Assembly (NCBI RefSeq): GCF_002753895.1
Contig: NZ_NJER01000001.1
Span: 992,001 to 1,056,000, forward strand
DNA length: 64,000 nt
From: Halobacteriovorax sp. JY17
Lineage (GTDB): Bacteria > Bdellovibrionota > Bacteriovoracia > Bacteriovoracales > Bacteriovoracaceae
Reading direction: 5' to 3'
Below are positions 1-64,000 of the stretch, piece by piece (the first letter of the stretch is position 1; each line of letters opens with the position of its first letter). The position numbers and the translations under genes were made by a program. The notes under the pieces were generated by a model. The model saw only the letters and a list, made by a program, of their open reading frames with translations. It was not told where the DNA came from and did no database searches.

Positions 1-406
1 AACAACCAGACTTTCTAAAGAGCTTACCAATAGGAAAGATATTTAAATTATTCCCACCGGCAACATAGAGAGGAAATCCATACTTCTTAAAGACCATATA
101 ATTGATGGCCACATAGTCTGCGTGAGATTGATGATTAGGAACCATCACCACAGATTTTTCTTTTACTAATTTATTAAAGTCTACACCGTTCTCGCTAAAG
201 TTCACTCCGTCATAGAGTTTTGGAAGCGTAGAATCTAAGAGCTTTTGAAAAGACTTGATATAGGTTTTAGAAAACTCTGCACGAATTTCTTTTAAATTCT
301 TTAGGGCCTTTTCTCTTTCTTCTTTCGGGTTATCTCTTCCCTCAATTCTTGCTTTAAGCTTTGGGTAAGAGAGAACTATCTTTTCTTGTCCGTTAAATAG
401 ACTCAT
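1..406 (-). CDS. Glycerol-3-phosphate acyltransferase (PlsB-like), 5' part only
   Basis: The gene starts at ATG 406 and runs off the left edge, so only about 135 N-terminal residues are visible. They include NHQSHADY, the HX4D acyltransferase motif, and then a stretch reading GNNLNIFPIGKLFRKSG, which resembles the PlsB substrate-binding block. The family transfers a fatty acyl group to sn-glycerol 3-phosphate at the inner membrane, the first step of phospholipid synthesis. A charged helical stretch rich in K and E precedes the motif. The start lies 12 bases downstream of the stop of the IMPDH-family gene on the same strand, so the two are probably cotranscribed. A lysophospholipid-type acyltransferase remains possible because the C-terminal half is not seen. 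Confidence 0.8.
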   Translation of the reverse strand, partial: MSLFNGQEKIVLSYPKLKARIEGRDNPKEEREKALKNLKEIRAEFSKTYIKSFQKLLDSTLPKLYDGVNFSENGVDFNKLVKEKSVVMVPNHQSHADYVAINYMVFKKYGFPLYVAGGNNLNIFPIGKLFRKSGC

Positions 407-418
407 TAAAATCCTTTA

Positions 419-1480
419 TTATCTCTTTCCGTGTGGACGAGATTCAATCATCCCTGACGTACTCATTTCCATGAATAGCCCCACTTCTTTCATTGCTGCA
501 ATATTATCTACACCAAGATAAGTCATTCCAGACCTTAGACCACCAGTGAGCTCAGATACAACGTCTGCAACTGATCCCTTACATGGAACCATTGTGTCTA
601 CACCTTCAGCGGCCATTCCCTTCGGAAGCTCGCCTCTCCAAGAGACTTGCGCGGCCTTTGAGGCCATTCCTCTATACTCTTTCATTCCACCTTTAAGCTC
701 ACCCGGAGTTTCAAGAGTTCCAGAAAGTAGAGACCCTGCCATAATTGTGTGGGCCCCAGCGCATAGAGCTTTTACGATATCGCCAGAAGTTTTAATCCCT
801 CCATCGGCAATAACAGGAACCCCGTGCTTGATCGCTTCATCCACGCACATAGCAATAGCTGTTAGCTGAGGAACACCGTGTCCTGTAATAATTCTTGTCG
901 TACACATCGAACCTGGACCAATTCCAACTTTAACAGCGTCAGCACCAAGGTCAATCATTCTCTTAACCCCTTCACCAGTGGCGACGTTACCTGCAATAAC
1001 ATCAATATGAGGCCAAGTCTTTTTTACATATTCAAGGGTCTCAAGCATCATAACAGAATCGCCGTGAGCGATATCAATAGTGAGGATTTCAACACCGATG
1101 TCAGCAAGAAGTTTTGCTCTAAGCTTTCCTTCTTCTTTTACACCAATTGAAGCGGCCACAGGACCTTTTAAATTATTTTCTTTAATATAGTTTTGGATTC
1201 TTCTCACATCTTCAACTTGTTCTTCAGGAGACATGAAGCGGTGAAGAATTCCAAGACCTCCAAGCTTAGCCATGGCACAGGCCATCTCTACACCAGTAAC
1301 AGTGTCCATATTGGCAGAAATAATTGGAGTTTCAATTTCATAATTCTTAGTCGCCTTAGAATTAAGTGAAGGTATTCTTCTAGATGCAATTTCTGAGTGT
1401 CTTGGAATCATTAAGACATCATCAAAAGTTAAACCTTTTCCACGTTGTAGAATTTGTTGCGCATTGAACACGAGTTCCAT
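419..1480 (-). CDS. IMP dehydrogenase/GMP reductase family enzyme without CBS domains
   Basis: 353-residue TIM-barrel enzyme. [16 protein letters not shown], the [12 protein letters not shown] active-site loop (catalytic Cys193) and IADGGI are all present. IMP dehydrogenase normally carries a CBS pair of about 120 residues inserted after the N-terminal barrel strands; here the chain runs through without it, giving GMP-reductase length. The tail has AAEG, closer to the ASEG of GMP reductases than the PEG of many IMPDHs, whereas the MDTVT and GGLRSGM stretches look IMPDH-like. It therefore either oxidises IMP to XMP or reduces GMP to IMP; sequence alone does not settle which. The start is ATG 1480, preceded by GGGAG with 6 bases between. 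It is followed at once by the acyltransferase gene. Confidence 0.85.
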
Positions 1481-1659
1481 GGTTTTCTCCCAAAAAGTTG
1501 ATTTTGAGCTTATAAAATACCTTGTTAATTTTGGTTACACAACTATGACGCAGGTCAAATGCAGATTTTTTGGTGGAGGTGGCGCTGGAAACATAACTAC
1601 GGCCCTCGAGAGATACCATCGACTAAAGCGAATTTCATCGCCCCTCCATTCTACTAAGA

Positions 1660-2925
1660 CTAAGTAAGCCCCTTTAAGTTCTTTTGTAAATGTTTAGCTC
1701 TCTTATAAAATTCATCCTTGATTAATTTTGCTGTCTCAATTCCCTCGTAGTTTTCTTCAAACTCATCAACAAGGGAGTCAATCTCTTTTGAGATTAATTC
1801 AATTACTGTCACACCTTCTCTATAAAGTAGTGACTCTTTTATTTTCAATTCATTGGCCAAAATCTCAAAATTACTCATCCTTAGCTTGTGCCAATCATTA
1901 TTACCACCAACTTTATAACTAAACTTTTTTGTAAATCCTTTATAAACCGAAGTACAAAGGAGATCATAAAAAGGCGATAGTCTTATTCCTTTATCAGTAT
2001 AGAGAAAGCTTAGATTCTTTGAGTGACAATCATTGTTTCCAATAAGTAGGTTAAACCAAAACCACTTTAAAAACTGTGACAAGTCTTTCAGTGGAACGGC
2101 ACTATTATCTTTAATCAATTTGTAGTTTTCAAACAGCTTGGGTCCACCATCCTCTTCATATTTCTTTCTTGAAGTTAGCCCCTGAGCTTGGCAAAAATCC
2201 TCTTGATGAATTCTAACTGTATTTTCTTTCACGATCCTACGATCAAATCGCTCAACAATATATAAAGGGTATTCTCCTTCAATTAAAATTGTCTTTGGGA
2301 CATTTAGACCTATTAGACCTGCTAGCTTCATGCAAAAATGTTCATTATATGGAGTATCCTCAGTATTTCGATGATATCGAACATGAGGTTTTAATATATG
2401 TGTTGTTGGTTCTCCATTTAGAGGAATGAGAAATTTCTTATCTTTATAAATAACAGGAAACTTATCTTGGGCACCAGCGAGAGAGAAACGCCCGCCTTCC
2501 TCACTTATAATTGTTCCTGTGAGTGGTCTTTTATCTCTTAGAAATTCATATATTTTTTCAATTTCTATTTCAGAAGATTTATATTTCTCGCCCTTTCGCG
2601 CTTTATCCGTAGGACTCAAAATGAAAGCACCAGCACAATCAACTCCAAATTCTTTTAAGAAATGAAACTCATCTGTTACATTCTTCTCGGATAAACTCTC
2701 AATGGCCTGTCTAACTTCACCTTCGGGAAGAAGGTTTTCAAAGAATGCTTTTGTTTGTATGTGACTAAATGAATCTTCACTTAGAGGTAGATTAATTGAA
2801 ATAGCAAAAGAGCTTTTCTTCTCTAACCAACTCTTCGCATATGAAAAGGACAATCTTTCTTCATCATCCTCAATCAACATACCAACTAGTTCTTCATTAT
2901 AAAAAAGATTCAGGCTTTCACTCAT
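1660..2925 (-). CDS. hipA: HipA-type serine/threonine kinase toxin
   Basis: 421 residues, close to the usual HipA length of about 440. The nucleotide/autophosphorylation loop is present as SLAGAQDK with Ser148, matching Ser150 of E. coli HipA. THILKP, ERFDR and HQEDFCQAQG follow. The catalytic loop reads GNNDCHSKN with Asp299, and the metal-binding segment is SPFYD. HipA phosphorylates glutamyl-tRNA synthetase in E. coli, which causes growth arrest; the target here is unknown. ATG lies 2 bases after the hipB stop, and its ribosome binding site (GAGGAG) overlaps the end of hipB, so the two are translationally coupled. All catalytic motifs are intact, so the toxin is probably active. The gene makes glutamyl-tRNA, the first substrate of the nearby heme operon, a possible indirect target; that link is speculation. 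Confidence 0.9.
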   Translation of the reverse strand: MSESLNLFYNEELVGMLIEDDEERLSFSYAKSWLEKKSSFAISINLPLSEDSFSHIQTKAFFENLLPEGEVRQAIESLSEKNVTDEFHFLKEFGVDCAGAFILSPTDKARKGEKYKSSEIEIEKIYEFLRDKRPLTGTIISEEGGRFSLAGAQDKFPVIYKDKKFLIPLNGEPTTHILKPHVRYHRNTEDTPYNEHFCMKLAGLIGLNVPKTILIEGEYPLYIVERFDRRIVKENTVRIHQEDFCQAQGLTSRKKYEEDGGPKLFENYKLIKDNSAVPLKDLSQFLKWFWFNLLIGNNDCHSKNLSFLYTDKGIRLSPFYDLLCTSVYKGFTKKFSYKVGGNNDWHKLRMSNFEILANELKIKESLLYREGVTVIELISKEIDSLVDEFEENYEGIETAKLIKDEFYKRAKHLQKNLKGLT

Positions 2926-2927
2926 AG

Positions 2928-3170
2928 CTACTCTCCTCGCTCACTACCTCTACCTTTTAAATAAAGATCAAGGCCAAGTAAGTTTGCGATAGAGATCAAT
3001 GTTGAAAGCTTTATGTCACTTGCGCCAGATTCAATCTTTGCGATTCCTGCTCGTGATAAGCCTGCATAATCAGCAAGCTCAGTCTGTGTGATCTTTCTTT
3101 GCTTTCTGATTTCTTTAATCATTGATGCTATCTTTTTACTGTCATTTATAATTGATACTTTATCACTCAT
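2928..3170 (-). CDS. hipB: HipB-type XRE antitoxin
   Basis: 80-residue Xre/Cro-family helix-turn-helix protein. The HTH spans roughly residues 18-70 (IRKQRKITQTELADYAGLS, then AGIAKIESG). HipB binds HipA and represses its own operon by binding palindromic operators. It is the first gene of the pair, with the kinase 2 bases downstream. Its SD, GGAG 7 bases before the ATG, sits in the centre of the promoter-proximal palindrome, so repressor binding would cover the transcription start and the DNA encoding the ribosome binding site. Confidence 0.9.
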   Translation of the reverse strand: MSDKVSIINDSKKIASMIKEIRKQRKITQTELADYAGLSRAGIAKIESGASDIKLSTLISIANLLGLDLYLKGRGSERGE

Positions 3171-3190
3171 ATGTATACTCCAGTATACAT
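3171..3190. promoter_or_regulatory. hipBA operator 1
   Basis: ATGTATACTCCAGTATACAT consists of two perfect 9-base inverted arms around a 2-base spacer. It abuts the hipB ATG and covers the predicted transcription start and ribosome binding site. It is the best of three related copies and the likely HipB binding site. Confidence 0.8.
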
Positions 3191-3216
3191 TATATGTTTT
3201 TTCTTGAATTTTTCAA
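3189..3216 (-). promoter_or_regulatory. hipBA promoter (-35 and -10)
   Basis: Read on the minus strand, TTGAAA (3211-3216) and a perfect TATAAT (3189-3194) are separated by 16 bases. The -10 box overlaps the first operator by two bases, so transcription should start inside that operator and give a leader of only about ten bases. This is a near-consensus sigma-70-type promoter. Confidence 0.75.
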
Positions 3217-3219
3217 CAA

Positions 3220-3239
3220 AATTCTACTGTAGTAGACAA
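3220..3239. promoter_or_regulatory. hipBA operator 2
   Basis: A related palindrome with core TCTACTGTAGTAGA matches operator 1 at 13 of 18 arm positions. Its centre is 49 bases from the centre of operator 1. It lies just upstream of the -35 box. Confidence 0.6.
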
Positions 3240-3269
3240 ACAGTGAAAAAGTTATAAAAAGAAGTAAAA

Positions 3270-3289
3270 ATGCTTACTTCAGTATACAT
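3270..3289. promoter_or_regulatory. hipBA operator 3
   Basis: The right arm AGTATACAT is identical to operator 1, and the left arm differs at two positions (16 of 18 arm positions match). Its centre is 50 bases from operator 2, which makes an evenly phased array of three sites upstream of hipB. Confidence 0.65.
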
Positions 3290-3357
3290 CAAAGTACTCA
3301 AGTTCTGACCTATTCACAGATTTACTGTAACCAAGTAGACTAGTACCTTTTCACCAA

Positions 3358-4761
3358 TTAGCCTATGGGTGGCGTTAAATTTTCTTCGCCTTTCAAAACA
3401 TAATCTGGTGCGACTTCTTTCGGCCGTGCTGTTGCAAGAGCACGTCTAACCCATACGAGACCAAATGAAGATGCAATAATGCTACCGATGACAATGGAAA
3501 TCCATACAGACCAAATCTCAAGTGAGAATATTTGAAGGCTAACGACAGTAAGAGATAGAGCAATTCCAATACGACTAAAAGTGATCCAAAACCCTGGCCA
3601 TGAACGTCCTATTCCTTGAAAGATATTTGCTTCTATAAAAGCTATCGCGAAAAAAACATACCCAATAGGAACAACTCTAAAGTATTGAAGTGCATAATCA
3701 GTTACAAGTGGGTCACTAGTAAAAACTCCTACTATATAAGGCGCAAAGAGAAATGATAGTAAACTAAATACTAGCGCTGCTCCAGAACCAAAGTAAACTG
3801 CAAATTTCAACACTTCGCGAACTCGCTCATGCTTACCTGCTCCTATATTCTGTCCTATCAAAGACATTGCACCAAAACCAAATCCAATGGCGGGAATAAA
3901 GGCAAAGAACTCAATTCGAAAACCAATTGAAAATGCAGCGGCCCCAGCCTCATAAAAAGAAGCTGAGACAAAGAACATTAAAGCAGAAAAACCAAGAGGG
4001 TTTAAAACTTGATTCAAAGAAGCAGGTAATCCAATATTAATAACACTTTTAACTGAACTCCACTCTAGTTGTAAGAGTTTCAACTTAAGTGGAACCATCA
4101 TCGTTGGTTTCATTAAAAGTCTCAACGCTAAAATTAGAAATACGACTTGTGAGATAAGCGTTGCATAGGCTGCGCCAGCAATACCAAGTTCTGGGAATCC
4201 TCCATAACCAAAAATCAAAAGAGGATCAAGTATAGTATTTACCAATGTCGAAACAGCGAAGAGTTTTGTCATCGTGAAATTATCACCTTGAGCATTAAAA
4301 GAAATGGATGTCATCATCATCAAAAATGTAAAGATTGACCCAGAGGTAACAACAGTAAAGTATGGTTGAGCAAGAGGTAGTATATCCCCAACTGCGCCAG
4401 AGATAACAAGGAGCTTATTTTTAAAGATTAAAATAATTGCTGTAAAAAATAGCGCTGCAAAAATTGTTAATAAATAACCTTGTCCAAGAATACGCTCTGC
4501 TAGGTCTTTTTTATTAGCACCAATATTTTGACCAACTAAAACTGCTGTTCCAACAGATACTCCCATAGCTAAACTGATCATAACAAATAAAACGATTTGA
4601 GAGATTGATACTGCGGCGATGGCCGAAGCAGAAAGTTTAGCAACCCAAAAAGCATCAACTAAATTATAAAGAGAATGAAAAAACATCGAAAGCATCATAG
4701 GCCATGCAAGAGACCAAAGTTGCTTTGGAATATGTCCGTTTGTTAAATCTTGTCCTTGCAT
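3358..4761 (-). CDS. MATE family multidrug/Na+ antiporter
   Basis: 467 residues with about twelve hydrophobic segments and the two-fold repeat of the MATE superfamily. GQNIGA appears in both halves (VGQNIGANKKD and IGQNIGAGKHE), and the N-terminus reads LWSLAWPMMLSMFFHSLYNL, as in NorM/DinF proteins. MATE transporters export cationic drugs or metabolites using a Na+ or H+ gradient. The start ATG 4761 has AAGGA six bases upstream. It lies 45 bases downstream of the Na/Pi-like gene on the same strand. Substrate cannot be read from sequence. Confidence 0.9.
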   Translation of the reverse strand: MQGQDLTNGHIPKQLWSLAWPMMLSMFFHSLYNLVDAFWVAKLSASAIAAVSISQIVLFVMISLAMGVSVGTAVLVGQNIGANKKDLAERILGQGYLLTIFAALFFTAIILIFKNKLLVISGAVGDILPLAQPYFTVVTSGSIFTFLMMMTSISFNAQGDNFTMTKLFAVSTLVNTILDPLLIFGYGGFPELGIAGAAYATLISQVVFLILALRLLMKPTMMVPLKLKLLQLEWSSVKSVINIGLPASLNQVLNPLGFSALMFFVSASFYEAGAAAFSIGFRIEFFAFIPAIGFGFGAMSLIGQNIGAGKHERVREVLKFAVYFGSGAALVFSLLSFLFAPYIVGVFTSDPLVTDYALQYFRVVPIGYVFFAIAFIEANIFQGIGRSWPGFWITFSRIGIALSLTVVSLQIFSLEIWSVWISIVIGSIIASSFGLVWVRRALATARPKEVAPDYVLKGEENLTPPIG

Positions 4762-4806
4762 TAGAATTCCTTTTGCCCTCTATTCGACTTAGAGAATCTC
4801 ATTATA

Positions 4807-6381
4807 CTATCTCGCGAGATAAAGCCCATAACTATGAGATCTTACTTTTCGAAGAGAGATGACAATATCTGAATAGATAAGTGTGTGATTCACGCGACCA
4901 TGTCTAAGTTCCTCGCACTCGTCTTTTAAAGAGAGTGACATTCTTTGCATATCGCTATTATCGCTTTTCACTCCTGCTCCTAAATTTTCACAGCAGAGTT
5001 CATAGAAAGATCTAACTTTAGAGAGTAGATCTGCAATTTTCGCTAAATCTTCTTTAGAGAGAGATTCCTCAATTGAGAGCTTCGTCTTATGTGTCACGAA
5101 ATCATTTAAGTAGTCAGCGATACTTTCAAATTCTTTTGCTACAAATAAAATAGAGAGGGCCTCCTTGGCCTGTGATGAATTGAGAGAATTTTCCATGAGA
5201 GTTTGAATAAACTCACTCATCTCACTACAAATCCTATCCGTTATATCTTCATATTTCTTAATTTTGGCAAGCTGTCTTGGACTACTTTCAATATCGCTAA
5301 TATAAATTTCAGCGTGATCAAACATACGATCAACAATGCTTTTAAGTTTATACATCTCTTTATGCGCTTGCCATAGAGAGGTCGCAGGAATGAGTTCATC
5401 AGATCTTCCAAACGCTAAAAGCCTTTGAGGTATTTTAACCTCTGGACTTGGAATCATTTTAAAAATTGAATCTCTTATAAATTTAAAGAAGATCAGAGCT
5501 AGAATAATATTTACAGCATTTAACGTTGTATAAAAGAAAGGTAGAACTAGATTTATTCCTACATACGATTGAATTAACTTTAAGCTACTTGAAAAGAACG
5601 TTAAATAAATCAGTGTTACTGGAATAGATAGAGAGTTTAAAAAGATATTAAAGAGTGCCGATCTCTGTCCTTCGATATTACCTTTCTTAGAGTTTAAGAA
5701 AAGTTTAATACAAGGGCCTAGTGCCGCTCCAGCAAGAACAGCACATGAGAGTTCTACTGAAATATTATGAGTATAAAAGAAGGCCATAAAGAGACCGATT
5801 AAGAGCACTGTACTATTTAGAAAATAAGAAACCACAACACCAAGAATAATCGCGATAGCGAGAAAGAGAAAATTATTACTTTCTACAAGTATTGTCGAAA
5901 TGACCAGTGTGTCTGAATTAAAAAATGTGATACACAGATCAAGTCCAAGATAGAGAAATCCAATACCAAGAATAACTCTAGAGAGTAACTTTACTGCGAG
6001 TATTCTAATAAAGAAATGACCAACGGCCCCAACGAAGAGAAAGAGATAAGACCAATGAGAGAGATCAAAGGTAAAGAGCCAAGGAAAAGCTGAGGCACCG
6101 AGATTTACACCCATTATAAAGAGTGCAGAAATACTAAATCTTACAATTCCAGAATTAACTAAACCTAGAATCATATTAGTGCACGAGTAAACACTTAGAA
6201 CACTCGCTCCACTAAGAAGTCCCATCAGAAATGAATTTCTCGATCTAATAACCGTTCTAGCATTTAGTCCGCGCAGAAGCTCGCCAGAGAGAGACTGCAT
6301 CGAAAGAACAAGAAAGTTTATAGCAAAAATAAAGAGAGCAACACCACCTAAGAGGGGCCAGATGCGTTCTATGGGGATCAT
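4807..6381 (-). CDS. Na/Pi-cotransporter-like membrane protein with C-terminal PhoU-like domain
   Basis: 524 residues. The first 330 or so are membrane segments arranged as an inverted repeat, and the rest is a soluble helical region like the PhoU domain of bacterial YjbB/NptA proteins. Each repeat ends in the expected glycine-rich segment (MGVNLGAS; AGAALGPC). The QSSS motifs that line the transport site in Na/phosphate cotransporters are not intact: the first is replaced by a segment reading SVYSCTN and the second by LNSTV. Family membership is therefore supported, but phosphate transport is doubtful. ATG 6381 lies 4 bases after a small membrane-protein gene and has no clear SD, so translation may be coupled. 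Confidence 0.75.
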   Translation of the reverse strand: MIPIERIWPLLGGVALFIFAINFLVLSMQSLSGELLRGLNARTVIRSRNSFLMGLLSGASVLSVYSCTNMILGLVNSGIVRFSISALFIMGVNLGASAFPWLFTFDLSHWSYLFLFVGAVGHFFIRILAVKLLSRVILGIGFLYLGLDLCITFFNSDTLVISTILVESNNFLFLAIAIILGVVVSYFLNSTVLLIGLFMAFFYTHNISVELSCAVLAGAALGPCIKLFLNSKKGNIEGQRSALFNIFLNSLSIPVTLIYLTFFSSSLKLIQSYVGINLVLPFFYTTLNAVNIILALIFFKFIRDSIFKMIPSPEVKIPQRLLAFGRSDELIPATSLWQAHKEMYKLKSIVDRMFDHAEIYISDIESSPRQLAKIKKYEDITDRICSEMSEFIQTLMENSLNSSQAKEALSILFVAKEFESIADYLNDFVTHKTKLSIEESLSKEDLAKIADLLSKVRSFYELCCENLGAGVKSDNSDMQRMSLSLKDECEELRHGRVNHTLIYSDIVISLRKVRSHSYGLYLAR

Positions 6382-6385
6382 ATAT

Positions 6386-6733
6386 TCAACTTGTAGTTAA
6401 TTTAGCAAAAAATATTGGAATAATAATATAGAGAATTGTGTCTCGAACTAAATAAAAAAGAAAGAAATAAATAAAGGCCTTTGGACCTTTATCCCATAGT
6501 TTTTCAATACCAAGATATTGAACTTTCTTACTCATTGAAATCATGAAGGGAGTTTTCCCCCAATGCTTTACAAAGAAACTCAAGGCGCCATCGACACGCT
6601 TGTCGAATCTAAGAAATGCTCTTATAACAAAAGCTGGAGTCATGCGAAGAAGAAATGCTTTTATCACATCTCCCCACCTCTCCCAAAATGGTCGAGAGTC
6701 CTTATTTTCTATTGTATCTATGGCCTTATTCAT
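6386..6733 (-). CDS. Small membrane protein of unknown function
   Basis: 115 residues, family not recognised. The N-terminal two thirds is basic and aromatic with amphipathic stretches; a clear membrane helix (FIYFFLFYLVRDTILYIIIP) lies near the C-terminus. It ends 4 bases before the Na/Pi-like gene, so the pair is probably cotranscribed and could form one membrane assembly. It is transcribed divergently from hemA, about 150 bases away. Confidence 0.65.
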   Translation of the reverse strand: MNKAIDTIENKDSRPFWERWGDVIKAFLLRMTPAFVIRAFLRFDKRVDGALSFFVKHWGKTPFMISMSKKVQYLGIEKLWDKGPKAFIYFFLFYLVRDTILYIIIPIFFAKLTTS

Positions 6734-6882
6734 GGTTGTTTATTACCAAAGAATGTTTGCTATGTGAAACAATTTGAAAAAAAACATAATTCTACATTTT
6801 TGTGACAATAATCCCTAACTACAGAGATATATTGGATAAAAGAAAGACATAGACACATAACAGCAAACTAAGATTGGAAATT

Positions 6883-7806
6883 ATGATTAGTGGATTAAAA
6901 GTCATTAACCTGCCTGCAGGAACAAAAATAAATCGCCCAAAAAATGGAGAGCTCTTTATTCTTGAGACCTGTCAAAGAACTTTAGTTCTAGGATATAACT
7001 TTGTTCCCTTCCACCATATAGTAACGCCGGCCAAGGAAATCGAAACTTACGTTGCAGATAAAGCCTATAGCTACCTTTTAGAAACAATTTGTGGATTAAA
7101 GAGTAAGCTCCTTGGCGAAAATGAGATCACTTCGCAGTTTAAAAAGTCTTATACAGAGTACCTAGGCTACGGAATTAGAAATTCTCAAATCATGTCTATA
7201 CTCGAAAAATTATTCATGGACGCGAAGAAGATTCGTACTTCTTACCTGAAGGAAATTGGACAACAGACGTATGCAGGTATTGCCAGAAAGTTACTTAGAA
7301 ACTCTTCTTTAGATGGAGATATTCTCATTATCGGCTCAGGACAACTTGCAGAAGATTTAATAAAGCTTCTCTCAAAGAAGCACCGTATTTTTCTAAGTGC
7401 AAGAAATACAACGAAGGCCCTCGATTTAGTATCTAAATATAGTGATGACAATATTGAGTTAGTCGAGTGGAATAGTCTTGATGCGTGGTCAAAGTTTCCA
7501 TTTATCATGAATACAATCGGTTCAAAGGCCTATTCTATCAATCACCACTTCTTCTTAGATTGGTCTAAGAATGATGAGAGATTATTCATTGATTTAGGTT
7601 CTCCCTGTGTGATAAATACTCCTTTCACAACCAGAGAAGAAGTATACAGACTTGAAGACATATTCGAGTTCGGAAAAATTTTAAACGAAAGCAAACAGCA
7701 GAAAGTACAAAGTGCCCATGCAGCAATAGAAACTCTTGTCCAAAAAAGAATTAATTCATTTGCTCTCAGCCTACCTTTCGGCTGGGAGGAAGTTCAATTT
7801 GTCTAA
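6883..7806 (+). CDS. hemA: Glutamyl-tRNA reductase, short form
   Basis: Reduces glutamyl-tRNA(Glu) to glutamate-1-semialdehyde with NADPH, the first committed step of C5 tetrapyrrole synthesis. ETCQRT carries the catalytic Cys (about residue 30), and GLKSKLLGENEI matches the tRNA/substrate region. ILIIGSGQLAEDLIKLL is the NADPH-binding fold. At about 307 residues it is far shorter than the usual 420: the N-terminus is clipped by some 20 residues and the chain ends soon after the spinal helix, so the C-terminal dimerisation domain is missing. I chose ATG 6883, with GGAA 5 bases upstream, over an in-frame TTG at 6874. First gene of the heme operon. Confidence 0.85.
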   Translation: MISGLKVINLPAGTKINRPKNGELFILETCQRTLVLGYNFVPFHHIVTPAKEIETYVADKAYSYLLETICGLKSKLLGENEITSQFKKSYTEYLGYGIRNSQIMSILEKLFMDAKKIRTSYLKEIGQQTYAGIARKLLRNSSLDGDILIIGSGQLAEDLIKLLSKKHRIFLSARNTTKALDLVSKYSDDNIELVEWNSLDAWSKFPFIMNTIGSKAYSINHHFFLDWSKNDERLFIDLGSPCVINTPFTTREEVYRLEDIFEFGKILNESKQQKVQSAHAAIETLVQKRINSFALSLPFGWEEVQFV

Positions 7807-9331
7807 GAAAATATATAAGATTGGAACGAGAGGAAGTCTTCTCGCAGTCACTCAATGTACACAAGTAAAAGAAGAATTAGAGAAACTAACTGGTGATGAG
7901 TTTGTTCTTGAGATTATTAAAACTCAAGGAGATCTCATAACTGACAAACCTCTCTGGCAACTTGATGGGAAGGACTTCTTTACTAAAGAATTAGACGAAG
8001 CTCTCCTTAGAAAGAATGTAGACATGGTTGTTCACTCCTATAAAGACCTTGGAAGTGAAAGACCTGAAGGTATCAAGCTCGCGGCGATCACCAAGAGACA
8101 CTTTGCTCACGACATTCTCTTTATAAGAAATGAAACGATTCCAAAAATAAATTCAATGAATACTTTTACTGTAGGGACAAGCTCTCCAAGGCGAATCGTC
8201 AATCTCGAATCAGGGCTTAAAGAGTTTCTTCCAGCGAACTCAGTAAAAGTTGAAACAAAGATGCTTCGAGGAAATGTAAATACTAGAATTGGAAAGCTTG
8301 TAAAAGGTGAATACGACGCGATTGTTCTCGCTCTTCCTGGAATTGAAAGACTCGCTCACAGTGAGAATTCTTTAAAAGAGCTAGAAGTTTTACTTAAAGA
8401 CTTAAATTATATGATTCTTCCTCAGAGTGAATTCCCTTCGGCGGCGTCTCAAGGGGCATTGGCGATAGAGTGTAATGAAGAAAATACTGAACTTCTAGAG
8501 AAGTTAAAACTCATAGAAGATAAAGATACTGTAAGTGAAGTTAGTAGAGAGAGATCGGCCTTTAAGAGCTATGGTGGTGGTTGTCACTTAGCAGTTGGAA
8601 TCAACGTTAGAAAATCTGGTCTAAATTATATTCACATACATAAAGGAAGAGCGGACGACAAAGAAATTAGTGAATATCAACTAGAGTCAGTTTCTGAAAC
8701 TTTTCAAGGTGATAAGTCTAAAGTCTTTATTGGAATGCCTTCATCAAAGGACGCAAATTCGGAGTATCTCTTTGATGAGTTGATTACCAAAGTACCAACC
8801 TCTCCTATAGAGATTGCAGAAAAGTCAGATTTCTTTGTAACGAGTAAGTACTGTATAGATCAACTTGAACACTCAAGAAGCTCTATTCAAAATCTATGGG
8901 CGGCGGGGACTAGAACCATGAAAGAATTAACTCAGAGAGGTTTCTGGGTTAATGGGACAAGTAATTCTCTAGGACATGATGAATTAGAAATTCTTAGAAG
9001 CTCAAAATGTATTCAAGTCATGAACAAAAAGAAAGAGTTAAAAGTTTTAACTCATAGAGACTCAAAATCGAATCACGGAGAAATCATTGGTTGCTACGAT
9101 AGAAACCTAAACCATATCTCTGATGAGTATAGAGAAAAACTTTTAAAGACAGAAATATTCTTCTGGACGAGCTTTAATCAATATCTAGAGTTTGTAAGAT
9201 TAATACCAGCGATTAAAGATAGATTTCACTGCGCAGGACTTGGAAAAACAAAGAATCGTTTTGAAGCAGAAGGAATCAGAGTCAAAACATTTATAGGTGT
9301 GAGAGATTTTAAAAATTGGATTAAGGAATAA
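7799..9331 (+). CDS. hemC: HemC-HemD fusion: hydroxymethylbilane synthase / putative uroporphyrinogen-III synthase
   Basis: 510 residues. The N-terminal 300 are porphobilinogen deaminase: IGTRGSLLAVTQ, VHSYKDLG, VGTSSPRR, RGNVNTR, SQGALAIEC, and GGGCHLAVG with Cys262 as the dipyrromethane attachment site. The C-terminal 210 residues look like a divergent HemD: a WAAGTRTMKEL helix, then FWTSFNQYLEFV and AGLGKTKNRFEAEGI, matching the final strand-helix units of uroporphyrinogen-III synthase. Together they would convert porphobilinogen to uroporphyrinogen III. The start is TTG 7799, set by GGAGG ten bases upstream; it overlaps the hemA stop by 8 bases. An upstream TTG at 7736 lacks an SD and would lie inside hemA. 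Confidence 0.85.
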   Translation: MSKKIYKIGTRGSLLAVTQCTQVKEELEKLTGDEFVLEIIKTQGDLITDKPLWQLDGKDFFTKELDEALLRKNVDMVVHSYKDLGSERPEGIKLAAITKRHFAHDILFIRNETIPKINSMNTFTVGTSSPRRIVNLESGLKEFLPANSVKVETKMLRGNVNTRIGKLVKGEYDAIVLALPGIERLAHSENSLKELEVLLKDLNYMILPQSEFPSAASQGALAIECNEENTELLEKLKLIEDKDTVSEVSRERSAFKSYGGGCHLAVGINVRKSGLNYIHIHKGRADDKEISEYQLESVSETFQGDKSKVFIGMPSSKDANSEYLFDELITKVPTSPIEIAEKSDFFVTSKYCIDQLEHSRSSIQNLWAAGTRTMKELTQRGFWVNGTSNSLGHDELEILRSSKCIQVMNKKKELKVLTHRDSKSNHGEIIGCYDRNLNHISDEYREKLLKTEIFFWTSFNQYLEFVRLIPAIKDRFHCAGLGKTKNRFEAEGIRVKTFIGVRDFKNWIKE

Positions 9332-9333
9332 GT

Positions 9334-10602
9334 ATGACTACTCAAAGTGAATTATTTGAAAAATCAAAAGAATTAGTACCTGGTGGAGTACACTCACCTG
9401 TTAGAAGTTTCAAAGGACTTCATACAACTCCAAGATTCATTAAGAAATCCCACGGGGCAATGATTGAAGATGTTGACGGAAAAGACTATATAGATTTCTG
9501 CATGAGTTTTGGCCCACTAGTTCTTGGTCACAAAGATGAAGACGTTGAAAAGAGTCTCGTTGGCGCTCTATCAAGAGGCTGGAGCTACGGAACTTGTGAG
9601 CCGTACTCACTAGATCTCGCTGAATACCTTCTTTCAAAATTAGACTTTGTTGATCAAATACGTTTTGTAAACTCTGGAACAGAGGCCGTAATGACGGCCC
9701 TCAGACTTGCCAGAGGAACAACAGGTAAAGATAAGATTATAAAATTCAATGGTTGTTATCATGGTCACACAGATAGCATGCTCATTAAAGCTGGCTCTGG
9801 CTTAGCGGGAACAAGCGAAGCTTCTAGTGCAGGTGTTCCAAAGGGAATATCAGACGATACTCTTGTTCTAGAGCTTGGTGACAGAGAAGGTATTGAGCAA
9901 TGTTTCAAAGATCACCCAGGCCAAATTGCTGCCATAATTATCGAACCTCTTCCGGCCAATAATGGTCTACTCATTCAAGATCAAAGCTTCCTTGAATATT
10001 TGAGAGAAGTTACAACAAAGAATGAAGCTCTACTTATTTTTGATGAAGTGATCTCAGGTTTTAGAGTAGCTTTTGGTGGAATGAGTGAATTAACAGAAAT
10101 AACTCCTGATATCGTGACTTATGGAAAAATTATCGGTGGAGGACTTCCTGTTGGCGCTATTGCCGCCAAGAAAGAAATCATGAATAACCTCGCTCCTATT
10201 GGAAATGTCTATCAAGCGGGAACTCTTAGTGCCAATCCTTTAGCAATGGTTGGTGGACTTGAAACTCTTAAGAAAATGACCCCTGCGGCCTATGAGAAAT
10301 TAAATCAGAATGCAAGTAGGATAATTGATGTTTTCTCAAAATGGTTACAAGAATATAACGACGGAGAATTTTCTCACTACTCTCTAACGGGTCATAGTTC
10401 ACTTTTTTGGATTGTTGCTGGTAATGATATTAATTGTATGAATAAAATTCCTGCTGATATTACGGAGAAGTTCAACCCACTTTTTGAAACTCTTTTAAAC
10501 AAGGGAATCTATCTTTCTCCAAATGCCTATGAAGTAGGATTTGTTAGTCTTGCTCACGATGAGAAAGTTATAGCAGAATTAGAAAAGAGGCTTTGGAATT
10601 AA
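9334..10602 (+). CDS. hemL: Glutamate-1-semialdehyde 2,1-aminomutase
   Basis: 422 residues, normal length. A PLP-dependent class III aminotransferase fold that turns glutamate-1-semialdehyde into 5-aminolevulinate, the step after HemA. VPGGVHSPVRSFKG and FVNSGTEAVMTALRLARG are diagnostic. FDEVISGFR precedes the lysine loop YGKIIGGGLPVGA, whose Lys forms the PLP Schiff base, and then AGTLSANPLAM. It starts 2 bases after hemC/D. The next gene, a histidine kinase, starts directly at its stop codon. Confidence 0.95.
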   Translation: MTTQSELFEKSKELVPGGVHSPVRSFKGLHTTPRFIKKSHGAMIEDVDGKDYIDFCMSFGPLVLGHKDEDVEKSLVGALSRGWSYGTCEPYSLDLAEYLLSKLDFVDQIRFVNSGTEAVMTALRLARGTTGKDKIIKFNGCYHGHTDSMLIKAGSGLAGTSEASSAGVPKGISDDTLVLELGDREGIEQCFKDHPGQIAAIIIEPLPANNGLLIQDQSFLEYLREVTTKNEALLIFDEVISGFRVAFGGMSELTEITPDIVTYGKIIGGGLPVGAIAAKKEIMNNLAPIGNVYQAGTLSANPLAMVGGLETLKKMTPAAYEKLNQNASRIIDVFSKWLQEYNDGEFSHYSLTGHSSLFWIVAGNDINCMNKIPADITEKFNPLFETLLNKGIYLSPNAYEVGFVSLAHDEKVIAELEKRLWN

Positions 10603-11502
10603 TTGAAAAAGAATAAGAGTCTCCTCCTATTAACAACGCTTCTAGTGACCACTACGCTTGCTCTTGCAACATGGTGGACATACTTACTCTATGTCTTTGG
10701 TGACAAGTTTGAAGAACTATCTAGAACCATGCCGGAACTAGGTCTTAGAGTAAATATAATTAGAATGCTAAAATGGGAAGCTTCAACCTTCATCATTTTA
10801 ATTCTCTTTTTAACCGTAAGCTTCTTAGTCGTCTTCTTTAAAGATCATAGAAAAACTAAGGCACTACAATCTTTCTTTGCTAGTCTTACCCATGAGCTTA
10901 AAACACCTCTGGCGAGTATTAGACTTCAATCGGAAGTGATTACCGACGTAGCAGAATCTTTAGAGAGCGCTCAACTAGTAAAGCTTACCAGTCGGCTTAT
11001 AGAAGACACGGCAAATCTTGAAACACAAATGGACAAAATTCTACAGCTCTCACGACTTGAAAGAGGTGGGACGGTAAACTTAAGACCAATTGATCTAATA
11101 AAGATAATCAAAAAGGTTTCAAATAATTACAAGGTGCTCTATAGAATTGAACTTACAGAAGAGAGCGTTAGTGAAGTCATGGGTGACGAGTTGGCCATTG
11201 AGCTTATTATTAAGAACCTCTTTGAAAATACAAAGAATCACACTAAGACGGAAACAATAAGTATTAAGTTGGTGGAAGAGACGGCCAACAATATCATTAG
11301 ACTCCACTATAAAGATCAAGGGACGTTCTCAGGAGATCGTTCGAAACTTGGAATGATCTTCTATAAGTACGACAGTAAGAAAGGTAGTGGAATCGGACTC
11401 TACCTAATTAGAAAGTTCATGTCTCTTATGAAAGGACAGGCCATATTTCACGGTGAGAACTCACTAGAAACCGAACTTATTTTCACTAAGGCCCAACTAT
11501 GA
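10603..11502 (+). CDS. Sensor histidine kinase embedded in the heme operon
   Basis: 299 residues. Two membrane helices (about 5-30 and 60-85) enclose a short external segment of some 30 residues, too small for a typical ligand domain. The H-box reads THELKTPLASIRL; the N-box is NLFENTKNH and the G2 box is GSGIGLYLIRKF. The G1 box is weak (YKDQGT in place of DxGxG). The TTG start abuts the hemL stop (TAA then TTG), and the gene overlaps the regulator by 4 bases (ATGA). Its place between hemL and hemE implies a role in tetrapyrrole or envelope sensing; the signal is unknown. Confidence 0.9.
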   Translation: MKKNKSLLLLTTLLVTTTLALATWWTYLLYVFGDKFEELSRTMPELGLRVNIIRMLKWEASTFIILILFLTVSFLVVFFKDHRKTKALQSFFASLTHELKTPLASIRLQSEVITDVAESLESAQLVKLTSRLIEDTANLETQMDKILQLSRLERGGTVNLRPIDLIKIIKKVSNNYKVLYRIELTEESVSEVMGDELAIELIIKNLFENTKNHTKTETISIKLVEETANNIIRLHYKDQGTFSGDRSKLGMIFYKYDSKKGSGIGLYLIRKFMSLMKGQAIFHGENSLETELIFTKAQL

Positions 11503-12209
11503 TTAAAGGAAAAATCCTCATTGTAGAAGATGAGAAGAATTTAGGAATTACTCTGCAGGAATACTTAAGTGGACTTGGACATGATTGTCGCCTGGCCACA
11601 ACAGCATCTGAGGCGAAGGCCTCCTTTCATGAGGGTAACCCAAAAATCATTCTAATGGATATAGGACTTCCCGATGGAAATGGACTAGACCTAGCAAGAG
11701 AGTTTAGAAAAGTTCGAAAAGATTTCGTCCTCTTATTTCTCTCCGCTCAAAACGACCCTGAAACAAGAGTTGAAGGATTGGAGATAGGTGCCGAAGACTA
11801 TATAACGAAGCCATTTGCCCTTAAAGAATTAGTTCTTAGACTAAATAGAATACTAGAACATCAAAGTATAACGAACTCTTCTCCAGACGAAATAAAGGTT
11901 GGAGATCTAAAAATTTGGTTTAAGAGATTTGAGCTTGAAAATGGAAATGGGGAGATCACTCCTATTTCTCAAAAGGAATGCTCTATATTAGAACTTCTTA
12001 TTAGAAATGAATCTCAGGCCACGACAAGAGAAGAAATTATCGAAGCGGTTTGGGGAGAGGATAAATTCCCATCAAATAGAACTGTAGACAACTACATAGT
12101 CTCCCTAAGAAAGTGGTGTGAGACTTCAAAAGAAAATGCAATCGAAATAAAAAGTATTAGAGGGATTGGCTATAAATTAAATTTCAACGCTAAATCCGTA
12201 GAAAAATAA
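11499..12209 (+). CDS. OmpR-family response regulator embedded in the heme operon
   Basis: 236 residues: a receiver domain (acidic pocket in IVEDEKN, phosphoacceptor Asp in ILMDIGLP, Lys in YITKPF) followed by a winged-helix DNA-binding domain (about 130-230; NRTVDNYIVSLRKW and IRGIGYKL). The partner kinase overlaps it by 4 bases. It probably controls transcription of the heme operon, heme uptake genes or others; no binding site could be assigned. It resembles the regulator at 21484-22200, with the same kinase-then-regulator order and the same overlap. Confidence 0.93.
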   Translation: MIKGKILIVEDEKNLGITLQEYLSGLGHDCRLATTASEAKASFHEGNPKIILMDIGLPDGNGLDLAREFRKVRKDFVLLFLSAQNDPETRVEGLEIGAEDYITKPFALKELVLRLNRILEHQSITNSSPDEIKVGDLKIWFKRFELENGNGEITPISQKECSILELLIRNESQATTREEIIEAVWGEDKFPSNRTVDNYIVSLRKWCETSKENAIEIKSIRGIGYKLNFNAKSVEK

Positions 12210-12218
12210 GAGGAAAAA

Positions 12219-13256
12219 ATGGGACTATTTAACGACAGAACACAAGTGAATGGAAAGACAGGCGTACCAGTATGGTTTATGAGACAGGCGGGAAGATATC
12301 ATTCTCACTATCAGAATATAAAGAAAGACTCTGACTTTATGACTATGTGTAAGACACCTGCTCTTGCCAATGAAATTACTCACGGTCCTATTGATGACTT
12401 TAATTTCGATGCCGCGATTTTATTTTCAGATCTACTCTTCCCTCTTGAGCAACTAAATATGGGACTAGTTTATAATCCAGGGCCAATTCTTGATAAGAAA
12501 ATTGAAACCATTGAAGATCTTAACAAGCTAAGTGTCAAAGCTCCTGCTACAGAGTATTATAACTTTCAAAAAGAGGCCTGTACTCTACTTAGAAACTCAC
12601 TAGCGAAAGATAAGACGCTTCTAGGTTTTGTTGGTGCTCCTTTCACTCTCTATTCATATGCAACAGAGGGAAGCCACGCAGGAAGTCTTACAAGTTCCAA
12701 ACTAGGTCTCTACGATGGACGCTTTCAAGGCTTCCTTGAAAAGCTTATGCCAGAATTAGTAGAAAATATGTGTATTCAAGCAGAAGGTGGAGCAGATGCG
12801 ATGTGCCTCTTTGACACTGCTGTTGGAGAATTACATATAGAAGACTTTAAGACTTATATTATTCCGGCCCTAAAATCTGTGACCAAAGCATTTAAGGCCA
12901 GATATCCAGAAAAGAAAGTTATCTACTACTCAAAGCTTACTCATATGGAATACCTAAGAGAAATCCAAGACGATAATATTGATGTTCTAGGAATTGACTG
13001 GAGAATGAATCTAGCAAGTGCACTCAACGAGTTTGGAAAAGACTACTATATCCAAGGGAATTTTGACCCTAGCTGGCTACATCTTCCATGGGAGCATGTT
13101 GAAACAAATTTAAAGAGAATGTGGCAAGGTCTTCAAGACCAGAATGTTCCTTTTGAGAAGTGGATTTGTGGTCTAGGTCACGGAGTTCTTCAACATACTC
13201 CAGAAGATAACGTGAGAAACGCTGTTTCCTATATCCACGAGAACTTCGTCTATTAA
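12219..13256 (+). CDS. hemE: Uroporphyrinogen decarboxylase
   Basis: 345 residues, full length. VPVWFMRQAGRY near the N-terminus is the family signature holding the catalytic arginines. DAAILFSDLLFP and FVGAPFTL follow, and a C-terminal GLGHGVLQHTPEDN closes the barrel. It decarboxylates the four acetate side chains of uroporphyrinogen III to give coproporphyrinogen III. The start has AGAGGA about 6 bases upstream and lies 9 bases after the regulator stop. It overlaps hemN by one base (TAATG). Confidence 0.95.
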   Translation: MGLFNDRTQVNGKTGVPVWFMRQAGRYHSHYQNIKKDSDFMTMCKTPALANEITHGPIDDFNFDAAILFSDLLFPLEQLNMGLVYNPGPILDKKIETIEDLNKLSVKAPATEYYNFQKEACTLLRNSLAKDKTLLGFVGAPFTLYSYATEGSHAGSLTSSKLGLYDGRFQGFLEKLMPELVENMCIQAEGGADAMCLFDTAVGELHIEDFKTYIIPALKSVTKAFKARYPEKKVIYYSKLTHMEYLREIQDDNIDVLGIDWRMNLASALNEFGKDYYIQGNFDPSWLHLPWEHVETNLKRMWQGLQDQNVPFEKWICGLGHGVLQHTPEDNVRNAVSYIHENFVY

Positions 13257-14518
13257 TGGGTCAAAACCTAAAAGATCTATTGGTTAATTTCCACTCCCAC
13301 GGAAGAAGGTATAGCTACTATCCCTCTCTTCCAACTTGGAGTGGAAACGAAGAAAAAGAACTTATAATTGAAAGTTTAAATTTAAAAGAGACCAATCTCT
13401 ATATTCACATCCCCTACTGTTCATCTCTTTGTACATTCTGCGGCTGCAATATAAAGATCACAAAATCTAAAGAACAATTCACCACCTATATTGAAAAAAT
13501 TCTGGTAGAGTGGAAGAACTACAAAAATAAAAACCCTAATATAAGCCTCTCATCCATCTATCTAGGAGGAGGAACTCCTACATACTTAGAGCTTGAGGAC
13601 TTGAAGTTTCTGATTGATTCCATTCTAAGAGATACCGAAGTGTCTACAGACTTCATAGGGACAGTTGAAACAGACCCGCGGGTTCCACAGGCCGAGAAGC
13701 TAAGATACCTAGCAGGAGTTGGATTTAACTCTATCAGCATAGGTGTACAAGACACCAATAGAGAAACACTACTAAATGTAAATAGAGACCAAAGTTTCGA
13801 TCAAGTACGCGAACTTGTAAGTTTTTCTAGAGAGATTGGTTTTTCGGAAGTTAATTTAGACCTAATCTATGGCCTTCCTTTTCAGACGAAGAAAACTTTT
13901 ACAAAGACTATTGAAGATATTATCGAGCTCTCTCCAGACAGGATTGCCAACTACCCTCTTGCAAAAGTTCCATGGCAAATGGACTTACAAAATGCACTGG
14001 GAATCTATAAGCCCTTAGGTGTCTATGAGATGTATGACCTCTATATTCTTTCTGATGAAATTCTTAAAAAAAATGGTTACAAGCTTCTTGGAATGGGACA
14101 CTACAGTCTTTCAAGTGAAAACTATAATAGAAATATTACTGGATATACTAGAGCGAAAGATACCTCTCTCATTGCCCTAGGGACTTCGGCTATATCCAAC
14201 ACTAGTGATTACTTATTTCAAAATGATAAAATACTTGAGAAATATATGCTCTCTCCTAATTCTGCTATAAAATCTCATAAGAAATCAGAATTAGAAAAAA
14301 GTCTTGAAGTCTTATTCTCCCAAGTAAATTGCCTTTCAATTATTACAAAAGGCCTTATGGAAGTATGTTTTACACCTCCTCAATTAGAGCGAATAAAAAA
14401 GTCTCTTACTCATTTAAAGAATCATGACATTCTCATCGAACAAGAAAATGCATATCAAATCACTGATTTTGGAAAACACTTCAACAAAACCATTTGTCAG
14501 ACTTTTGAAATATTCTAG
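13256..14518 (+). CDS. hemN: Oxygen-independent coproporphyrinogen III oxidase (radical SAM)
   Basis: 420 residues. YIHIPYCSSLCTFCGCN gives the CX3CX2CXC cluster of true HemN, which distinguishes it from HemW, whose motif lacks the last Cys. YLGGGTPTYLE is the SAM-binding stretch, and VNLDLIYGLPFQT follows. It oxidatively decarboxylates coproporphyrinogen III to protoporphyrinogen IX without oxygen. It is slightly shorter than E. coli HemN (457). Last gene of the operon, coupled to hemE through a TAATG overlap. HemB and the final steps (protoporphyrinogen oxidase, ferrochelatase) are not in this window. Confidence 0.93.
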   Translation: MGQNLKDLLVNFHSHGRRYSYYPSLPTWSGNEEKELIIESLNLKETNLYIHIPYCSSLCTFCGCNIKITKSKEQFTTYIEKILVEWKNYKNKNPNISLSSIYLGGGTPTYLELEDLKFLIDSILRDTEVSTDFIGTVETDPRVPQAEKLRYLAGVGFNSISIGVQDTNRETLLNVNRDQSFDQVRELVSFSREIGFSEVNLDLIYGLPFQTKKTFTKTIEDIIELSPDRIANYPLAKVPWQMDLQNALGIYKPLGVYEMYDLYILSDEILKKNGYKLLGMGHYSLSSENYNRNITGYTRAKDTSLIALGTSAISNTSDYLFQNDKILEKYMLSPNSAIKSHKKSELEKSLEVLFSQVNCLSIITKGLMEVCFTPPQLERIKKSLTHLKNHDILIEQENAYQITDFGKHFNKTICQTFEIF

Positions 14519-14523
14519 AGCTC

Positions 14524-14548
14524 TTCGCCATTTTTTTAAATCGGCGAA
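14524..14548 (+). terminator. Possible hairpin after the heme operon
   Basis: TTCGCC and GGCGAA form a 6-bp stem, extended by ATTT/AAAT with one bulged base, starting 6 bases after the hemN stop. There is no T tract after it, so it may end or stabilise the transcript rather than act as a standard intrinsic terminator. Confidence 0.35.
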
Positions 14549-14715
14549 TGAAATATCCCCTAAGATAATAGAATAAGACAATCTCTCTTCGCCTAAAAAA
14601 AATCACGACGAAGTAAAAACTATCGAGAAGTTTTTAGTATTGCTAATTAGATCCTCGAACTTTAGAACATCCCTACAAAACATTTTTAACAACAACTAAA
14701 TCGAGGAGATTTAAA

Positions 14716-15207
14716 ATGAAAAAATTATCAATTCTTATCTTAGCAGTTCTTTCTTTCTCATCATTTGCTCACAAATATGTAGGAATGAATGTACCAACGA
14801 TGTTAATGGAAAATGGTTTTGAATTTGAAAGTGTTAAAGTGACAAATATTTGTCAAACAGCAGATGGAAGCTTCAAGACAATTAAGAAAGCAACTAACAA
14901 GTGTGTTACTTACTCAAGAAACTTCAGAAATGCTTTTGAATATAGAGAAGCAAGTAACGGTTGTCTAAGAACTGGAAGCCTTCACTTATTTGCATCAGAA
15001 AGCAAAAGAACTTCATTCTGTGCTGAGTACGGAAGAGAAGATGGTGAGTATGGGTGTATCAGAATTGGACATTCTTCAGAGCAAAGACCACTTTCTTATA
15101 CTGTTCAAAAAGTTAGATGGAATACTAGAGGTGGAATGAACAATGAAACAAGAGTAATTGACGAAGTTCTTGAGTCTTATACTCACACAATTCCTGCTTG
15201 TAACTAA
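14716..15207 (+). CDS. Secreted Cys-containing protein, unknown family
   Basis: 163 residues with a signal peptide (about 1-18, cut after SSFA). The mature part has six cysteines, which could form three disulfides outside the cytoplasm, and no recognised domain. A strong SD (GAGGAG, 7 bases before ATG) and an isolated position with its own terminator suggest a well-expressed single-gene unit. Nothing in the neighbours points to a function. Confidence 0.75.
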   Translation: MKKLSILILAVLSFSSFAHKYVGMNVPTMLMENGFEFESVKVTNICQTADGSFKTIKKATNKCVTYSRNFRNAFEYREASNGCLRTGSLHLFASESKRTSFCAEYGREDGEYGCIRIGHSSEQRPLSYTVQKVRWNTRGGMNNETRVIDEVLESYTHTIPACN

Positions 15208-15253
15208 TAAATTACTTTAGAGTTTATCTCTAATTTTTATAGTGTGTGTGTTT

Positions 15254-15279
15254 AAAGGCCATATGAAAGTATGGCCTTT
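15254..15279. terminator. Bidirectional intrinsic terminator
   Basis: AAAGGCCATA and TATGGCCTTT make a perfect 10-bp stem with a 6-base loop. T-rich flanks lie on both sides. It separates the convergent genes ending at 15207 (plus) and 15282 (minus). Confidence 0.85.
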
Positions 15280-15281
15280 TC

Positions 15282-16016
15282 TTATTTTAAAGTATCAATA
15301 GCGCTAAGAACGAAGAGGGGGATATCTCCTCTACTCTCATTTGAATTCAATAAATTTGCAATTTCTCTTAAGGCCTTCTGCTGAATTCTATGAATTTTTG
15401 TAGCAGCTTGAGCATTCACAGATTCAGAGAGATTATAGTAGAGATTTGGTGTTTCTTCTTGAGATTCAACTTTTATAAAGTTACTTACTGCTTTAAAGTT
15501 TCTAATAAAGTATTCATGCGAAACTTTAAATGTATCTATTGTAGATTTAACAGCACCTTCAGAGCAGGTAACAAGTTCATCACGAATCAAGTTAGAGAGA
15601 GCATCCTCTCCCGTTTTCCCAAAGAGTCTTATAATCTCCTCCTTGGAAGTTCCACAAGAATTAGAAGCGAGTTTAAAGACCAGATAACTTGTTTGATCTC
15701 TCACGGAGTCATCAATAAGTTTTACATCTAACTTAGAACAGCTATCAGAAAGTAAGAATTCCTCTGTTAAATAGTTCCCAAGCCCTAACGGGTTAAGTTT
15801 TGCTCTAAGGGTATAGAGATCCTCTGTTTTATAAACATAGGAAAGGACTTTTAGAACTGTATCGTTCTTAGGCATTCTTTTTAATTCAAGTTTCTTAATT
15901 CTACGAAGACTCGTCTCAGGAACGTCCATATTTTTTGAAAGCGAATTTAAACTTAGATGAGATTTCTCATCTAAGTAATTATTCAAAATAGAGGATAGTT
16001 CTTGAAGATAAGTCAT
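15282..16016 (-). CDS. Putative helix-turn-helix protein, unknown family
   Basis: 244 residues, no signal peptide. The N-terminus (about 1-45) reads like a DNA-binding helix-turn-helix (SLNSLSKNMDVPETSLRRI), followed by a basic stretch. The remaining 180 residues are helical and not recognised. It overlaps the upstream secreted-protein gene by one base, so a cytoplasmic regulator appears to be cotranscribed with two exported proteins. The regulator role is inferred from the HTH-like segment only. Confidence 0.6.
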   Translation of the reverse strand: MTYLQELSSILNNYLDEKSHLSLNSLSKNMDVPETSLRRIKKLELKRMPKNDTVLKVLSYVYKTEDLYTLRAKLNPLGLGNYLTEEFLLSDSCSKLDVKLIDDSVRDQTSYLVFKLASNSCGTSKEEIIRLFGKTGEDALSNLIRDELVTCSEGAVKSTIDTFKVSHEYFIRNFKAVSNFIKVESQEETPNLYYNLSESVNAQAATKIHRIQQKALREIANLLNSNESRGDIPLFVLSAIDTLK

Positions 16017-16795
16017 TACTTCTTCGGTACCGTTACAAAGATACGTCCTCTTGGAACTTTCTTATTATCGTAGATAACACTATCGAAGAAAGTTGTTGTT
16101 CCAAAGAGTCTCTCTAAATAATTAGGACTCTGATTAATTCTAGTAACTTCGCTGGCCGTCATATTCATATTAACTCTGACTCTACCTGCACCACCGCCGC
16201 CACTTTGTTCCCCACCTAGAACTTTTCCTGAAAGATCTCTCCATGCAATAAAATTATTAAGCTGGGATTGCTCAGAAAGACTAGAGAAATCTGGAACAAG
16301 TTTAACTCTGTCATTTTCTGCTGCGTATTTAATATATCTATTAAAACTTCCCCACTTCTTCCATGTTTCCATGGCAGTGTCGTTGACTCCATAATTTTTT
16401 AAATTACCGTAGAAAATAGACTCAGGAATTGAGGCCTCTCTAGTTATGTGCTCAACTTCAAAACCTTTCTCAACTAATTGCTCCGTACACTCTCCCAGAG
16501 TCTCTTTCTCAAACCTTTGAGTTCTAGGGTTATAATAAGGATACTCATTGGCCAAAAAATCATTCTTAATATACTCACTACCATCAACAAACTTAAGTAT
16601 TGTTTTCTGAAGAATTGGCTTAATATTTTTCTGATTAGTAAAATTCTTCTCTCTTATATATCCGCTATCAAAGCAAAGCTCTGACACGAGCTTCTCGCCA
16701 AAAGGTAGATCGATAGTTGGAAATATTCCTGCCCATACTGACCCAGTCAATAGGAATAGAAAATGAAGAGTAATGAGCTTAGAAAGTGACTTCAT
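16016..16795 (-). CDS. Secreted protein, unknown family
   Basis: 259 residues with a signal peptide (about 1-22, ending SVWA). No known domain. A glycine-rich linker (SGGGGAGRVRV) sits before the C-terminal 50 residues and suggests two structural parts. It is the middle gene of a three-gene minus-strand unit: 11 bases after the small secreted protein and one base overlapping the HTH gene. Confidence 0.7.
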   Translation of the reverse strand: MKSLSKLITLHFLFLLTGSVWAGIFPTIDLPFGEKLVSELCFDSGYIREKNFTNQKNIKPILQKTILKFVDGSEYIKNDFLANEYPYYNPRTQRFEKETLGECTEQLVEKGFEVEHITREASIPESIFYGNLKNYGVNDTAMETWKKWGSFNRYIKYAAENDRVKLVPDFSSLSEQSQLNNFIAWRDLSGKVLGGEQSGGGGAGRVRVNMNMTASEVTRINQSPNYLERLFGTTTFFDSVIYDNKKVPRGRIFVTVPKK

Positions 16796-16806
16796 GGTGG
16801 AGATTC

Positions 16807-17148
16807 CTATTTCTTACACTCTAAGATAAGAGTTTTTGTTGGACTTACATAAGAAAGCTTAAGAGTTCCATAACTATTAAAACTAGATCTCGACAAGTTT
16901 CCATTTGTATAATCTGGACCTAGAGAGATAATCGCAAGGACATCATCTCCTTCGACTTGCGCCGAGAAATAAGCGTCGTCTATGTCTAATTCTAATTTTG
17001 TTACCGTTGGATAGTTCTGGTCTATGAGCTTCTCTTTAACAACATGAACATCATGACCAATAATCTCTCTTCTCTCTCCTGTACATTCAAGGGCCATGGC
17101 CGACACTGATAGAAGTAATAGAATTGGGATAAGTATGATCTTTTTCAT
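16807..17148 (-). CDS. Small secreted protein, unknown family
   Basis: 113 residues: a signal peptide (about 1-19, ending SAMA), then a beta-rich domain starting near a Cys (LECTGERRE) and ending with a second Cys (LILECKK), which could pair to close the fold. First gene of the unit that continues with the 259-residue secreted protein and the HTH protein. Confidence 0.7.
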   Translation of the reverse strand: MKKIILIPILLLLSVSAMALECTGERREIIGHDVHVVKEKLIDQNYPTVTKLELDIDDAYFSAQVEGDDVLAIISLGPDYTNGNLSRSSFNSYGTLKLSYVSPTKTLILECKK

Positions 17149-17290
17149 GATAGTTTTCCTTTGTAAGTTTTGACGTAAACTATCAATTTAACGACAATTT
17201 AGTAAGTAAGACCTTGAGATCTAGTACATTTTACAACATAGTAGTAAATATCAAGGATTTATAGATATAATTAACAAGTAGGAGGTCTTC

Positions 17291-17566
17291 ATGATTGAAT
17301 ATGAAGTCACAGTAGACATTACTGACACAGACAGGGAAGCTTATAAATTATGGCTTGATACTTACACGAGTGAAACCAAGAGATTACCAGGTTTTATAGA
17401 TGTTAAGTGTTCAGTTACTAAAGTTCTGAATAATTACTACTCATGCATTCGCTATATCGTTAAAGATAAATATGTCTTAGAAGAATTTATTGCAAATAAA
17501 GAAAAGACGTTCTTAGATATTGATAGAGCACTAAAAAAGAGAATTCTAAATGAGGGAGATATCTAA
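17291..17566 (+). CDS. DUF4286-like dimeric alpha-beta barrel protein
   Basis: 91 residues. The opening IEYEVTVDITD and the later LPGFIDVKCSV match the small ferredoxin-like fold of DUF4286. The family has no assigned reaction. A strong SD (AGGAGG) lies 6 bases before the ATG. The last codons lie in a hairpin that probably ends the transcript. Confidence 0.7.
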   Translation: MIEYEVTVDITDTDREAYKLWLDTYTSETKRLPGFIDVKCSVTKVLNNYYSCIRYIVKDKYVLEEFIANKEKTFLDIDRALKKRILNEGDI

Positions 17567-17574
17567 TCTCCCTC
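17552..17574. terminator. Hairpin overlapping a stop codon
   Basis: GAGGGAGAT and ATCTCCCTC form a perfect 9-bp stem around a 5-base loop; the TAA of the upstream gene lies in the loop and first stem base. It lies between convergent genes and could end transcription from both sides, though the T tracts are weak. Confidence 0.55.
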
Positions 17575-17589
17575 TCATAAAAAGTAATT

Positions 17590-17997
17590 CTACTGATTAT
17601 CTAATTCAAATTGAATTTTTCTAAAATTGTTATTAGCACAGCTGATAAAACTATAATCTAATTCGTTAGTATTAAAGTTTGAGCAATGCTGAAGATAGAT
17701 CGATCTATTTAACTCTCTCGCCATCGTAGAGAAATTACGATTAATACAGCTTACAAATGAGTAATCAACTGTATTTCCAAAATTTGAACAATAAGACGTG
17801 TAAACTGGGTTTTCAAATTCTCTACCAAGAGAGTTAAAGTTACTATTTACACAACTTGAAAATGCATAACTAACGGCTTGGTTACCAAAAGTATAGTTTG
17901 AACAATACGCAACGTAAGATTTGTTCTCGCTATTATTTGCTGAAATAGATAGTGATAAACCTAGACCTAATAATGCTAAAAGTACTAATCTCTTCAT
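17590..17997 (-). CDS. Secreted protein built of three Cys-rich tandem repeats
   Basis: 135 residues. After a signal peptide (1-20) the whole mature protein is three copies of a 35-38 residue unit: aromatic-x-x-x-Cys-Ser-Asn-aromatic, about 12 residues, then F-x-S-C-x-N-x-N-F and a charged tail. Cysteines fall at 32/49, 70/84 and 105/120, one pair per repeat. The spacing suggests one disulfide per unit and a small solenoid or adhesion-like fold outside the cytoplasm. I do not recognise the repeat. Isolated gene with no operon partner. Confidence 0.75.
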   Translation of the reverse strand: MKRLVLLALLGLGLSLSISANNSENKSYVAYCSNYTFGNQAVSYAFSSCVNSNFNSLGREFENPVYTSYCSNFGNTVDYSFVSCINRNFSTMARELNRSIYLQHCSNFNTNELDYSFISCANNNFRKIQFELDNQ

Positions 17998-18050
17998 ATA
18001 AACTCCTAAAATAAATTATAGTTATATGAGACCAAATACCTTACTAAAAG

Positions 18051-19583
18051 TCAAAGAAAGCGGTAATTAACCCGAGGAGAAAGCTCTATTTTTCGACCAA
18101 TTAGAAATGCTGTTAAGAAAACCACCTTGTGCAACTGCGTGTCATTTATTTTAAAGCGGTATTGAATTTCTCTTAAAAACTCTTCCTCTAGTGATTCAAT
18201 ATGATGGTCCAAGAGGGATATTTTTAGAATCTCACAGATAAGCATCTCCCCGTAAAGCCCTTCGACTTCAGAGGTAACAATGGAGCTCACTCTTTGATTG
18301 AATTTCTTAGAGAGCTCACCCACTCGCGGCCCAGACAGCAAAGAGAAAGAGAGGTTAATGAGCTCCCTCGCCTTATCTTCTTCCGTAAAAATATAAATCT
18401 CTCTAAAGAGGAGACTAGAGACCTTATTAAAATGTAGCTCTCTTTGAGAAATTTCATTTAAGAAATTCCATCTAGCACAAGTTCTTATTCCATCAACTTT
18501 AAGAAATGATAGTATACGGTTAAAGAAATTCCATGTTCCCGGAACAAGTTCAATATTATTATTTATAACTTCAAAGAAAATGAAGGCCAAGTCATTATCT
18601 AGCTTGAAGTCTCTTTCGATAGAGTCGTAAATATAATCTAACCAAAACTCTTCATTCTTATGAATGGCCTTATCTCTTAGAGAAACTTCTAAACCTAATA
18701 TATAGCAGAGCATTTTCTCTGAATTACTTAACCCGTCAATTAGTGACGTAGAGCTATTAGAGAGCATTCCAGCAAGAAGTTCGTTATCTAGATTTCTAAG
18801 TTGTGTTTTAAACCACCGACTTTCTCTCTTATCAACAAACTCATCGCTTCCTATAATATTTAAAAGTATCGCACCAACTTTATGTAGTGTTAATTTTGAG
18901 TGATACTCATTTTCAGAAAACTCTCCTCTTAAATAATAAGTGAAATACTTTAATTCTTCCCGACTAGACTTTAAGCCTAGCTTAGACTCTAAATTAAAGA
19001 GAAAATCTACTTCAATCTTATCGATAATCTCTCCTGATAAATGTGCCATCTTAACACCGCACAGAAAAATATCTTCTTTCTCATGTTCAAGTAAATTCTT
19101 CACTTCAAAAGATAAATCAAATTCCTCAATGACGTGCTCTCTAATAACATCGCAGTCACTACGATCGAGTTCTAGCGCAAGCGCCGTCCAATTTAAGAAT
19201 TCAATTCTCTTTAAAATATACTTCTTATCAACAAGAGCTAACAAAGAGAGTGCTTGGTAGAAGTGCAGCTTGTCTTCATATGAATTATTAGAAATTTGTT
19301 CCAGAACACTTTCTACACTATGGTAGTGAGAAACCATTTCAAAATTTCTAGCTGGCCACTTCTTCTTTGAGGTGACAAACCTATTATCTTTTGCGATCCA
19401 GTGTTTAAAGGTGTAGTAATCAATTCCTTTACCCACTTTAGACCACTTCTTAATATCTTCATCAGATAATTCAAAAGATTCCGAGAGCCAAATTAAATAT
19501 TTCTCCCTCACTTCAAAGTACATTTTAAAGTGATCCATTGCCAGGTCTATATAAGTAAAAAATGACTTCGATAGAATTTCCAT
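18051..19583 (-). CDS. Large helical protein, possibly TerB-like
   Basis: 510 residues, no signal peptide or membrane helix. Almost wholly helical by composition, with many conserved-looking acidic and aromatic positions. Several stretches (about 100-140, 230-270 and 430-490) have the helical pattern of TerB-like domains, for instance a central segment with IIGSDEFVDKRESRWF. This is a weak match and no function follows from it. It begins 2 bases after the YihY gene stop, so the two are probably translated from one message. Confidence 0.6.
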   Translation of the reverse strand: MEILSKSFFTYIDLAMDHFKMYFEVREKYLIWLSESFELSDEDIKKWSKVGKGIDYYTFKHWIAKDNRFVTSKKKWPARNFEMVSHYHSVESVLEQISNNSYEDKLHFYQALSLLALVDKKYILKRIEFLNWTALALELDRSDCDVIREHVIEEFDLSFEVKNLLEHEKEDIFLCGVKMAHLSGEIIDKIEVDFLFNLESKLGLKSSREELKYFTYYLRGEFSENEYHSKLTLHKVGAILLNIIGSDEFVDKRESRWFKTQLRNLDNELLAGMLSNSSTSLIDGLSNSEKMLCYILGLEVSLRDKAIHKNEEFWLDYIYDSIERDFKLDNDLAFIFFEVINNNIELVPGTWNFFNRILSFLKVDGIRTCARWNFLNEISQRELHFNKVSSLLFREIYIFTEEDKARELINLSFSLLSGPRVGELSKKFNQRVSSIVTSEVEGLYGEMLICEILKISLLDHHIESLEEEFLREIQYRFKINDTQLHKVVFLTAFLIGRKIELSPRVNYRFL

Positions 19584-19585
19584 AC

Positions 19586-20536
19586 TTACCTTTTCTTCTT
19601 AGCTTTAGAGCTAGTTTTAAATTTTGCTTTTAATCGTGCTTTAATTTTAGGTGGAATGATTTTCTCTTTACTTGAATAGGCTACACTTGCTCCATAGAAG
19701 AAGCAGCACATGAGAAAGTAGATCCAAATAAGAGCAATCATGAAATTTGTAAATTGACCATAATCTGCAATAAGATCATCTTTAAAGTATTTAACGTAGA
19801 CCCAATAAGAACTTCTTCCAAGTAGAAAGCATAGGACAAAAGTCGCACCACCATGGAAAGCATCTCTAGTTGTTACTTTTATCGTTGGGCAAAACTTATA
19901 GAATAGGCTAAAGAAAATAAGAGAGAGAACTGAGCTGATCAAACTATTATCAAAGAGAATAACAAAACTTCCTCCCCAGGAAAAGCTATGAAGAATCTCT
20001 TGGATCGGCCCTTTCTGTCCTACGCACACAAGTAGGACAATATAAATAGTAATTCCAACACCTGCTATAAAAGAGCGTAGATCATCCCCTAGAAGTCCTC
20101 CATCGGGATCGACTTTAGAGAGAATATTTATTCCAAAAACAATTGAAGTTGAAATACCCATTGAAGCAAAAATAAGAAAAGAGATTTCCAAAATCCCAAT
20201 TCCACTATCATGAAGCTGTGAGTTTATAACGTTTTCAATTCCTGTATAAATCCAGGAGTCAACTTTTGGAAACGATTGTAAGACAACATTCATCACATAG
20301 TCTCTCGCCTGCGCATTATCAGAGATGAGAAGTCCTATAATATTAATGAAGAGAAGAATTAGTGGAGCAAAACTAAGAAGTGTAAAGAATGTGGAGGCTC
20401 CTGCGATCACCTCACCTTTTCTTCTTTTAAAGAGTAAGAGACCCTGCGCTAATCTAAGAACTAGTGCCTTTGTGAAGTCATAACTTTTCTTCTCTGCTCG
20501 TTCAGTGAAACCACCAAGAGACTTTGCTTTTGCCAT
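19586..20536 (-). CDS. YihY/BrkB family inner-membrane protein
   Basis: 316 residues with six membrane helices. The family pattern is present: a cytoplasmic N-terminus, AGASTFFTLLSFAPLIL early, and GGATFVLCFLLGRSSYWVYV with YGQFTNFMIALIWIYFL near the end. These proteins were once called ribonuclease BN; that is now attributed to RNase Z, and the role of YihY is unknown. The C-terminus is a lysine-rich tail of about 30 residues. Upstream gene of a pair with the TerB-like protein. Confidence 0.85.
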   Translation of the reverse strand: MAKAKSLGGFTERAEKKSYDFTKALVLRLAQGLLLFKRRKGEVIAGASTFFTLLSFAPLILLFINIIGLLISDNAQARDYVMNVVLQSFPKVDSWIYTGIENVINSQLHDSGIGILEISFLIFASMGISTSIVFGINILSKVDPDGGLLGDDLRSFIAGVGITIYIVLLVCVGQKGPIQEILHSFSWGGSFVILFDNSLISSVLSLIFFSLFYKFCPTIKVTTRDAFHGGATFVLCFLLGRSSYWVYVKYFKDDLIADYGQFTNFMIALIWIYFLMCCFFYGASVAYSSKEKIIPPKIKARLKAKFKTSSKAKKKR

Positions 20537-20573
20537 GGTTAACTATCGGAAATTATATAGAGAAACTTTAGAA

Positions 20574-20597
20574 TCTCGGCCAAAGAAATGGCCGAGA
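20574..20597. terminator. Hairpin between fabI and the yihY gene
   Basis: TCTCGGCCA and TGGCCGAGA form a perfect 9-bp stem with a 6-base A-rich loop, 13 bases after the fabI stop on the minus strand. The following T content is modest. Probable fabI terminator. Confidence 0.65.
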
Positions 20598-20610
20598 ATA
20601 AATGATTTTT

Positions 20611-21378
20611 TTACGCACCCATGATGTTCAATCCACTATCTACATAGAGGATTTCACCAGTCACGCCATTCCCGAGTGAACTAGACAAGAATACAGCGGC
20701 TCCACCAACATCTTCTGTTGTAACATTCTTTCTAAGAGGAGCTTTTTCTTCAACGTCTTTTAAAAAACCTTTTAGACCTGGAACGCCACTAGCGGCCAGA
20801 GTTCTAATTGGTCCCGCAGATATTGAATTCACTCTAATTCCATCTGGACCAAGGTCATCGGCAAGGTACCTTACACTTGATTCGAGAGCTGCTTTAGCTA
20901 CACCCATAACATTATAACCGTTAAGTACTTTTACAGAACCGTGATAAGTAAGAGCAACAACTGAAGCACCTTCATTCATAATTGGCTTTAAGCTATGGCA
21001 TAGACCAATTAGTGAGAAAGCAGAGATATCACAGGCCATTTTAAAACCTTCACGTGAAGTATCAGTGAATCTCTTCTTTAAATCTTCTTTATCGGCAAAT
21101 GCTAGAGAGTGAATAAGAATATCAAATTTTCCCCACTTCTCTTCAACAGTTTTTCTAAGTTGTTCGTAGTGAGCGTCTTGAGTAACATCGAGTTCAGCTA
21201 AGAAATCAGATCCAATCTCTTCAGCAAGTGGCTCAACTCTCTTCTTAAGAGCGTCGTTAAGGTAAGTCATTCCAATGTCTGCACCTTGGGCCTTTAGTGC
21301 TCTAGCAATTCCCCAAGCAATAGATCTCTCATTGGCCACACCTAGAATCAGGGCCTTCTTTCCTTGTAGTAAATTCAT
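20611..21378 (-). CDS. fabI: Enoyl-ACP reductase (NADH)
   Basis: 255 residues from ATG 21378, chosen because AAAGGA lies 6 bases upstream; an in-frame ATG at 21420 has no SD. Short-chain dehydrogenase fold of the FabI type: GVANERSIAWGIA cofactor loop, SLAFADKEDL, and YNVMGVAK carrying the catalytic Tyr and Lys spaced by six residues. It reduces trans-2-enoyl-ACP in the last step of each fatty acid elongation cycle and is the target of triclosan and related inhibitors. It stands alone with a hairpin after it. Confidence 0.93.
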   Translation of the reverse strand: MNLLQGKKALILGVANERSIAWGIARALKAQGADIGMTYLNDALKKRVEPLAEEIGSDFLAELDVTQDAHYEQLRKTVEEKWGKFDILIHSLAFADKEDLKKRFTDTSREGFKMACDISAFSLIGLCHSLKPIMNEGASVVALTYHGSVKVLNGYNVMGVAKAALESSVRYLADDLGPDGIRVNSISAGPIRTLAASGVPGLKGFLKDVEEKAPLRKNVTTEDVGGAAVFLSSSLGNGVTGEILYVDSGLNIMGA

Positions 21379-21444
21379 ATTTATTCCTTTGATTGATTTA
21401 TTTATATGTAATTGGCGCACAAGTTTACTAGGCCAATTTCACTC

Positions 21445-21473
21445 GTGCAATGACTAAAAAAGTCGCTTTGCAC
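21445..21473 (-). terminator. Possible hairpin after the response regulator
   Basis: GTGCAA/TTGCAC with an inner GACT/AGTC pair around an A5 (T5 on the minus strand) loop, about 10 bases past the regulator stop. The two sides are unequal by two bases and no T tract follows. It also lies upstream of fabI, so it could be a regulatory site instead. Confidence 0.35.
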
Positions 21474-21483
21474 AATGAAAAGA

Positions 21484-22200
21484 CTATGGCTCAAAAATAT
21501 AGCCAACGGACCTAAGTGACTTAAATATAACAGGATTCTTTGGGTCTTTTTCAAAGTACTTGCGAAACCTTACGATGAAGTTATCCACTGTACGCGTTGA
21601 AGTTTCTCCGTCATAGCCCCAAGCGCTTTCAAGTAGCTCCTTTCTAGAAAGAGGAATCCCCTTATTAGAAATAAAGACCTGTAAGAGCTTCACCTCCTGC
21701 TCAGTTAATTGAACAGACTTCCCATCAGTAGTTGCTTGCAGCTTTATAAAATCAATTACTGTATTTGAAAAAGAGTAACTATCCCCTTCAAACGCTTCTA
21801 CTTTTCCTTCGGTTTTCTCTTCTCTCTCATTCCAATCAGATCTTATTAAAAGTCTTTCAACCCGAAGGAGTAATTCTTCTAAATCAAATGGTTTTGCAAG
21901 GTAATCATCGACTCCCTTATTTAACGCCTTCACCTTATCTCTAGTTCCATCTTTAGCAGACAGAATGAGAATTGGAATTTTCTGATCGTCTTTTCGAATT
22001 TCTTCAAGAACACTCATTCCATCAAGACCGGGCATCATAATATCTAAGAGAATTAAATCAGGTTGCCACTCTCTCCACTTTTGAAGAGCTTCAATTCCAT
22101 TTTCTGCATGTTCAACGTCGTAACCCTGTAGAGTAAGGTTGAGTTTTAAACCTTCCGCTAAATGCTTCTCATCCTCTGCTATTAAAACTTTCTTTTTCAT
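21484..22200 (-). CDS. OmpR-family response regulator
   Basis: 238 residues: a receiver (acidic pocket in IAEDEKH, Asp in LILLDIMMPG, Lys in YLAKPF) joined by a linker of about 25 residues to a winged helix (TRTVDNFIVRFRKYF, LRSVGYIFEP). It overlaps its kinase by 4 bases. It is a paralogue of the regulator in the heme operon. The targets are unknown; fabI lies downstream on the same strand but has its own leader. Confidence 0.93.
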   Translation of the reverse strand: MKKKVLIAEDEKHLAEGLKLNLTLQGYDVEHAENGIEALQKWREWQPDLILLDIMMPGLDGMSVLEEIRKDDQKIPILILSAKDGTRDKVKALNKGVDDYLAKPFDLEELLLRVERLLIRSDWNEREEKTEGKVEAFEGDSYSFSNTVIDFIKLQATTDGKSVQLTEQEVKLLQVFISNKGIPLSRKELLESAWGYDGETSTRTVDNFIVRFRKYFEKDPKNPVIFKSLRSVGYIFEP

Positions 22201-23141
22201 GACACTTCTCTTGGAAGAATAATAGTAAATGTTGAACCAAGTCCTGATCCCTGACTATCAACAGAAATACTTCCCTTATGAATTTTGAGAATTTGACTAG
22301 AGAGATAGAGACCAAGTCCACTACCTTTTGAAGTCTTCCCTATTTGATAAAATTTCTTAAACACATTTCTCTGCTCGTTCTTCTTTATTCCCATTCCATT
22401 GTCTATAAAAGAGATTGAGGCCTTCTTGCCAAGAGAGCGAAACTCAATTTGAATGGAAGGGCGATTAGAGTCATTATATCTAATTGCATTGGTAATAATA
22501 TTCATCAAAACCATTTCCATTAGAGCACTATCTAAGTTCGTCATATATTCTACATGATCTATTTTTCTGACTTCAATCTTTGTGCTTTCAAATAAATGTG
22601 GATTTCGATCTAAGAATTCATTAGTAAATGAGTAGAGATCAACTTTGGTATCATTTAATTGAAAGCTTCTTTCTTCTATTTTTCCAAGGTTTAAAATTTG
22701 TCCGACATTAACTGATAAGCGGTCAGCATCTCTAATCATAAAATCGATATATTTGAGCTGATCCTCTCTAGAGAGTTCATGTTTTTTAAACGTATCTAGA
22801 AAGAGTCTAATCGAGGCCACAGGAGTTTTTAACTCGTGGGTAAAACCATTAATGAAATTTTGCTGCATTCTATAGAGTTGAATAATTTTTTGATAATAGA
22901 CAAAAATGATAATAGTTCCCGCGAGAATAATTGCAACTAGAATTGAAATAATAAGAACAGTAATCCAAGTGTCAGTCTCTAAAAATTGAGAGGCATCCAT
23001 TTTATTCTTTTCTACAAATAGCCTAATACTATCACTCACTCTTAAATAAGAACGAATATAGACAAAGAGTGAAGTAATCAAGGCCACCAGAGAGAATGTA
23101 AAAATAAATATCGGGTGGAAGTACCACTTAAAAGATTTCAT
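22197..23141 (-). CDS. Sensor histidine kinase
   Basis: About 314 residues from ATG 23141 (MKSFKWYF); a further 38 residues upstream are open but look like untranslated leader. Two membrane helices (about 8-30 and 58-83) enclose a short external loop of roughly 27 residues. The H-box is FTHELKTPVASIRLF, the N-box NIITNAIRYND, then FIDNGMGIK and GSGLGLYLSSQI, all intact. The start sits 84 bases from the divergent deoC start, so the two share a promoter region. Confidence 0.9.
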   Translation of the reverse strand: MKSFKWYFHPIFIFTFSLVALITSLFVYIRSYLRVSDSIRLFVEKNKMDASQFLETDTWITVLIISILVAIILAGTIIIFVYYQKIIQLYRMQQNFINGFTHELKTPVASIRLFLDTFKKHELSREDQLKYIDFMIRDADRLSVNVGQILNLGKIEERSFQLNDTKVDLYSFTNEFLDRNPHLFESTKIEVRKIDHVEYMTNLDSALMEMVLMNIITNAIRYNDSNRPSIQIEFRSLGKKASISFIDNGMGIKKNEQRNVFKKFYQIGKTSKGSGLGLYLSSQILKIHKGSISVDSQGSGLGSTFTIILPREVS

Positions 23142-23225
23142 AGACCTAAGGCTAGCAAAGGAAGGTGCACTTAGACAATTGCAAGTTTTTCTATTCTCTA
23201 GTACTTTATAAACGAGGAGAACCCT

Positions 23226-23888
23226 ATGAAAGAAATAAACCGATATATTGATCATACACTACTAAAGCCTAATGCCACAAAGCAGCAAATCTTAGACCTC
23301 TGCCAAGAAGCAAGAAACTATAACTTTGCAACAGTTTGCTTAAATCCAACATGGGTTGAACTTGCAGCAAAGGAGTTAAAAGGTTCGAACACTGGAATTT
23401 GTACGGTCATCGGTTTCCCCCTAGGAGCAGGTCTAGCGAAAGTGAAGGCCTTTGAAGCAAGTGAGGCCATCAAACAGGGAGCCACTGAAATTGATATGGT
23501 TTTAAATATTGGGGCGCTCATAGATGGAAATACCACTCTTGCTGAAGAAGATATTAGCGCCGTTGTTAAGGCCTCTGGTGAAACTCCAGTAAAAGTGATC
23601 TTTGAAACTTGTCTTCTAACTGACGATCAAATAAAGACTGCTTGTGAATTAAGTGAGAAGGCCGGTGCCAAGTTTGTAAAAACTTCAACAGGGTTTTCAG
23701 ATGGTGGTGCGACTTTAGAGCACGTTCAATTAATGAAGAACTCTATTTCTAAGTCTGTCTTAGTAAAGGCCTCTGGTGGGATTAGAGATCTAGAGACTGC
23801 AATAGCGATGGTTGAAGCTGGAGCTAGTCGTCTTGGAACAAGCTCCGGAGTTAAAATAATGAATGGTGAAAAAGGTAGCGGCTACTAG
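23226..23888 (+). CDS. deoC: Deoxyribose-phosphate aldolase
   Basis: 220 residues, full length. DHTLLKPNAT at the N-terminus, FETCLLTDDQI, and AKFVKTSTGFSDGGAT holding the Schiff-base lysine, then VLVKASGGI with the second active-site lysine. It splits 2-deoxyribose 5-phosphate into glyceraldehyde 3-phosphate and acetaldehyde, which lets the cell use DNA-derived deoxyribose, a natural source for a predator that digests prey DNA (inference). SD GAGGAG lies 6 bases before ATG. Confidence 0.95.
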   Translation: MKEINRYIDHTLLKPNATKQQILDLCQEARNYNFATVCLNPTWVELAAKELKGSNTGICTVIGFPLGAGLAKVKAFEASEAIKQGATEIDMVLNIGALIDGNTTLAEEDISAVVKASGETPVKVIFETCLLTDDQIKTACELSEKAGAKFVKTSTGFSDGGATLEHVQLMKNSISKSVLVKASGGIRDLETAIAMVEAGASRLGTSSGVKIMNGEKGSGY

Positions 23889-23897
23889 AGACGCTAC
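23875..23897 (+). terminator. deoC terminator
   Basis: GTAGCG and CGCTAC pair across the deoC stop codon and are followed by TATTTCTTCTTT. The stem is short (6 bp), with an 11-base loop. It also overlaps the end of the convergent DUF4442 gene. Confidence 0.5.
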
Positions 23898-24400
23898 TAT
23901 TTCTTCTTTAAAGATAACAGTAATGAGAATTCTGCAACCACTTCATCCCCTAACTTGTCAGGGCATTTAGCAATTATTTTTACAGGCATATGATGTCTCT
24001 CATCACTTGCAATAACTTTTTGAACAAAGGCACTTATCTCTTCACCTTGCTCGCAGATAAAGTGAGTATCACCCTCTGCTCTTTTGAAGAACTTCGCTTC
24101 AAATTCTTTAAAGGACAAAGAGACTTTCTTTCCAGAGTTTTCAATTTGCTTCATCGCCGCTAATCCGCCAGCGCAATCAGCTCCAGCGGCCAAGACTCCA
24201 AAGTACATAGAGTTTAGGTGATTCTTAGTTCTTCTTGAGAGTGGTATCTTCACCACACATCTCTTATCATTCATTTCAATAACAGAGGGTCTTATCCAGA
24301 ATAAAAGTGGAATTTTCATAAGTCCAAAGATGCGAATCATTGCAGTGTCTCTATACTGAGAAGGAATTCTATTTAAAATATTCTTTGTTAAAGTACTCAT
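23897..24400 (-). CDS. DUF4442 hotdog-fold protein (thioesterase-like)
   Basis: 167 residues. A hotdog fold is suggested by the helix ADCAGGLAAMKQIENSG preceded by YFGVLAAG, followed by beta strands ending in a lysine tail. The match is to the DUF4442 group of thioesterase-like proteins; the acyl substrate is unknown. It starts 19 bases after proC on the same strand and is probably the last gene of the putA-proC unit. Confidence 0.7.
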   Translation of the reverse strand: MSTLTKNILNRIPSQYRDTAMIRIFGLMKIPLLFWIRPSVIEMNDKRCVVKIPLSRRTKNHLNSMYFGVLAAGADCAGGLAAMKQIENSGKKVSLSFKEFEAKFFKRAEGDTHFICEQGEEISAFVQKVIASDERHHMPVKIIAKCPDKLGDEVVAEFSLLLSLKKK

Positions 24401-24419
24401 CTATTTCCTAATGTTAAAT

Positions 24420-25214
24420 TTATTTCGATAATTCTACAGATCTATTATAGGCGGCATCTAGGGCCTGATCTACTATTTTCTCAAAACCGGCCCCTTTGAA
24501 AACCTCAAGAGCTTCAAAAGTGACTCCCTTCTTACTTGTGACCTTATTTCTAAGTTCTTCGCTACTATCAGGACTCTCAAGCTGAAGTTTACTAGAGCCG
24601 TAGAAAGTCCACTTAATCATCTCTGTTGCAATTTCTCTTTCAATTCCCATCGAAATCATTTTTTCAACTAAGATCCTAGAGAATTCAAAAATATAGGCTG
24701 GGCCTGATCCACTAAAACCAGTAATAATATCGATTTCCTTCTCAGCTTCAAAAGTAAAGACTTTGGAAAAACTCTCAAAGGTCCTTGTAAGAAACTCCCT
24801 CTCTTCCTTTGACACTGCCGCCGAAAAATAGAAAGCATTCACTCCAGCTCCTACGAGAGAAGGAGTATTTGGCATGACTCGAAGAACTTTCTCTACTCCA
24901 AGTAGAGACTTGAGAGTATCAGTTGTTGTTCCCGCTAAGATTGAGATCACCACCGCATCAGGATTTAACTTTCCCTTTATTTCTTTTGCGAGATCACTTA
25001 GTTGCTGTGGCTTACAAGAGATCATATAGAAATCACTAGCAGGTATTTTCTCTAAAGATTCTAAGTGAGTACCTGAAACATTCTTTGCCAGAGCAATTGC
25101 GCGAGTATTAGAAGGTGTATAGAGAGTGTAGCTAAGTTCTGCTTTCTCTTTATACATTCCCTCAATAATCGCTTGCGCCATATTTCCGCAACCAAAACTT
25201 AGTAAATTCTTCAA
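24420..25214 (-). CDS. proC: Pyrroline-5-carboxylate reductase
   Basis: 264 residues, normal length. An N-terminal Rossmann turn (SFGCGNMAQAII), then VLRVMPNTPSLVGAGV and FSGSGPAYIFEF, the ProC signature. It reduces pyrroline-5-carboxylate to proline with NAD(P)H, the last step of proline synthesis. The ATG overlaps the end of putA by 4 bases, so proline synthesis and breakdown enzymes come from the same message. Confidence 0.93.
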   Translation of the reverse strand: MKNLLSFGCGNMAQAIIEGMYKEKAELSYTLYTPSNTRAIALAKNVSGTHLESLEKIPASDFYMISCKPQQLSDLAKEIKGKLNPDAVVISILAGTTTDTLKSLLGVEKVLRVMPNTPSLVGAGVNAFYFSAAVSKEEREFLTRTFESFSKVFTFEAEKEIDIITGFSGSGPAYIFEFSRILVEKMISMGIEREIATEMIKWTFYGSSKLQLESPDSSEELRNKVTSKKGVTFEALEVFKGAGFEKIVDQALDAAYNRSVELSK

Positions 25215-28200
25215 AGGACTACATCCATTGGAGCTCCATGTCTCATTGTATTAACAGCGAAAGATCTTATATTAACATACTGTCTACAAATTCTCTTAAA
25301 GTCATTTATGTCTGACATATCGTACTTAGAAATAATATTTCTCATCTCTTTATGCTCTTGATAATTCTCATAACTCCAAACGCTAACACGTTTTAAGTCT
25401 TCAATACTACCATCAACTAAGATATGTTTTAAGTCTGCTTCGCCTAAAGTTTTCTTAAGTCGTCCCTCAGTTACAAAGTAGACATCAAAGTTCTCTTTAG
25501 AAATACCGTATTCAACAAGGATATCCCTAAATCCCATCCACCAATCATAAGAGGCATTGTTTCTAGCGTTAACAGTAAGACCACAACCAGAAACAAGAGC
25601 AAGTATTACTTCAAAGACAATTTCAAAATCTGGTTGAGTCTTAAAAGAAGTAACAACAGCTTTGTGTGAGCCCTGAGAGTAATCGCAGTAACTAAGTTGA
25701 CCAGGAATTCTTCTATTCCAATGCTCTCGGCTTAAGAAACTCTCATAATTTACATTTAACCATTTGTGAAAAGTGCTGAGAACTTGTTTCTCTTCACTCC
25801 TAATTCCATTAAAGAGATGCTCAAAGTGTCTAACCACGTGGGAGACAACTTTATCCATACGCTGAACACGCCCTTCACCACTGAGTCCACTAGGTCTAGC
25901 TAGTTCAAATTCATACTCGCTTCCCTCTTCAACTTTAGAATTACTTGAAGAGAAATCTCTTTCAGGATTTCGGTGAAGATAACTTAAGTAAGATCTACTC
26001 CCAGCATTTGGCCCAGTTCCAGAGAGCTTAAATCCACCAAAGGGCTCAATAGCGACTCGGGCTCCAGTGATACTTCTATTTACATAAATATTTCCAGACT
26101 CCATACGGGCGGTCAGGTAATCAATATCATCTTGTGATTGACTGAAAACTCCACCTGTAAGGGCGTAGTCTGTTCCATTATAGATTTTTAAGGCCTGATC
26201 TAAATGGCTAAATCCAATAATATGAAGAACAGGTCCAAAGAGTTCTCTCGTTGCAAAACTCTCGGTCTTAAGTGCTCTTGAAAGAGGAAGTTCAATTATT
26301 GTAGGCCCTACACAATAACCCGGAAGCTCTTGTGCACTTCTATTGATATGAACTTTTCCTCCAAATTCATTGGCCTCTTTTGCGGCTTCCGCGACTTGAG
26401 AAATAAGCCTATCCTTGTCTTCTTTCGTAATGACAGGGTTAATAGAAGTCTTAAAGTTAAATGCCTCTCCAACTTCAATATCTCCGCAGGCCTCTGCTAA
26501 TCTTTCAATCAGACGGTGCTTTACTCTATTATCAACTAAGATTCTTGAAGCCGCTGAACATTTTTGTCCAGCATGCCCAAATGCAGAGTAGAGAATTCCA
26601 GAAACAGTTTCATCTAGTTCAGCATTTGCAGTAACAATAACTGCATTCTTCCCACCCATCTCTGTAATAACTTTAACAGGGTAAGAAGCTTTAGAAAGTT
26701 TATTCTCATAAATTCTAGTATGTGCTTTGCTCGCAATCATTGTTCCAACGGCTTTTGATCCTGTGAAAACGATCGTAGAAACCCTCTCATTCGTAACGAG
26801 GGCCTCTCCAACAACTTCACCAAGACCTGGTAAGTGAATAAGAACACTTTTAGGTACTCCGGCCATATGAAGAATATCTACAAGCTCCTGAGAGATAAGA
26901 GGTGTCTGTTCTGCTGACTTTAGAATAACTGTATTACCAACGACGAGAGAGCTCACAACCATTCCACAAGGAATTGCCAGAGGAAAATTCCATGGAGAGA
27001 TAACCGCAACAACTCCTCTAGACTCAAGTCGGTCGTTTAAAGATTGAAGTCTGGCCTCTTCTCTTGCGTAGAAATTTAAGAAATCTATCGCTTCATCGAC
27101 ATCGGCAAGTGCTTCATTGATTGCCTTCCCTGCTTCGTAGACAATGAGGGCCGAAAGTTCATTTCTTCTGGCAAGCATTAGGTTAGCAGCTCTTAGTAGA
27201 GTGCTTGCTCTAAAGGCCCAATCCACATTGGCCCAATCTCCAGAGTTATAACTCTCATCGCAAATAGCTACTGCCTTAGCGGCGTCGGCTGCATCAGCAA
27301 AGAGAATATCTCCAACTTTAATATTTGGATTTGATGAAGAAAGAATACTCTTTTTCATACCTTCTTTTAGGAAATCATTCTGATACGAATGCCCTAATTT
27401 ACTTTCATAATTCTTAAGTTCTTGTTCAGTCCACTCGCGTTCTTTATCGAGATAAATTCTAACCGGAGTAATATTGGCGAACTCACCCAATAAGTGAGTT
27501 TGGGTCTTATCTCTTTCGAGATGGCCGTCAGCAATTTTCTGCTTATGGATTTCTTTTGGAGTTACAAGAGAGAGCTTCTTCTTGTGAGATCTCATAATAG
27601 TTAGAACTCCTACTTGCGATGAGTTCTCCATAATTCTTCTAACTAAGTAGGCCATTCCTACAATTAAAGCTCCAATTGGAACGTAGTTCCTTACAACCCA
27701 ATTCATCTTTGCCATTGCCGTTGAAAGAGCTTCATAAGTCATGTGAAGACATTGGTGTTCAATAATTGGAATATTTGAATAAGACTTAGTTCTAAGGGCT
27801 TCTGCAAAAGCGTGATCTGAAAAATTATGTGAAGCTAAACATAATTGAATATGTGGATGAAAGTCGAAAGTCTTAATGATGAGTTGTCTAAAATGAAGGT
27901 CTGTCTCTTCTTTATTTAAAAACTCTGGTGCGTCGAAAGAGTGAGCGTCGGCCTCGACCGTTTCAGCGTCCCAGTAAGCACCTTTCACTAAGCGGATAGG
28001 CATGATGATCCCACGCTCTTTAGCAAGTTCTACAATTTCTTGAAGGTGAACGTACGCGTCTCTTAGATAGGCTTGAAGAACAATCCCAGTAGACTTGTAA
28101 TCGTGTAGTTCTTCAGTATCAAGGAGAACTTTTCGGTACACTTTAAAAACAATATCTCTGTAATCATAGTGTTCGGCATCTATATTGATAAAGACATTCT

Positions 28201-29374
28201 CTTCTTTTGCCGCTAGGAGAATCTTCTTTAACCTTGGGGCCACATGATCGTAAGTGTAATCAAAAGCGTAAGGTTTAAAGTCAGAACATAGGGCCGAAAC
28301 TTTAATCGAAACATGCGCTCTATTAATCCCTGCTTCGTTGAGTTCACCCTTTTTTACGTGAAGTGAGAATCCTTTAATTAATTTAATCACTTCATTACAA
28401 TAGTGATCGGCCTCTTTTTCAGAGACAACGAGTTCACCAAGTTGGTCAAGAGTTACGTCACGTCCCGTACTAAAGAGAGTACTAAGAGCATTTTGAGCGG
28501 TCTCAATTGTTTCTCCTGCAATAAATCTCTTCGCCATAAAACGAACTTTAAATCTTACAAGAGTTGTAAGAAGTTTTGCTGGAAAGAATTTACAAATAAA
28601 GAAAGCAATATTTACCCAAACAAATAGGCTTCTAGGTAGCGCTTTATTTTGTCCTTTAAGCCCTAAACGCTTTGCCTTCCTTGAGTCTTCCAAAAGTCTT
28701 CTAAGGGCCTCAAGAAGAATCCTCTTAACTTCATCTCCTCTCTCGTCGTGATCAAGAGAAGGAAGAATGGCCAAAAACTTTAAAAGGTGAATTCTAAGCA
28801 GCGCAAATTGAGCAGTTAATCCCAACCCGTAGTCAGAAACTCTCTCAAAGAGAGATGGCGTGTACTTATTTAAGTAAACCAGAAGTTCATCAATGATCTT
28901 AGATGAACTCTCTTCGACATCATCGTATTCTTTGTTATTTAAAAGTTCAGGAAGTTGATACTTCTCTGTTGTAAGTTGATAGATTGAAGGAAAGTCTCTT
29001 GAAGAAAGAGAGGCCACCATCTCTGTATGTTCCTTAAAAATATCTATCTCTTTCAAATCAGAAATTCTCTCCATCTCAGGAATAATGAAGAGTTCGTAAC
29101 TAAGCATCGGAGAATAAATTCTTATTTCCTTAGATTCATAGAAAAAGCCAACGAGGTACGGTGCACTCTTTAAAATAAGCTGTTGTCTAAAGTCTCCAAA
29201 ACGAAGCTTTGTAAATGGAGCGAGTATTTCGCCAACTAATATATCTAATTCACCATTAACGACGAGCGATTTTTGGTAATCAGCATTAAAAATAACTTTC
29301 CAATCGTTTAGTGTAAAAGTTAGTAATTCAGGAACTAGATAGTCCTTGAAATGCTTAGTGTTTTCAGGGTTCAT
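25211..29374 (-). CDS. putA: Bifunctional proline dehydrogenase / pyrroline-5-carboxylate dehydrogenase
   Basis: 1387 residues. The proline dehydrogenase barrel (about 330-600) shows VSIKVSALC, INIDAEHYDYRD, RLVKGAYWDAE and the late YLVRRIMENSSQ flavin/substrate region. The aldehyde dehydrogenase part (about 680-1150) has ISPWNFPLAIP, FTGSKAVGT, TEMGGKNA, and GHAGQKCSAASR with catalytic Cys939. It lacks the N-terminal ribbon-helix-helix DNA-binding domain of enterobacterial PutA, so it should not act as a repressor. A further 200 residues at the C-terminus, ending NTMRHGAPMDVV, fit the extra domain of type B PutA. It oxidises proline to glutamate through a channelled intermediate. First gene of putA-proC-DUF4442. 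Confidence 0.95.
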   Translation of the reverse strand: MNPENTKHFKDYLVPELLTFTLNDWKVIFNADYQKSLVVNGELDILVGEILAPFTKLRFGDFRQQLILKSAPYLVGFFYESKEIRIYSPMLSYELFIIPEMERISDLKEIDIFKEHTEMVASLSSRDFPSIYQLTTEKYQLPELLNNKEYDDVEESSSKIIDELLVYLNKYTPSLFERVSDYGLGLTAQFALLRIHLLKFLAILPSLDHDERGDEVKRILLEALRRLLEDSRKAKRLGLKGQNKALPRSLFVWVNIAFFICKFFPAKLLTTLVRFKVRFMAKRFIAGETIETAQNALSTLFSTGRDVTLDQLGELVVSEKEADHYCNEVIKLIKGFSLHVKKGELNEAGINRAHVSIKVSALCSDFKPYAFDYTYDHVAPRLKKILLAAKEENVFINIDAEHYDYRDIVFKVYRKVLLDTEELHDYKSTGIVLQAYLRDAYVHLQEIVELAKERGIIMPIRLVKGAYWDAETVEADAHSFDAPEFLNKEETDLHFRQLIIKTFDFHPHIQLCLASHNFSDHAFAEALRTKSYSNIPIIEHQCLHMTYEALSTAMAKMNWVVRNYVPIGALIVGMAYLVRRIMENSSQVGVLTIMRSHKKKLSLVTPKEIHKQKIADGHLERDKTQTHLLGEFANITPVRIYLDKEREWTEQELKNYESKLGHSYQNDFLKEGMKKSILSSSNPNIKVGDILFADAADAAKAVAICDESYNSGDWANVDWAFRASTLLRAANLMLARRNELSALIVYEAGKAINEALADVDEAIDFLNFYAREEARLQSLNDRLESRGVVAVISPWNFPLAIPCGMVVSSLVVGNTVILKSAEQTPLISQELVDILHMAGVPKSVLIHLPGLGEVVGEALVTNERVSTIVFTGSKAVGTMIASKAHTRIYENKLSKASYPVKVITEMGGKNAVIVTANAELDETVSGILYSAFGHAGQKCSAASRILVDNRVKHRLIERLAEACGDIEVGEAFNFKTSINPVITKEDKDRLISQVAEAAKEANEFGGKVHINRSAQELPGYCVGPTIIELPLSRALKTESFATRELFGPVLHIIGFSHLDQALKIYNGTDYALTGGVFSQSQDDIDYLTARMESGNIYVNRSITGARVAIEPFGGFKLSGTGPNAGSRSYLSYLHRNPERDFSSSNSKVEEGSEYEFELARPSGLSGEGRVQRMDKVVSHVVRHFEHLFNGIRSEEKQVLSTFHKWLNVNYESFLSREHWNRRIPGQLSYCDYSQGSHKAVVTSFKTQPDFEIVFEVILALVSGCGLTVNARNNASYDWWMGFRDILVEYGISKENFDVYFVTEGRLKKTLGEADLKHILVDGSIEDLKRVSVWSYENYQEHKEMRNIISKYDMSDINDFKRICRQYVNIRSFAVNTMRHGAPMDVVL

Positions 29375-29547
29375 TTATCACCTATTATTTTAAAATTTTA
29401 ACCTCTTATCTTTACCGTATTTAGATAATCTCGACTAGTTCTCTTTCTTAAAAAAAGATAGATAGACACAACGCAAAATTCTAGAATTAAATTCCTATTT
29501 CATCCTAATTTCGGTTACACTTAAAAGATAAATACTGGATATTGACT

Positions 29548-29913
29548 ATGACTAAGAAAATTCTACTTTTAGATGATGAAGAAGGCCTACTCGATCTCTT
29601 AGGAGATTTTGTAGAAGACATGGGTCACGAAGTAGAACTCTTCTCTAATCCAATCGCTGCTCTTGAATCTTATAAGAATGCTAGTGACGACTATAAAATG
29701 ATCATTACTGACCACACAATGCCTGAACTCTCAGGACTAAGTCTTATCAGTCAAGTGAGAGAAACCAACAAAGAAATCCCTTGTATTCTCACAAGTGGGA
29801 CGGCCTTTGATGAAATAGAGTCTCTCACTTCGAGTGATGCTAATTTCTATTATTTAAAGAAGCCTTATAAGAAAGTAAATCTTCAAGAGTTATTAGATAA
29901 AATTAACTGCTAA
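29548..29913 (+). CDS. Single-domain response regulator (receiver only)
   Basis: 121 residues from ATG 29548 (an in-frame TTG lies 6 bases earlier). A CheY-like receiver with the acidic pair in LLLDDEEG, phosphoacceptor Asp in ITDHTMPE, a Thr/Ser switch in ILTSGT and Lys in LKKPY. No output domain. It must act through a partner protein, as in phosphorelay or motility control. No kinase is adjacent; the next gene on the strand encodes a secreted protein 37 bases downstream. Confidence 0.88.
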   Translation: MTKKILLLDDEEGLLDLLGDFVEDMGHEVELFSNPIAALESYKNASDDYKMIITDHTMPELSGLSLISQVRETNKEIPCILTSGTAFDEIESLTSSDANFYYLKKPYKKVNLQELLDKINC

Positions 29914-29950
29914 AATTGACTCGGCGAATGCTTCTGTCTACAATTATCTT

Positions 29951-31096
29951 ATGACCAAGAAGTTCATTTTTTCTTTATTCTTTCTTATCTCCTCTCTTCA
30001 AGTTTTCGGAGTTGAAAAATATACAATTCAAGACTTAGAGCAGTTACAAGTAAATAAGAACTTTTCTGAATTCTTGGCCCATGCTCACGACATACGTCCT
30101 TCAGAAAGAAATAAACATTGGAAGGAAATGCTCCAAACCATGGCCGTTGGTCAACTCGACTTTCTGCTTACAAAGAGAATTTTCAATAAGAAATCTTTTA
30201 AACTTATAGAAGCTGCTGCACTTTGGCCTGAGCTCTTAGAAGATGAATTCTTTCAAGTGAAGAGAAACCGCTTCGCTCAATTCTACTTAGAGAATTGCTT
30301 TGAAAAGAGGGAAGATAAAGCGAGCTGTAAGAATGATCTTCTAAATTTTTGGAACGCTAGTAACCAAAATCCAGACTTGGCCATGTCTCTTGCCAATGTG
30401 CTAAGTACTTTCACAGAAGAGAAAGAATTCTGGAGCTTCTATCAGAAAGTGGCCAAGAGTAATTCCGAGGAATTCTACTGTCCAAAGCCTCAAGTAAAGA
30501 AATCAATTCTCACTCACCTACGAAAGAATCTTTCGAGTGTTGAAGAAAAGAAGTACGTAAAGAAATTCATTGATGACAATCTAGGGGCGACTTGTTGGAA
30601 TTCAATTCTTCCAGACTTAAAGAGCTTACTCTTTAGTAAGAGTTTCACCCTTAGAAGTTTCTCTTACAAAGTTCTCTCTAGTAAAGAAGCCCTTACTCAA
30701 ATAGAGCTAGATTCATTTCTCGCCTACTATATTCTAACCAACCCAATCAAAGGGGATACGTTCAATCTCTCGTGGGCGCTCGTTGAAAAAGTTGGAGATA
30801 ATTACGCCAGAAGAATGAATGTTCTAAAAGAGTTAAAGAAAATTGATCCTCTTCCAGGAGAAGTTTTCTCAAGTACAGACGTGCAAAAGAGAGAGGCCAT
30901 CATAAACCTCTTCACCAGTAACTTTCCTGAGTATATCGATTACTATGCTAAGACTTGTGTGAATTTTCTAAAAGGTATCGGAGATTTTCCAAGAGGTAAT
31001 CCAACTCTCTACTGCAACGAACTCTACGGAGCATCAAAGTCAAAGAGATGGATTAGTCAGCCTCTAAAGATTCAATATTCTTCTTTGAAGAAGTAA
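29951..31096 (+). CDS. Secreted protein, unknown family
   Basis: 381 residues with a signal peptide (about 1-20, ending QVFG). The mature part is helical, reminiscent of repeated helix pairs, with several cysteines (for example in NCFEKREDKASC) that could form disulfides. No family recognised. It ends at 31096, immediately next to the stop of the convergent gene, with no spacer and no visible terminator. Confidence 0.7.
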   Translation: MTKKFIFSLFFLISSLQVFGVEKYTIQDLEQLQVNKNFSEFLAHAHDIRPSERNKHWKEMLQTMAVGQLDFLLTKRIFNKKSFKLIEAAALWPELLEDEFFQVKRNRFAQFYLENCFEKREDKASCKNDLLNFWNASNQNPDLAMSLANVLSTFTEEKEFWSFYQKVAKSNSEEFYCPKPQVKKSILTHLRKNLSSVEEKKYVKKFIDDNLGATCWNSILPDLKSLLFSKSFTLRSFSYKVLSSKEALTQIELDSFLAYYILTNPIKGDTFNLSWALVEKVGDNYARRMNVLKELKKIDPLPGEVFSSTDVQKREAIINLFTSNFPEYIDYYAKTCVNFLKGIGDFPRGNPTLYCNELYGASKSKRWISQPLKIQYSSLKK

Positions 31097-31522
31097 TTAA
31101 TCGCAGTAGCGCTCATCACTAAATTGAATTTCGTAAACATTATCTTCAGTTGAAGGAACATCTTCTAGATCAAAAGTCTTATGACCCCAGCTAAATAGGT
31201 AGAGTTGCATATCAACTTTATCGGTAACATTAATTCCAATTGCATGCATGGCCTCTGTGAAATGCTCCGCTAGCATACACTTATAATCTTTTCCATAAAG
31301 CGCTTTCGCCGCTGCTAGGATTTCTTTATCAGTTCTTCCTTCTACTTCAACTAAGTAGTGAACCTTAGATGTATCAATATAATCAGGATTTCTAACTTCA
31401 ATAAAATCTCTTCCGAGGAGAGAACCAAACTTTATATAAGTAAATGGAGTCGCTACAGGCTCAACTTGCGCCAAAGTTGGAAGTGCAGAGAGTGTTATCA
31501 AAAGAGCTAGCAATATCTTCAT
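31097..31522 (-). CDS. Small secreted protein, unknown family
   Basis: 141 residues from ATG 31522, chosen because AAAGGA lies 8 bases upstream (an ATG at 31531 has none). A signal peptide (about 1-19, ending TLAQ) precedes a mixed alpha/beta domain with two cysteines. It is divergent from the TonB receptor, with about 75 bases between them containing two 20-base direct repeats, so the two may be coregulated. Confidence 0.65.
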   Translation of the reverse strand: MKILLALLITLSALPTLAQVEPVATPFTYIKFGSLLGRDFIEVRNPDYIDTSKVHYLVEVEGRTDKEILAAAKALYGKDYKCMLAEHFTEAMHAIGINVTDKVDMQLYLFSWGHKTFDLEDVPSTEDNVYEIQFSDERYCD

Positions 31523-31538
31523 GTTATACATCCTTTAA

Positions 31539-31558
31539 AAGTGATCATTTTTTCATAT
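31539..31558. repeat. Direct repeat copy 1 in the divergent TonB-receptor promoter
   Basis: AAGTGATCATTTTTTCATAT matches the copy at 31579-31598 at 17 of 20 positions and starts exactly 40 bases before it. The element is AT-rich and partly dyad. It is a candidate binding site for an iron or heme regulator; it resembles a Fur box only loosely. Confidence 0.5.
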
Positions 31559-31578
31559 TAATTTACGTTCCTTCTTTT

Positions 31579-31598
31579 AAGTGATAATAGTTTCATAT
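31579..31598. repeat. Direct repeat copy 2, next to the TonB-receptor start
   Basis: AAGTGATAATAGTTTCATAT is the second copy and ends in the first two bases of the receptor ATG at 31597. A protein bound here would cover the translation-start region. No SD is visible between it and the start codon. Confidence 0.5.
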
Positions 31599-33630
31599 GT
31601 CAAACAGTTGTTCAAATAGATTCTCTACCTATGGAATTGTCTACATTTCCATGACATTTCTGCTCTCGGGGCACAGCTTCGCCAGCACTCCTATATCTAC
31701 AAATGCTGTTGAAGATAATACTGTCTATATCTATGGTGGCCTAAATACTAAGTCCGGATTAATCGACTCTGCAGTTAAGACTGAAGTTCTAGACTCTCAA
31801 GAGATTAACTCTTCTCACTATCAAGATCTCTCTGAGGCGATGTCGGATATAGCAGGAGTATCGGAGACAACCGTAGACCGAAGAGGTGGAGCAAAAACTG
31901 CTCTAATCCAAGGCTTTGGTGAAAATAGTGTTCTCGTCATGATTGATGGGACTCCAGTTTCTCAAAACTCTTCCTTTGGTTTTGACCTTACTCAAATCTC
32001 CACTGAAAATATTGAAAAAGTTGAAGTCATTAAAGGCGGAGCCTCTGCCCTCTATGGAAGCCAAGCGATTGGTGGTGTTATCAATATTGTGACGAAGAAG
32101 CCTTTAGCTAAGAAGAAAGTCTTTCTCGATTTAAATTCAGGAATGGATCAAAAATCCAATAAAGCAAAACAAACGAGTGCTAAAGGTCTTTATAGCAATA
32201 GAGTCTCAGGCGTTGGGCATAAGCTAACCCTCTCCTATAGAGAGCAAAGCGACTATGATCTAGATGAGAAGAGTTACGCAAAAGACGGTCCAGAAGTTCA
32301 AAAATTAAATGGATCACTCTACTTAGACAAGAAGTTTGGGGCCAATATTCTCTCTCTTAACTATCTCTACTTCAATGACTATGTGAAATCCACATCGTCT
32401 AAGCCATTTGGTTCAAGTACTTTTGGAGAGATTCAAAACGAAACGAAGACTTCTACACATAATATAAAATTACAGAATGTCTATAAGAGCGGTTCGAGCT
32501 CTTTAAAAACTTATATTAATGCCGAGCTCATTCGAGATGACTTAAACCTCAATGACAATCCAAAAACTTATTGGCAAGAATCACATAAGGTTACTGACTA
32601 TAATTCCTATAGAGTGGAAGCGGTTTATGACAATATCATTTTTGAAAACCATGCCCTTACGACGGGACTACTCTATAAAGAAGATCGTGTTGATCAAAGA
32701 ACAAGAACGCAGCAGACACAAGATATTATTGTCGATCATAGTGACATAGATAATAAGAAGATTTGGTCACTTCAAGGATACGTCCAAGATAATTACTTTA
32801 AAGACAATTATGAAATCTCGCCGGGGGCAAGAGTTCAGTATGATAGTAATTATGGTTACACCATTTCACCCAAAGTAAGCTTTAGCTACTTCAGTGAATT
32901 AAGTGAGAATATTGATTCAAAGAGTTGGTTAACTCTAGGAACTGGGCACCGCTCACCTTCTATAAAAGAGAGATTCTTTACTCTTGATCACTCATCAGTG
33001 GCGAATTATATTGTTCAAGGAAATGATGAGCTGAGACCAGAGGAATCTATCAGCGTGCAACTTGGAAATAAATTCGATCTAAATAAGTCCCACTCACTTC
33101 ATGGAAATATTTTCTATAATAGAATAACTGATTTAATTGAAACTACAGAAATTCCAAGCTCAACAAGTACAAAAATATTCTCTTATAAGAATTTTGATAA
33201 TGTTGAATCAAAGGGGATCGAATTAGGTAGTACATTCACACCTACAAAGTCTCAGAAGTTAAGCCTTAACTACTCGTACACAGAAACAATTAATAAGACC
33301 ACCGACCTTCAACTTTTAAATAGGCCTCTATACTCTTGGAAAGCAAAGTACACTTTCTCTCCTATTGAATCTCTAAGTCTTATCAACTCTCTTCGCTACA
33401 CCGGAAAGAAATATACCAATGAAGAGAATACTAAAATATCTGAAGGCTACTCTTCTTTTGATACAAAAATTAACTATGATTATACGAAGAATATTTCTCT
33501 CTACTTTGGGATAAATAATGTCTTTAACTCTGTGAAAGAGCCTACTCCAGACAGTGTCGTTGCCATTAATGACGATAGACCTACGCTTGGAAGATTCTTC
33601 TACACAGGCATACAGCTGAAGGATTTCTAA
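31597..33630 (+). CDS. TonB-dependent outer membrane receptor (heme/siderophore type)
   Basis: 677 residues. After an N-terminal signal (cleavage probably after HSFAS, near residue 30) comes a plug domain: ALIQGFGENSVLVMIDGTP, IEKVEVIKGGASALYGSQA and GGVINIVTKKP are the standard plug motifs. A beta-barrel of about 500 residues follows and ends with aromatic F (IQLKDF). It takes up its ligand with TonB-ExbBD energy. The adjoining HmuY-like lipoprotein suggests heme as ligand. No clear SD precedes ATG 31597; an alternative start at 31651 is possible but leaves a short signal. Confidence 0.92.
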   Translation: MSNSCSNRFSTYGIVYISMTFLLSGHSFASTPISTNAVEDNTVYIYGGLNTKSGLIDSAVKTEVLDSQEINSSHYQDLSEAMSDIAGVSETTVDRRGGAKTALIQGFGENSVLVMIDGTPVSQNSSFGFDLTQISTENIEKVEVIKGGASALYGSQAIGGVINIVTKKPLAKKKVFLDLNSGMDQKSNKAKQTSAKGLYSNRVSGVGHKLTLSYREQSDYDLDEKSYAKDGPEVQKLNGSLYLDKKFGANILSLNYLYFNDYVKSTSSKPFGSSTFGEIQNETKTSTHNIKLQNVYKSGSSSLKTYINAELIRDDLNLNDNPKTYWQESHKVTDYNSYRVEAVYDNIIFENHALTTGLLYKEDRVDQRTRTQQTQDIIVDHSDIDNKKIWSLQGYVQDNYFKDNYEISPGARVQYDSNYGYTISPKVSFSYFSELSENIDSKSWLTLGTGHRSPSIKERFFTLDHSSVANYIVQGNDELRPEESISVQLGNKFDLNKSHSLHGNIFYNRITDLIETTEIPSSTSTKIFSYKNFDNVESKGIELGSTFTPTKSQKLSLNYSYTETINKTTDLQLLNRPLYSWKAKYTFSPIESLSLINSLRYTGKKYTNEENTKISEGYSSFDTKINYDYTKNISLYFGINNVFNSVKEPTPDSVVAINDDRPTLGRFFYTGIQLKDF

Positions 33631-34803
33631 TTGAAGGCCATATATTTAACTCTATTTTCCCTCTTCATCTCTTGTTCTAAAGTTGAGCCTTTAGCGGAGA
33701 AAGTTGTTGAAGAAAGTTTTAGCGACTACATTACAAAGAAGTCTCAATATATTGAAGATCAAAGTAGCGATATTTTTGAAGAGACTCCTTGGTACGCTTA
33801 CGATGAAAATAATCATATTATTTGGCCTACATTTTCAGTCTACGCTCTTAGAACAAATGGAAGTTACTATAAAGTGCAAATTTTGGACTACTACGATAGT
33901 AGCGCCAATCCTGGAAACTTCACTCTAAGAGTAGAAAAAGAAGGTGAAAGCGAAAAATTTCTCCATTTTCAAGCGACGGGTTGTGGAAATGTCTATACTA
34001 ATAGTAATTACGAAAATTGCTTAAATAACCCCCTCACTAATATCTATAAATACTTAAATATTGAAACTGGTGAGGTCTATGATTTTACAGACTCACAAGC
34101 AAAGGCAAGTACAAAGTGGGACATGGCCTTCAATGGTACTAGTATAAGAATTAATGCCGGAAAGTATGGACAGAAAGGAACCAGAATTGGAAGCCTCTTC
34201 ATTTATACAAATTTCTTCCCTGGGGGAGTTGTTGATTACCAGAGAATCGCAGAGGTATCATTTACAGATAGAGGCGCTCGCTTCTTTAATCTAGCAATGG
34301 ACCTTAGACAAATTCCCTACTCTCTTCCTCCTGGAGTTGATAGAGTTATCAATGAGCCAGATTGGTTTAAGGAGAGCGCAGAGGACTCTAAACTCTTCTC
34401 TCCAATTAATAAGAATTGGTGGCTAGTTAAGTCTAGTGAACATAATAGCTACTTTAAATTCAATATGGCCGAAATTAATGAAACCCTGCTGGCCAGCGAT
34501 GAGATTGAAACAGAGCTCGTTATTCACTCTCATTACCAATCTAAAGATGATTTAGAGTTTCGTGAAGAACTAAGAGTTTGGAGATTAGAGACATTTAGCA
34601 CCGCTAAGAGACTCGTTAGGCTTTGTCTTGACTTGGACGAAATGAAGAGCGTTCACTGTTCAAAAGAGAAAGAGAAGGTGGACATTACTTTCTTGGCCTT
34701 AAATAGAACACCAAGACAGTGGAAGATTCAAACTACAACTGGTGCTATTGGACCGCTCTCTCTCGAAGATATCACGAAGAGAAAAACTGGTCGCTTAAAA
34801 TAA
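33631..34803 (+). CDS. HmuY-like heme-binding lipoprotein
   Basis: 390 residues. LFISCSK near the N-terminus is a lipobox with Cys as lipidation site. YALRTNGSYYKVQILDYYD and a later TKWDMAFNGTSIRINAG match the HmuY family, whose Bacteroidetes members bind heme and pass it to the TonB receptor HmuR. The HmuY-like region covers about residues 45-200; the C-terminal half repeats some features (WWLVKSSEHNSYFKF) but is not recognised. Start is TTG 33631, directly after the receptor stop, with AAGGA seven bases upstream, so receptor and lipoprotein are coupled. Function is inferred from the family match and the pairing. Confidence 0.75.
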   Translation: MKAIYLTLFSLFISCSKVEPLAEKVVEESFSDYITKKSQYIEDQSSDIFEETPWYAYDENNHIIWPTFSVYALRTNGSYYKVQILDYYDSSANPGNFTLRVEKEGESEKFLHFQATGCGNVYTNSNYENCLNNPLTNIYKYLNIETGEVYDFTDSQAKASTKWDMAFNGTSIRINAGKYGQKGTRIGSLFIYTNFFPGGVVDYQRIAEVSFTDRGARFFNLAMDLRQIPYSLPPGVDRVINEPDWFKESAEDSKLFSPINKNWWLVKSSEHNSYFKFNMAEINETLLASDEIETELVIHSHYQSKDDLEFREELRVWRLETFSTAKRLVRLCLDLDEMKSVHCSKEKEKVDITFLALNRTPRQWKIQTTTGAIGPLSLEDITKRKTGRLK

Positions 34804-34805
34804 AA

Positions 34806-34829
34806 AAGGCCCATCCGAAGATAGGCCTT
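34806..34829 (-). terminator. Terminator of the histone-like gene
   Basis: AAGGCC and GGCCTT pair, with further AT pairs inside. On the minus strand the stem is followed by a T tract (TTTTTTA). It also lies just past the stop of the plus-strand HmuY-like gene. Confidence 0.7.
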
Positions 34830-34854
34830 ACTAATTATAATTTAAATATTTTAA

Positions 34855-35385
34855 TTAGCTAAGGTGCTTACCAAGAATACCTGCAAGCTCGAACATAGTT
34901 ACTTCTTTCTTTCCGAAAACTTTCTTTAAGTTATCATCAGCAAGAATATTTCTCTTGTTCTTTGGGTTTTGAAGGTTGTGCTTCTTGATGTATTCCCAAA
35001 TTTTCTTAACAGCTTCAGTTCTTGGAACTGCTTTGTCACCGATAACTACTGAAAGTTCAGCAGATGGCTTCATCGCTTTCATGAATGCCGCGTTTGGCTT
35101 TCTCTTAGTTTTTGCTTTTTTTGGAGCAGCTTTCTTAGCCGCTTTCTTTGGTGCAGCTTTCTTAGTTGCTTTCTTAGCTACTACTTTCTTAGTCGCTTTC
35201 TTAGCTACTACTTTCTTAGTTGCTTTCTTCGCTACTTTTTTCTTAGTTGCTTTCTTTGCTACTGCTTTCTTAGTTGCTTTCTTCGCTACTGTCTTCTTAG
35301 TTGCTTTCTTCGCCACTGTCTTCTTAGTTGCTTTCTTCGCCACTGCTTTTTTAGTTGCTTTCTTAGCTACTTTCTTCTTTGCCAT
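34855..35385 (-). CDS. Lysine-rich histone H1-like protein fused to a SWIB domain
   Basis: 176 residues from ATG 35385, chosen because GGAGG lies 6 bases upstream (an ATG at 35412 has none). Residues 4 to about 95 are eight copies of a 9-residue unit, x-VAKKATKK, followed by two AAPKKA-type units: a strongly basic tail like histone H1. Residues about 100-176 are a SWIB/MDM2-type domain (AVPRTEAVKKIWEYIKKHN, PKNKRNI, VTMFELAGILGKHL). Similar SWIB proteins occur in chlamydiae, and similar basic tails in chlamydial and Bordetella histone-like proteins. It likely binds and compacts DNA; the SWIB part may recruit a partner. Confidence 0.9.
   Translation of the reverse strand: MAKKKVAKKATKKAVAKKATKKTVAKKATKKTVAKKATKKAVAKKATKKKVAKKATKKVVAKKATKKVVAKKATKKAAPKKAAKKAAPKKAKTKRKPNAAFMKAMKPSAELSVVIGDKAVPRTEAVKKIWEYIKKHNLQNPKNKRNILADDNLKKVFGKKEVTMFELAGILGKHLS
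35102..35376 (-). repeat. 27-bp coding repeats of the histone-like tail
   Basis: Eight in-frame copies of a 27-base unit encode x-VAKKATKK, plus two degraded copies. The array is a candidate for length change by slippage or recombination. Confidence 0.75.
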
Positions 35386-35508
35386 AACATCCTCCAGAAT
35401 ACAAAATGACATTTATCCAATTTAAATTTAACTTATCTAATAGTCTAATCGAAAGAATACAAAAACACTTGAGTTTTTTTCACTTTTTATTACTTTTTTT
35501 TCATAGGG

Positions 35509-35530
35509 AAAAAAGGCCCAGAAGAGGGCC
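35509..35530 (-). terminator. Intrinsic terminator of the GNAT gene
   Basis: GGCCC and GGGCC form a short GC stem around a 6-base loop. On the minus strand it is followed by six T. It starts 7 bases after the stop of the gene at 35537-35980. Confidence 0.75.
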
Positions 35531-35536
35531 CAGAGG

Positions 35537-35980
35537 TTACTTAATATCTTTAATCCACTCGACGACTTGACCATTCTCGCCTAGCCGCTTACTTGTCTTC
35601 ACGTAGCCGTGACTCTCATTGAGTGAATACATTCTAAAATTATCAATAGAGCAGTAGTGGATAATTTGCTTAACCTTCAACTCTTTGGCCTGTTTTTCAA
35701 AGAAGTCTTTAATCTTGTGAGAGAACCCACTACCTTGGTGAGACAGCTTAATAGACGTATTCTTAGAGAATAGACAACGATCTTCTAACTTGTAGAATAG
35801 TGCTGCTATAACTTCCCCGTTATATTCCACTCCGTAGAGATTCCACCCATCTTTCACTTCTTTTTTAATTTCGTCGTAATTCCAGTTGAAACCTGGAGAA
35901 TCTGAAAATGCATCTAGATTGTAATCATAGATCATTTTAATATCTTTTGAGTTATTAGCTTTTACAAAATCTAGACTCAT
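35537..35980 (-). CDS. GNAT-family N-acetyltransferase
   Basis: 147 residues from ATG 35980 (AAGGA upstream); a longer reading from 36019 adds 13 unlikely residues. The GNAT fold is suggested by YDYNLDAFSDSPG, a central beta strand VIAALFYKL and the CoA-site turn LSHQGSGFSHKIKDFF, followed by IHYCSIDNFRMYSLNESHGY typical of the last helix. The acceptor is unknown. Single gene with its own terminator. Confidence 0.75.
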   Translation of the reverse strand: MSLDFVKANNSKDIKMIYDYNLDAFSDSPGFNWNYDEIKKEVKDGWNLYGVEYNGEVIAALFYKLEDRCLFSKNTSIKLSHQGSGFSHKIKDFFEKQAKELKVKQIIHYCSIDNFRMYSLNESHGYVKTSKRLGENGQVVEWIKDIK

Positions 35981-36047
35981 AGCAATCCTTCGCTTTAATG
36001 AAATAGAGGTTAAATCCAACCTCTATTATAGCTAAATTGATTAATTT

Positions 36048-36353
36048 TTACTTTAATGTACTAATAAATGCCGCTAGGTCTTCAATATCGGCATCTGAAA
36101 GCTTCTTAATGAATGGTAGCATAGTTGGATTCTTTCTCTCTATACCGGCCTTAAATTGCTTTATAGAGCTGATGATGTACCAATCATGTTGACCAGCAAT
36201 CCTTGGGGCTTTCATTGCTTCATTACCTTCACCATTGGCACCGTGGCACTGAATACAAGTCTTATAAAGAGTTTGACCTCTGGCCGCGTCTGCAGCAAAA
36301 GTTTGAGTTGATACTAAAGCGAAAAGGGCAACCACTGCCAATATTGTTTTCAT
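36048..36353 (-). CDS. Periplasmic cytochrome c (class I, monoheme)
   Basis: 101 residues from ATG 36353 (GGGAG upstream). A signal peptide (about 1-20, ending TFAA) is followed by CIQCHGANGEGN, the CXXCH heme site. PTMLPFIKKLSDADIEDLAAFI holds the distal Met ligand and the final helix of the cytochrome c553-like fold. It carries electrons in the periplasm, and its heme would be attached by the ResB/CcsA system at 46357-49562. Single gene. Confidence 0.92.
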   Translation of the reverse strand: MKTILAVVALFALVSTQTFAADAARGQTLYKTCIQCHGANGEGNEAMKAPRIAGQHDWYIISSIKQFKAGIERKNPTMLPFIKKLSDADIEDLAAFISTLK

Positions 36354-36412
36354 TGCACTCCCAAAATACAAAAAATTAAGATGTAATACATTGAATATTA
36401 ACGATTATCGAG

Positions 36413-37081
36413 CTACTCGGCAACCAAATTTATATTTTCACTCTTAATAACGCTACGAACCAACCCCTCTAGTGAGTCTAAAAATACCTTCGATAAAGTA
36501 TTTGGGGCCAGCTTTACATGATTTATACTAGAGCGAAACTCCACAAAGAATGCATCATCCTCTAACTGAATGAGCTCTATCTCCATACTTTCCTCTAGAA
36601 AGTACTCGTTCATATTTATTTTCAAAGTGAAGAAATCAGAAATGGCCTTTATTTTATCCACATAAGAGGATTCTTCTGAAACTTCCCAGAAGTCGACATC
36701 CTTTCTAATCTCGCTTTCAAAAACCGAGGAGATCAGCAATTCTCTAAAGGAATCTACAAAAGCTCCAGGAAAAGGGCTTTCTCCCATTGCTGGAATATGG
36801 TTCTGATCCCTAAGAAAGCTCTCCACTTCCCTAGCGGTAATCGATTTCATTCGCTTAGTATCTGCGTTTTTGAGTAAAGTACAAAGAGCAAATAAGATCC
36901 CATTCTCTATTCGCTCACTTTCCACCGTATAGGAGATTTCCTTCAATTGCCCTCTGTTGGCCGTGAAATAGAAAGTGGCCTTGAATTGGTCCGCTTCCAC
37001 ACTGAAGTGAGATTCACCTTTATTTCCCACAAAGTCGTGGGCCTTAGAAAATTTAATAATCCGACTTGAAAAACTTTCCAA
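36413..37081 (-). CDS. Hypothetical cytoplasmic protein
   Basis: 222 residues, no signal peptide, membrane helix or recognised domain. The first half has strand-like segments (FKATFYFTANRGQLKEISYTV); the second half is acidic and helical. It is transcribed divergently from the thiamine pyrophosphokinase gene 58 bases away. No function can be assigned. Confidence 0.6.
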   Translation of the reverse strand: MESFSSRIIKFSKAHDFVGNKGESHFSVEADQFKATFYFTANRGQLKEISYTVESERIENGILFALCTLLKNADTKRMKSITAREVESFLRDQNHIPAMGESPFPGAFVDSFRELLISSVFESEIRKDVDFWEVSEESSYVDKIKAISDFFTLKINMNEYFLEESMEIELIQLEDDAFFVEFRSSINHVKLAPNTLSKVFLDSLEGLVRSVIKSENINLVAE

Positions 37082-37139
37082 TTAGTCATTCCTCTTTTAG
37101 AGTCAAAATAGATTTGAATATATTTATACTGAAAGAGCA

Positions 37140-37760
37140 ATGAAGACAAATACTCTCCCAAATTATCTCCTAGAGTCCAAAGAAATAAATATCATTGGAC
37201 CATGTGCAATTGAAGAAGGGCTTATCGACCTAACTCTTCCCTCTTTGATTATAGACGGAGGACTTAACCACGGCCTTTCATTTGAGCGTTCCTTCTCTGT
37301 TGGAGATGGAGATAGCTCTGATACTTCCTTAGACATCACTCTTCCAAGAGACAAGGACCAGAGTGATCTCGCCTATGCTCTTAATCTTCTAGGTGAGAAT
37401 ATAAAGTGCATCAATCTCTATGGATTCTTGGGAGGAAGACGCGATCATGAGTTCATTAATATTGGAGAGGTCTATAATTTCTGTGAAAGATTTGAAGCTA
37501 TTGCAAGATTTCAAAGAGAAATTTACCTTCTTCCAAAGGGAGCTCACTGCTTAGAAATAATTGGAGAATTCTCCATTATGTCTCTTCGGCAGTCTTTAAT
37601 ATCGATTGGCGGACAGGCAAAGTACTGCCTAGAAGAGAGTTCCCCTCTAGGGCCACTCTCTAGCCACGGACTGAGTAATATTGGAAAGGGAGAAATCACT
37701 CTTTCGAGCAATACTCCCCTAATTATTTATACTCAGGAACAATCTCTAATCTTGCTTTAG
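37140..37760 (+). CDS. Thiamine pyrophosphokinase
   Basis: 206 residues. IIDGGLNHGLSF, SVGDGDSSDTS and LPRDKDQSDLAYAL are the nucleotide- and metal-binding motifs, and LYGFLGGRRDHEFINI is the classic TPK block. It transfers pyrophosphate from ATP to thiamine to make thiamine diphosphate, so the cell can probably use salvaged thiamine. The GDGDS motif varies from the usual GDFDS. Its 3' end overlaps the convergent acylase gene by 38 bases. Confidence 0.85.
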   Translation: MKTNTLPNYLLESKEINIIGPCAIEEGLIDLTLPSLIIDGGLNHGLSFERSFSVGDGDSSDTSLDITLPRDKDQSDLAYALNLLGENIKCINLYGFLGGRRDHEFINIGEVYNFCERFEAIARFQREIYLLPKGAHCLEIIGEFSIMSLRQSLISIGGQAKYCLEESSPLGPLSSHGLSNIGKGEITLSSNTPLIIYTQEQSLILL

Positions 37761-40110
37761 AAAATTTCTCTAGTAAGTCATCTGACATTATTTGTAAGCG
37801 GTACTTTCCAGAGAGAAATCTCTCCATTTGATTCTTAAAGAAGGGGCTCAAATAGTGTCCAGAAATCCCTAGCGGCAAAATACCGTAGCTCTTTTCAGGC
37901 CCTGAGAAATCAATAATCCTTCTAGTACTAGGCCCACTCTTCACCTTATGCCCATCGAGACAACCGACTTTTCTAAAATTATTAATATTATTATAGGCCC
38001 CCATGACAGGGTAAGGACCTAGGTTTAAGAGCTTATTTAGCGGAAAACTCTTCCCAAGAGAATGGGCAAATTCAATTGTATGCAACTTCCCCCAGCTCCA
38101 TTCCTTAACTTCATTGCCAAGTTCTTTATTTAGGAATTTAACAGTATCTTTAAAACTTTTTAAGACAACACTCTTTCTATCTTCAACTTCAGAAGTCTCT
38201 TTCATATCCCACCAAATGGCCTTCTCTCTCTTAAGCATACGCCCAAGGAAGTACCATCTCGCAGAAAGTCCGCAGAATTGATTTCTCTCTTCTTCTCCAA
38301 GTTCATCAATTAGGTTCATTGTTAGGTGATAAATAAATTGATGATAGATAGAAGCGCCAACGCGATTAGGAAAAGTCTGTCTATCCCAATCTTTTAGAGC
38401 ATTAAAGGCTTCCTGCTCTTGCTTACCAAGAGAAACGGTAGAGAGATCTGAAACGAGAAGGTCGCGAATCCATTCATTTTCATTATTTAAAACACTGGTC
38501 TGCAAGAGCATTGTATCGCCAATAGACCAATCATTTTTTAAAAGTAATCTCGAATAGAGGGTAATAAAGCGGTCTCTTGGTTGCCACATACCTCTAAAGT
38601 TCTCATTGGCAGTGATAGGCCTATTATTGGCCGAGGCCACGAAACCGCTCTCGGGATTAATATTGTGGGGCATTTCTTCAAATTTATAATAACCTTTATA
38701 AGCATCGTTCTTTGTCGCTCCATCAAGAACAACACGACTGTCGCTGAAGTCATTTCTCTTTGGATAACGTCCAAGATTTAATCTCGCAATATTATCTTCA
38801 GCGTCGGCGTAGATGATATTTAGTCCAGGTGACCCTACTAATGAGACGCCTTTTTTAAATTCTTCAAACGAATTAGCGCGCCCCATTTTATAAAACCCTT
38901 GGATAGGATGATTATTTTCTAAGAAGTAAGTCCACTTCATAGAAATTCCCTTATCCCCAATGAGCTCATCGAGAATTGGACCATTGTGACTTATATGAAC
39001 TGGAAGCTGAATATCCTCTCCTCCACGAACCTTAATCACTTCAGAAATTCTTCTAAGTGGGATCTCCTCACCTTCAAATATTGTTTCATTCCCGCTCTCA
39101 GAAAATGTCTCTTTATAAAAGTCCATATCATCTAGGTAGGAAATAGTTATTCCCCACCCCTTCTTCTTGTCGTGGGCCATCACTGCGAAGGGAATATTTG
39201 GAAGAAAGTGACCGTAAATTTCAAAGGGTTCCGCTGGGTCCTCTACTTTTAAATGGGCTTCAAACCAGATGCCAGGAAGTGAGTAGCCGATATGAGGATC
39301 GCTGGCCAGCATGGCCCTCTTGCTCTTTGTCTTCGTAGAGTTTAGGGCCCAAGCATTGGAGCCTTCAAAACCGCCGAAGGTATTATTTAAGTCTTCAAAT
39401 GCTTTAAAGATATTCTTAAGCTCCCTGTGAACACTAGCAGTCATGACCGTATTCTTATGGGGCTCAATTTGTAAATCATTCCACATCTCATCACTTAGAG
39501 AACTCTTTAATTTGTCCATTAATAAATCGTGACGAAGAAATGCCGCAAAGGAATAGGCCATATAACCAACAACTGCGTAAGAGTCATAGATAGTAAATTT
39601 CTCTGGTTTAAAGCCTCCAAGAACAAACTCAATTGGAAGATTTTCGTTTTCGACAAAGAAGTTTACTCCTGCAAAGAAGCTCTCCATTTTATCTTGCATT
39701 TCTTTTGGAAGGCCTTCTCTTTTAATTTTTTCAACAAAGTGTCGTCTAAGTCCAAGAGTTCTAAAAGTCTTATCAATCTCAAGTCCCTTCTTTCCAATAA
39801 TTTCACTAAGAGTTCCTGAGCCTACTCGTCTAAGCATTTCCATTTGAAAGAGCCTTTCACTGGCCATTAGATATCCAAGAACTTTATAGGCATCGTCAGC
39901 GTTCTTTGCCTTAATATGGGGAATCCCTTCATTATCTCGAATAACTTCTGCCTTCTCTTTTAAAATGGACATTTCAAGAACCCCGTCCCCGTAAGGAATC
40001 GTTCTATTTAGAAAGTAAAAGAGAGTCGTTAGTATGATGGCAAATATGAGAGGTAGCGTATAAATTAATTTCTTTAAGTACTTTTTCATTTTCTTATTTA
40101 TTTTCTCCAT
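37723..40110 (-). CDS. Penicillin acylase family N-terminal nucleophile hydrolase
   Basis: About 795 residues from ATG 40110; a TTG at 40149 and an ATG at 40089 are alternatives, and none has a clear SD. A signal anchor (YTLPLIFAIILTTLFYFL) precedes the alpha chain (VIRDNEGIPHIKAKNADDAYKVLGY). The self-processing site is GGFEGSNAWALN, where the Ser in GSNAW becomes the N-terminal nucleophile of the beta chain. LASDPHIGYSLPGIW is also typical. Family members split amides such as penicillins or acyl-homoserine lactones; the substrate here is unknown. A secreted or membrane-held amidase. Confidence 0.88.
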   Translation of the reverse strand: MEKINKKMKKYLKKLIYTLPLIFAIILTTLFYFLNRTIPYGDGVLEMSILKEKAEVIRDNEGIPHIKAKNADDAYKVLGYLMASERLFQMEMLRRVGSGTLSEIIGKKGLEIDKTFRTLGLRRHFVEKIKREGLPKEMQDKMESFFAGVNFFVENENLPIEFVLGGFKPEKFTIYDSYAVVGYMAYSFAAFLRHDLLMDKLKSSLSDEMWNDLQIEPHKNTVMTASVHRELKNIFKAFEDLNNTFGGFEGSNAWALNSTKTKSKRAMLASDPHIGYSLPGIWFEAHLKVEDPAEPFEIYGHFLPNIPFAVMAHDKKKGWGITISYLDDMDFYKETFSESGNETIFEGEEIPLRRISEVIKVRGGEDIQLPVHISHNGPILDELIGDKGISMKWTYFLENNHPIQGFYKMGRANSFEEFKKGVSLVGSPGLNIIYADAEDNIARLNLGRYPKRNDFSDSRVVLDGATKNDAYKGYYKFEEMPHNINPESGFVASANNRPITANENFRGMWQPRDRFITLYSRLLLKNDWSIGDTMLLQTSVLNNENEWIRDLLVSDLSTVSLGKQEQEAFNALKDWDRQTFPNRVGASIYHQFIYHLTMNLIDELGEEERNQFCGLSARWYFLGRMLKREKAIWWDMKETSEVEDRKSVVLKSFKDTVKFLNKELGNEVKEWSWGKLHTIEFAHSLGKSFPLNKLLNLGPYPVMGAYNNINNFRKVGCLDGHKVKSGPSTRRIIDFSGPEKSYGILPLGISGHYLSPFFKNQMERFLSGKYRLQIMSDDLLEKFSKARLEIVPEYK

Positions 40111-40149
40111 CAGCTTTAATTTTCTACAAATATCTCGTAGAATTATCAA

Positions 40150-40827
40150 ATGAGAAAAAGGTTTCCTTTAATTGACCAAATTCGTGGTTTTGCTATTGTT
40201 CTAATGATCATATTTCATTTTTTTTATGACTTAAAGGTATTTGGTTATAATAATATTAATTTCAGTAGAGATTTCTTTTGGTTTGAACTCCCAAGAGTAA
40301 TTGTTTTTCTCTTCTTGCTAGCAATGGGGCTCTCGCTGCCCCTCATTCACAGCGAAAAAGTTAATTGGAAGAAATTTTGGCCAAGATGGATTAAAATTGC
40401 TCTCGGAGCACTTGCAATCTCAATCTATACCTACTTTATGTTTAAAAGTTCTTGGGTTTACTTCGGAACCCTACACTGTATCGCCTTAGCATCTCTTGTT
40501 TCACTTCCTTTCATAAGAATTCCAAGAATCTCTGCAATAATAGGACTAATACTAATTTCTTTAAAATTATTCTTTAATATCACTCTTCCTTGGCTTGAAC
40601 TTAGTCATGCGAGCATGGACTATATTCCTCTCTTCCCTTGGATTGGATGCGTTTTCATGGGCTTTGGACTTTGGAGCCTTGGATTTCATCAATTAAACCC
40701 ATTTAAGTCAAAACTCTTTCTTCCTCTTGAAAAAATGGGACAACACTCGCTACTGATCTACATTATTCATCAACCCATTCTCTATGGAGCAGTCTACCTC
40801 TTCACTTACTTCTTCAAAAATAGCTAA
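40150..40827 (+). CDS. DUF1624 membrane protein (heparan-alpha-glucosaminide acetyltransferase-like)
   Basis: 225 residues with six or seven membrane helices. IDQIRGFAIVLMIIFHFFYDL at the start and FGTLHCIALASLVSLP in the middle match DUF1624, related to acyltransferase-3 and HGSNAT-type proteins. They move acyl groups across or at a membrane; the acceptor is unknown. It starts close to, and divergent from, the acylase gene. Confidence 0.78.
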   Translation: MRKRFPLIDQIRGFAIVLMIIFHFFYDLKVFGYNNINFSRDFFWFELPRVIVFLFLLAMGLSLPLIHSEKVNWKKFWPRWIKIALGALAISIYTYFMFKSSWVYFGTLHCIALASLVSLPFIRIPRISAIIGLILISLKLFFNITLPWLELSHASMDYIPLFPWIGCVFMGFGLWSLGFHQLNPFKSKLFLPLEKMGQHSLLIYIIHQPILYGAVYLFTYFFKNS

Positions 40828-40886
40828 ACTTTGTCAAATATGCTAAGAAATAGAAATCGTTAAGAGAGATCACTTCAAGGATAAGC

Positions 40887-41129
40887 ATGAGCGACGAGCG
40901 CGACGAAGTTTCAAAAGATTTAATATTATCTGAGCAATTACAAGTTTTTGATGTTGTGGAAGCTTATTGCGATATCTGCGGTGATTTAACTCAACACCTC
41001 ATTGATGAATCAAAGAATTACAATGAAGATGATGAAGTCTCACCTGATGCGATTTTCACTCCAGCCCTCTCAACACAAGAGTGTGTGATCTGCCGTGAGA
41101 ATGAAGAAAATGAGCTAGGTAATTTCTAA
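40887..41129 (+). CDS. Small protein with two CxxC motifs (putative zinc ribbon)
   Basis: 80 residues, acidic. CDIC near residue 31 and CVIC near residue 69 could bind one zinc ion, and DLTQHL lies between them. Family not recognised. SD AAGGA precedes ATG. It ends 16 bases before the M32 carboxypeptidase gene and is likely cotranscribed with it. Confidence 0.65.
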   Translation: MSDERDEVSKDLILSEQLQVFDVVEAYCDICGDLTQHLIDESKNYNEDDEVSPDAIFTPALSTQECVICRENEENELGNF

Positions 41130-41145
41130 AGAGAATGGAGAAAGA

Positions 41146-42624
41146 ATGAATTCATATAATGAACTAAAGAAAGTAAATGAGAAGATTCATAATCTAGGAC
41201 ATCTAGGGGCCATCACAAGTTGGGATCAACAAACCATGATGCCTTCAGGTTCAAATGAAGCAAGATCAAAGGCCATGGCCGAGTTCACTGTTCTCATGCA
41301 CCAATTATCCACAGATCCTAAAATTGCGGACCTCTTAGCAGAAGCTTCATCTGAAGATTTAAACGAAACTGAAAAGGCTTCTTTAAGAGAAATGAAGAGA
41401 AGCTATGACTTATCTACCGTTGTACCTGAAGACCTAGTAAAGGCAAAATCTCTTGCGGGCTCAAAGTGCGAGCATGCATGGAGAGAGCAAAGACCTAATA
41501 ATGACTGGAAGGAATTCTTAAATAATTTTGAAGAAGTTTTAAAGCTCTCAAGAGAAGAAGCGAGTATAAGATCAAGTAAGTTGGGACTAACTCCTTACGA
41601 CTCTCTAGTTGATCTCTATGAGCCGGGCATGACGACAGAGAAACTTGATAAAATCTTTTCTGATGTTAGAGGTTGGTTACCATCTCTTATTGAAAGTATT
41701 GTAGAAAAACAAAAATCTATAAATATCTTTGAACCTAAAGGTCCTTTCAGTGTAGAAAAGCAAAAAGAGCTTGGCCTAAAAGTTATGGCAAAGCTTGGTT
41801 TTGACTTCACAAGAGGAAGAGTAGATATAAGCTCGCACCCATTTTGCGGTGGAGTTCCAGAAGATATCCGAATGACCACGAGATATGATGAGTCTGACTT
41901 CGTTCAATCTCTTATGGGAATAGTTCACGAAACAGGACACGCCCGCTACGAACAAAATCTTCCAAAAGAATTTCTAGGACTCCCTGCGGGAACTGCTCGT
42001 TCAATGGGAATTCATGAAAGCCAGAGTTTATTCTTTGAAATGCAAATGGGAAGAGGAAGACCATTTCTTGAGTCTATTCACAAAGATATTATTGCGGCCT
42101 TTGGTGATAGTGAAGAATTTAAAATTGATAATCTGGTGAGCATTTATAACCGTGTAGAACCAGGCTTCATAAGAGTTGATGCTGATGAAGTGACTTACCC
42201 AGCCCATGTTATGCTCCGCTATGAAATAGAGAGAGATTTAATAAATGGAAAACTAGAGGCCAGAGACATTCCTGAAGTTTGGGATGAGAAAATGAAAATG
42301 TACCTAGGACTTGATACAAGAGGAAATTATAGACAAGGGGCCATGCAAGATATTCACTGGACCGATGGCTCTTTTGGATACTTCCCGTCTTATACACTAG
42401 GGGCAATGTACGCGGCTCAACAATTCGCAACTGTTGAAAAGTTACATCCAAATGTAAATGAGTCTATTGCTAACGGTGATTACTCGCAGGCCTTCTCCTG
42501 GCTAAGAGAAAATATTTGGCAAAAAGCGAGTCTACTATCGACTGATGAACTTATTAAGAAAGCAACTGGCGAATCTTTAAATCCAGAATTTCTTAAGAAG
42601 CATTTGATGAAGCGTTACCTATAA
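41146..42624 (+). CDS. Metallocarboxypeptidase Taq (peptidase family M32)
   Basis: 492 residues, full length. HETGHARYEQ is the HEXXH zinc site; HESQSLFFEMQMGR holds the third ligand region, and SHPFCGGVPEDIRMTTRY and WTDGSFGYFPSYTLG are M32 signatures. It removes C-terminal residues from peptides, a role that suits the digestion of imported prey peptides (inference). It follows the small CxxC protein. Confidence 0.92.
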   Translation: MNSYNELKKVNEKIHNLGHLGAITSWDQQTMMPSGSNEARSKAMAEFTVLMHQLSTDPKIADLLAEASSEDLNETEKASLREMKRSYDLSTVVPEDLVKAKSLAGSKCEHAWREQRPNNDWKEFLNNFEEVLKLSREEASIRSSKLGLTPYDSLVDLYEPGMTTEKLDKIFSDVRGWLPSLIESIVEKQKSINIFEPKGPFSVEKQKELGLKVMAKLGFDFTRGRVDISSHPFCGGVPEDIRMTTRYDESDFVQSLMGIVHETGHARYEQNLPKEFLGLPAGTARSMGIHESQSLFFEMQMGRGRPFLESIHKDIIAAFGDSEEFKIDNLVSIYNRVEPGFIRVDADEVTYPAHVMLRYEIERDLINGKLEARDIPEVWDEKMKMYLGLDTRGNYRQGAMQDIHWTDGSFGYFPSYTLGAMYAAQQFATVEKLHPNVNESIANGDYSQAFSWLRENIWQKASLLSTDELIKKATGESLNPEFLKKHLMKRYL

Positions 42625-42646
42625 GGTTTATTAAAGTAGATTTTGA

Positions 42647-42677
42647 ACCCCGTCAGCTATTGATGGGGTATTTTTTC
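42647..42677 (+). terminator. Intrinsic terminator after the M32 gene
   Basis: ACCCCGTCA and TGATGGGGT pair over nine positions with one G-T wobble, a 5-base loop, and then a run of T. It overlaps the 3' end of the convergent zinc-ribbon membrane gene. Confidence 0.8.
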
Positions 42678-42977
42678 TAACTTCTCTCTCTTTGAATAAT
42701 AAATTTTGTCTAGAGGAGCAATGATCACAATAGAAACAACTATACTAAAAGCTACAACGATATTTTCTGAAAAATAATCTGAATTAAGCCTTAATAAACC
42801 AAACGTAAAAAGCGCCACAACTACAACCATTGAAATCCATATGGCCATATACTCTAGTAAAGCGCCCTTAAGTATTGAAGTCTTCTTACAACTTGGACAA
42901 GTATGTTTACCAAACATAGAAGTTAAGTACCTCTTCCAAGTTAATACAAAATTATGACTACAGTACGGGCATATCAC
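42657..42977 (-). CDS. Small zinc-ribbon membrane protein
   Basis: 106 residues. The N-terminal 35 residues hold CPYC and CPSC, a likely zinc ribbon. Two membrane helices follow (about 45-65 and 75-95), and a short basic tail ends the protein. Unknown role. Convergent with the M32 gene, so the terminator is shared. Confidence 0.65.
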   Translation of the reverse strand: MICPYCSHNFVLTWKRYLTSMFGKHTCPSCKKTSILKGALLEYMAIWISMVVVVALFTFGLLRLNSDYFSENIVVAFSIVVSIVIIAPLDKIYYSKREKLEKIPHQ

Positions 42978-43295
42978 TTTATTCTCACTCTATTCAACTA
43001 ATATATAAATAGTAATTAATTATACATAACATCATTTTACAAGTAACGACTGCGTGAGACGAGGAACTATCAATTGCCCAAATTTAGCATTGCCTACTTT
43101 CGAAAGTCCTTTTCTCAACTTTAGAATACTGCACAAAAGCATAAGAAGTACCGAATTTAAGCAAATATACTTTCTCTTACATTAGTTCCATTAAATTCCT
43201 ATTTATGACCTGTAATGAATATGTTAGCATTCTGCCTATATATCCATTGTAAATTTATTGAAAATACGGCGCTATGCCCAATAACAGGAAAATGC
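42978..43295. promoter_or_regulatory. Divergent intergenic region upstream of acnB
   Basis: 318 bases without a supported gene. It holds the promoters of the zinc-ribbon gene and acnB. A perfect 12-base palindrome, ACTTTCGAAAGT, lies at 43096-43107 and could be an operator. ATTTATGACCT at 43201-43211 recurs after acnB. I could not identify -35 and -10 boxes with confidence. Confidence 0.4.
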
Positions 43296-46049
43296 ATGAG
43301 TCTCTACACAGATTATTTGAAAGAAATTGAACAAAGAAAAACAGAGGGTCTTCACCCACTACCAATTGACGGAGCAGAACTGACGGCAGAAATTATTTCT
43401 CAAATTAAGGACGCTGGACATGAGCACCGAGAGGGATCTTTAAATTTCTTTATCTATAATACTCTACCAGGAACAACTGCTGCTGCTGAAGTTAAAGCAA
43501 ACTTTCTAAAAGAAGTTATTCTTGGGCAATCTATCCTCGCAGAAATCACTCCGGCCTTCGCATTCGAACTCCTATCCCATATGAAAGGTGGTAAGTCTGT
43601 TGAAGTGCTCATTGATCTTGCTCTTGGAGACGATCAAGCAATTGCACAAGAAGCAGGAGAAGTACTTAAGACGCAAGTATTCCTATACCATGCCGATACA
43701 ACTAGATTAGAAAATGCTTTCAAGTCAGGAAATGCTATCGCTAAAGATATTCTTGAAAGTTACGCAAAAGCTGAATTCTTCACAAAACTTCCAGAAGTTG
43801 AAGAAGAGATAAAGCTAGTTACATATGTTGCAGGAACAGGAGATATTTCAACAGACCTTCTCTCTCCAGGTAACCAAGCTCACTCTCGTTCAGACCGTGA
43901 ACTTCATGGAAAGTGTCTAATCACTCCAGAAGCACAACAGGAAATTGAAGAACTTAAAAAAGCTCATCCAGATAAGAGAGTAATGCTAATTGCAGAAAAA
44001 GGAACAATGGGTGTTGGCTCTTCTAGAATGTCTGGGGTTAATAACGTTGCTCTATGGACTGGAAAGCAAGCTTCTCCCTATGTCCCATTCATCAATATTG
44101 CCCCTGTAGTTGCAGGAACAAATGGGATTGCACCTATCTTCCTAACAACTGTTGATGTGACAGGAGGTATTGGAATTGATCTTAAAAACTGGAAGAAGAA
44201 ACTAGACGCTTCTGGTAACACAATTCTTGATAAAAATGGTGACCCTGAACTTGAAGAAGTATACTCAGTTGCCACCGGAACTATTCTTACAATTAATACT
44301 AAGAAGAAGAAGTTATACAATGGTGATAAAGAACTCATCGATATATCAGCTTCTTTAACACCACAAAAACTTGAGTTCATGAAAGCTGGTGGATCATACG
44401 CTGTTGTATTTGGAAAAAAACTCCAAACACTTGCTTGTGAAGTCTTAGGACAAGAAGTTAAATCAGCGTACGCACCTTCTAAAGAGATCTCCCATGAAGG
44501 ACAAGGTCTAACAGCTGTAGAGAAAATTTTTAATAAGAACCTATTAGGAGGCTCAGGGAAAACTCTACATGCAGGATCAAATGTGAGAGTTCAGGTTAAT
44601 ATTGTTGGTTCACAAGACACTACGGGGCTAATGACTTCTCAGGAACTAGAGTCTATGGCCGCAACAATCATTGCACCAACCCTAGATGCTGGTTACCAAT
44701 CAGGATGTCACACGGCTTCTGTATGGGATGCAAAAGCACAAGCAAATATTCCAAGACTGATGAACTTCATGAATAAGTTTGGTCTAATCACAGCAAGAGA
44801 TCCTCAGAAAAAGTACCCGGCAATGACAGACGTTATTCACAAAGTACTTAATGATATAACAGTTGATGATTGGGATATCACAATTGGCGGTGACTCACAT
44901 ACAAGAATGTCAAAAGGTGTTGCCTTCGGTGCTGACTCAGGAACAGTTGCTCTCGCACTTGCAACTGGAGAGGCGACGATGCCAATTCCACAATCAGTAA
45001 AAGTATCTTTCAAAGGTGTTCTTAAAGATCATATGGACTTCCGTGATGTTGTTCACGCGACACAAGCGCAAATGTTAAAACAATTTGGAGATAATATTTT
45101 CCAAGGGAAAATTATCGAAGTTCACTTAGGAACACTTCTAGCTGACCAAGCATTTGTGTTTACAGACTGGACTGCGGAAATGAAGGCCAAGGCATCAATC
45201 TGTATTTCTGAAAATGCGACACTGATCGAATCTCTTGAGATTTCAAAATCAAGAATCCAGACGATGATCGAAAAAGGAATGGATAACGATCTAAAAGTTC
45301 TCCAAGGTCTAGTTGATAAAGCAAATAAGAGAATTGAAGAAATTAAATCTGGTTCGAACCCAGCCCTTACTCCAGATGCAACAGCAAAATACTCTGCCGA
45401 ATTCACTGTTGATCTAGATCAAATTGTTGAACCAATGATTGCTGATCCAGATGTAAATAATGAGGACGTATCTAAGAGATATACACACGATACAATTAGA
45501 CCAATTTCATTTTATAAAGGTGAAAGAAAGGTTGATCTAGGCTTTATCGGATCGTGCATGGTTCATAAAGGAGATCTTCAAATTCTGGCAAAAATGCTTA
45601 AGAATATTGAAGAGCAAAATGGTAAAGTTGAGTTTAAAGCACCACTCGTCGTTGCTCCACCAACTTACAATATCATTGATGAATTAAAGGCAGAAGGAGA
45701 CTGGCAAACACTAACTAAGTATGCTGGATTTGAATTTGATGACACTAATCCAAAAGCTGAAGCTCGTCTTAAATATGACAATACATTGTACCTAGAAAGA
45801 CCTGGTTGTAACCTTTGCATGGGTAACCAAGAGAAGGCAGAAAAAGGTGATACAGTTATGGCAACATCGACTCGTTTATTTCAAGGAAGAGTTGTTGAAG
45901 ATAGTGATGAAAAGAAAGGTGAATCACTTCTAGCATCAACTCCTGTGGTTGTTCTATCTACAATTCTTGGAAGAACACCAAATATGGATGAGTATAAAGC
46001 CGCTGTTAAAGGAATCAACTTAACAAGCTATGCGCCTCCAATAAAGTAA
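43296..46049 (+). CDS. acnB: Bifunctional aconitate hydratase B
   Basis: 917 residues from ATG 43296 (AGGA about 7 bases upstream); an ATG at 43215 would add 27 residues with no SD. AcnB architecture: an N-terminal HEAT-like region, a swivel domain placed ahead of the catalytic domains, then the catalytic domains. The [4Fe-4S] ligands are the Cys in FIGSCMVH and the two in RPGCNLCMGN. QDTTGLMTSQEL and TIGGDSHTRM are also typical. It interconverts citrate and isocitrate in the TCA cycle. It is somewhat longer than E. coli AcnB (865), partly through an insert near residues 295-350. Monocistronic by layout. Confidence 0.95.
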   Translation: MSLYTDYLKEIEQRKTEGLHPLPIDGAELTAEIISQIKDAGHEHREGSLNFFIYNTLPGTTAAAEVKANFLKEVILGQSILAEITPAFAFELLSHMKGGKSVEVLIDLALGDDQAIAQEAGEVLKTQVFLYHADTTRLENAFKSGNAIAKDILESYAKAEFFTKLPEVEEEIKLVTYVAGTGDISTDLLSPGNQAHSRSDRELHGKCLITPEAQQEIEELKKAHPDKRVMLIAEKGTMGVGSSRMSGVNNVALWTGKQASPYVPFINIAPVVAGTNGIAPIFLTTVDVTGGIGIDLKNWKKKLDASGNTILDKNGDPELEEVYSVATGTILTINTKKKKLYNGDKELIDISASLTPQKLEFMKAGGSYAVVFGKKLQTLACEVLGQEVKSAYAPSKEISHEGQGLTAVEKIFNKNLLGGSGKTLHAGSNVRVQVNIVGSQDTTGLMTSQELESMAATIIAPTLDAGYQSGCHTASVWDAKAQANIPRLMNFMNKFGLITARDPQKKYPAMTDVIHKVLNDITVDDWDITIGGDSHTRMSKGVAFGADSGTVALALATGEATMPIPQSVKVSFKGVLKDHMDFRDVVHATQAQMLKQFGDNIFQGKIIEVHLGTLLADQAFVFTDWTAEMKAKASICISENATLIESLEISKSRIQTMIEKGMDNDLKVLQGLVDKANKRIEEIKSGSNPALTPDATAKYSAEFTVDLDQIVEPMIADPDVNNEDVSKRYTHDTIRPISFYKGERKVDLGFIGSCMVHKGDLQILAKMLKNIEEQNGKVEFKAPLVVAPPTYNIIDELKAEGDWQTLTKYAGFEFDDTNPKAEARLKYDNTLYLERPGCNLCMGNQEKAEKGDTVMATSTRLFQGRVVEDSDEKKGESLLASTPVVVLSTILGRTPNMDEYKAAVKGINLTSYAPPIK

Positions 46050-46058
46050 TTACCTAAT

Positions 46059-46097
46059 TTATGACCTCTGCATTTTCTCTAAATGTAGAGGTCATAA
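46059..46097. terminator. Long hairpin after acnB
   Basis: A 17-bp stem, TTATGACCTCTGCATTT against its complement with a single G-T wobble, and a 5-base loop, 9 bases after the acnB stop. There is no T tract, so it probably protects the 3' end or stops RNase decay. The rest of the 307-base gap to 46356 holds no supported gene. Confidence 0.6.
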
Positions 46098-46356
46098 TAT
46101 TGAAATCTTTCTCAAATCATTCATCAAAATATATTGACCAAAGTCGCTCACTAAAAATGCATAGCACCATAATCATGGGTCTCTTATTCCCATCTCTACT
46201 AGTTTTCAACTATATAAGTAATTAATCTTAAATATGTACTCGTTTTAAAGCTTATTCTGAAAACTTTTGTTTACCCGTTTCAAATTGCTAGAGTATCCCC
46301 GCCGTGATAGTAAGGATGAATAAAAATAATAGGTTAATTATACTAGAAGGTTAAAG

Positions 46357-48003
46357 ATGTCTTTTGATTTTCAAAAGAAACTAGAGAAAACTGAACGCTT
46401 CCTCGGTGGCTTAAAATTCGCAGTTATTGTTATCACCCTCTTCTCAATATTCATGATTGTTGGAACCTTCTTTGAAAGTTACTACGGCACTGATTTCGTC
46501 AATAGAACAATCTATAAGCGCTTTCCTTTTATGGCCGTTCAACTTGGTATTTTTGTCAGTGTCTTCTTTGCCATGCTTTTAAGGCTTCCTCCAAAGAAGC
46601 GTCTCTATGGATTCTACGGTATTCACACAGGTCTTATTATGATCGGTTGTGGTTCATTTATCACTTGGTTCTCAGGTGTTGATGGAACACTTTCTCTCGA
46701 TCCAAATACGCCCGCAAGAAAAGTAATCCTCACTGAAGATATCCTGAGAATTATTTATCACGACGATGGAAAGACAGTTACCAGAAAACTTCCCTACGTC
46801 GCTCTAAAAACTAATATAGACGACAAGTATGAGAATATTACTCTGGAAGACTTCTATCCATTTGCAGACAAAGAACTTTACTGGAGAAGTGGAAATAATC
46901 CGTATTCTTTAAATGCGAGTATTCATTCTTCAACTTATATACTGTCAAATCCTAATGTAACTCAAGAGTTCACTCTCTCTCTTCACCCAGAGGCAGTTGA
47001 GTTTGAAGCGTCAACGAGACTTGGATTATTAAATGTCACTTATCTCCCAAAGAATTTATCTAATTGCTTTGGTGAAAATAATAAGAGTGGCTACATTGTA
47101 TGGAATAGCAAAGAGAGCACTTGTTTTACTCCTGAAGCGGAGAAAATTGATATTCGAAAGACTAGCGAAGGAAATAAGTTCTTTGTAGTTAAAGAACAGG
47201 GAAAGATTTATTCTTTCTTCCCTGACTTTAATCCATGGCCTGTAGATGAGAATTTAGAAGTCATTAAAGATTCTCACCTTCGTGTCTTTAGTAAGAAATT
47301 ATTTGAAGAAAAGCCAAACCTCTTTCTCTTTGGAAGAAGTGCCTCTTTCTTTGAAGATGGTAAGTGGACGATTCATAATCTTGAAAAGAAGTCAGATATT
47401 GTTGAGCTTCCTTGGATGGGACTAGAGCTTATTCTAAAGAAGCACGATGCTACAAAATTTCCAACTTTTAGGCCTGTGGCCACTATGCCAATTCAATCCA
47501 ATGGAACTTTAATTAAGGGACAAACAAAGGCCTTAAAAATAAATGTTCTAGGAAAAGAGTATTGGGTCTTAGATGATCGCCCAGTCACTCTTAGAGTAAA
47601 TGGAAAGAAGGTGTCCTTTGTTCTAGATAAAGAAATCCTTACTCTTCCATTTGAATTTGTTCTAACAAACTTCAAAATGGACAAAGACCCAGGAACAAAT
47701 AAGCCTGCCAGTTATGAATCATTTGTGAAGTTATTCGCTGATAGTGGTCCAAGTGATCATCATATCTTTATGAATAATCCTCTAAAACATGCTGGGTTCA
47801 CTTTTTATCAGGCAAGTTATCATCAAGACCCTGAGACGGGTGCTTATAGCTCAACATTGAGTGTAAACGTCGATCAAGGTCGACCTCTTAAATACCTTGG
47901 TTCCCTTCTCTTAGTTTTTGGGGCCATCGCTCACTACCTTCTAAATAAGAAGAAGGTAAAGAAATCTGATAGTGCAGATATTTTAAAACTAGAGAAAGAC
48001 TAG
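46357..48003 (+). CDS. resB: ResB/Ccs1-like cytochrome c maturation protein
   Basis: 548 residues. Three N-terminal membrane helices (LKFAVIVITLFSIFMIVGTFFES; a second near 65-85; a third near 95-115), a large periplasmic domain, and a last helix near 520. LGGLKFAVIVI and FYQASYHQDP near the end are ResB features. With CcsA it moves heme across the inner membrane and attaches it to CXXCH apocytochromes (System II). It sits 14 bases before ccsA. Confidence 0.9.
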   Translation: MSFDFQKKLEKTERFLGGLKFAVIVITLFSIFMIVGTFFESYYGTDFVNRTIYKRFPFMAVQLGIFVSVFFAMLLRLPPKKRLYGFYGIHTGLIMIGCGSFITWFSGVDGTLSLDPNTPARKVILTEDILRIIYHDDGKTVTRKLPYVALKTNIDDKYENITLEDFYPFADKELYWRSGNNPYSLNASIHSSTYILSNPNVTQEFTLSLHPEAVEFEASTRLGLLNVTYLPKNLSNCFGENNKSGYIVWNSKESTCFTPEAEKIDIRKTSEGNKFFVVKEQGKIYSFFPDFNPWPVDENLEVIKDSHLRVFSKKLFEEKPNLFLFGRSASFFEDGKWTIHNLEKKSDIVELPWMGLELILKKHDATKFPTFRPVATMPIQSNGTLIKGQTKALKINVLGKEYWVLDDRPVTLRVNGKKVSFVLDKEILTLPFEFVLTNFKMDKDPGTNKPASYESFVKLFADSGPSDHHIFMNNPLKHAGFTFYQASYHQDPETGAYSSTLSVNVDQGRPLKYLGSLLLVFGAIAHYLLNKKKVKKSDSADILKLEKD

Positions 48004-48017
48004 ACGGAGAATAAATA

Positions 48018-49562
48018 ATGAAGACAGTATTAAGTCTATTGCTACTACTTGTATCAATGAATTCATTTTCAATGGATTTACACTTTTGTGATCAATCTCT
48101 CGAGTCTCTACCGATAAGGCAGGACGGAAGAATAAAGCCTCTTAAAGTTCACGCAAGTGAGATGCTAAAGTATTTAACAGGGAAAACGAAGTACGAGAAA
48201 TTATCTTCTACTATAACTTTCTGTTTAGTTTCTTTAAAGGGTATGGGAATACCTACTGAAGTAGACCTTAAAACAAATATTGAGCACGTCGATTTAATTA
48301 AGACTCTTGAACTTAAAGATGGTGAGCACAGAGTAAGCTTCGATAAACTAGAAGAAGAAATGGCGATCATTAGAAGTGAGTGGCAAAAAGCTGACGAACA
48401 CGGAAGCTATAAGAAGTCTCTGGCGACCCTGCTCAATAAGATCAATCTCTATAAAGATATTAAGACTGCAAATAATTGGCTTGTTCCAATTGTTAACTCT
48501 AAAGATGATGTTGTCTGGGTCCCTGTTGGCGCATACCTTACAGAAGATAAAGTCGTCGCCGCAAGAGCAAGTAGTGAGAGACCATTTTTAAAAGTTCTAA
48601 AAGACTCTGAAGAGCAATATGAAAAGATTGTAGATAGAGACTTCTTAATTGAACTTACTTATGTGAATATGCAACTACCTGTCGTAGCACTGATTCTAAC
48701 TTTCTGCGGTCTTATAACAATAACTCTTTTTAGAAAATTTAAAATCGCTCTAGCGTTTGCAGTTCTAACTGTTATTGTACAAACGGCGATTCTCGCTTTT
48801 AGAGTTCATATTTCAGGAAGAGCACCAATTACAAATATGTATGAAACGGTCTTATTCTCTGGATATGGTTCACTCATCCTTGCTCTTATCATTGGGCATT
48901 TTAAGAAAGAGAAAATCTATGTCTTTGTAGGACTTGCCTACAATGTTTGTACACTACTTATGTTAAATTTTGCGGGAGGAATGCTTTCAAGCTCTATCTC
49001 CCCTCTCGTTCCCGTTCTTAGAGATAACTTCTGGCTCTCTACTCACGTGACGACGATTATTCTCTCCTATGGAGCCCTCGCCCTTAGTTGGGTTTTGGCC
49101 AACACAGTTCTCATTAGAAAGAGATTCTTCTTCATGAGTCCTGCTGACGAGAGATACTATAGTGATCTTATCTACACTTGCCTAAAATACGGAACAGTTA
49201 TGCTTGCGGCAGGAATTATTCTTGGTGGCGTTTGGGCCGATTACTCTTGGGGAAGATTCTGGGGATGGGACCCAAAAGAGACTTGGTCGCTCATTGTTCT
49301 TTGTCTCTACATGGCCATTCTTCATGGGAAGTATACAAACTGGATACCAAATCATAGATTTTTCCTACTCGTTGCCGCGGCATTTATGAGTGTGATGATG
49401 GCATGGTTTGGAGTCAATTATATTCTGGCCACAGGACTTCACTCTTATGGATTTAGTGAAGGTGGAGCGATCTTCCTAGGATCATTCTTTGCTATTCAAA
49501 CATTACTGCTGATTTTAACATACTCAAACTTTGGTCCAAAGGATAACGGAACTCATGCTTAA
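48018..49562 (+). CDS. ccsA: CcsA/ResC heme-handling protein with extra N-terminal periplasmic domain
   Basis: 514 residues. A signal peptide (about 1-19) is followed by a periplasmic region of some 200 residues that begins RQDGRIKPLKVHASEML, a domain seen in CcsA proteins of Bdellovibrio and some other groups. The C-terminal membrane domain has ISGRAPITNMYETV and the heme-binding WWD stretch WGRFWGWDPKETW. It receives heme with ResB. The start has GGAG about 8 bases upstream. The stop overlaps the ABC-F gene by 8 bases. Confidence 0.92.
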   Translation: MKTVLSLLLLLVSMNSFSMDLHFCDQSLESLPIRQDGRIKPLKVHASEMLKYLTGKTKYEKLSSTITFCLVSLKGMGIPTEVDLKTNIEHVDLIKTLELKDGEHRVSFDKLEEEMAIIRSEWQKADEHGSYKKSLATLLNKINLYKDIKTANNWLVPIVNSKDDVVWVPVGAYLTEDKVVAARASSERPFLKVLKDSEEQYEKIVDRDFLIELTYVNMQLPVVALILTFCGLITITLFRKFKIALAFAVLTVIVQTAILAFRVHISGRAPITNMYETVLFSGYGSLILALIIGHFKKEKIYVFVGLAYNVCTLLMLNFAGGMLSSSISPLVPVLRDNFWLSTHVTTIILSYGALALSWVLANTVLIRKRFFFMSPADERYYSDLIYTCLKYGTVMLAAGIILGGVWADYSWGRFWGWDPKETWSLIVLCLYMAILHGKYTNWIPNHRFFLLVAAAFMSVMMAWFGVNYILATGLHSYGFSEGGAIFLGSFFAIQTLLLILTYSNFGPKDNGTHA

Positions 49563-51180
49563 TATTGCAAACGTCTCAAAGAACCAAGGTGGAGAACCTT
49601 TATACACAAAGGTAAACTTTCAGATTAATCCTGGAGAGAAAGTTGGATTAGTAGGACCAAATGGTGCTGGAAAGTCTACTCTCTTTAGAATGATCATCGG
49701 CGAAGATAGACCTGATGAGGGGCAAATTTCTGTTCCTGAAAGACTTAGAATTTCTTATTTCTCACAAAATGTTGGAGAGATGAAGGGCCGAACAGCTCTA
49801 GAAGAAGTTGTCGAAGGTGATGAGAAAATTTCTGAGATGAAAGTAAAGCTCAGAGAATTTGAAGAAAAACTCTGCGATCCTGATCTAGATCCAGATGAGA
49901 TGAATAAGATCTTAGATCGAATGGGAGAAGTCCAAACTAACTTTGAAAAAGTTGGTGGCTACGACCTAGAAACGAGAGCAGAAGAAATTCTCTCAGGACT
50001 TGGAATTCACGCTGAAGACCATCACAAGAATGTGGGAGACTTCAGTGGTGGGTGGAAGATGAGAATCGCTCTGGCCAAAGTTCTAGTAACAAACCCAGAC
50101 CTTATTATTATGGATGAGCCTACCAACTACCTAGATATGGAAACTATTCTTTGGCTAGAAGAGTGGCTTAGAAATTATAAAGGCTCAGTGTTCATGACGA
50201 CGCACGATAGGGACTTTATGAATAATGTCGTTAAGAAAATTGTCGAAATCAATCATAAGAGAGTAACTACCTATAGTGGCGACTACGACTTCTACGTAAG
50301 AGAGAGCAAGATCAGGCTCGATCAATTAAAGTCAGAGCATAAGAGACAGCAGGACATGCTTGCAAAAGAAGAAGACTTCATTGCAAAGTTTAAGGCCCGT
50401 GCTTCCCATGCCGCCCAAGTTCAATCTCGTGTTAAGAAGATTGAAAAAATTGAAAGAATTGAACTTCCACCTGAAGAAGAAAGCATTAGCTTTGATTTCC
50501 CTAAACCTCCAAGGGGAAGTGATGATGTGGTTGTCATTAAAGATCTTGCAAAGTCTTGGAAGAATTCAAGCGGAGAAGATTTAAGTGTATTTAGTGGATT
50601 GACTTCAACAATTACGAGACTCCAAAAAATTGCAGTTGTTGGTGTGAATGGTGCAGGAAAATCAACTCTCCTAAAGTGTATTTGCGGACAAACGGAGCCA
50701 ACAAGTGGAGAGGTCAGACTAGGTCCAAGTGTTAATCTTGGTTACTTTAGTCAATTCTCTCTTGATGTTTTAAAAGCAGAGAATAGTGTCTTAGATGAAC
50801 TCCAATCTAATCTCCAGGGAGCAAGTGATGGCTACCTAAGAAATCTCTTAGCGGCCTTCCTCTTTAGAGGAGACGATGTTCATAAGAAAATTAAGCATCT
50901 CTCAGGTGGAGAAAAAAGTCGTTTAGTTCTCGCTGTTATTTTTTCTACGAATAATAACCTACTCGTTCTCGATGAGCCTACTAACCACTTGGATATAGCT
51001 TCTAGAGAAGTGTTAATGACTGCCCTAAAAAAATATGAAGGAACTGTCATTTTCGTATCCCATGATAGACACTTTCTACATGAGCTTACTGACCAAGTTC
51101 TAGAAGTTGATAAAGGCGGAGTTAGACTCTACCCTGGAAATTATAAGTACTACTTAGATAAGAAGGCATCTCTCTCTTAA
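49555..51180 (+). CDS. ABC-F family ATPase (ribosome-associated)
   Basis: 541 residues from ATG 49555. Two ATPase domains: Walker A GPNGAGKSTL and GVNGAGKSTL, signatures DFSGGWKMRIALAK and LSGGEKSRLVLA, Walker B IIMDEPTNYLD and LVLDEPTNHLD. The interdomain linker (about 235-320) has the charged helical form of ABC-F proteins that reach into the ribosome. No membrane segments. It is probably a translation factor; resistance or EttA-type roles cannot be separated. It overlaps the ccsA stop by 8 bases and ends 4 bases into the convergent AKR gene. Confidence 0.92.
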   Translation: MLNIANVSKNQGGEPLYTKVNFQINPGEKVGLVGPNGAGKSTLFRMIIGEDRPDEGQISVPERLRISYFSQNVGEMKGRTALEEVVEGDEKISEMKVKLREFEEKLCDPDLDPDEMNKILDRMGEVQTNFEKVGGYDLETRAEEILSGLGIHAEDHHKNVGDFSGGWKMRIALAKVLVTNPDLIIMDEPTNYLDMETILWLEEWLRNYKGSVFMTTHDRDFMNNVVKKIVEINHKRVTTYSGDYDFYVRESKIRLDQLKSEHKRQQDMLAKEEDFIAKFKARASHAAQVQSRVKKIEKIERIELPPEEESISFDFPKPPRGSDDVVVIKDLAKSWKNSSGEDLSVFSGLTSTITRLQKIAVVGVNGAGKSTLLKCICGQTEPTSGEVRLGPSVNLGYFSQFSLDVLKAENSVLDELQSNLQGASDGYLRNLLAAFLFRGDDVHKKIKHLSGGEKSRLVLAVIFSTNNNLLVLDEPTNHLDIASREVLMTALKKYEGTVIFVSHDRHFLHELTDQVLEVDKGGVRLYPGNYKYYLDKKASLS

Positions 51181-52418
51181 AAGAGATGCTCCAATTGATC
51201 GACATAGAGAGTGTCTTTCATTCCGACTAGAACATAGTCTATTTCATAATTAAGATACTTCTCTATCAAACGTACTTGTAGAGGAGTATCCCCCGCTTCA
51301 ATTAGTCCCGCACTTATTGCTTGTTGCTCAAAATCTTTTGCTACTTCACTCATATTATGACGTGCATAGTTTAGAGAAACGTCATAGAGATCATAGAAAG
51401 GCGTACTATCTTTTGCAGAAAGATCTCCTCCCCAAACCTTGGCCACAAATGGAAAGAAGTGAGAAAAATAGACTTGGTCTACTCCATCAGGTGTTCTTGT
51501 ATTATTCCAAAGATCATTAAATTGCTTTATGAGCGGTAAGTTATAAATAGACTCTTCTGGCTCTTCTTCTTTGAATTTCTTTTCAAGAATCATCATAGCG
51601 TTTACAAAAACTTTCTGCGCCACTGACTCATCAACTAAAGGATGGGTTTTATCATAAGTCGCAAGACGAACAAGCCCTTCACCTTTAAAAGCATTAAGAG
51701 GTCTATTGACCATGACTGTGAGATCAAATCCCTTTGCCTTATTAAGTAAGCTCAATCCGTCGTACCACGATTCAAGAGCGTCTATTTCAATCATATTAAA
51801 AGGAAATTGAATGTGAGTGAAGTGATGAGTAGAGCTTACACTCTGAGCGCACTCCATAACCCTTTCAATATGAGTCACTTTCTTATCCTCAGGAGAGAGG
51901 ATAAAATTATTAGAGCTAATTCCATAAGAACTAATGAGTCCCTCACTAACCAGTGCTTCTAGCTCGAAGAAGGCCTTCTCAATTCTCTTATAATATTCTT
52001 CCTGAGTAGCTCCTTCCTCATAGAAGTAGTATTCAGGATTATGAAGTAGATAGACATCAATCTTCTCAACTTCTAATCTCGAAAGAGAGAGCTGAACCTG
52101 ATTTCTTATAAAGTCAGGGTGAATAGAGTGCCAAAGGTTATCACTGACCTTAACTAGATCATCCTTAGCCTGCCCTATACTATTGAGCTCATTCATCACA
52201 CTAATATTTTCACCTTGGATATATCCAACCTTAGAAACAAGAATTGGAGTTCTCTGCGCTTTCTTTAGTACTTGAGCAATAAGTTTCTCACTTTCACCAC
52301 CAGTATAATTTGAAGAAGTATCAATTAACGTACAGCCTTTATTAACCGCAGAAAGAAGAGCATCGTAGTGATCTGTAGAATGATTGCTTACTCTATAAGC
52401 TCCAAAGGCGACTGGCAT
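51177..52418 (-). CDS. Aldo/keto reductase
   Basis: 413 residues, longer than the usual 320. The catalytic tetrad can be seen: Asp and Tyr in DTSSNYT, Lys in ILVSKVGY and His in VYLLHNPEYY. It reduces carbonyl groups with NADPH. Substrate unknown. The extra length is a C-terminal helical region (about 260-400). Convergent with the ABC-F gene, overlapping by 4 bases. Confidence 0.82.
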   Translation of the reverse strand: MPVAFGAYRVSNHSTDHYDALLSAVNKGCTLIDTSSNYTGGESEKLIAQVLKKAQRTPILVSKVGYIQGENISVMNELNSIGQAKDDLVKVSDNLWHSIHPDFIRNQVQLSLSRLEVEKIDVYLLHNPEYYFYEEGATQEEYYKRIEKAFFELEALVSEGLISSYGISSNNFILSPEDKKVTHIERVMECAQSVSSTHHFTHIQFPFNMIEIDALESWYDGLSLLNKAKGFDLTVMVNRPLNAFKGEGLVRLATYDKTHPLVDESVAQKVFVNAMMILEKKFKEEEPEESIYNLPLIKQFNDLWNNTRTPDGVDQVYFSHFFPFVAKVWGGDLSAKDSTPFYDLYDVSLNYARHNMSEVAKDFEQQAISAGLIEAGDTPLQVRLIEKYLNYEIDYVLVGMKDTLYVDQLEHLF

Positions 52419-52488
52419 ATATTTCCTCCAATAAAATTATTTCACTAACTCTTTCGAAAATATCCGATACAATGGTATAGGAGTATTT

Positions 52489-53244
52489 ATGAAGATTTTT
52501 GTATTATTGATTTTAGCATCAATTAGCGCAACATTAAACGCTAAACCTTTCTGCATTTAACATAGAGGTGTCACAGAAAACTCTATTGAGAACTCACTAT
52601 CTTCTATTGAAAAGGCCATTGAGGTCCAAAGCGATGGTGTTGAATTTGATATTCACCACACAAGAGATGGAATTGCCATACTAATGCATGATGAAAATCT
52701 AGAAAGAGTATCAAAATCTAAAGAGGGAATGAATTGTCCTCTTCAAACAGAAGTGAAATATCTTACTTTCTCAGAAATCAAAGCGAACTGCGAATTACAA
52801 AATGGTGAAGAAATCCCTACCCTTGAAGAAGTTTTAAGAATTCTCGAAACAGAAGAGCTCTTCACTTTCTTAGAAGTCAAAGATATTCCAAATGCAAGAA
52901 CAGTTGCTCTTATTGAGAAGTATAATAATCAAAAGCCAGAACTGCTTAGAGTTATCTCTTTTGAGTCTAAGGCATTAAAGGTTTTTAAAAAGAAGAGAAA
53001 GAATTCAGATTTTTGGAATGAAGTTGATCTAATGAGAGTCTATAAATTTCTTCCGATATCTTTTTCTGACTACGGTATTGATATCTACTACAAGACAAGA
53101 TTTATGGCCTGGTTACCAAGACTTTTTGGAAAAGAAATTGGAGTTTGGACAGTTGATTCAGACAAAGACCTAAGAAAGGTATTAAAGAGAAAGATTAAAT
53201 TTGTCACAACTAATAATGTAGAAAGATGTATGGAATTAAAATAA
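52489..53244 (+). pseudogene. Glycerophosphodiester phosphodiesterase gene with one in-frame TAA
   Basis: A 251-codon frame with an SD (AGGAG) before ATG 52489 and a signal peptide (about 1-18). TAA at 52558-52560 interrupts it directly before HRG, the first catalytic motif. After the stop the frame is open to 53244 and carries the rest of the GDPD domain: SDGVEFDIHHTRDG and MHDENLERV with the metal ligands. Only one base change (such as TCA to TAA, giving ISHRG) is needed to repair it. It may be a recent pseudogene, a sequencing error or a read-through gene. An internal start at 52684 would lose the catalytic His. Confidence 0.8.
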
Positions 53245-53270
53245 GCTAGGCACTTTCATACCTAGCTTAT
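53241..53270. terminator. Hairpin between convergent genes
   Basis: ATAAGCTAGG and CCTAGCTTAT form a perfect 10-bp stem with a 10-base loop. The stem includes part of the GDPD stop. The minus side has T-rich sequence after it, so it serves mainly the secreted-protein gene at 53279-54487. Confidence 0.7.
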
Positions 53271-53278
53271 CAATATAA

Positions 53279-54487
53279 TTATTCGAGGATTAATGTTCTA
53301 TCAAAAGGATTTAAGTATTGCTTCTTAAGTTCTAATTGCATTTCTCTATTGCTTTCAACTTCAAAGTGAGCAAATAAAGCTCCTTCAGTAATTTTCTGAT
53401 TTTCATAGAAAGACTTCATGTAATTTGAAGCAAGTCCTTTAATAAAATCTGGAATTGGAAGAAAACTTACTCCAAGACCAGCTAATTGAAGAATCATTCT
53501 CTTTCTTCTAACTTTTGAAGGATTAGACATTACATAGGCAACCGCTGGCTTAGAATTGAACATTGAATCGTTGTTTACTAAGTTTACAATTTGCTCTTCC
53601 CCGTCAGCAACAACTTCTTGGAAAGCAAAGTTAATTCTTGTATCAATAGAAGAATATCTTCCTCTATTTGCTCTTAACTTAGAAGTTGCCATTCTAAAGT
53701 TTCCAAAGAATTTATTTGTTCCGTAAGTATGCCAATTACCTGCTGCCGCATCAGACTCCCACTTTGCATACCAAGGAATTTGAGACTCATAGATTGAAGA
53801 GAAGATTTCATCTGCTTCGCTCTTTGTAAATCCTAACTCTCCTTCAGGGAAAAGTTCTAGATAATGAAGAAGCATATTTTGATGATAGAGTCTTCTCTCT
53901 CTAACCATTCTCTCAACTTCAACTAGTACATAGCTTGCTGTATTTAAAACAGGAATTGAACTAAGTCTCTTCTTTGCAAAATTTAGCGCCCAAGTAACAA
54001 CTTGATAAGTTACGTGTCTCTTATAAAAGAAGCGAGAATTATCAGGCTTAGCAATTATTGATGGATCAAGATATGAGATCGCATCAGAGAGCTTCTTCTC
54101 ATAAGTTGAGATTACATTCTTAAATTCTGGAGAATTAAAAACTGCATCTACATCAATTTGCTCTAAAGCTCTCATTGAACTTACAACATAAGCAATATTT
54201 TCAGATGATTTATCACCCTTCATTACAGCATCAGGCATAAGCAGCTCTTCAATCTCTGCATCATAGTCACCCTTTTGCTTCATTAGGGCCTGCTCTAACT
54301 TTAAATTTTCTTTGATTTGTTGTAGATATGGAGCAATTGAAAAAGCGACTCTAAGCCCTGGCTCTTTAACAGAAATAACTCTACCTTGGTCATCTCTTAC
54401 AATTTTAAATCTCTTTTCAAACGTAGCAGATGCAAATATCTGAGACGAAAATAGCACTACTGCTAAAAGACATGAAATCTTTTTCAT
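53279..54487 (-). CDS. Secreted protein, unknown family
   Basis: 402 residues with a signal peptide (about 1-19, ending IFAS). The mature part is helical and basic, with no recognised domain and no cysteine in the mature chain. A hydrophobic segment near residues 330-350 (GLGVSFLPIPDF) could be a buried helix or a membrane contact. Isolated gene with its own terminator. Probably envelope or secreted. Confidence 0.7.
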   Translation of the reverse strand: MKKISCLLAVVLFSSQIFASATFEKRFKIVRDDQGRVISVKEPGLRVAFSIAPYLQQIKENLKLEQALMKQKGDYDAEIEELLMPDAVMKGDKSSENIAYVVSSMRALEQIDVDAVFNSPEFKNVISTYEKKLSDAISYLDPSIIAKPDNSRFFYKRHVTYQVVTWALNFAKKRLSSIPVLNTASYVLVEVERMVRERRLYHQNMLLHYLELFPEGELGFTKSEADEIFSSIYESQIPWYAKWESDAAAGNWHTYGTNKFFGNFRMATSKLRANRGRYSSIDTRINFAFQEVVADGEEQIVNLVNNDSMFNSKPAVAYVMSNPSKVRRKRMILQLAGLGVSFLPIPDFIKGLASNYMKSFYENQKITEGALFAHFEVESNREMQLELKKQYLNPFDRTLILE

Positions 54488-54592
54488 TATTAATCCTCCT
54501 GATAAAAATGAATTTCTTTTATTCTAAGTCGAAGTCGGATTTCATACTAGGAATACATTCCCCTTGTAAGAAAAGAATAGATTAACCGAGAG

Positions 54593-55021
54593 CTACGATC
54601 GGATAAAAATGAGTATCGCCAAGTATCGTAGAAACTTCCCTAGAGTCATAAAGAAGAGAAAGGATTTCAGAGGAGTTTTCATAAGACCAAAGTAAACGGC
54701 AATTGGATCACCAATAATTGGTAACCAACAAAAAAAAGCGGGCCACCCACCATAGGACTCAAGTTTTATTTTATACTTTAGAATGCTGTCCATTTGAATC
54801 TTGAAATACTTTGAAAGCCATTCCCACTTTCCAAGTCTCCCTAGTATATAGCAGCTTAGTCCTCCAAGAGAGTTTCCAAAAGTTGCGACAACAAGAGCGA
54901 GGGCAATATCATCAAAAGATTCTAAGCTAGTAATATAGGCGAAGTGAAACTCTGAACTTATAGGAAGAATAGTTGCGGCTAAGAAGCTGGAAAGAAATAG
55001 GGAGGCTAGTTGTAGGCTAAT
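54593..55021 (-). CDS. YqaA-like DedA/SNARE-associated membrane protein with apparent ATT start
   Basis: 142 residues, the same length as E. coli YqaA. LFLSSFLAATILPISSEF, ATFGNSLGGLSCYILGRLG and GWPAFFCWLPIIGDPIAVY give a full family match. The frame has no ATG, GTG or TTG upstream of the conserved part: an upstream TAG bounds it and the codons are CGA GTC TCC ATT. I place the start at ATT 55021, overlapping the preceding gene by 16 bases. The first ATG (54793) would cut off the first half of the domain. Members of this family act in lipid scrambling or envelope transport. Confidence 0.7.
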   Translation of the reverse strand: MSLQLASLFLSSFLAATILPISSEFHFAYITSLESFDDIALALVVATFGNSLGGLSCYILGRLGKWEWLSKYFKIQMDSILKYKIKLESYGGWPAFFCWLPIIGDPIAVYFGLMKTPLKSFLFFMTLGKFLRYLAILIFIRS

Positions 55022-55755
55022 GGAGACTCGCTAGATAATTCTCTTAAAACTCCGTCCCATAGTTTTACACGAAGTTCTAAGGACTGCTTTCCAATTTCAT
55101 AGGCAGCCGCTAATTTCTTCTCGTCACCACCACAAAGCTCCTCTAGGCATTTCTTTGCCAATATAGAGTGCTCATCACCATCAAGTTCAATATGTCTTTC
55201 AATATAGTAGATAAGTGTTGGGCAATTTATCTCTTCATTTTTGATATAGCTTAAAAGGCCTGTGAACATATCAGGAATTAGCTTCTCTCTTCCAAAGAAG
55301 AAAGCCGCTGCAACTTTATGGGGTTCATTTCCAAGTGCTAAATTCAAATTAAAAGACACAAAGGACTTAACTTCACTTGGAAGATCATTCATTTCATAAT
55401 TTTCTAGGAAATCCCTAATTGCTAAAGTACTTGCCCCAACCTCTTCCATCGCTGATAGATAGAGAGAAAAGTGATCGCAAGCTCTTCCCTCTTTATCAAG
55501 ATCACTTTCTTCACCAAGGACGATCTCATTAACCATGCGAACAATTTCTTTAGAATATTTTGAAGGACGCCAAGGAACTTCAACACATGTGATTTCTCTT
55601 TGGAGTGATTTTAATAGAGACATAAAGTCCCAAACAGCAAAGACATGATACTGCATAAAAACTTTCAGAGAATCTATATCTTCAATTTTCTTATAAACAA
55701 GATGATCTTCTAGAGAACTATGCAGGGCGTCTATTTCTTTTAGGAGGTTTTTCAT
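55006..55755 (-). CDS. DUF3050 heme-oxygenase-like-fold protein
   Basis: 249 residues, all helical. YHVFAVWDFMSLLKSLQ near residue 35, CDHFSLYLSAMEEVG in the middle and FFFGREKLIPDMF with RHIELDGDEH late match DUF3050, a family with the heme-oxygenase/TENA fold. The His and acidic residues at these points resemble the metal ligands of the diiron members of that fold. The reaction is unknown; it may not involve heme. Overlaps the yqaA-like gene by 16 bases. Confidence 0.72.
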   Translation of the reverse strand: MKNLLKEIDALHSSLEDHLVYKKIEDIDSLKVFMQYHVFAVWDFMSLLKSLQREITCVEVPWRPSKYSKEIVRMVNEIVLGEESDLDKEGRACDHFSLYLSAMEEVGASTLAIRDFLENYEMNDLPSEVKSFVSFNLNLALGNEPHKVAAAFFFGREKLIPDMFTGLLSYIKNEEINCPTLIYYIERHIELDGDEHSILAKKCLEELCGGDEKKLAAAYEIGKQSLELRVKLWDGVLRELSSESPLAYN

Positions 55756-55803
55756 AAGAACTTAAATACCAAAGAACAGATCTTTGGTACATGAAAAAAT
55801 ATT

Positions 55804-57714
55804 CTAGTCTTTTAGTTTCCGAGAAAATTCAAGGCTTGTATTATCCTTCTCAGGCTTATCAGAGGGCTCCTCTACTTCATTCATTGACTCAAGAGTCTCT
55901 TCCGTAGACTTTTCTCCGCTTGATATTTTCTCTTCTAGAATAGACTCATTAAGGTGTTTAAAATCTTCTAATTCTTTATCTCTCTTTTGATTTAAGTCTT
56001 CAAAGAAGGTTTCATTAACAAATTTTCTAATACCTTTCTTGTCAATTTCATCAACAGAGTGAATAAATCCTTTATAAATAAAATTAGGCCCATCTTTTTG
56101 ATAGTAATTTCCATCCGTCGGAACAAGAGTTATGGCGCACTTTAATGGCATCGAGACTCTATAAGTTGTAGGCGAAAGCTCTCTCTCAGAAACAAAAGTA
56201 ATTTCTGTTTCAGAGATAGTAATAACCTCAATATCATGAGTAATAGAGAGAAAACTTAAATCATCACGCTTACTTACATAGTAGCGCTTCTCTTCAAAGT
56301 CAGCTTTGGTTAATCTTCCATACTTCTTTGGATCTTTTTGTCTTAGAGAAGCGATCTTCGCCTCAACTTTTGCGTTATATTTATCTTCCTGCTTCCTTTC
56401 AAAGAGTTCGGCCATCTTTAAAATATAATCGAGATCCATATGTCCTTTATGACTAATGATCAAAGGATACTCATAAGTATCTTGCAAAGATTTTGAAGAA
56501 AAATTCAAACAATTAAATACTATAATAAAAGGGGTATAATTCTCAGTATTCTTAACTCTTTTAACAAGTCTTCCTAAGTGATTCAAAGAATTTGTTTCAC
56601 GCTCTTTCAACTCTTCTTCAAGAGCTTCCTTCTCTACTAAGGTGAGGTTAGGATTATTAAACTTCATAAGAAAAGTCTTCGAAATTAAATTCATTCCTAT
56701 TAGATGTGGAAATACTTTTTGAAGAGAGCTAAGATCCTCAGTCAAGACAGTCTGAAGCCTAATAGTATAAGGAAATTGATCAAGTGATGTCTTAACAGAA
56801 TCTAAGAAATTCATCTCTCCATCGACTATGAGAATTTTCGTCTTCTTAGGTTTGGAAAATGTTATCTTATCATCAAGCCAAGCAAGATGTTTCTTCTTAC
56901 AAACACGTAACTCATCGGCATGCTCACCTTGCCTAATCTTTAAATCATTTTGCAGCTCAAGAAGCCTATTTTTCTTTGCCTGTTCATCTTCTAGAGAGTT
57001 TGCCATCTCAAGATCAGACTCTGCAATAACAGGATCACTTACAAACTTAATCCCAAGCTCATAAGCGTAATCATAATCGTAGTAGAGATCACTAGTAACA
57101 ACATTATTTACAATAAATTGGTTTGATGGAATCGTCTCCCTTGGAAAGGAAGTTTTAACTTCAAGCTGATCCCCTTTCGACTGAGAAAAGTTTCCTTCGG
57201 CCCGTATATACTCAGGAGTAATATAACCTATTCTAAAATCATTAATTAAACTTGCCTCTACAGGAGTTTTAAACTTACCTTTGGCAAATGTTGGCTTGGC
57301 CACCTGCTTTTCAAATGCCAGATACATTGGATGATAAATCACATCATGAATTTCACCGCACTTCACATGAGTGAAGTCCACACCAGAAGCTGAACACTCT
57401 CTCAGATACTTCTTACTATCAACAAGACCTACAATAGGAACTGTATCAAGTGTAGAAAGTCTCTTAAGCTGCCTAGAAAGTTTTAGAAAACATTTCGTGT
57501 TAACAGAAAAATCTATATAAATAATCTTAGGGTTTAATTTTAAGATATCAACGAGTAAATGAAGGTAACCATTTTCATCGGGAGAGAAACTGATAACCAT
57601 AGAGAAATTCAAAGCTTCGTACTTTTGCTTAAAACGCTGCTCTAATGAATGGAAGTAGCCCTTATCATTTCCGCAATATACGATAATATTTGAATTCTTC
57701 TTTATTTCCGCCAT
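55804..57714 (-). CDS. Large cytoplasmic protein with two receiver-like segments
   Basis: 636 residues with no signal or membrane helix. Residues about 8-115 have the strand-helix order of a receiver (KIIYIDFSVN at the Asp position). A second similar segment starts near residue 290 (KILIVDGEMNFLDSVKTSL) with the start of a receiver fold but no clear full phosphorylation site. A coiled-coil-like acidic stretch lies between (about 235-285), a PilZ-like beta region may lie near 490-580, and the last 60 residues are very acidic. It reads as a multi-domain signalling scaffold. Not recognised as a known family. Confidence 0.55.
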   Translation of the reverse strand: MAEIKKNSNIIVYCGNDKGYFHSLEQRFKQKYEALNFSMVISFSPDENGYLHLLVDILKLNPKIIYIDFSVNTKCFLKLSRQLKRLSTLDTVPIVGLVDSKKYLRECSASGVDFTHVKCGEIHDVIYHPMYLAFEKQVAKPTFAKGKFKTPVEASLINDFRIGYITPEYIRAEGNFSQSKGDQLEVKTSFPRETIPSNQFIVNNVVTSDLYYDYDYAYELGIKFVSDPVIAESDLEMANSLEDEQAKKNRLLELQNDLKIRQGEHADELRVCKKKHLAWLDDKITFSKPKKTKILIVDGEMNFLDSVKTSLDQFPYTIRLQTVLTEDLSSLQKVFPHLIGMNLISKTFLMKFNNPNLTLVEKEALEEELKERETNSLNHLGRLVKRVKNTENYTPFIIVFNCLNFSSKSLQDTYEYPLIISHKGHMDLDYILKMAELFERKQEDKYNAKVEAKIASLRQKDPKKYGRLTKADFEEKRYYVSKRDDLSFLSITHDIEVITISETEITFVSERELSPTTYRVSMPLKCAITLVPTDGNYYQKDGPNFIYKGFIHSVDEIDKKGIRKFVNETFFEDLNQKRDKELEDFKHLNESILEEKISSGEKSTEETLESMNEVEEPSDKPEKDNTSLEFSRKLKD

Positions 57715-57820
57715 CTTACCTCTTAAATAAAATTATACGAGGTAATTTCATTCAAAACAAGTCCTATAGTCGACAATAAATTATCTATTAATTTCAATTA
57801 GTTACAATGAGAAATAAAAG

Positions 57821-58243
57821 TTAGATTTCGAAGTCATCATAAGACTGACCATAATGCTCGTCAAACTCTTTAGTGAAGTACTTTCTTACAAAATACTGCC
57901 CAGAACGAATAGTTGAAATAAAACTATAATCTTCTAAGTTTCTTAGTGATTGGTAAATGTCTTCGAGAGTAATTCCTAAATGCTTGGCCATTTCCGTATG
58001 GCTCATAAGCTGTGAAATTCCATGTTCTTTATAAAGATTTGCTCTACACCATACTCTTCTATAAAGATACATAAGAACCATGATCTCAACTCTAGTCAAT
58101 TTATAGTGAGTGAGAATATCATCAAAGAAAATATCTGGAATTTTTGAAACAGTAGGACTTGAATCACGAGAATCACTAAGCTTAGTATTCTCTCCAGAGG
58201 TTTTAGATCTGTGATCAGCTAGAATAGAATGTAAATCAACCAT
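57821..58243 (-). CDS. Putative winged-helix DNA-binding protein
   Basis: 140 residues from ATG 58243 (GAGG eight bases upstream); 58279 is an alternative. The first 40 residues are polar and probably disordered. From about residue 50 the sequence is a winged helix: LTRVEIMVLMYLYRRV, MSHTEMAKHLGITLEDIYQSLRNLEDYSFIS. It looks like a MarR- or replication-initiator-like HTH. Target unknown. Confidence 0.62.
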   Translation of the reverse strand: MVDLHSILADHRSKTSGENTKLSDSRDSSPTVSKIPDIFFDDILTHYKLTRVEIMVLMYLYRRVWCRANLYKEHGISQLMSHTEMAKHLGITLEDIYQSLRNLEDYSFISTIRSGQYFVRKYFTKEFDEHYGQSYDDFEI

Positions 58244-58316
58244 AGATGTATCCTCTATTGACTCCCTACCTATAGACATTATTCCATAATTCAGAATTCG
58301 AAGCTACACAATTTAT

Positions 58317-58853
58317 TTAGGCAGAAATTGCCCTCCCCATAAGCAGGAGTTCATGGGATTTAAAGGGCCTTGGGACTTCGTGTTCAAATCCCAGGGCCCT
58401 ATAGAAACCAAGGTTATCTGCGTCGGTAGACGTTATCAAATGGACACCGTCAATACGTGAGCAATTCAGTTCATGTAGATAATGCTCAACTAATTTCCTA
58501 CCTACGCCTTTTCCTTGATGGTGGGGGCTACAGTTAATGTGAAAATGCGCGGGGAACTTCTCAAAACAATCTTTGAAAAGTTCAGGTCCTGGAATAATAA
58601 AGTTCTCAAGGGCCTTTACTGAATTCATATGACCAGAGAGATAACCAGCAACTTTTTTCTCAATCAAATAGAGATAGAAGTAATCTGGAGAAAATTTTAA
58701 ATAATCACCACACCACTTATTAAAGAAACTCTCCTTATGATTGTCATCTTTGAATACTTTAATTGACGAGCACGTGTAGAATATTTCTTTAATCTCTTCT
58801 AAGTACTTTTCTTGAATGTCTTTGCTTAAACTTGCGTAAGAGACAATTTCCAT
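58317..58853 (-). CDS. GNAT-family N-acetyltransferase
   Basis: 178 residues. HHQGKGVGRKLVEHYLHEL is the acetyl-CoA binding motif, followed by TSTDADNLGFYRALGFEHE, both typical. An earlier helix with YLYLIEKKVAGYLSGHMNS forms the first strands. Acceptor not known. It begins 20 bases after the cca-like gene and is probably the third gene of lysR-cca-GNAT. Confidence 0.85.
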   Translation of the reverse strand: MEIVSYASLSKDIQEKYLEEIKEIFYTCSSIKVFKDDNHKESFFNKWCGDYLKFSPDYFYLYLIEKKVAGYLSGHMNSVKALENFIIPGPELFKDCFEKFPAHFHINCSPHHQGKGVGRKLVEHYLHELNCSRIDGVHLITSTDADNLGFYRALGFEHEVPRPFKSHELLLMGRAISA

Positions 58854-58873
58854 TTAATTATCATATCAAGAAT

Positions 58874-60085
58874 TTAGATATTTTTAATTATATGACAATA
58901 AATTCCTAGCATTGATATTTGAGGCTTACTTATTGTAGGAAGAGTTTTCTGATAGAGTGAATCCTTTTCAATTTCTCTATCTAGAAGTTCAAGTAGATCT
59001 TTAGAAAGATAGAAATTCAATACTCCTTCAGGGATTTTATTCTTCTCTTTGTGAAGGCGACTGATTGCTAAGAACCTCTCATCTAAAATTGAATGTTCAA
59101 AGCCATTTTTTAGAATTTCCTTCTTAAATTTTTTAAGATCAATTTTATAGAGACCCTTAAGACTTATAATTGTTTTTAAAAGAGTTTGTTTAACTGTAAA
59201 ACTTTGTCCAAGTTTTTTAAGAGTCTCAATAGACGCCCCCTCCTGAATAGAGTAGTTCATCACGAGATCAATTAATTCGTCACAAGGAGAAAGCTTAAAG
59301 ATTGCAACTTCATCAAAAGTGCTCGCCCATTCAGGAAGCTTCACTGCAAACTTCCTACGAGCAAAGTCCATCTCATAGAGAAGTTTCTCTAATCCAATCT
59401 TAGCTCCCTCCTGCTTAAAGTAATGTAGAGAGAGTTTCTCTAGATTAAAGTAAACAAGATCATCTTTAAGTCTTCGACTTAAAGATAGCTTATGAGCAAC
59501 CTTGAATCTAAGAGTTCTAAGGAAACGAACAGGATCTTTAAAGAAATCACTTGTGATGTAATCGAGTTCTTTGCTTTCTATAGACTTCATTCCATTAAAT
59601 GGATCAATAAACTTTAACTCTTTTCCAAACTCAATACCAAGGGCATTGAGGCTAAAGTCTCTTCTAGCAAAAGACTCTTCATAACTATAATTACTAGAAA
59701 ACTTTACGGAGAAATCTGAATGGCCAAAAGTATCTTTCCTATCATCATAAATTTCGATTCGAGGACTAGAAATTTCGAGATCAAGAGTATTGATTTGAAC
59801 TCTCATGATATTAAATCTTAAGACTTCAACCTTTGCATTTGGCAACTGTTCTATCTTTAGCCCCAAACTTTTAAACTTCTCTTCCCAACAAGAAGTATCA
59901 ACCTCTACAACTGATCGTACTTCGAAATCAAGATCCTTAGACAAGCTTCCATAGAGAGCGAAGTCTCGAACAGCTCCACCTACAAGAGTGAGAACATAAC
60001 CCCAATTCAAAAGGAGTTCTGAAAAGTCCAATAGCTCCCTTGGTAGAATCGTTTTAAATTTCGCGAGGTCTATTGTTTTAGACAT
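58874..60085 (-). CDS. tRNA nucleotidyltransferase / poly(A) polymerase family protein
   Basis: 403 residues. LVGGAVRDFALYG and SKDLDFEV hold the catalytic Asp pair, RRDFSLNALG the template-binding strand, and DPVRFLRTLRF the RNA-binding site. It adds CCA to tRNA or A residues to RNA. The C-terminal half is helical, short for a CCA enzyme with an HD domain. The ATG lies directly after the LysR stop (TAA then ATG), so translation is coupled. Confidence 0.88.
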   Translation of the reverse strand: MSKTIDLAKFKTILPRELLDFSELLLNWGYVLTLVGGAVRDFALYGSLSKDLDFEVRSVVEVDTSCWEEKFKSLGLKIEQLPNAKVEVLRFNIMRVQINTLDLEISSPRIEIYDDRKDTFGHSDFSVKFSSNYSYEESFARRDFSLNALGIEFGKELKFIDPFNGMKSIESKELDYITSDFFKDPVRFLRTLRFKVAHKLSLSRRLKDDLVYFNLEKLSLHYFKQEGAKIGLEKLLYEMDFARRKFAVKLPEWASTFDEVAIFKLSPCDELIDLVMNYSIQEGASIETLKKLGQSFTVKQTLLKTIISLKGLYKIDLKKFKKEILKNGFEHSILDERFLAISRLHKEKNKIPEGVLNFYLSKDLLELLDREIEKDSLYQKTLPTISKPQISMLGIYCHIIKNI

Positions 60086-60988
60086 TTAGTTAAGTGGGTT
60101 CTCACCATTTGTTAGCATTGCTAACGTAGATTGAATTCTAAGTAATTCTTCACTACCTTTATGATGAACAATATAGAATTTCCCATTAGATACTTCAAAC
60201 TTCTCACCAAGTGTATTTACTTTATCTTTAAAATAGGACCTACCAAGAACGTGCTTTGGAACAACGGCCATTCCCATTCCTTGTTGAACAGCTTGAAGCA
60301 TATTTCCGTGAGAATTTATAGCGTAGCGAACATTTAACTTCTTTGGAAATTTTCCAAAAATATCTCTACACCACTTCTGTAGTAAGTGATCTTCTTGTTC
60401 AAAGAGAATTGTTGGAAGAGTTGAAATATCTTCAAGAGTAATATTCTCAGGGTCAATGTCAAAGTCCGTATCTTTTGGATAAACAACAGTTGAGACCTCT
60501 TCACTTAGAAGAGTTTTCTCTCCTACAGATGGAAGTGACTCTTCAGGTAGAATTAAGAAATCTAGCTGATAACTTTCAAATGCACGAACAAGGTCTTCTT
60601 GAAAACCGAGAGTAATTTGAACCGTTAGATCTTCCCACTTCTTAGCGTACTCAAGCATTTCGTGAGCAAGCCAAGATTTACCTACACCAGTAAGTGTTCC
60701 AATTCGAACTTTTCCAGACATACTTTCTTTATCATTTTGAATCTCTTCAAGTGTATCTCCAAGACTTCCTAAGAAGTTTGAAGCGAGAGCAAATAATTTT
60801 TCACCTTCTGGTGTAAGAACCACCTTCTTACCCGAACGCTTAAAGAGTTTCACTTCAATTTTATTTTCAAGATTCTTTATACTCTGTGAGATTGCTGATT
60901 GAGTGACACTTAAGTCTTCTGCAGCTTTAGAGAAACTCTTTGCCCTAGCTACGGCCACCAACGTCTGTAATTGAGAAGTCTCAATCAT
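60086..60988 (-). CDS. LysR-family transcriptional regulator
   Basis: 300 residues from ATG 60988 (AAGGA six bases upstream). A winged-helix domain (FSKAAEDLSVTQSAISQSI, then LENKIEVKLFKR) and the LysR effector-binding domain follow. GKVRIGTLTGVG at about residue 90 begins the effector domain. Its inducer and targets are unknown; the gene is first of a unit with the nucleotidyltransferase. Confidence 0.93.
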   Translation of the reverse strand: MIETSQLQTLVAVARAKSFSKAAEDLSVTQSAISQSIKNLENKIEVKLFKRSGKKVVLTPEGEKLFALASNFLGSLGDTLEEIQNDKESMSGKVRIGTLTGVGKSWLAHEMLEYAKKWEDLTVQITLGFQEDLVRAFESYQLDFLILPEESLPSVGEKTLLSEEVSTVVYPKDTDFDIDPENITLEDISTLPTILFEQEDHLLQKWCRDIFGKFPKKLNVRYAINSHGNMLQAVQQGMGMAVVPKHVLGRSYFKDKVNTLGEKFEVSNGKFYIVHHKGSEELLRIQSTLAMLTNGENPLN

Positions 60989-61076
60989 GATAATTCCTTG
61001 AAATAAGTTAAAGAACATTAGGTATAACTTATAAAGATAATTAGTTCAAGAAAAATAATTTGATTGTGTAAAAATA

Positions 61077-61098
61077 TTCGGCCCAGACTCGGGCCGAA
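61077..61098 (-). terminator. Intrinsic terminator after the serine protease
   Basis: TTCGGCCC and GGGCCGAA form a perfect 8-bp stem with a 6-base loop, followed on the minus strand by TATTTTTAC, 7 bases beyond the protease stop. Confidence 0.8.
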
Positions 61099-61105
61099 AA
61101 AGATT

Positions 61106-61972
61106 CTATAACTTACCGTCGTCAGCTAGCTTCTGCAATGCTTTAAGACGTGTAATTTTGTAAACAATTTCGTTTGCCCCATCATCCATTCGACTACTAG
61201 TACAGCTCCCATAGGATAAGTCTTGTGAGCCCTGAACCAGAATTCCTTCCACAAGTCCTGTATTTGCGTCTAGAACCGGAGAGCCAGAGTTTCCACCGTA
61301 AGTATCAAGGTCAGTCTTAAATGTTTTTCCAAATGATCCTGAAACTGTCGCGTTGTCAGCTATCTTTAATGGAAGTCCCATTGGGTGGCCAATCACTAGA
61401 ACTTCAGTTCCATTTTTCACTCTTCCCTTTGTTCTAAACTTTAAAGGAGTTCTTCCTCTAACCTTACGGTCAAGTTTAATAATGGCGTAATCAGTTGTGC
61501 CAAGTAGAGGGATACTTACCTCTTCCTTTGCAACAATTCCTGCACATTGGTAAATATCATTATTGGAGATTAAACTCTTTCCAGCAGTGAAACCAAAAAC
61601 CCACTGATTAGAAGCGCAGTCACTATATGATCTCATGCAATGTCCCGCTGTAACGAGAAGATCGTCGCCAACTAGGAACCCTGTACAACTCATAAGAACT
61701 GGTTGATCAGCAAAGCGCTCCCCCGGACAAGCATTTATTGCTTCGTCTAGAGTTGTTCTTGAGTAATCAGAAAAGCCACTAATTCTTGATGTATAGAGAC
61801 TATAATCACTAACTCTTCCAGCAACGGAGTTAGCAAGTTTTTGAATATTTCGATTTGGATACTCTGAAACCTCTTTTCTATCATCTTGTCCATAAATCAC
61901 TTTAGGGGTAGCTGCTAGAGCAGAGCTCGAGACTAGAAGAATAAGGCACACGGCACTTGTAATTTTTTTCAT
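61106..61972 (-). CDS. Secreted trypsin-like serine protease
   Basis: 288 residues from ATG 61972 (GAGG upstream). A signal peptide (about 1-20, ending ALAA) is followed by a V8/trypsin-type domain: LLVTAGHCMRS (His), TTDYAIIKLDR (Asp) and TYGGNSGSPVLD (Ser). Several cysteines probably form disulfides. It is a good candidate for prey-directed or envelope proteolysis. It is the third secreted protein of a run on the minus strand, after those at 62695 and 62076. Confidence 0.92.
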   Translation of the reverse strand: MKKITSAVCLILLVSSSALAATPKVIYGQDDRKEVSEYPNRNIQKLANSVAGRVSDYSLYTSRISGFSDYSRTTLDEAINACPGERFADQPVLMSCTGFLVGDDLLVTAGHCMRSYSDCASNQWVFGFTAGKSLISNNDIYQCAGIVAKEEVSIPLLGTTDYAIIKLDRKVRGRTPLKFRTKGRVKNGTEVLVIGHPMGLPLKIADNATVSGSFGKTFKTDLDTYGGNSGSPVLDANTGLVEGILVQGSQDLSYGSCTSSRMDDGANEIVYKITRLKALQKLADDGKL

Positions 61973-62075
61973 ATAAACCTCAAATTTTAAATTAATGCGT
62001 CGCATGATACATCAATTTAAATCTTTAAGGTTGAATGAAGTAAAATTTACGTCATCAATAAACCTCTGATATTAC

Positions 62076-62684
62076 TTACTTCAAGCTATACTTAGTTCCA
62101 AAAAATAGAAATTTACTTCCTCTATTGCTAGAAATTCCTCTACCTGTCTGATCTTTAAAGCTCGCATTTATAAAACCCTTATTCCTAGAGTCTAACTTAA
62201 CTAAGCGAACTTTAATCACTTCACTCTCACCTTCAAGCTTTCTATCTGAAAAATCTAATTGAATTGTTTCCTCTCTATATTCAGTTGTTGAAAATAAACA
62301 ACTAAAACCAATTTGTCCTGAAAGAGGATTCTGATGGGCCACTGTTTTTTGGCAAACTCTGTATTTCTCTTTAAATTTAATTGTTACATCATCAGGAGTG
62401 TCTTTAGTTCTTTGGATTATAAATTCATTGTCGTTTGTTCCTTTATTAAACATGGTTCTATCCATAACGACTTCTTCTTTATCTAAGACTATTGCTCCTT
62501 CGACCTCAACCTCAGTTAAACAGTGCTGACATTCATAGTTAATACTATTAGGCCCTGACTTTGCCTCATCTAATACTTTCACTTTATGAATTGTATCTTT
62601 TAGCTCTTCAAAACTTTCTTCCGTCTTTCCAGCGTAAGCAATGGAACTTGAAAGAACGATTAACCAAATAATTTTCTTCTTCAC
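62076..62684 (-). CDS. Secreted protein, unknown family
   Basis: 202 residues with a signal peptide (about 1-18, ending IAYA). ECQHCLTEVEVEG near residue 50 is a CxxC pair; two more Cys lie in the middle. The mature part is beta-rich with alternating charged residues. No family recognised. It starts 10 bases after the gene at 62695. Confidence 0.68.
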   Translation of the reverse strand: MKKKIIWLIVLSSSIAYAGKTEESFEELKDTIHKVKVLDEAKSGPNSINYECQHCLTEVEVEGAIVLDKEEVVMDRTMFNKGTNDNEFIIQRTKDTPDDVTIKFKEKYRVCQKTVAHQNPLSGQIGFSCLFSTTEYREETIQLDFSDRKLEGESEVIKVRLVKLDSRNKGFINASFKDQTGRGISSNRGSKFLFFGTKYSLK

Positions 62685-62694
62685 GGATATACTC

Positions 62695-64000
62695 CTATTG
62701 TTTTTTTAACTCATCTATTAATTCATTGAACTTATCTCTAGTCATTGCGATGGTTTCACCTGCTTGATCAACGACAACAATCGTAGTCATTCCACCGACA
62801 ACGGCTCCCGCAGGATAAACTCCACCAACAGCAACTGGAGTGAGCACTAACCATCCAAGTTCAGTGACAGCAAATGTCTTCCACTGCTCATTACTAAATC
62901 CTGCTTTACTACTCTCAAGCCCATCTTCCAGGGCCTTAATTGTACTATGCTTTGGAGGGCCATACTTAGCAGTTAAATCTTTAGCAAGTTTCTTTATTGT
63001 AATTTTATCAAAAGTTTTTGAAAGCCCTTTTGGCATAGAGAGTATCCCCGCCTCGTCTAGAGCAATACGAGCATCGTGAGTACAGGCCTTAGAGATTCCT
63101 CCCTTTTTAGCAACTTGATGAATAGTTTCAAGTTGAGCAGGAGATATATCTAGAACATAGTGAGAACCAGGAACAACTTGATCCAAACTCTCAAAACTAT
63201 CAGCTTTCTTATTACTCGCAAATGTTCTACCATTCACTCTCCTTGGAAGAAGCCATGAGGAACCATCGAATGAAAAGGCCTTCATTACTTTCTCTCCATT
63301 TTCTTCAACTTCTTTAAAGTAGCGAAGTGTAATATGTCCTCGTCCCGAATTAAACTCTACAACAACTGACTTCCCTCGAGAACCTTCAGGAACCATTTCG
63401 GAAAGCCTTAAGACTGAATTATTATTTGCAAACGTCTCTAACCCTATACACATTTCTTTATTTGCACTTAGAATTTTTGGATCGAGACACTTCTTATGCA
63501 TTCCTTCAATTGTCTTTGAGTTTTCGGCAGAAAAATTTGCACAACCTTTTGAACTTCTATTTCCGATACATCTTCTAAAGACACTACTTTGTAGAATATC
63601 ACTTTCTTCTTTAGTTGCTTTAAACGTTGCCTTTGGAATAAAGGGATCGTGAATTGCTCTCGCTATTTGTCCACTAAACGCAGGTAGAAATGGGAGGGCG
63701 TCGAGAGAACTTAAAAGAGAAGCTGTCACACAAGCTTTCATATCTCTCTTCTTTAAATAATGAATTCCTTCATCAGCTTTCTTTGGACATGAAAATGCAC
63801 TTCCCTCATTATTTACAACTTCTAATTTATTAAGTTCTTCATTACAGATATCCATCGACTCATCAATACTCTTATAGAGAAATGTTGAATCTGCTCCGAT
63901 AGCGGCTGCCCTAACAGTCAAAGCAATACGTCCAAGTTGGCCGGCCCTAACAGCGAGAGCCGCTCCACCGGTAACAAGAGTCAAACCAATATTTAAACTT
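62695..64000 (-). CDS. Partial gene with a possible permuted NlpC/P60-like domain
   Basis: At least 430 residues; the start lies beyond the right edge and the reading frame is open to the end. The beginning has a hydrophobic stretch. In the middle, RGHITLRYFKE contains a His, and about 80 residues later KACTHDARIALDEAG contains a Cys before a helix. That His-then-Cys order, with a beta segment between, resembles permuted papain-like enzymes. This match is weak. The C-terminus has a hydrophobic segment (VLTPVAVGGVYPAGAVVGGM) that could cross the membrane. Confidence 0.55.
   Translation of the reverse strand, partial: SLNIGLTLVTGGAALAVRAGQLGRIALTVRAAAIGADSTFLYKSIDESMDICNEELNKLEVVNNEGSAFSCPKKADEGIHYLKKRDMKACVTASLLSSLDALPFLPAFSGQIARAIHDPFIPKATFKATKEESDILQSSVFRRCIGNRSSKGCANFSAENSKTIEGMHKKCLDPKILSANKEMCIGLETFANNNSVLRLSEMVPEGSRGKSVVVEFNSGRGHITLRYFKEVEENGEKVMKAFSFDGSSWLLPRRVNGRTFASNKKADSFESLDQVVPGSHYVLDISPAQLETIHQVAKKGGISKACTHDARIALDEAGILSMPKGLSKTFDKITIKKLAKDLTAKYGPPKHSTIKALEDGLESSKAGFSNEQWKTFAVTELGWLVLTPVAVGGVYPAGAVVGGMTTIVVVDQAGETIAMTRDKFNELIDELKKQ

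Follow-up and report, generated by a model that had tools for sequence, protein, structure and literature searches.

The histidine kinase and response regulator encoded inside the heme biosynthesis operon of the window (the whole 64-kb stretch of DNA that was analysed) are very probably an orthologue of the HemK-HemR pair (HemKR) of Leptospira that feeds back on its own operon. A HemKR-type pair in the heme operon was found to be the rule in the phylum Bdellovibrionota, and the strongest new evidence is a DNA site, the HemR box upstream of hemA. The HemKR arrangement of Leptospira is already known, and a 2008 paper mentions linkage to heme genes in Bdellovibrio bacteriovorus; new here are the phylum-wide standing of the pair, the box, its variant in this lineage and the promoter phased with it, the joint loss of box and pair, the cytochrome-bc site and the sensor signature. 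HemKR would so move from a peculiarity of Leptospira to a standing heme regulator of a whole, mostly predatory phylum. The box, the promoter layout and the natural losses provide material directly open to testing, and the invariant sensor residues bear on what HemK senses.

Operon layout and the Leptospira counterpart

The open reading frame list and the sequence of the window, which comes from a genome of 3.47 Mb, gave an operon of seven genes at 6883-14518, all on the + strand and in the order hemA, hemCD fusion, hemL, histidine kinase, OmpR-type regulator, hemE and hemN (Table 1). The preliminary description of this DNA had placed the kinase and the regulator between hemL and hemE, which was borne out by the reading frames and the family matches. 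Its further claims on the layout also agreed with the sequence: the seven genes are on one strand with no gap above 12 bases (the largest intergenic gap is 9), the TTG start of the kinase at 10603 directly adjoins the TAA of hemL, and kinase and regulator overlap by 4 bases (ATGA, 11499-11502). The two helices that it had assigned to the kinase correspond to hydrophobic segments at about 6-31 and 57-79, and the short external loop was found to be about 25-30 residues long.

Table 1. Features of the heme operon, its promoter and the cytochrome-bc locus (window positions unless a locus is named)
Feature	Position	Strand	Basis
Predicted HemR box, variant CTACA-N6-TGACA (CTACATTTTTGTGACA)	6792..6807	+	hemA promoter alignment
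Predicted -10 element TATATT	6828..6833	+	Suggested by promoter alignment; 20 bases past box
hemA, short divergent glutamyl-tRNA reductase	6883..7806	+	Pfam GlutR_N + Shikimate_DH above cut-off
hemCD fusion (porphobilinogen deaminase / uroporphyrinogen synthase)	7799..9331	+	Porphobil_deam 3.4e-58
hemL, glutamate-1-semialdehyde aminomutase	9334..10602	+	NF000818 2e-155, above cut-off
hemK-like sensor histidine kinase	10603..11502	+	HisKA 2.7e-11, HATPase_c 8e-8; HemK orthologue by tree
Membrane-sensor signature, Trp24-Trp25 to Met55...Glu59	10672..10779	+	Alignment of 42 operon kinases
hemR-like OmpR/PhoB-type response regulator	11499..12209	+	Response_reg + Trans_reg_C; tree
hemE, uroporphyrinogen decarboxylase	12219..13256	+	URO-D 3.8e-80
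hemN-like oxygen-independent coproporphyrinogen oxidase (radical SAM)	13256..14518	+	TIGR00538 1e-69, below curated cut-off
181-aa membrane protein gene	L113:6151-6696	-	HemR-like box between gene and divergent genes 6799-13001

The hemA gene starts with ATG, an alternative TTG at 6874 being possible, and its short, divergent product scored 59 bits against TIGR01035 (cut-off 210). The hemCD gene starts with TTG and overlaps hemA by 8 bases, and hemE and hemN overlap by 1 base. The HemD half of HemCD gave no Pfam match despite its alignment with the bifunctional Leptospira protein, and it appears to be a very divergent uroporphyrinogen synthase. The scan of the operon for sigma-70 promoters and terminators returned no more predictions than were obtained in shuffles.

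The top match of the kinase in a plasmid collection was from Leptospira interrogans, with 115 bits compared with 78 for the next, on a replicon with the order hemA, hemCD, hemB, hemL, kinase, regulator, hemE, hemN, DUF5683 gene and hemG. The kinase aligned at 35% with Leptospira HemK in the aligned part and the regulator at 39% with the L. interrogans operon regulator over 236 aa. The top match of the regulator's receiver domain was PDB 4q7e (3.5e-24), which we take to be L. biflexa HemR. In both the kinase and the regulator tree, the Leptospira protein was nested in the Bdellovibrionota operon clade apart from the paralogues, both being quick trees with one Leptospira species and with Bdellovibrionota and Leptospira as the phyla covered. 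As judged from these alignments and trees, the pair is the Bdellovibrionota orthologue of Leptospira HemK-HemR. Because HemCD (30% over 508 aa to the annotated bifunctional protein) and HemA (32% over 174 aa to the first gene of the operon) are also colinear with Leptospira proteins, the whole operon appears to be homologous, and a transfer of the operon between Bdellovibrionota and Leptospira is suggested, not shown.

The Leptospira pair has been characterized in two studies. Mutation of the pair makes L. biflexa dependent on hemin or 5-aminolevulinate (ALA), and the L. interrogans pair is located between hemE and hemL (Louvel et al, 2008; PMC2266917). Furthermore, the phosphatase of HemK is stimulated by ALA, and phospho-HemR binds the box TGACA-N6-TGACA, as cited in the same work (Imelio et al, 2024; PMC11426443).

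Spread, promoter box and joint loss in Bdellovibrionota

All 40 fourteen-kilobase Bdellovibrionota loci, which had been picked by their kinase match, have kinase and regulator between hemL and hemE, and hemB or hemG was often added to the operon in these loci. Among the 113 genomes of the class with a hemL match, the best kinase match was directly behind hemL, within 170 bases, in 99, and several of those with no kinase at this place were contig ends. The search for related loci with a two-row kinase alignment returned three loci, all from Bdellovibrionota (one 'Bdellovibrio sp.' and two 'Bacteriovoracaceae' assemblies), and a 13-row alignment in this search found no conserved stretch. The preliminary description had set gene order in relatives as a test, with absence from close relatives counting against its proposal; the order was kept in all four congeners and phylum-wide, so the proposal was not contradicted. 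Its link to heme and its idea of a membrane sensor were supported by the HemKR orthology, the HemR box on the hemA promoter and the conserved sensor residues, whereas the implied novelty was not: a sensor kinase inside a heme operon is known in Leptospira (PMC2266917, PMC11426443) and, within Bdellovibrionota, usual rather than rare.

Two further features of these loci were observed. Several genera (L047, L049, L050) have a second kinase-regulator pair, encoded on the opposite strand 2-4 kb past the hem operon. The hem operon of genus g14 (also G037 and G038), as read in the one locus L058, resembles that of other classes, with hemB divergent and hemG at the end; its kinase and regulator group with those of other classes in the trees, and the operon was probably replaced by transfer.

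Of 41 loci, 23 had a perfect match to the Leptospira consensus TGACA-N6-TGACA in the 300 bases preceding hemA, with 0.01 expected. The Bacteriovoracia mostly carry CTACA-N6-TGACA, and with both forms allowed, the variant having been defined after inspection of these Bacteriovoracia promoters, the box was present in 41/41 (37 perfect and 4 with one mismatch; 0.02 perfect expected in Markov shuffles). The window box agrees with the original Leptospira consensus at 8/10 positions, and the variant has 2 matches in the 64 kb, where 0.06 were expected. The second exact match, at 31641-31656, overlaps the start of a long reading frame and is probably chance or coding. Past the box, the promoters have T at offset 21 (35 of 41), A at offset 22 (37 of 41) and T at offset 26 (34 of 41), which suggests a -10 element at a constant spacing of 20 bases. 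Activator-dependent promoters, for example those of PhoB, have this structure, with a box that replaces the -35 element at a fixed spacing from the -10. The regulator alignment gave no clear change in the HemR recognition helix that would match the CTACA instead of the TGACA half-site. Sites of the whole OmpR/PhoB family typically consist of direct repeats with an 11-base period, and about 30 HisKA kinases are encoded in the genome, so that the box might belong to another OmpR-family regulator; this is very unlikely, as its sequence fits the HemR consensus, which was established independently in Leptospira, and as it is found together with this very pair, also where the operon broke up.

Box and pair were kept and lost together. 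In G126 and G127, hemL abuts hemE, the pair is absent and no box precedes hemA; the pair is likewise absent from G059, with no box before hemA, and from G060, with no box before hemCD and with hemA outside the stretch. The operon is split in G055, where the relocated hemA is divergent from the kinase-regulator genes with a perfect box pointing at hemA, and hemB, hemCD, hemL, hemE and hemN, located elsewhere, have no box. At a forty-second locus (L046 of G049), hemA is gone from the operon and the box is directly before hemCD. The contigs of G042 and G069 end before the pair, and perfect boxes are present. Operon position alone does not define targets, and the locus of the pair differs between saprophytic and pathogenic Leptospira (PMC11426443), which would fit a kinase and regulator merely carried along in the operon and regulating unrelated genes; with the box fixed at the hemA promoter phylum-wide and disappearing with the pair, we give this reading almost no credence, even less than a foreign regulator at the box.

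Sensor residues and the cytochrome-bc site

The kinase, of the HisKA type, has two membrane helices at its N terminus and carries no sensor domain besides them. The predicted phospho-acceptor His97 was present in 42/42 operon kinases and the phosphatase Thr101 in 41/42; the L. biflexa HemK equivalents, H98 and T102, likewise have Thr four residues after His. The phospho-acceptor Asp54 of the regulator (D53 in HemKR) was invariant in the alignment. Trp24 and Glu59 were conserved in 42/42 kinases, Trp25 in 40/42 and Met55 in 39/42, the rest of the first 90 residues being variable. Trp24-Trp25 is placed towards the outer end of helix one (TM1) and Met55...Glu59 at the start of the second (TM2). 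When F31-S62 of L. biflexa HemK was replaced in the 2008 loop-swap, growth rescue was retained, and it was abolished on removal of the helices (PMC2266917). The published loop-swap primers, when translated, encode Trp-Trp-Trp just before the replaced stretch, so the Trp run was kept, and Phe-Phe-Leu-Ser-Met-Leu just after it. The invariant Glu, which aligns at about residue 60 of L. biflexa HemK, would be inside the replaced stretch. Because growth rescue, scored as heme-independent growth, tests the kinase-on state alone, the loop-swap does not exclude this Glu from an ALA-triggered off switch.

The second box, CTACACTATTATGACA, is identical in three congeners and is located 30 bases before the gene of a membrane protein (181 aa, no known family), which is divergent from a HEAT-repeat gene followed by genes for Rieske, cytochrome b, cytochrome b C-terminal and multiheme cytochrome c proteins. 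This cytochrome-bc locus was found beside the second box in three genera, and its gene order is kept in other genera. At the same site in 30 relatives, 12 perfect boxes and 4 with one mismatch were found, with 0.01 and 0.41 expected, and one genome of the genus with the divergent hem operon had no box there. There is also a variant box before a multiheme cytochrome gene in one congener. The 181-aa protein itself is conserved in most of the class, with about 56-78% identity outside its genus.

These observations bear on the signal. The kinase might read the redox state of respiration or of the membrane (quinone pool or oxygen) and not porphyrin, with the heme genes under control because cytochromes need heme; the conserved box variant between the membrane protein gene and the cytochrome-bc genes in three genera is consistent with this, and the conserved Trp and Glu, at the outer helix ends, could there receive a signal from the membrane or from quinone. 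We consider a redox signal unlikely, as sharing a target does not fix what is sensed, the L. biflexa pair responds to 5-aminolevulinate (PMC11426443) and its mutants are rescued by hemin or ALA (PMC2266917).

Other sites were also searched. In this genome, hemB and hemH have no upstream box, and no PF01126 match for a heme oxygenase was found, so there is no counterpart of the Leptospira target hmuO, the control of which is part of the L. biflexa regulon. The regulon here is therefore akin to the Leptospira one but not identical with it, and hmuO control is not a defining feature of the HemKR pair. Three probable Bdellovibrio genomes had 16 perfect TGACA boxes elsewhere compared with 8 for a reversed-pattern control; two of these sites recur before the same genes in two of the three genomes, and apart from hemA no heme-related gene was prominent among the boxes. 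Variant-box matches found in a single species were mostly inside genes and were taken as chance. A third box-like site, with TTACA or TGACA-N6-TGACA, recurs between a stomatin-like (SPFH) and a MazG-like gene in three congeners (L119, L121 and L125, with the box at 1501).

Proposed mechanism and comparison with known systems

Phosphotransfer, box binding, hemA activation and ALA-triggered shut-off have been demonstrated in Leptospira alone (PMC2266917, PMC11426443), and from these we infer by analogy the biochemistry of the pair in this organism. HemK would act in the membrane as both kinase and phosphatase, its two membrane helices making up essentially the whole sensor. At a low tetrapyrrole supply, HemK would phosphorylate HemR, and phospho-HemR would bind the direct-repeat box in place of the -35, 20 bases upstream of the -10, and activate hemA and the whole operon, the kinase and regulator genes included. 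On build-up of a precursor or porphyrin, HemK would turn phosphatase and operon expression would fall. In this class, HemR probably also acts on the divergent promoter beside the cytochrome-bc locus, which would tie heme supply to a heme-rich respiratory complex. A wider reading, which we offer as a tentative possibility, is that HemKR and its operon were an ancestral invention of Bdellovibrionota acquired horizontally by Leptospira, and that in Bacteriovoracia the pair became a joint controller of heme synthesis and cytochrome-bc with an intramembrane Trp-Trp/Glu sensor of the off signal.

The pair shares with HemKR of Leptospira the hemL-hemE position (as in L. interrogans), the operon order, the short HemA and fused HemCD, the two-helix kinase devoid of other sensor domains, the His, Thr and Asp sites, the OmpR-type regulator and the box upstream of hemA. 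It differs in the left half-site, which is CTACA here, in hemB being outside the operon, in the missing heme oxygenase target and in the extra box at the cytochrome-bc locus. PhoR-PhoB and CreC-CreB are the nearest general profile matches of kinase and regulator, but with scores far under the curated cut-offs, and they have other targets. HssRS and ChrSA also consist of a membrane kinase and a response regulator and are heme-responsive, but they are linked to heme efflux or heme oxygenase genes and are not inside a biosynthesis operon. The Bdellovibrio bacteriovorus system is of the same phylum and has its pair linked to heme genes, as mentioned in one sentence ('data not shown') with no operon map, box or regulon (PMC2266917); at the loci of the probable Bdellovibrio genus analysed here, hemB is divergent from hemA and the box is the canonical TGACA repeat.
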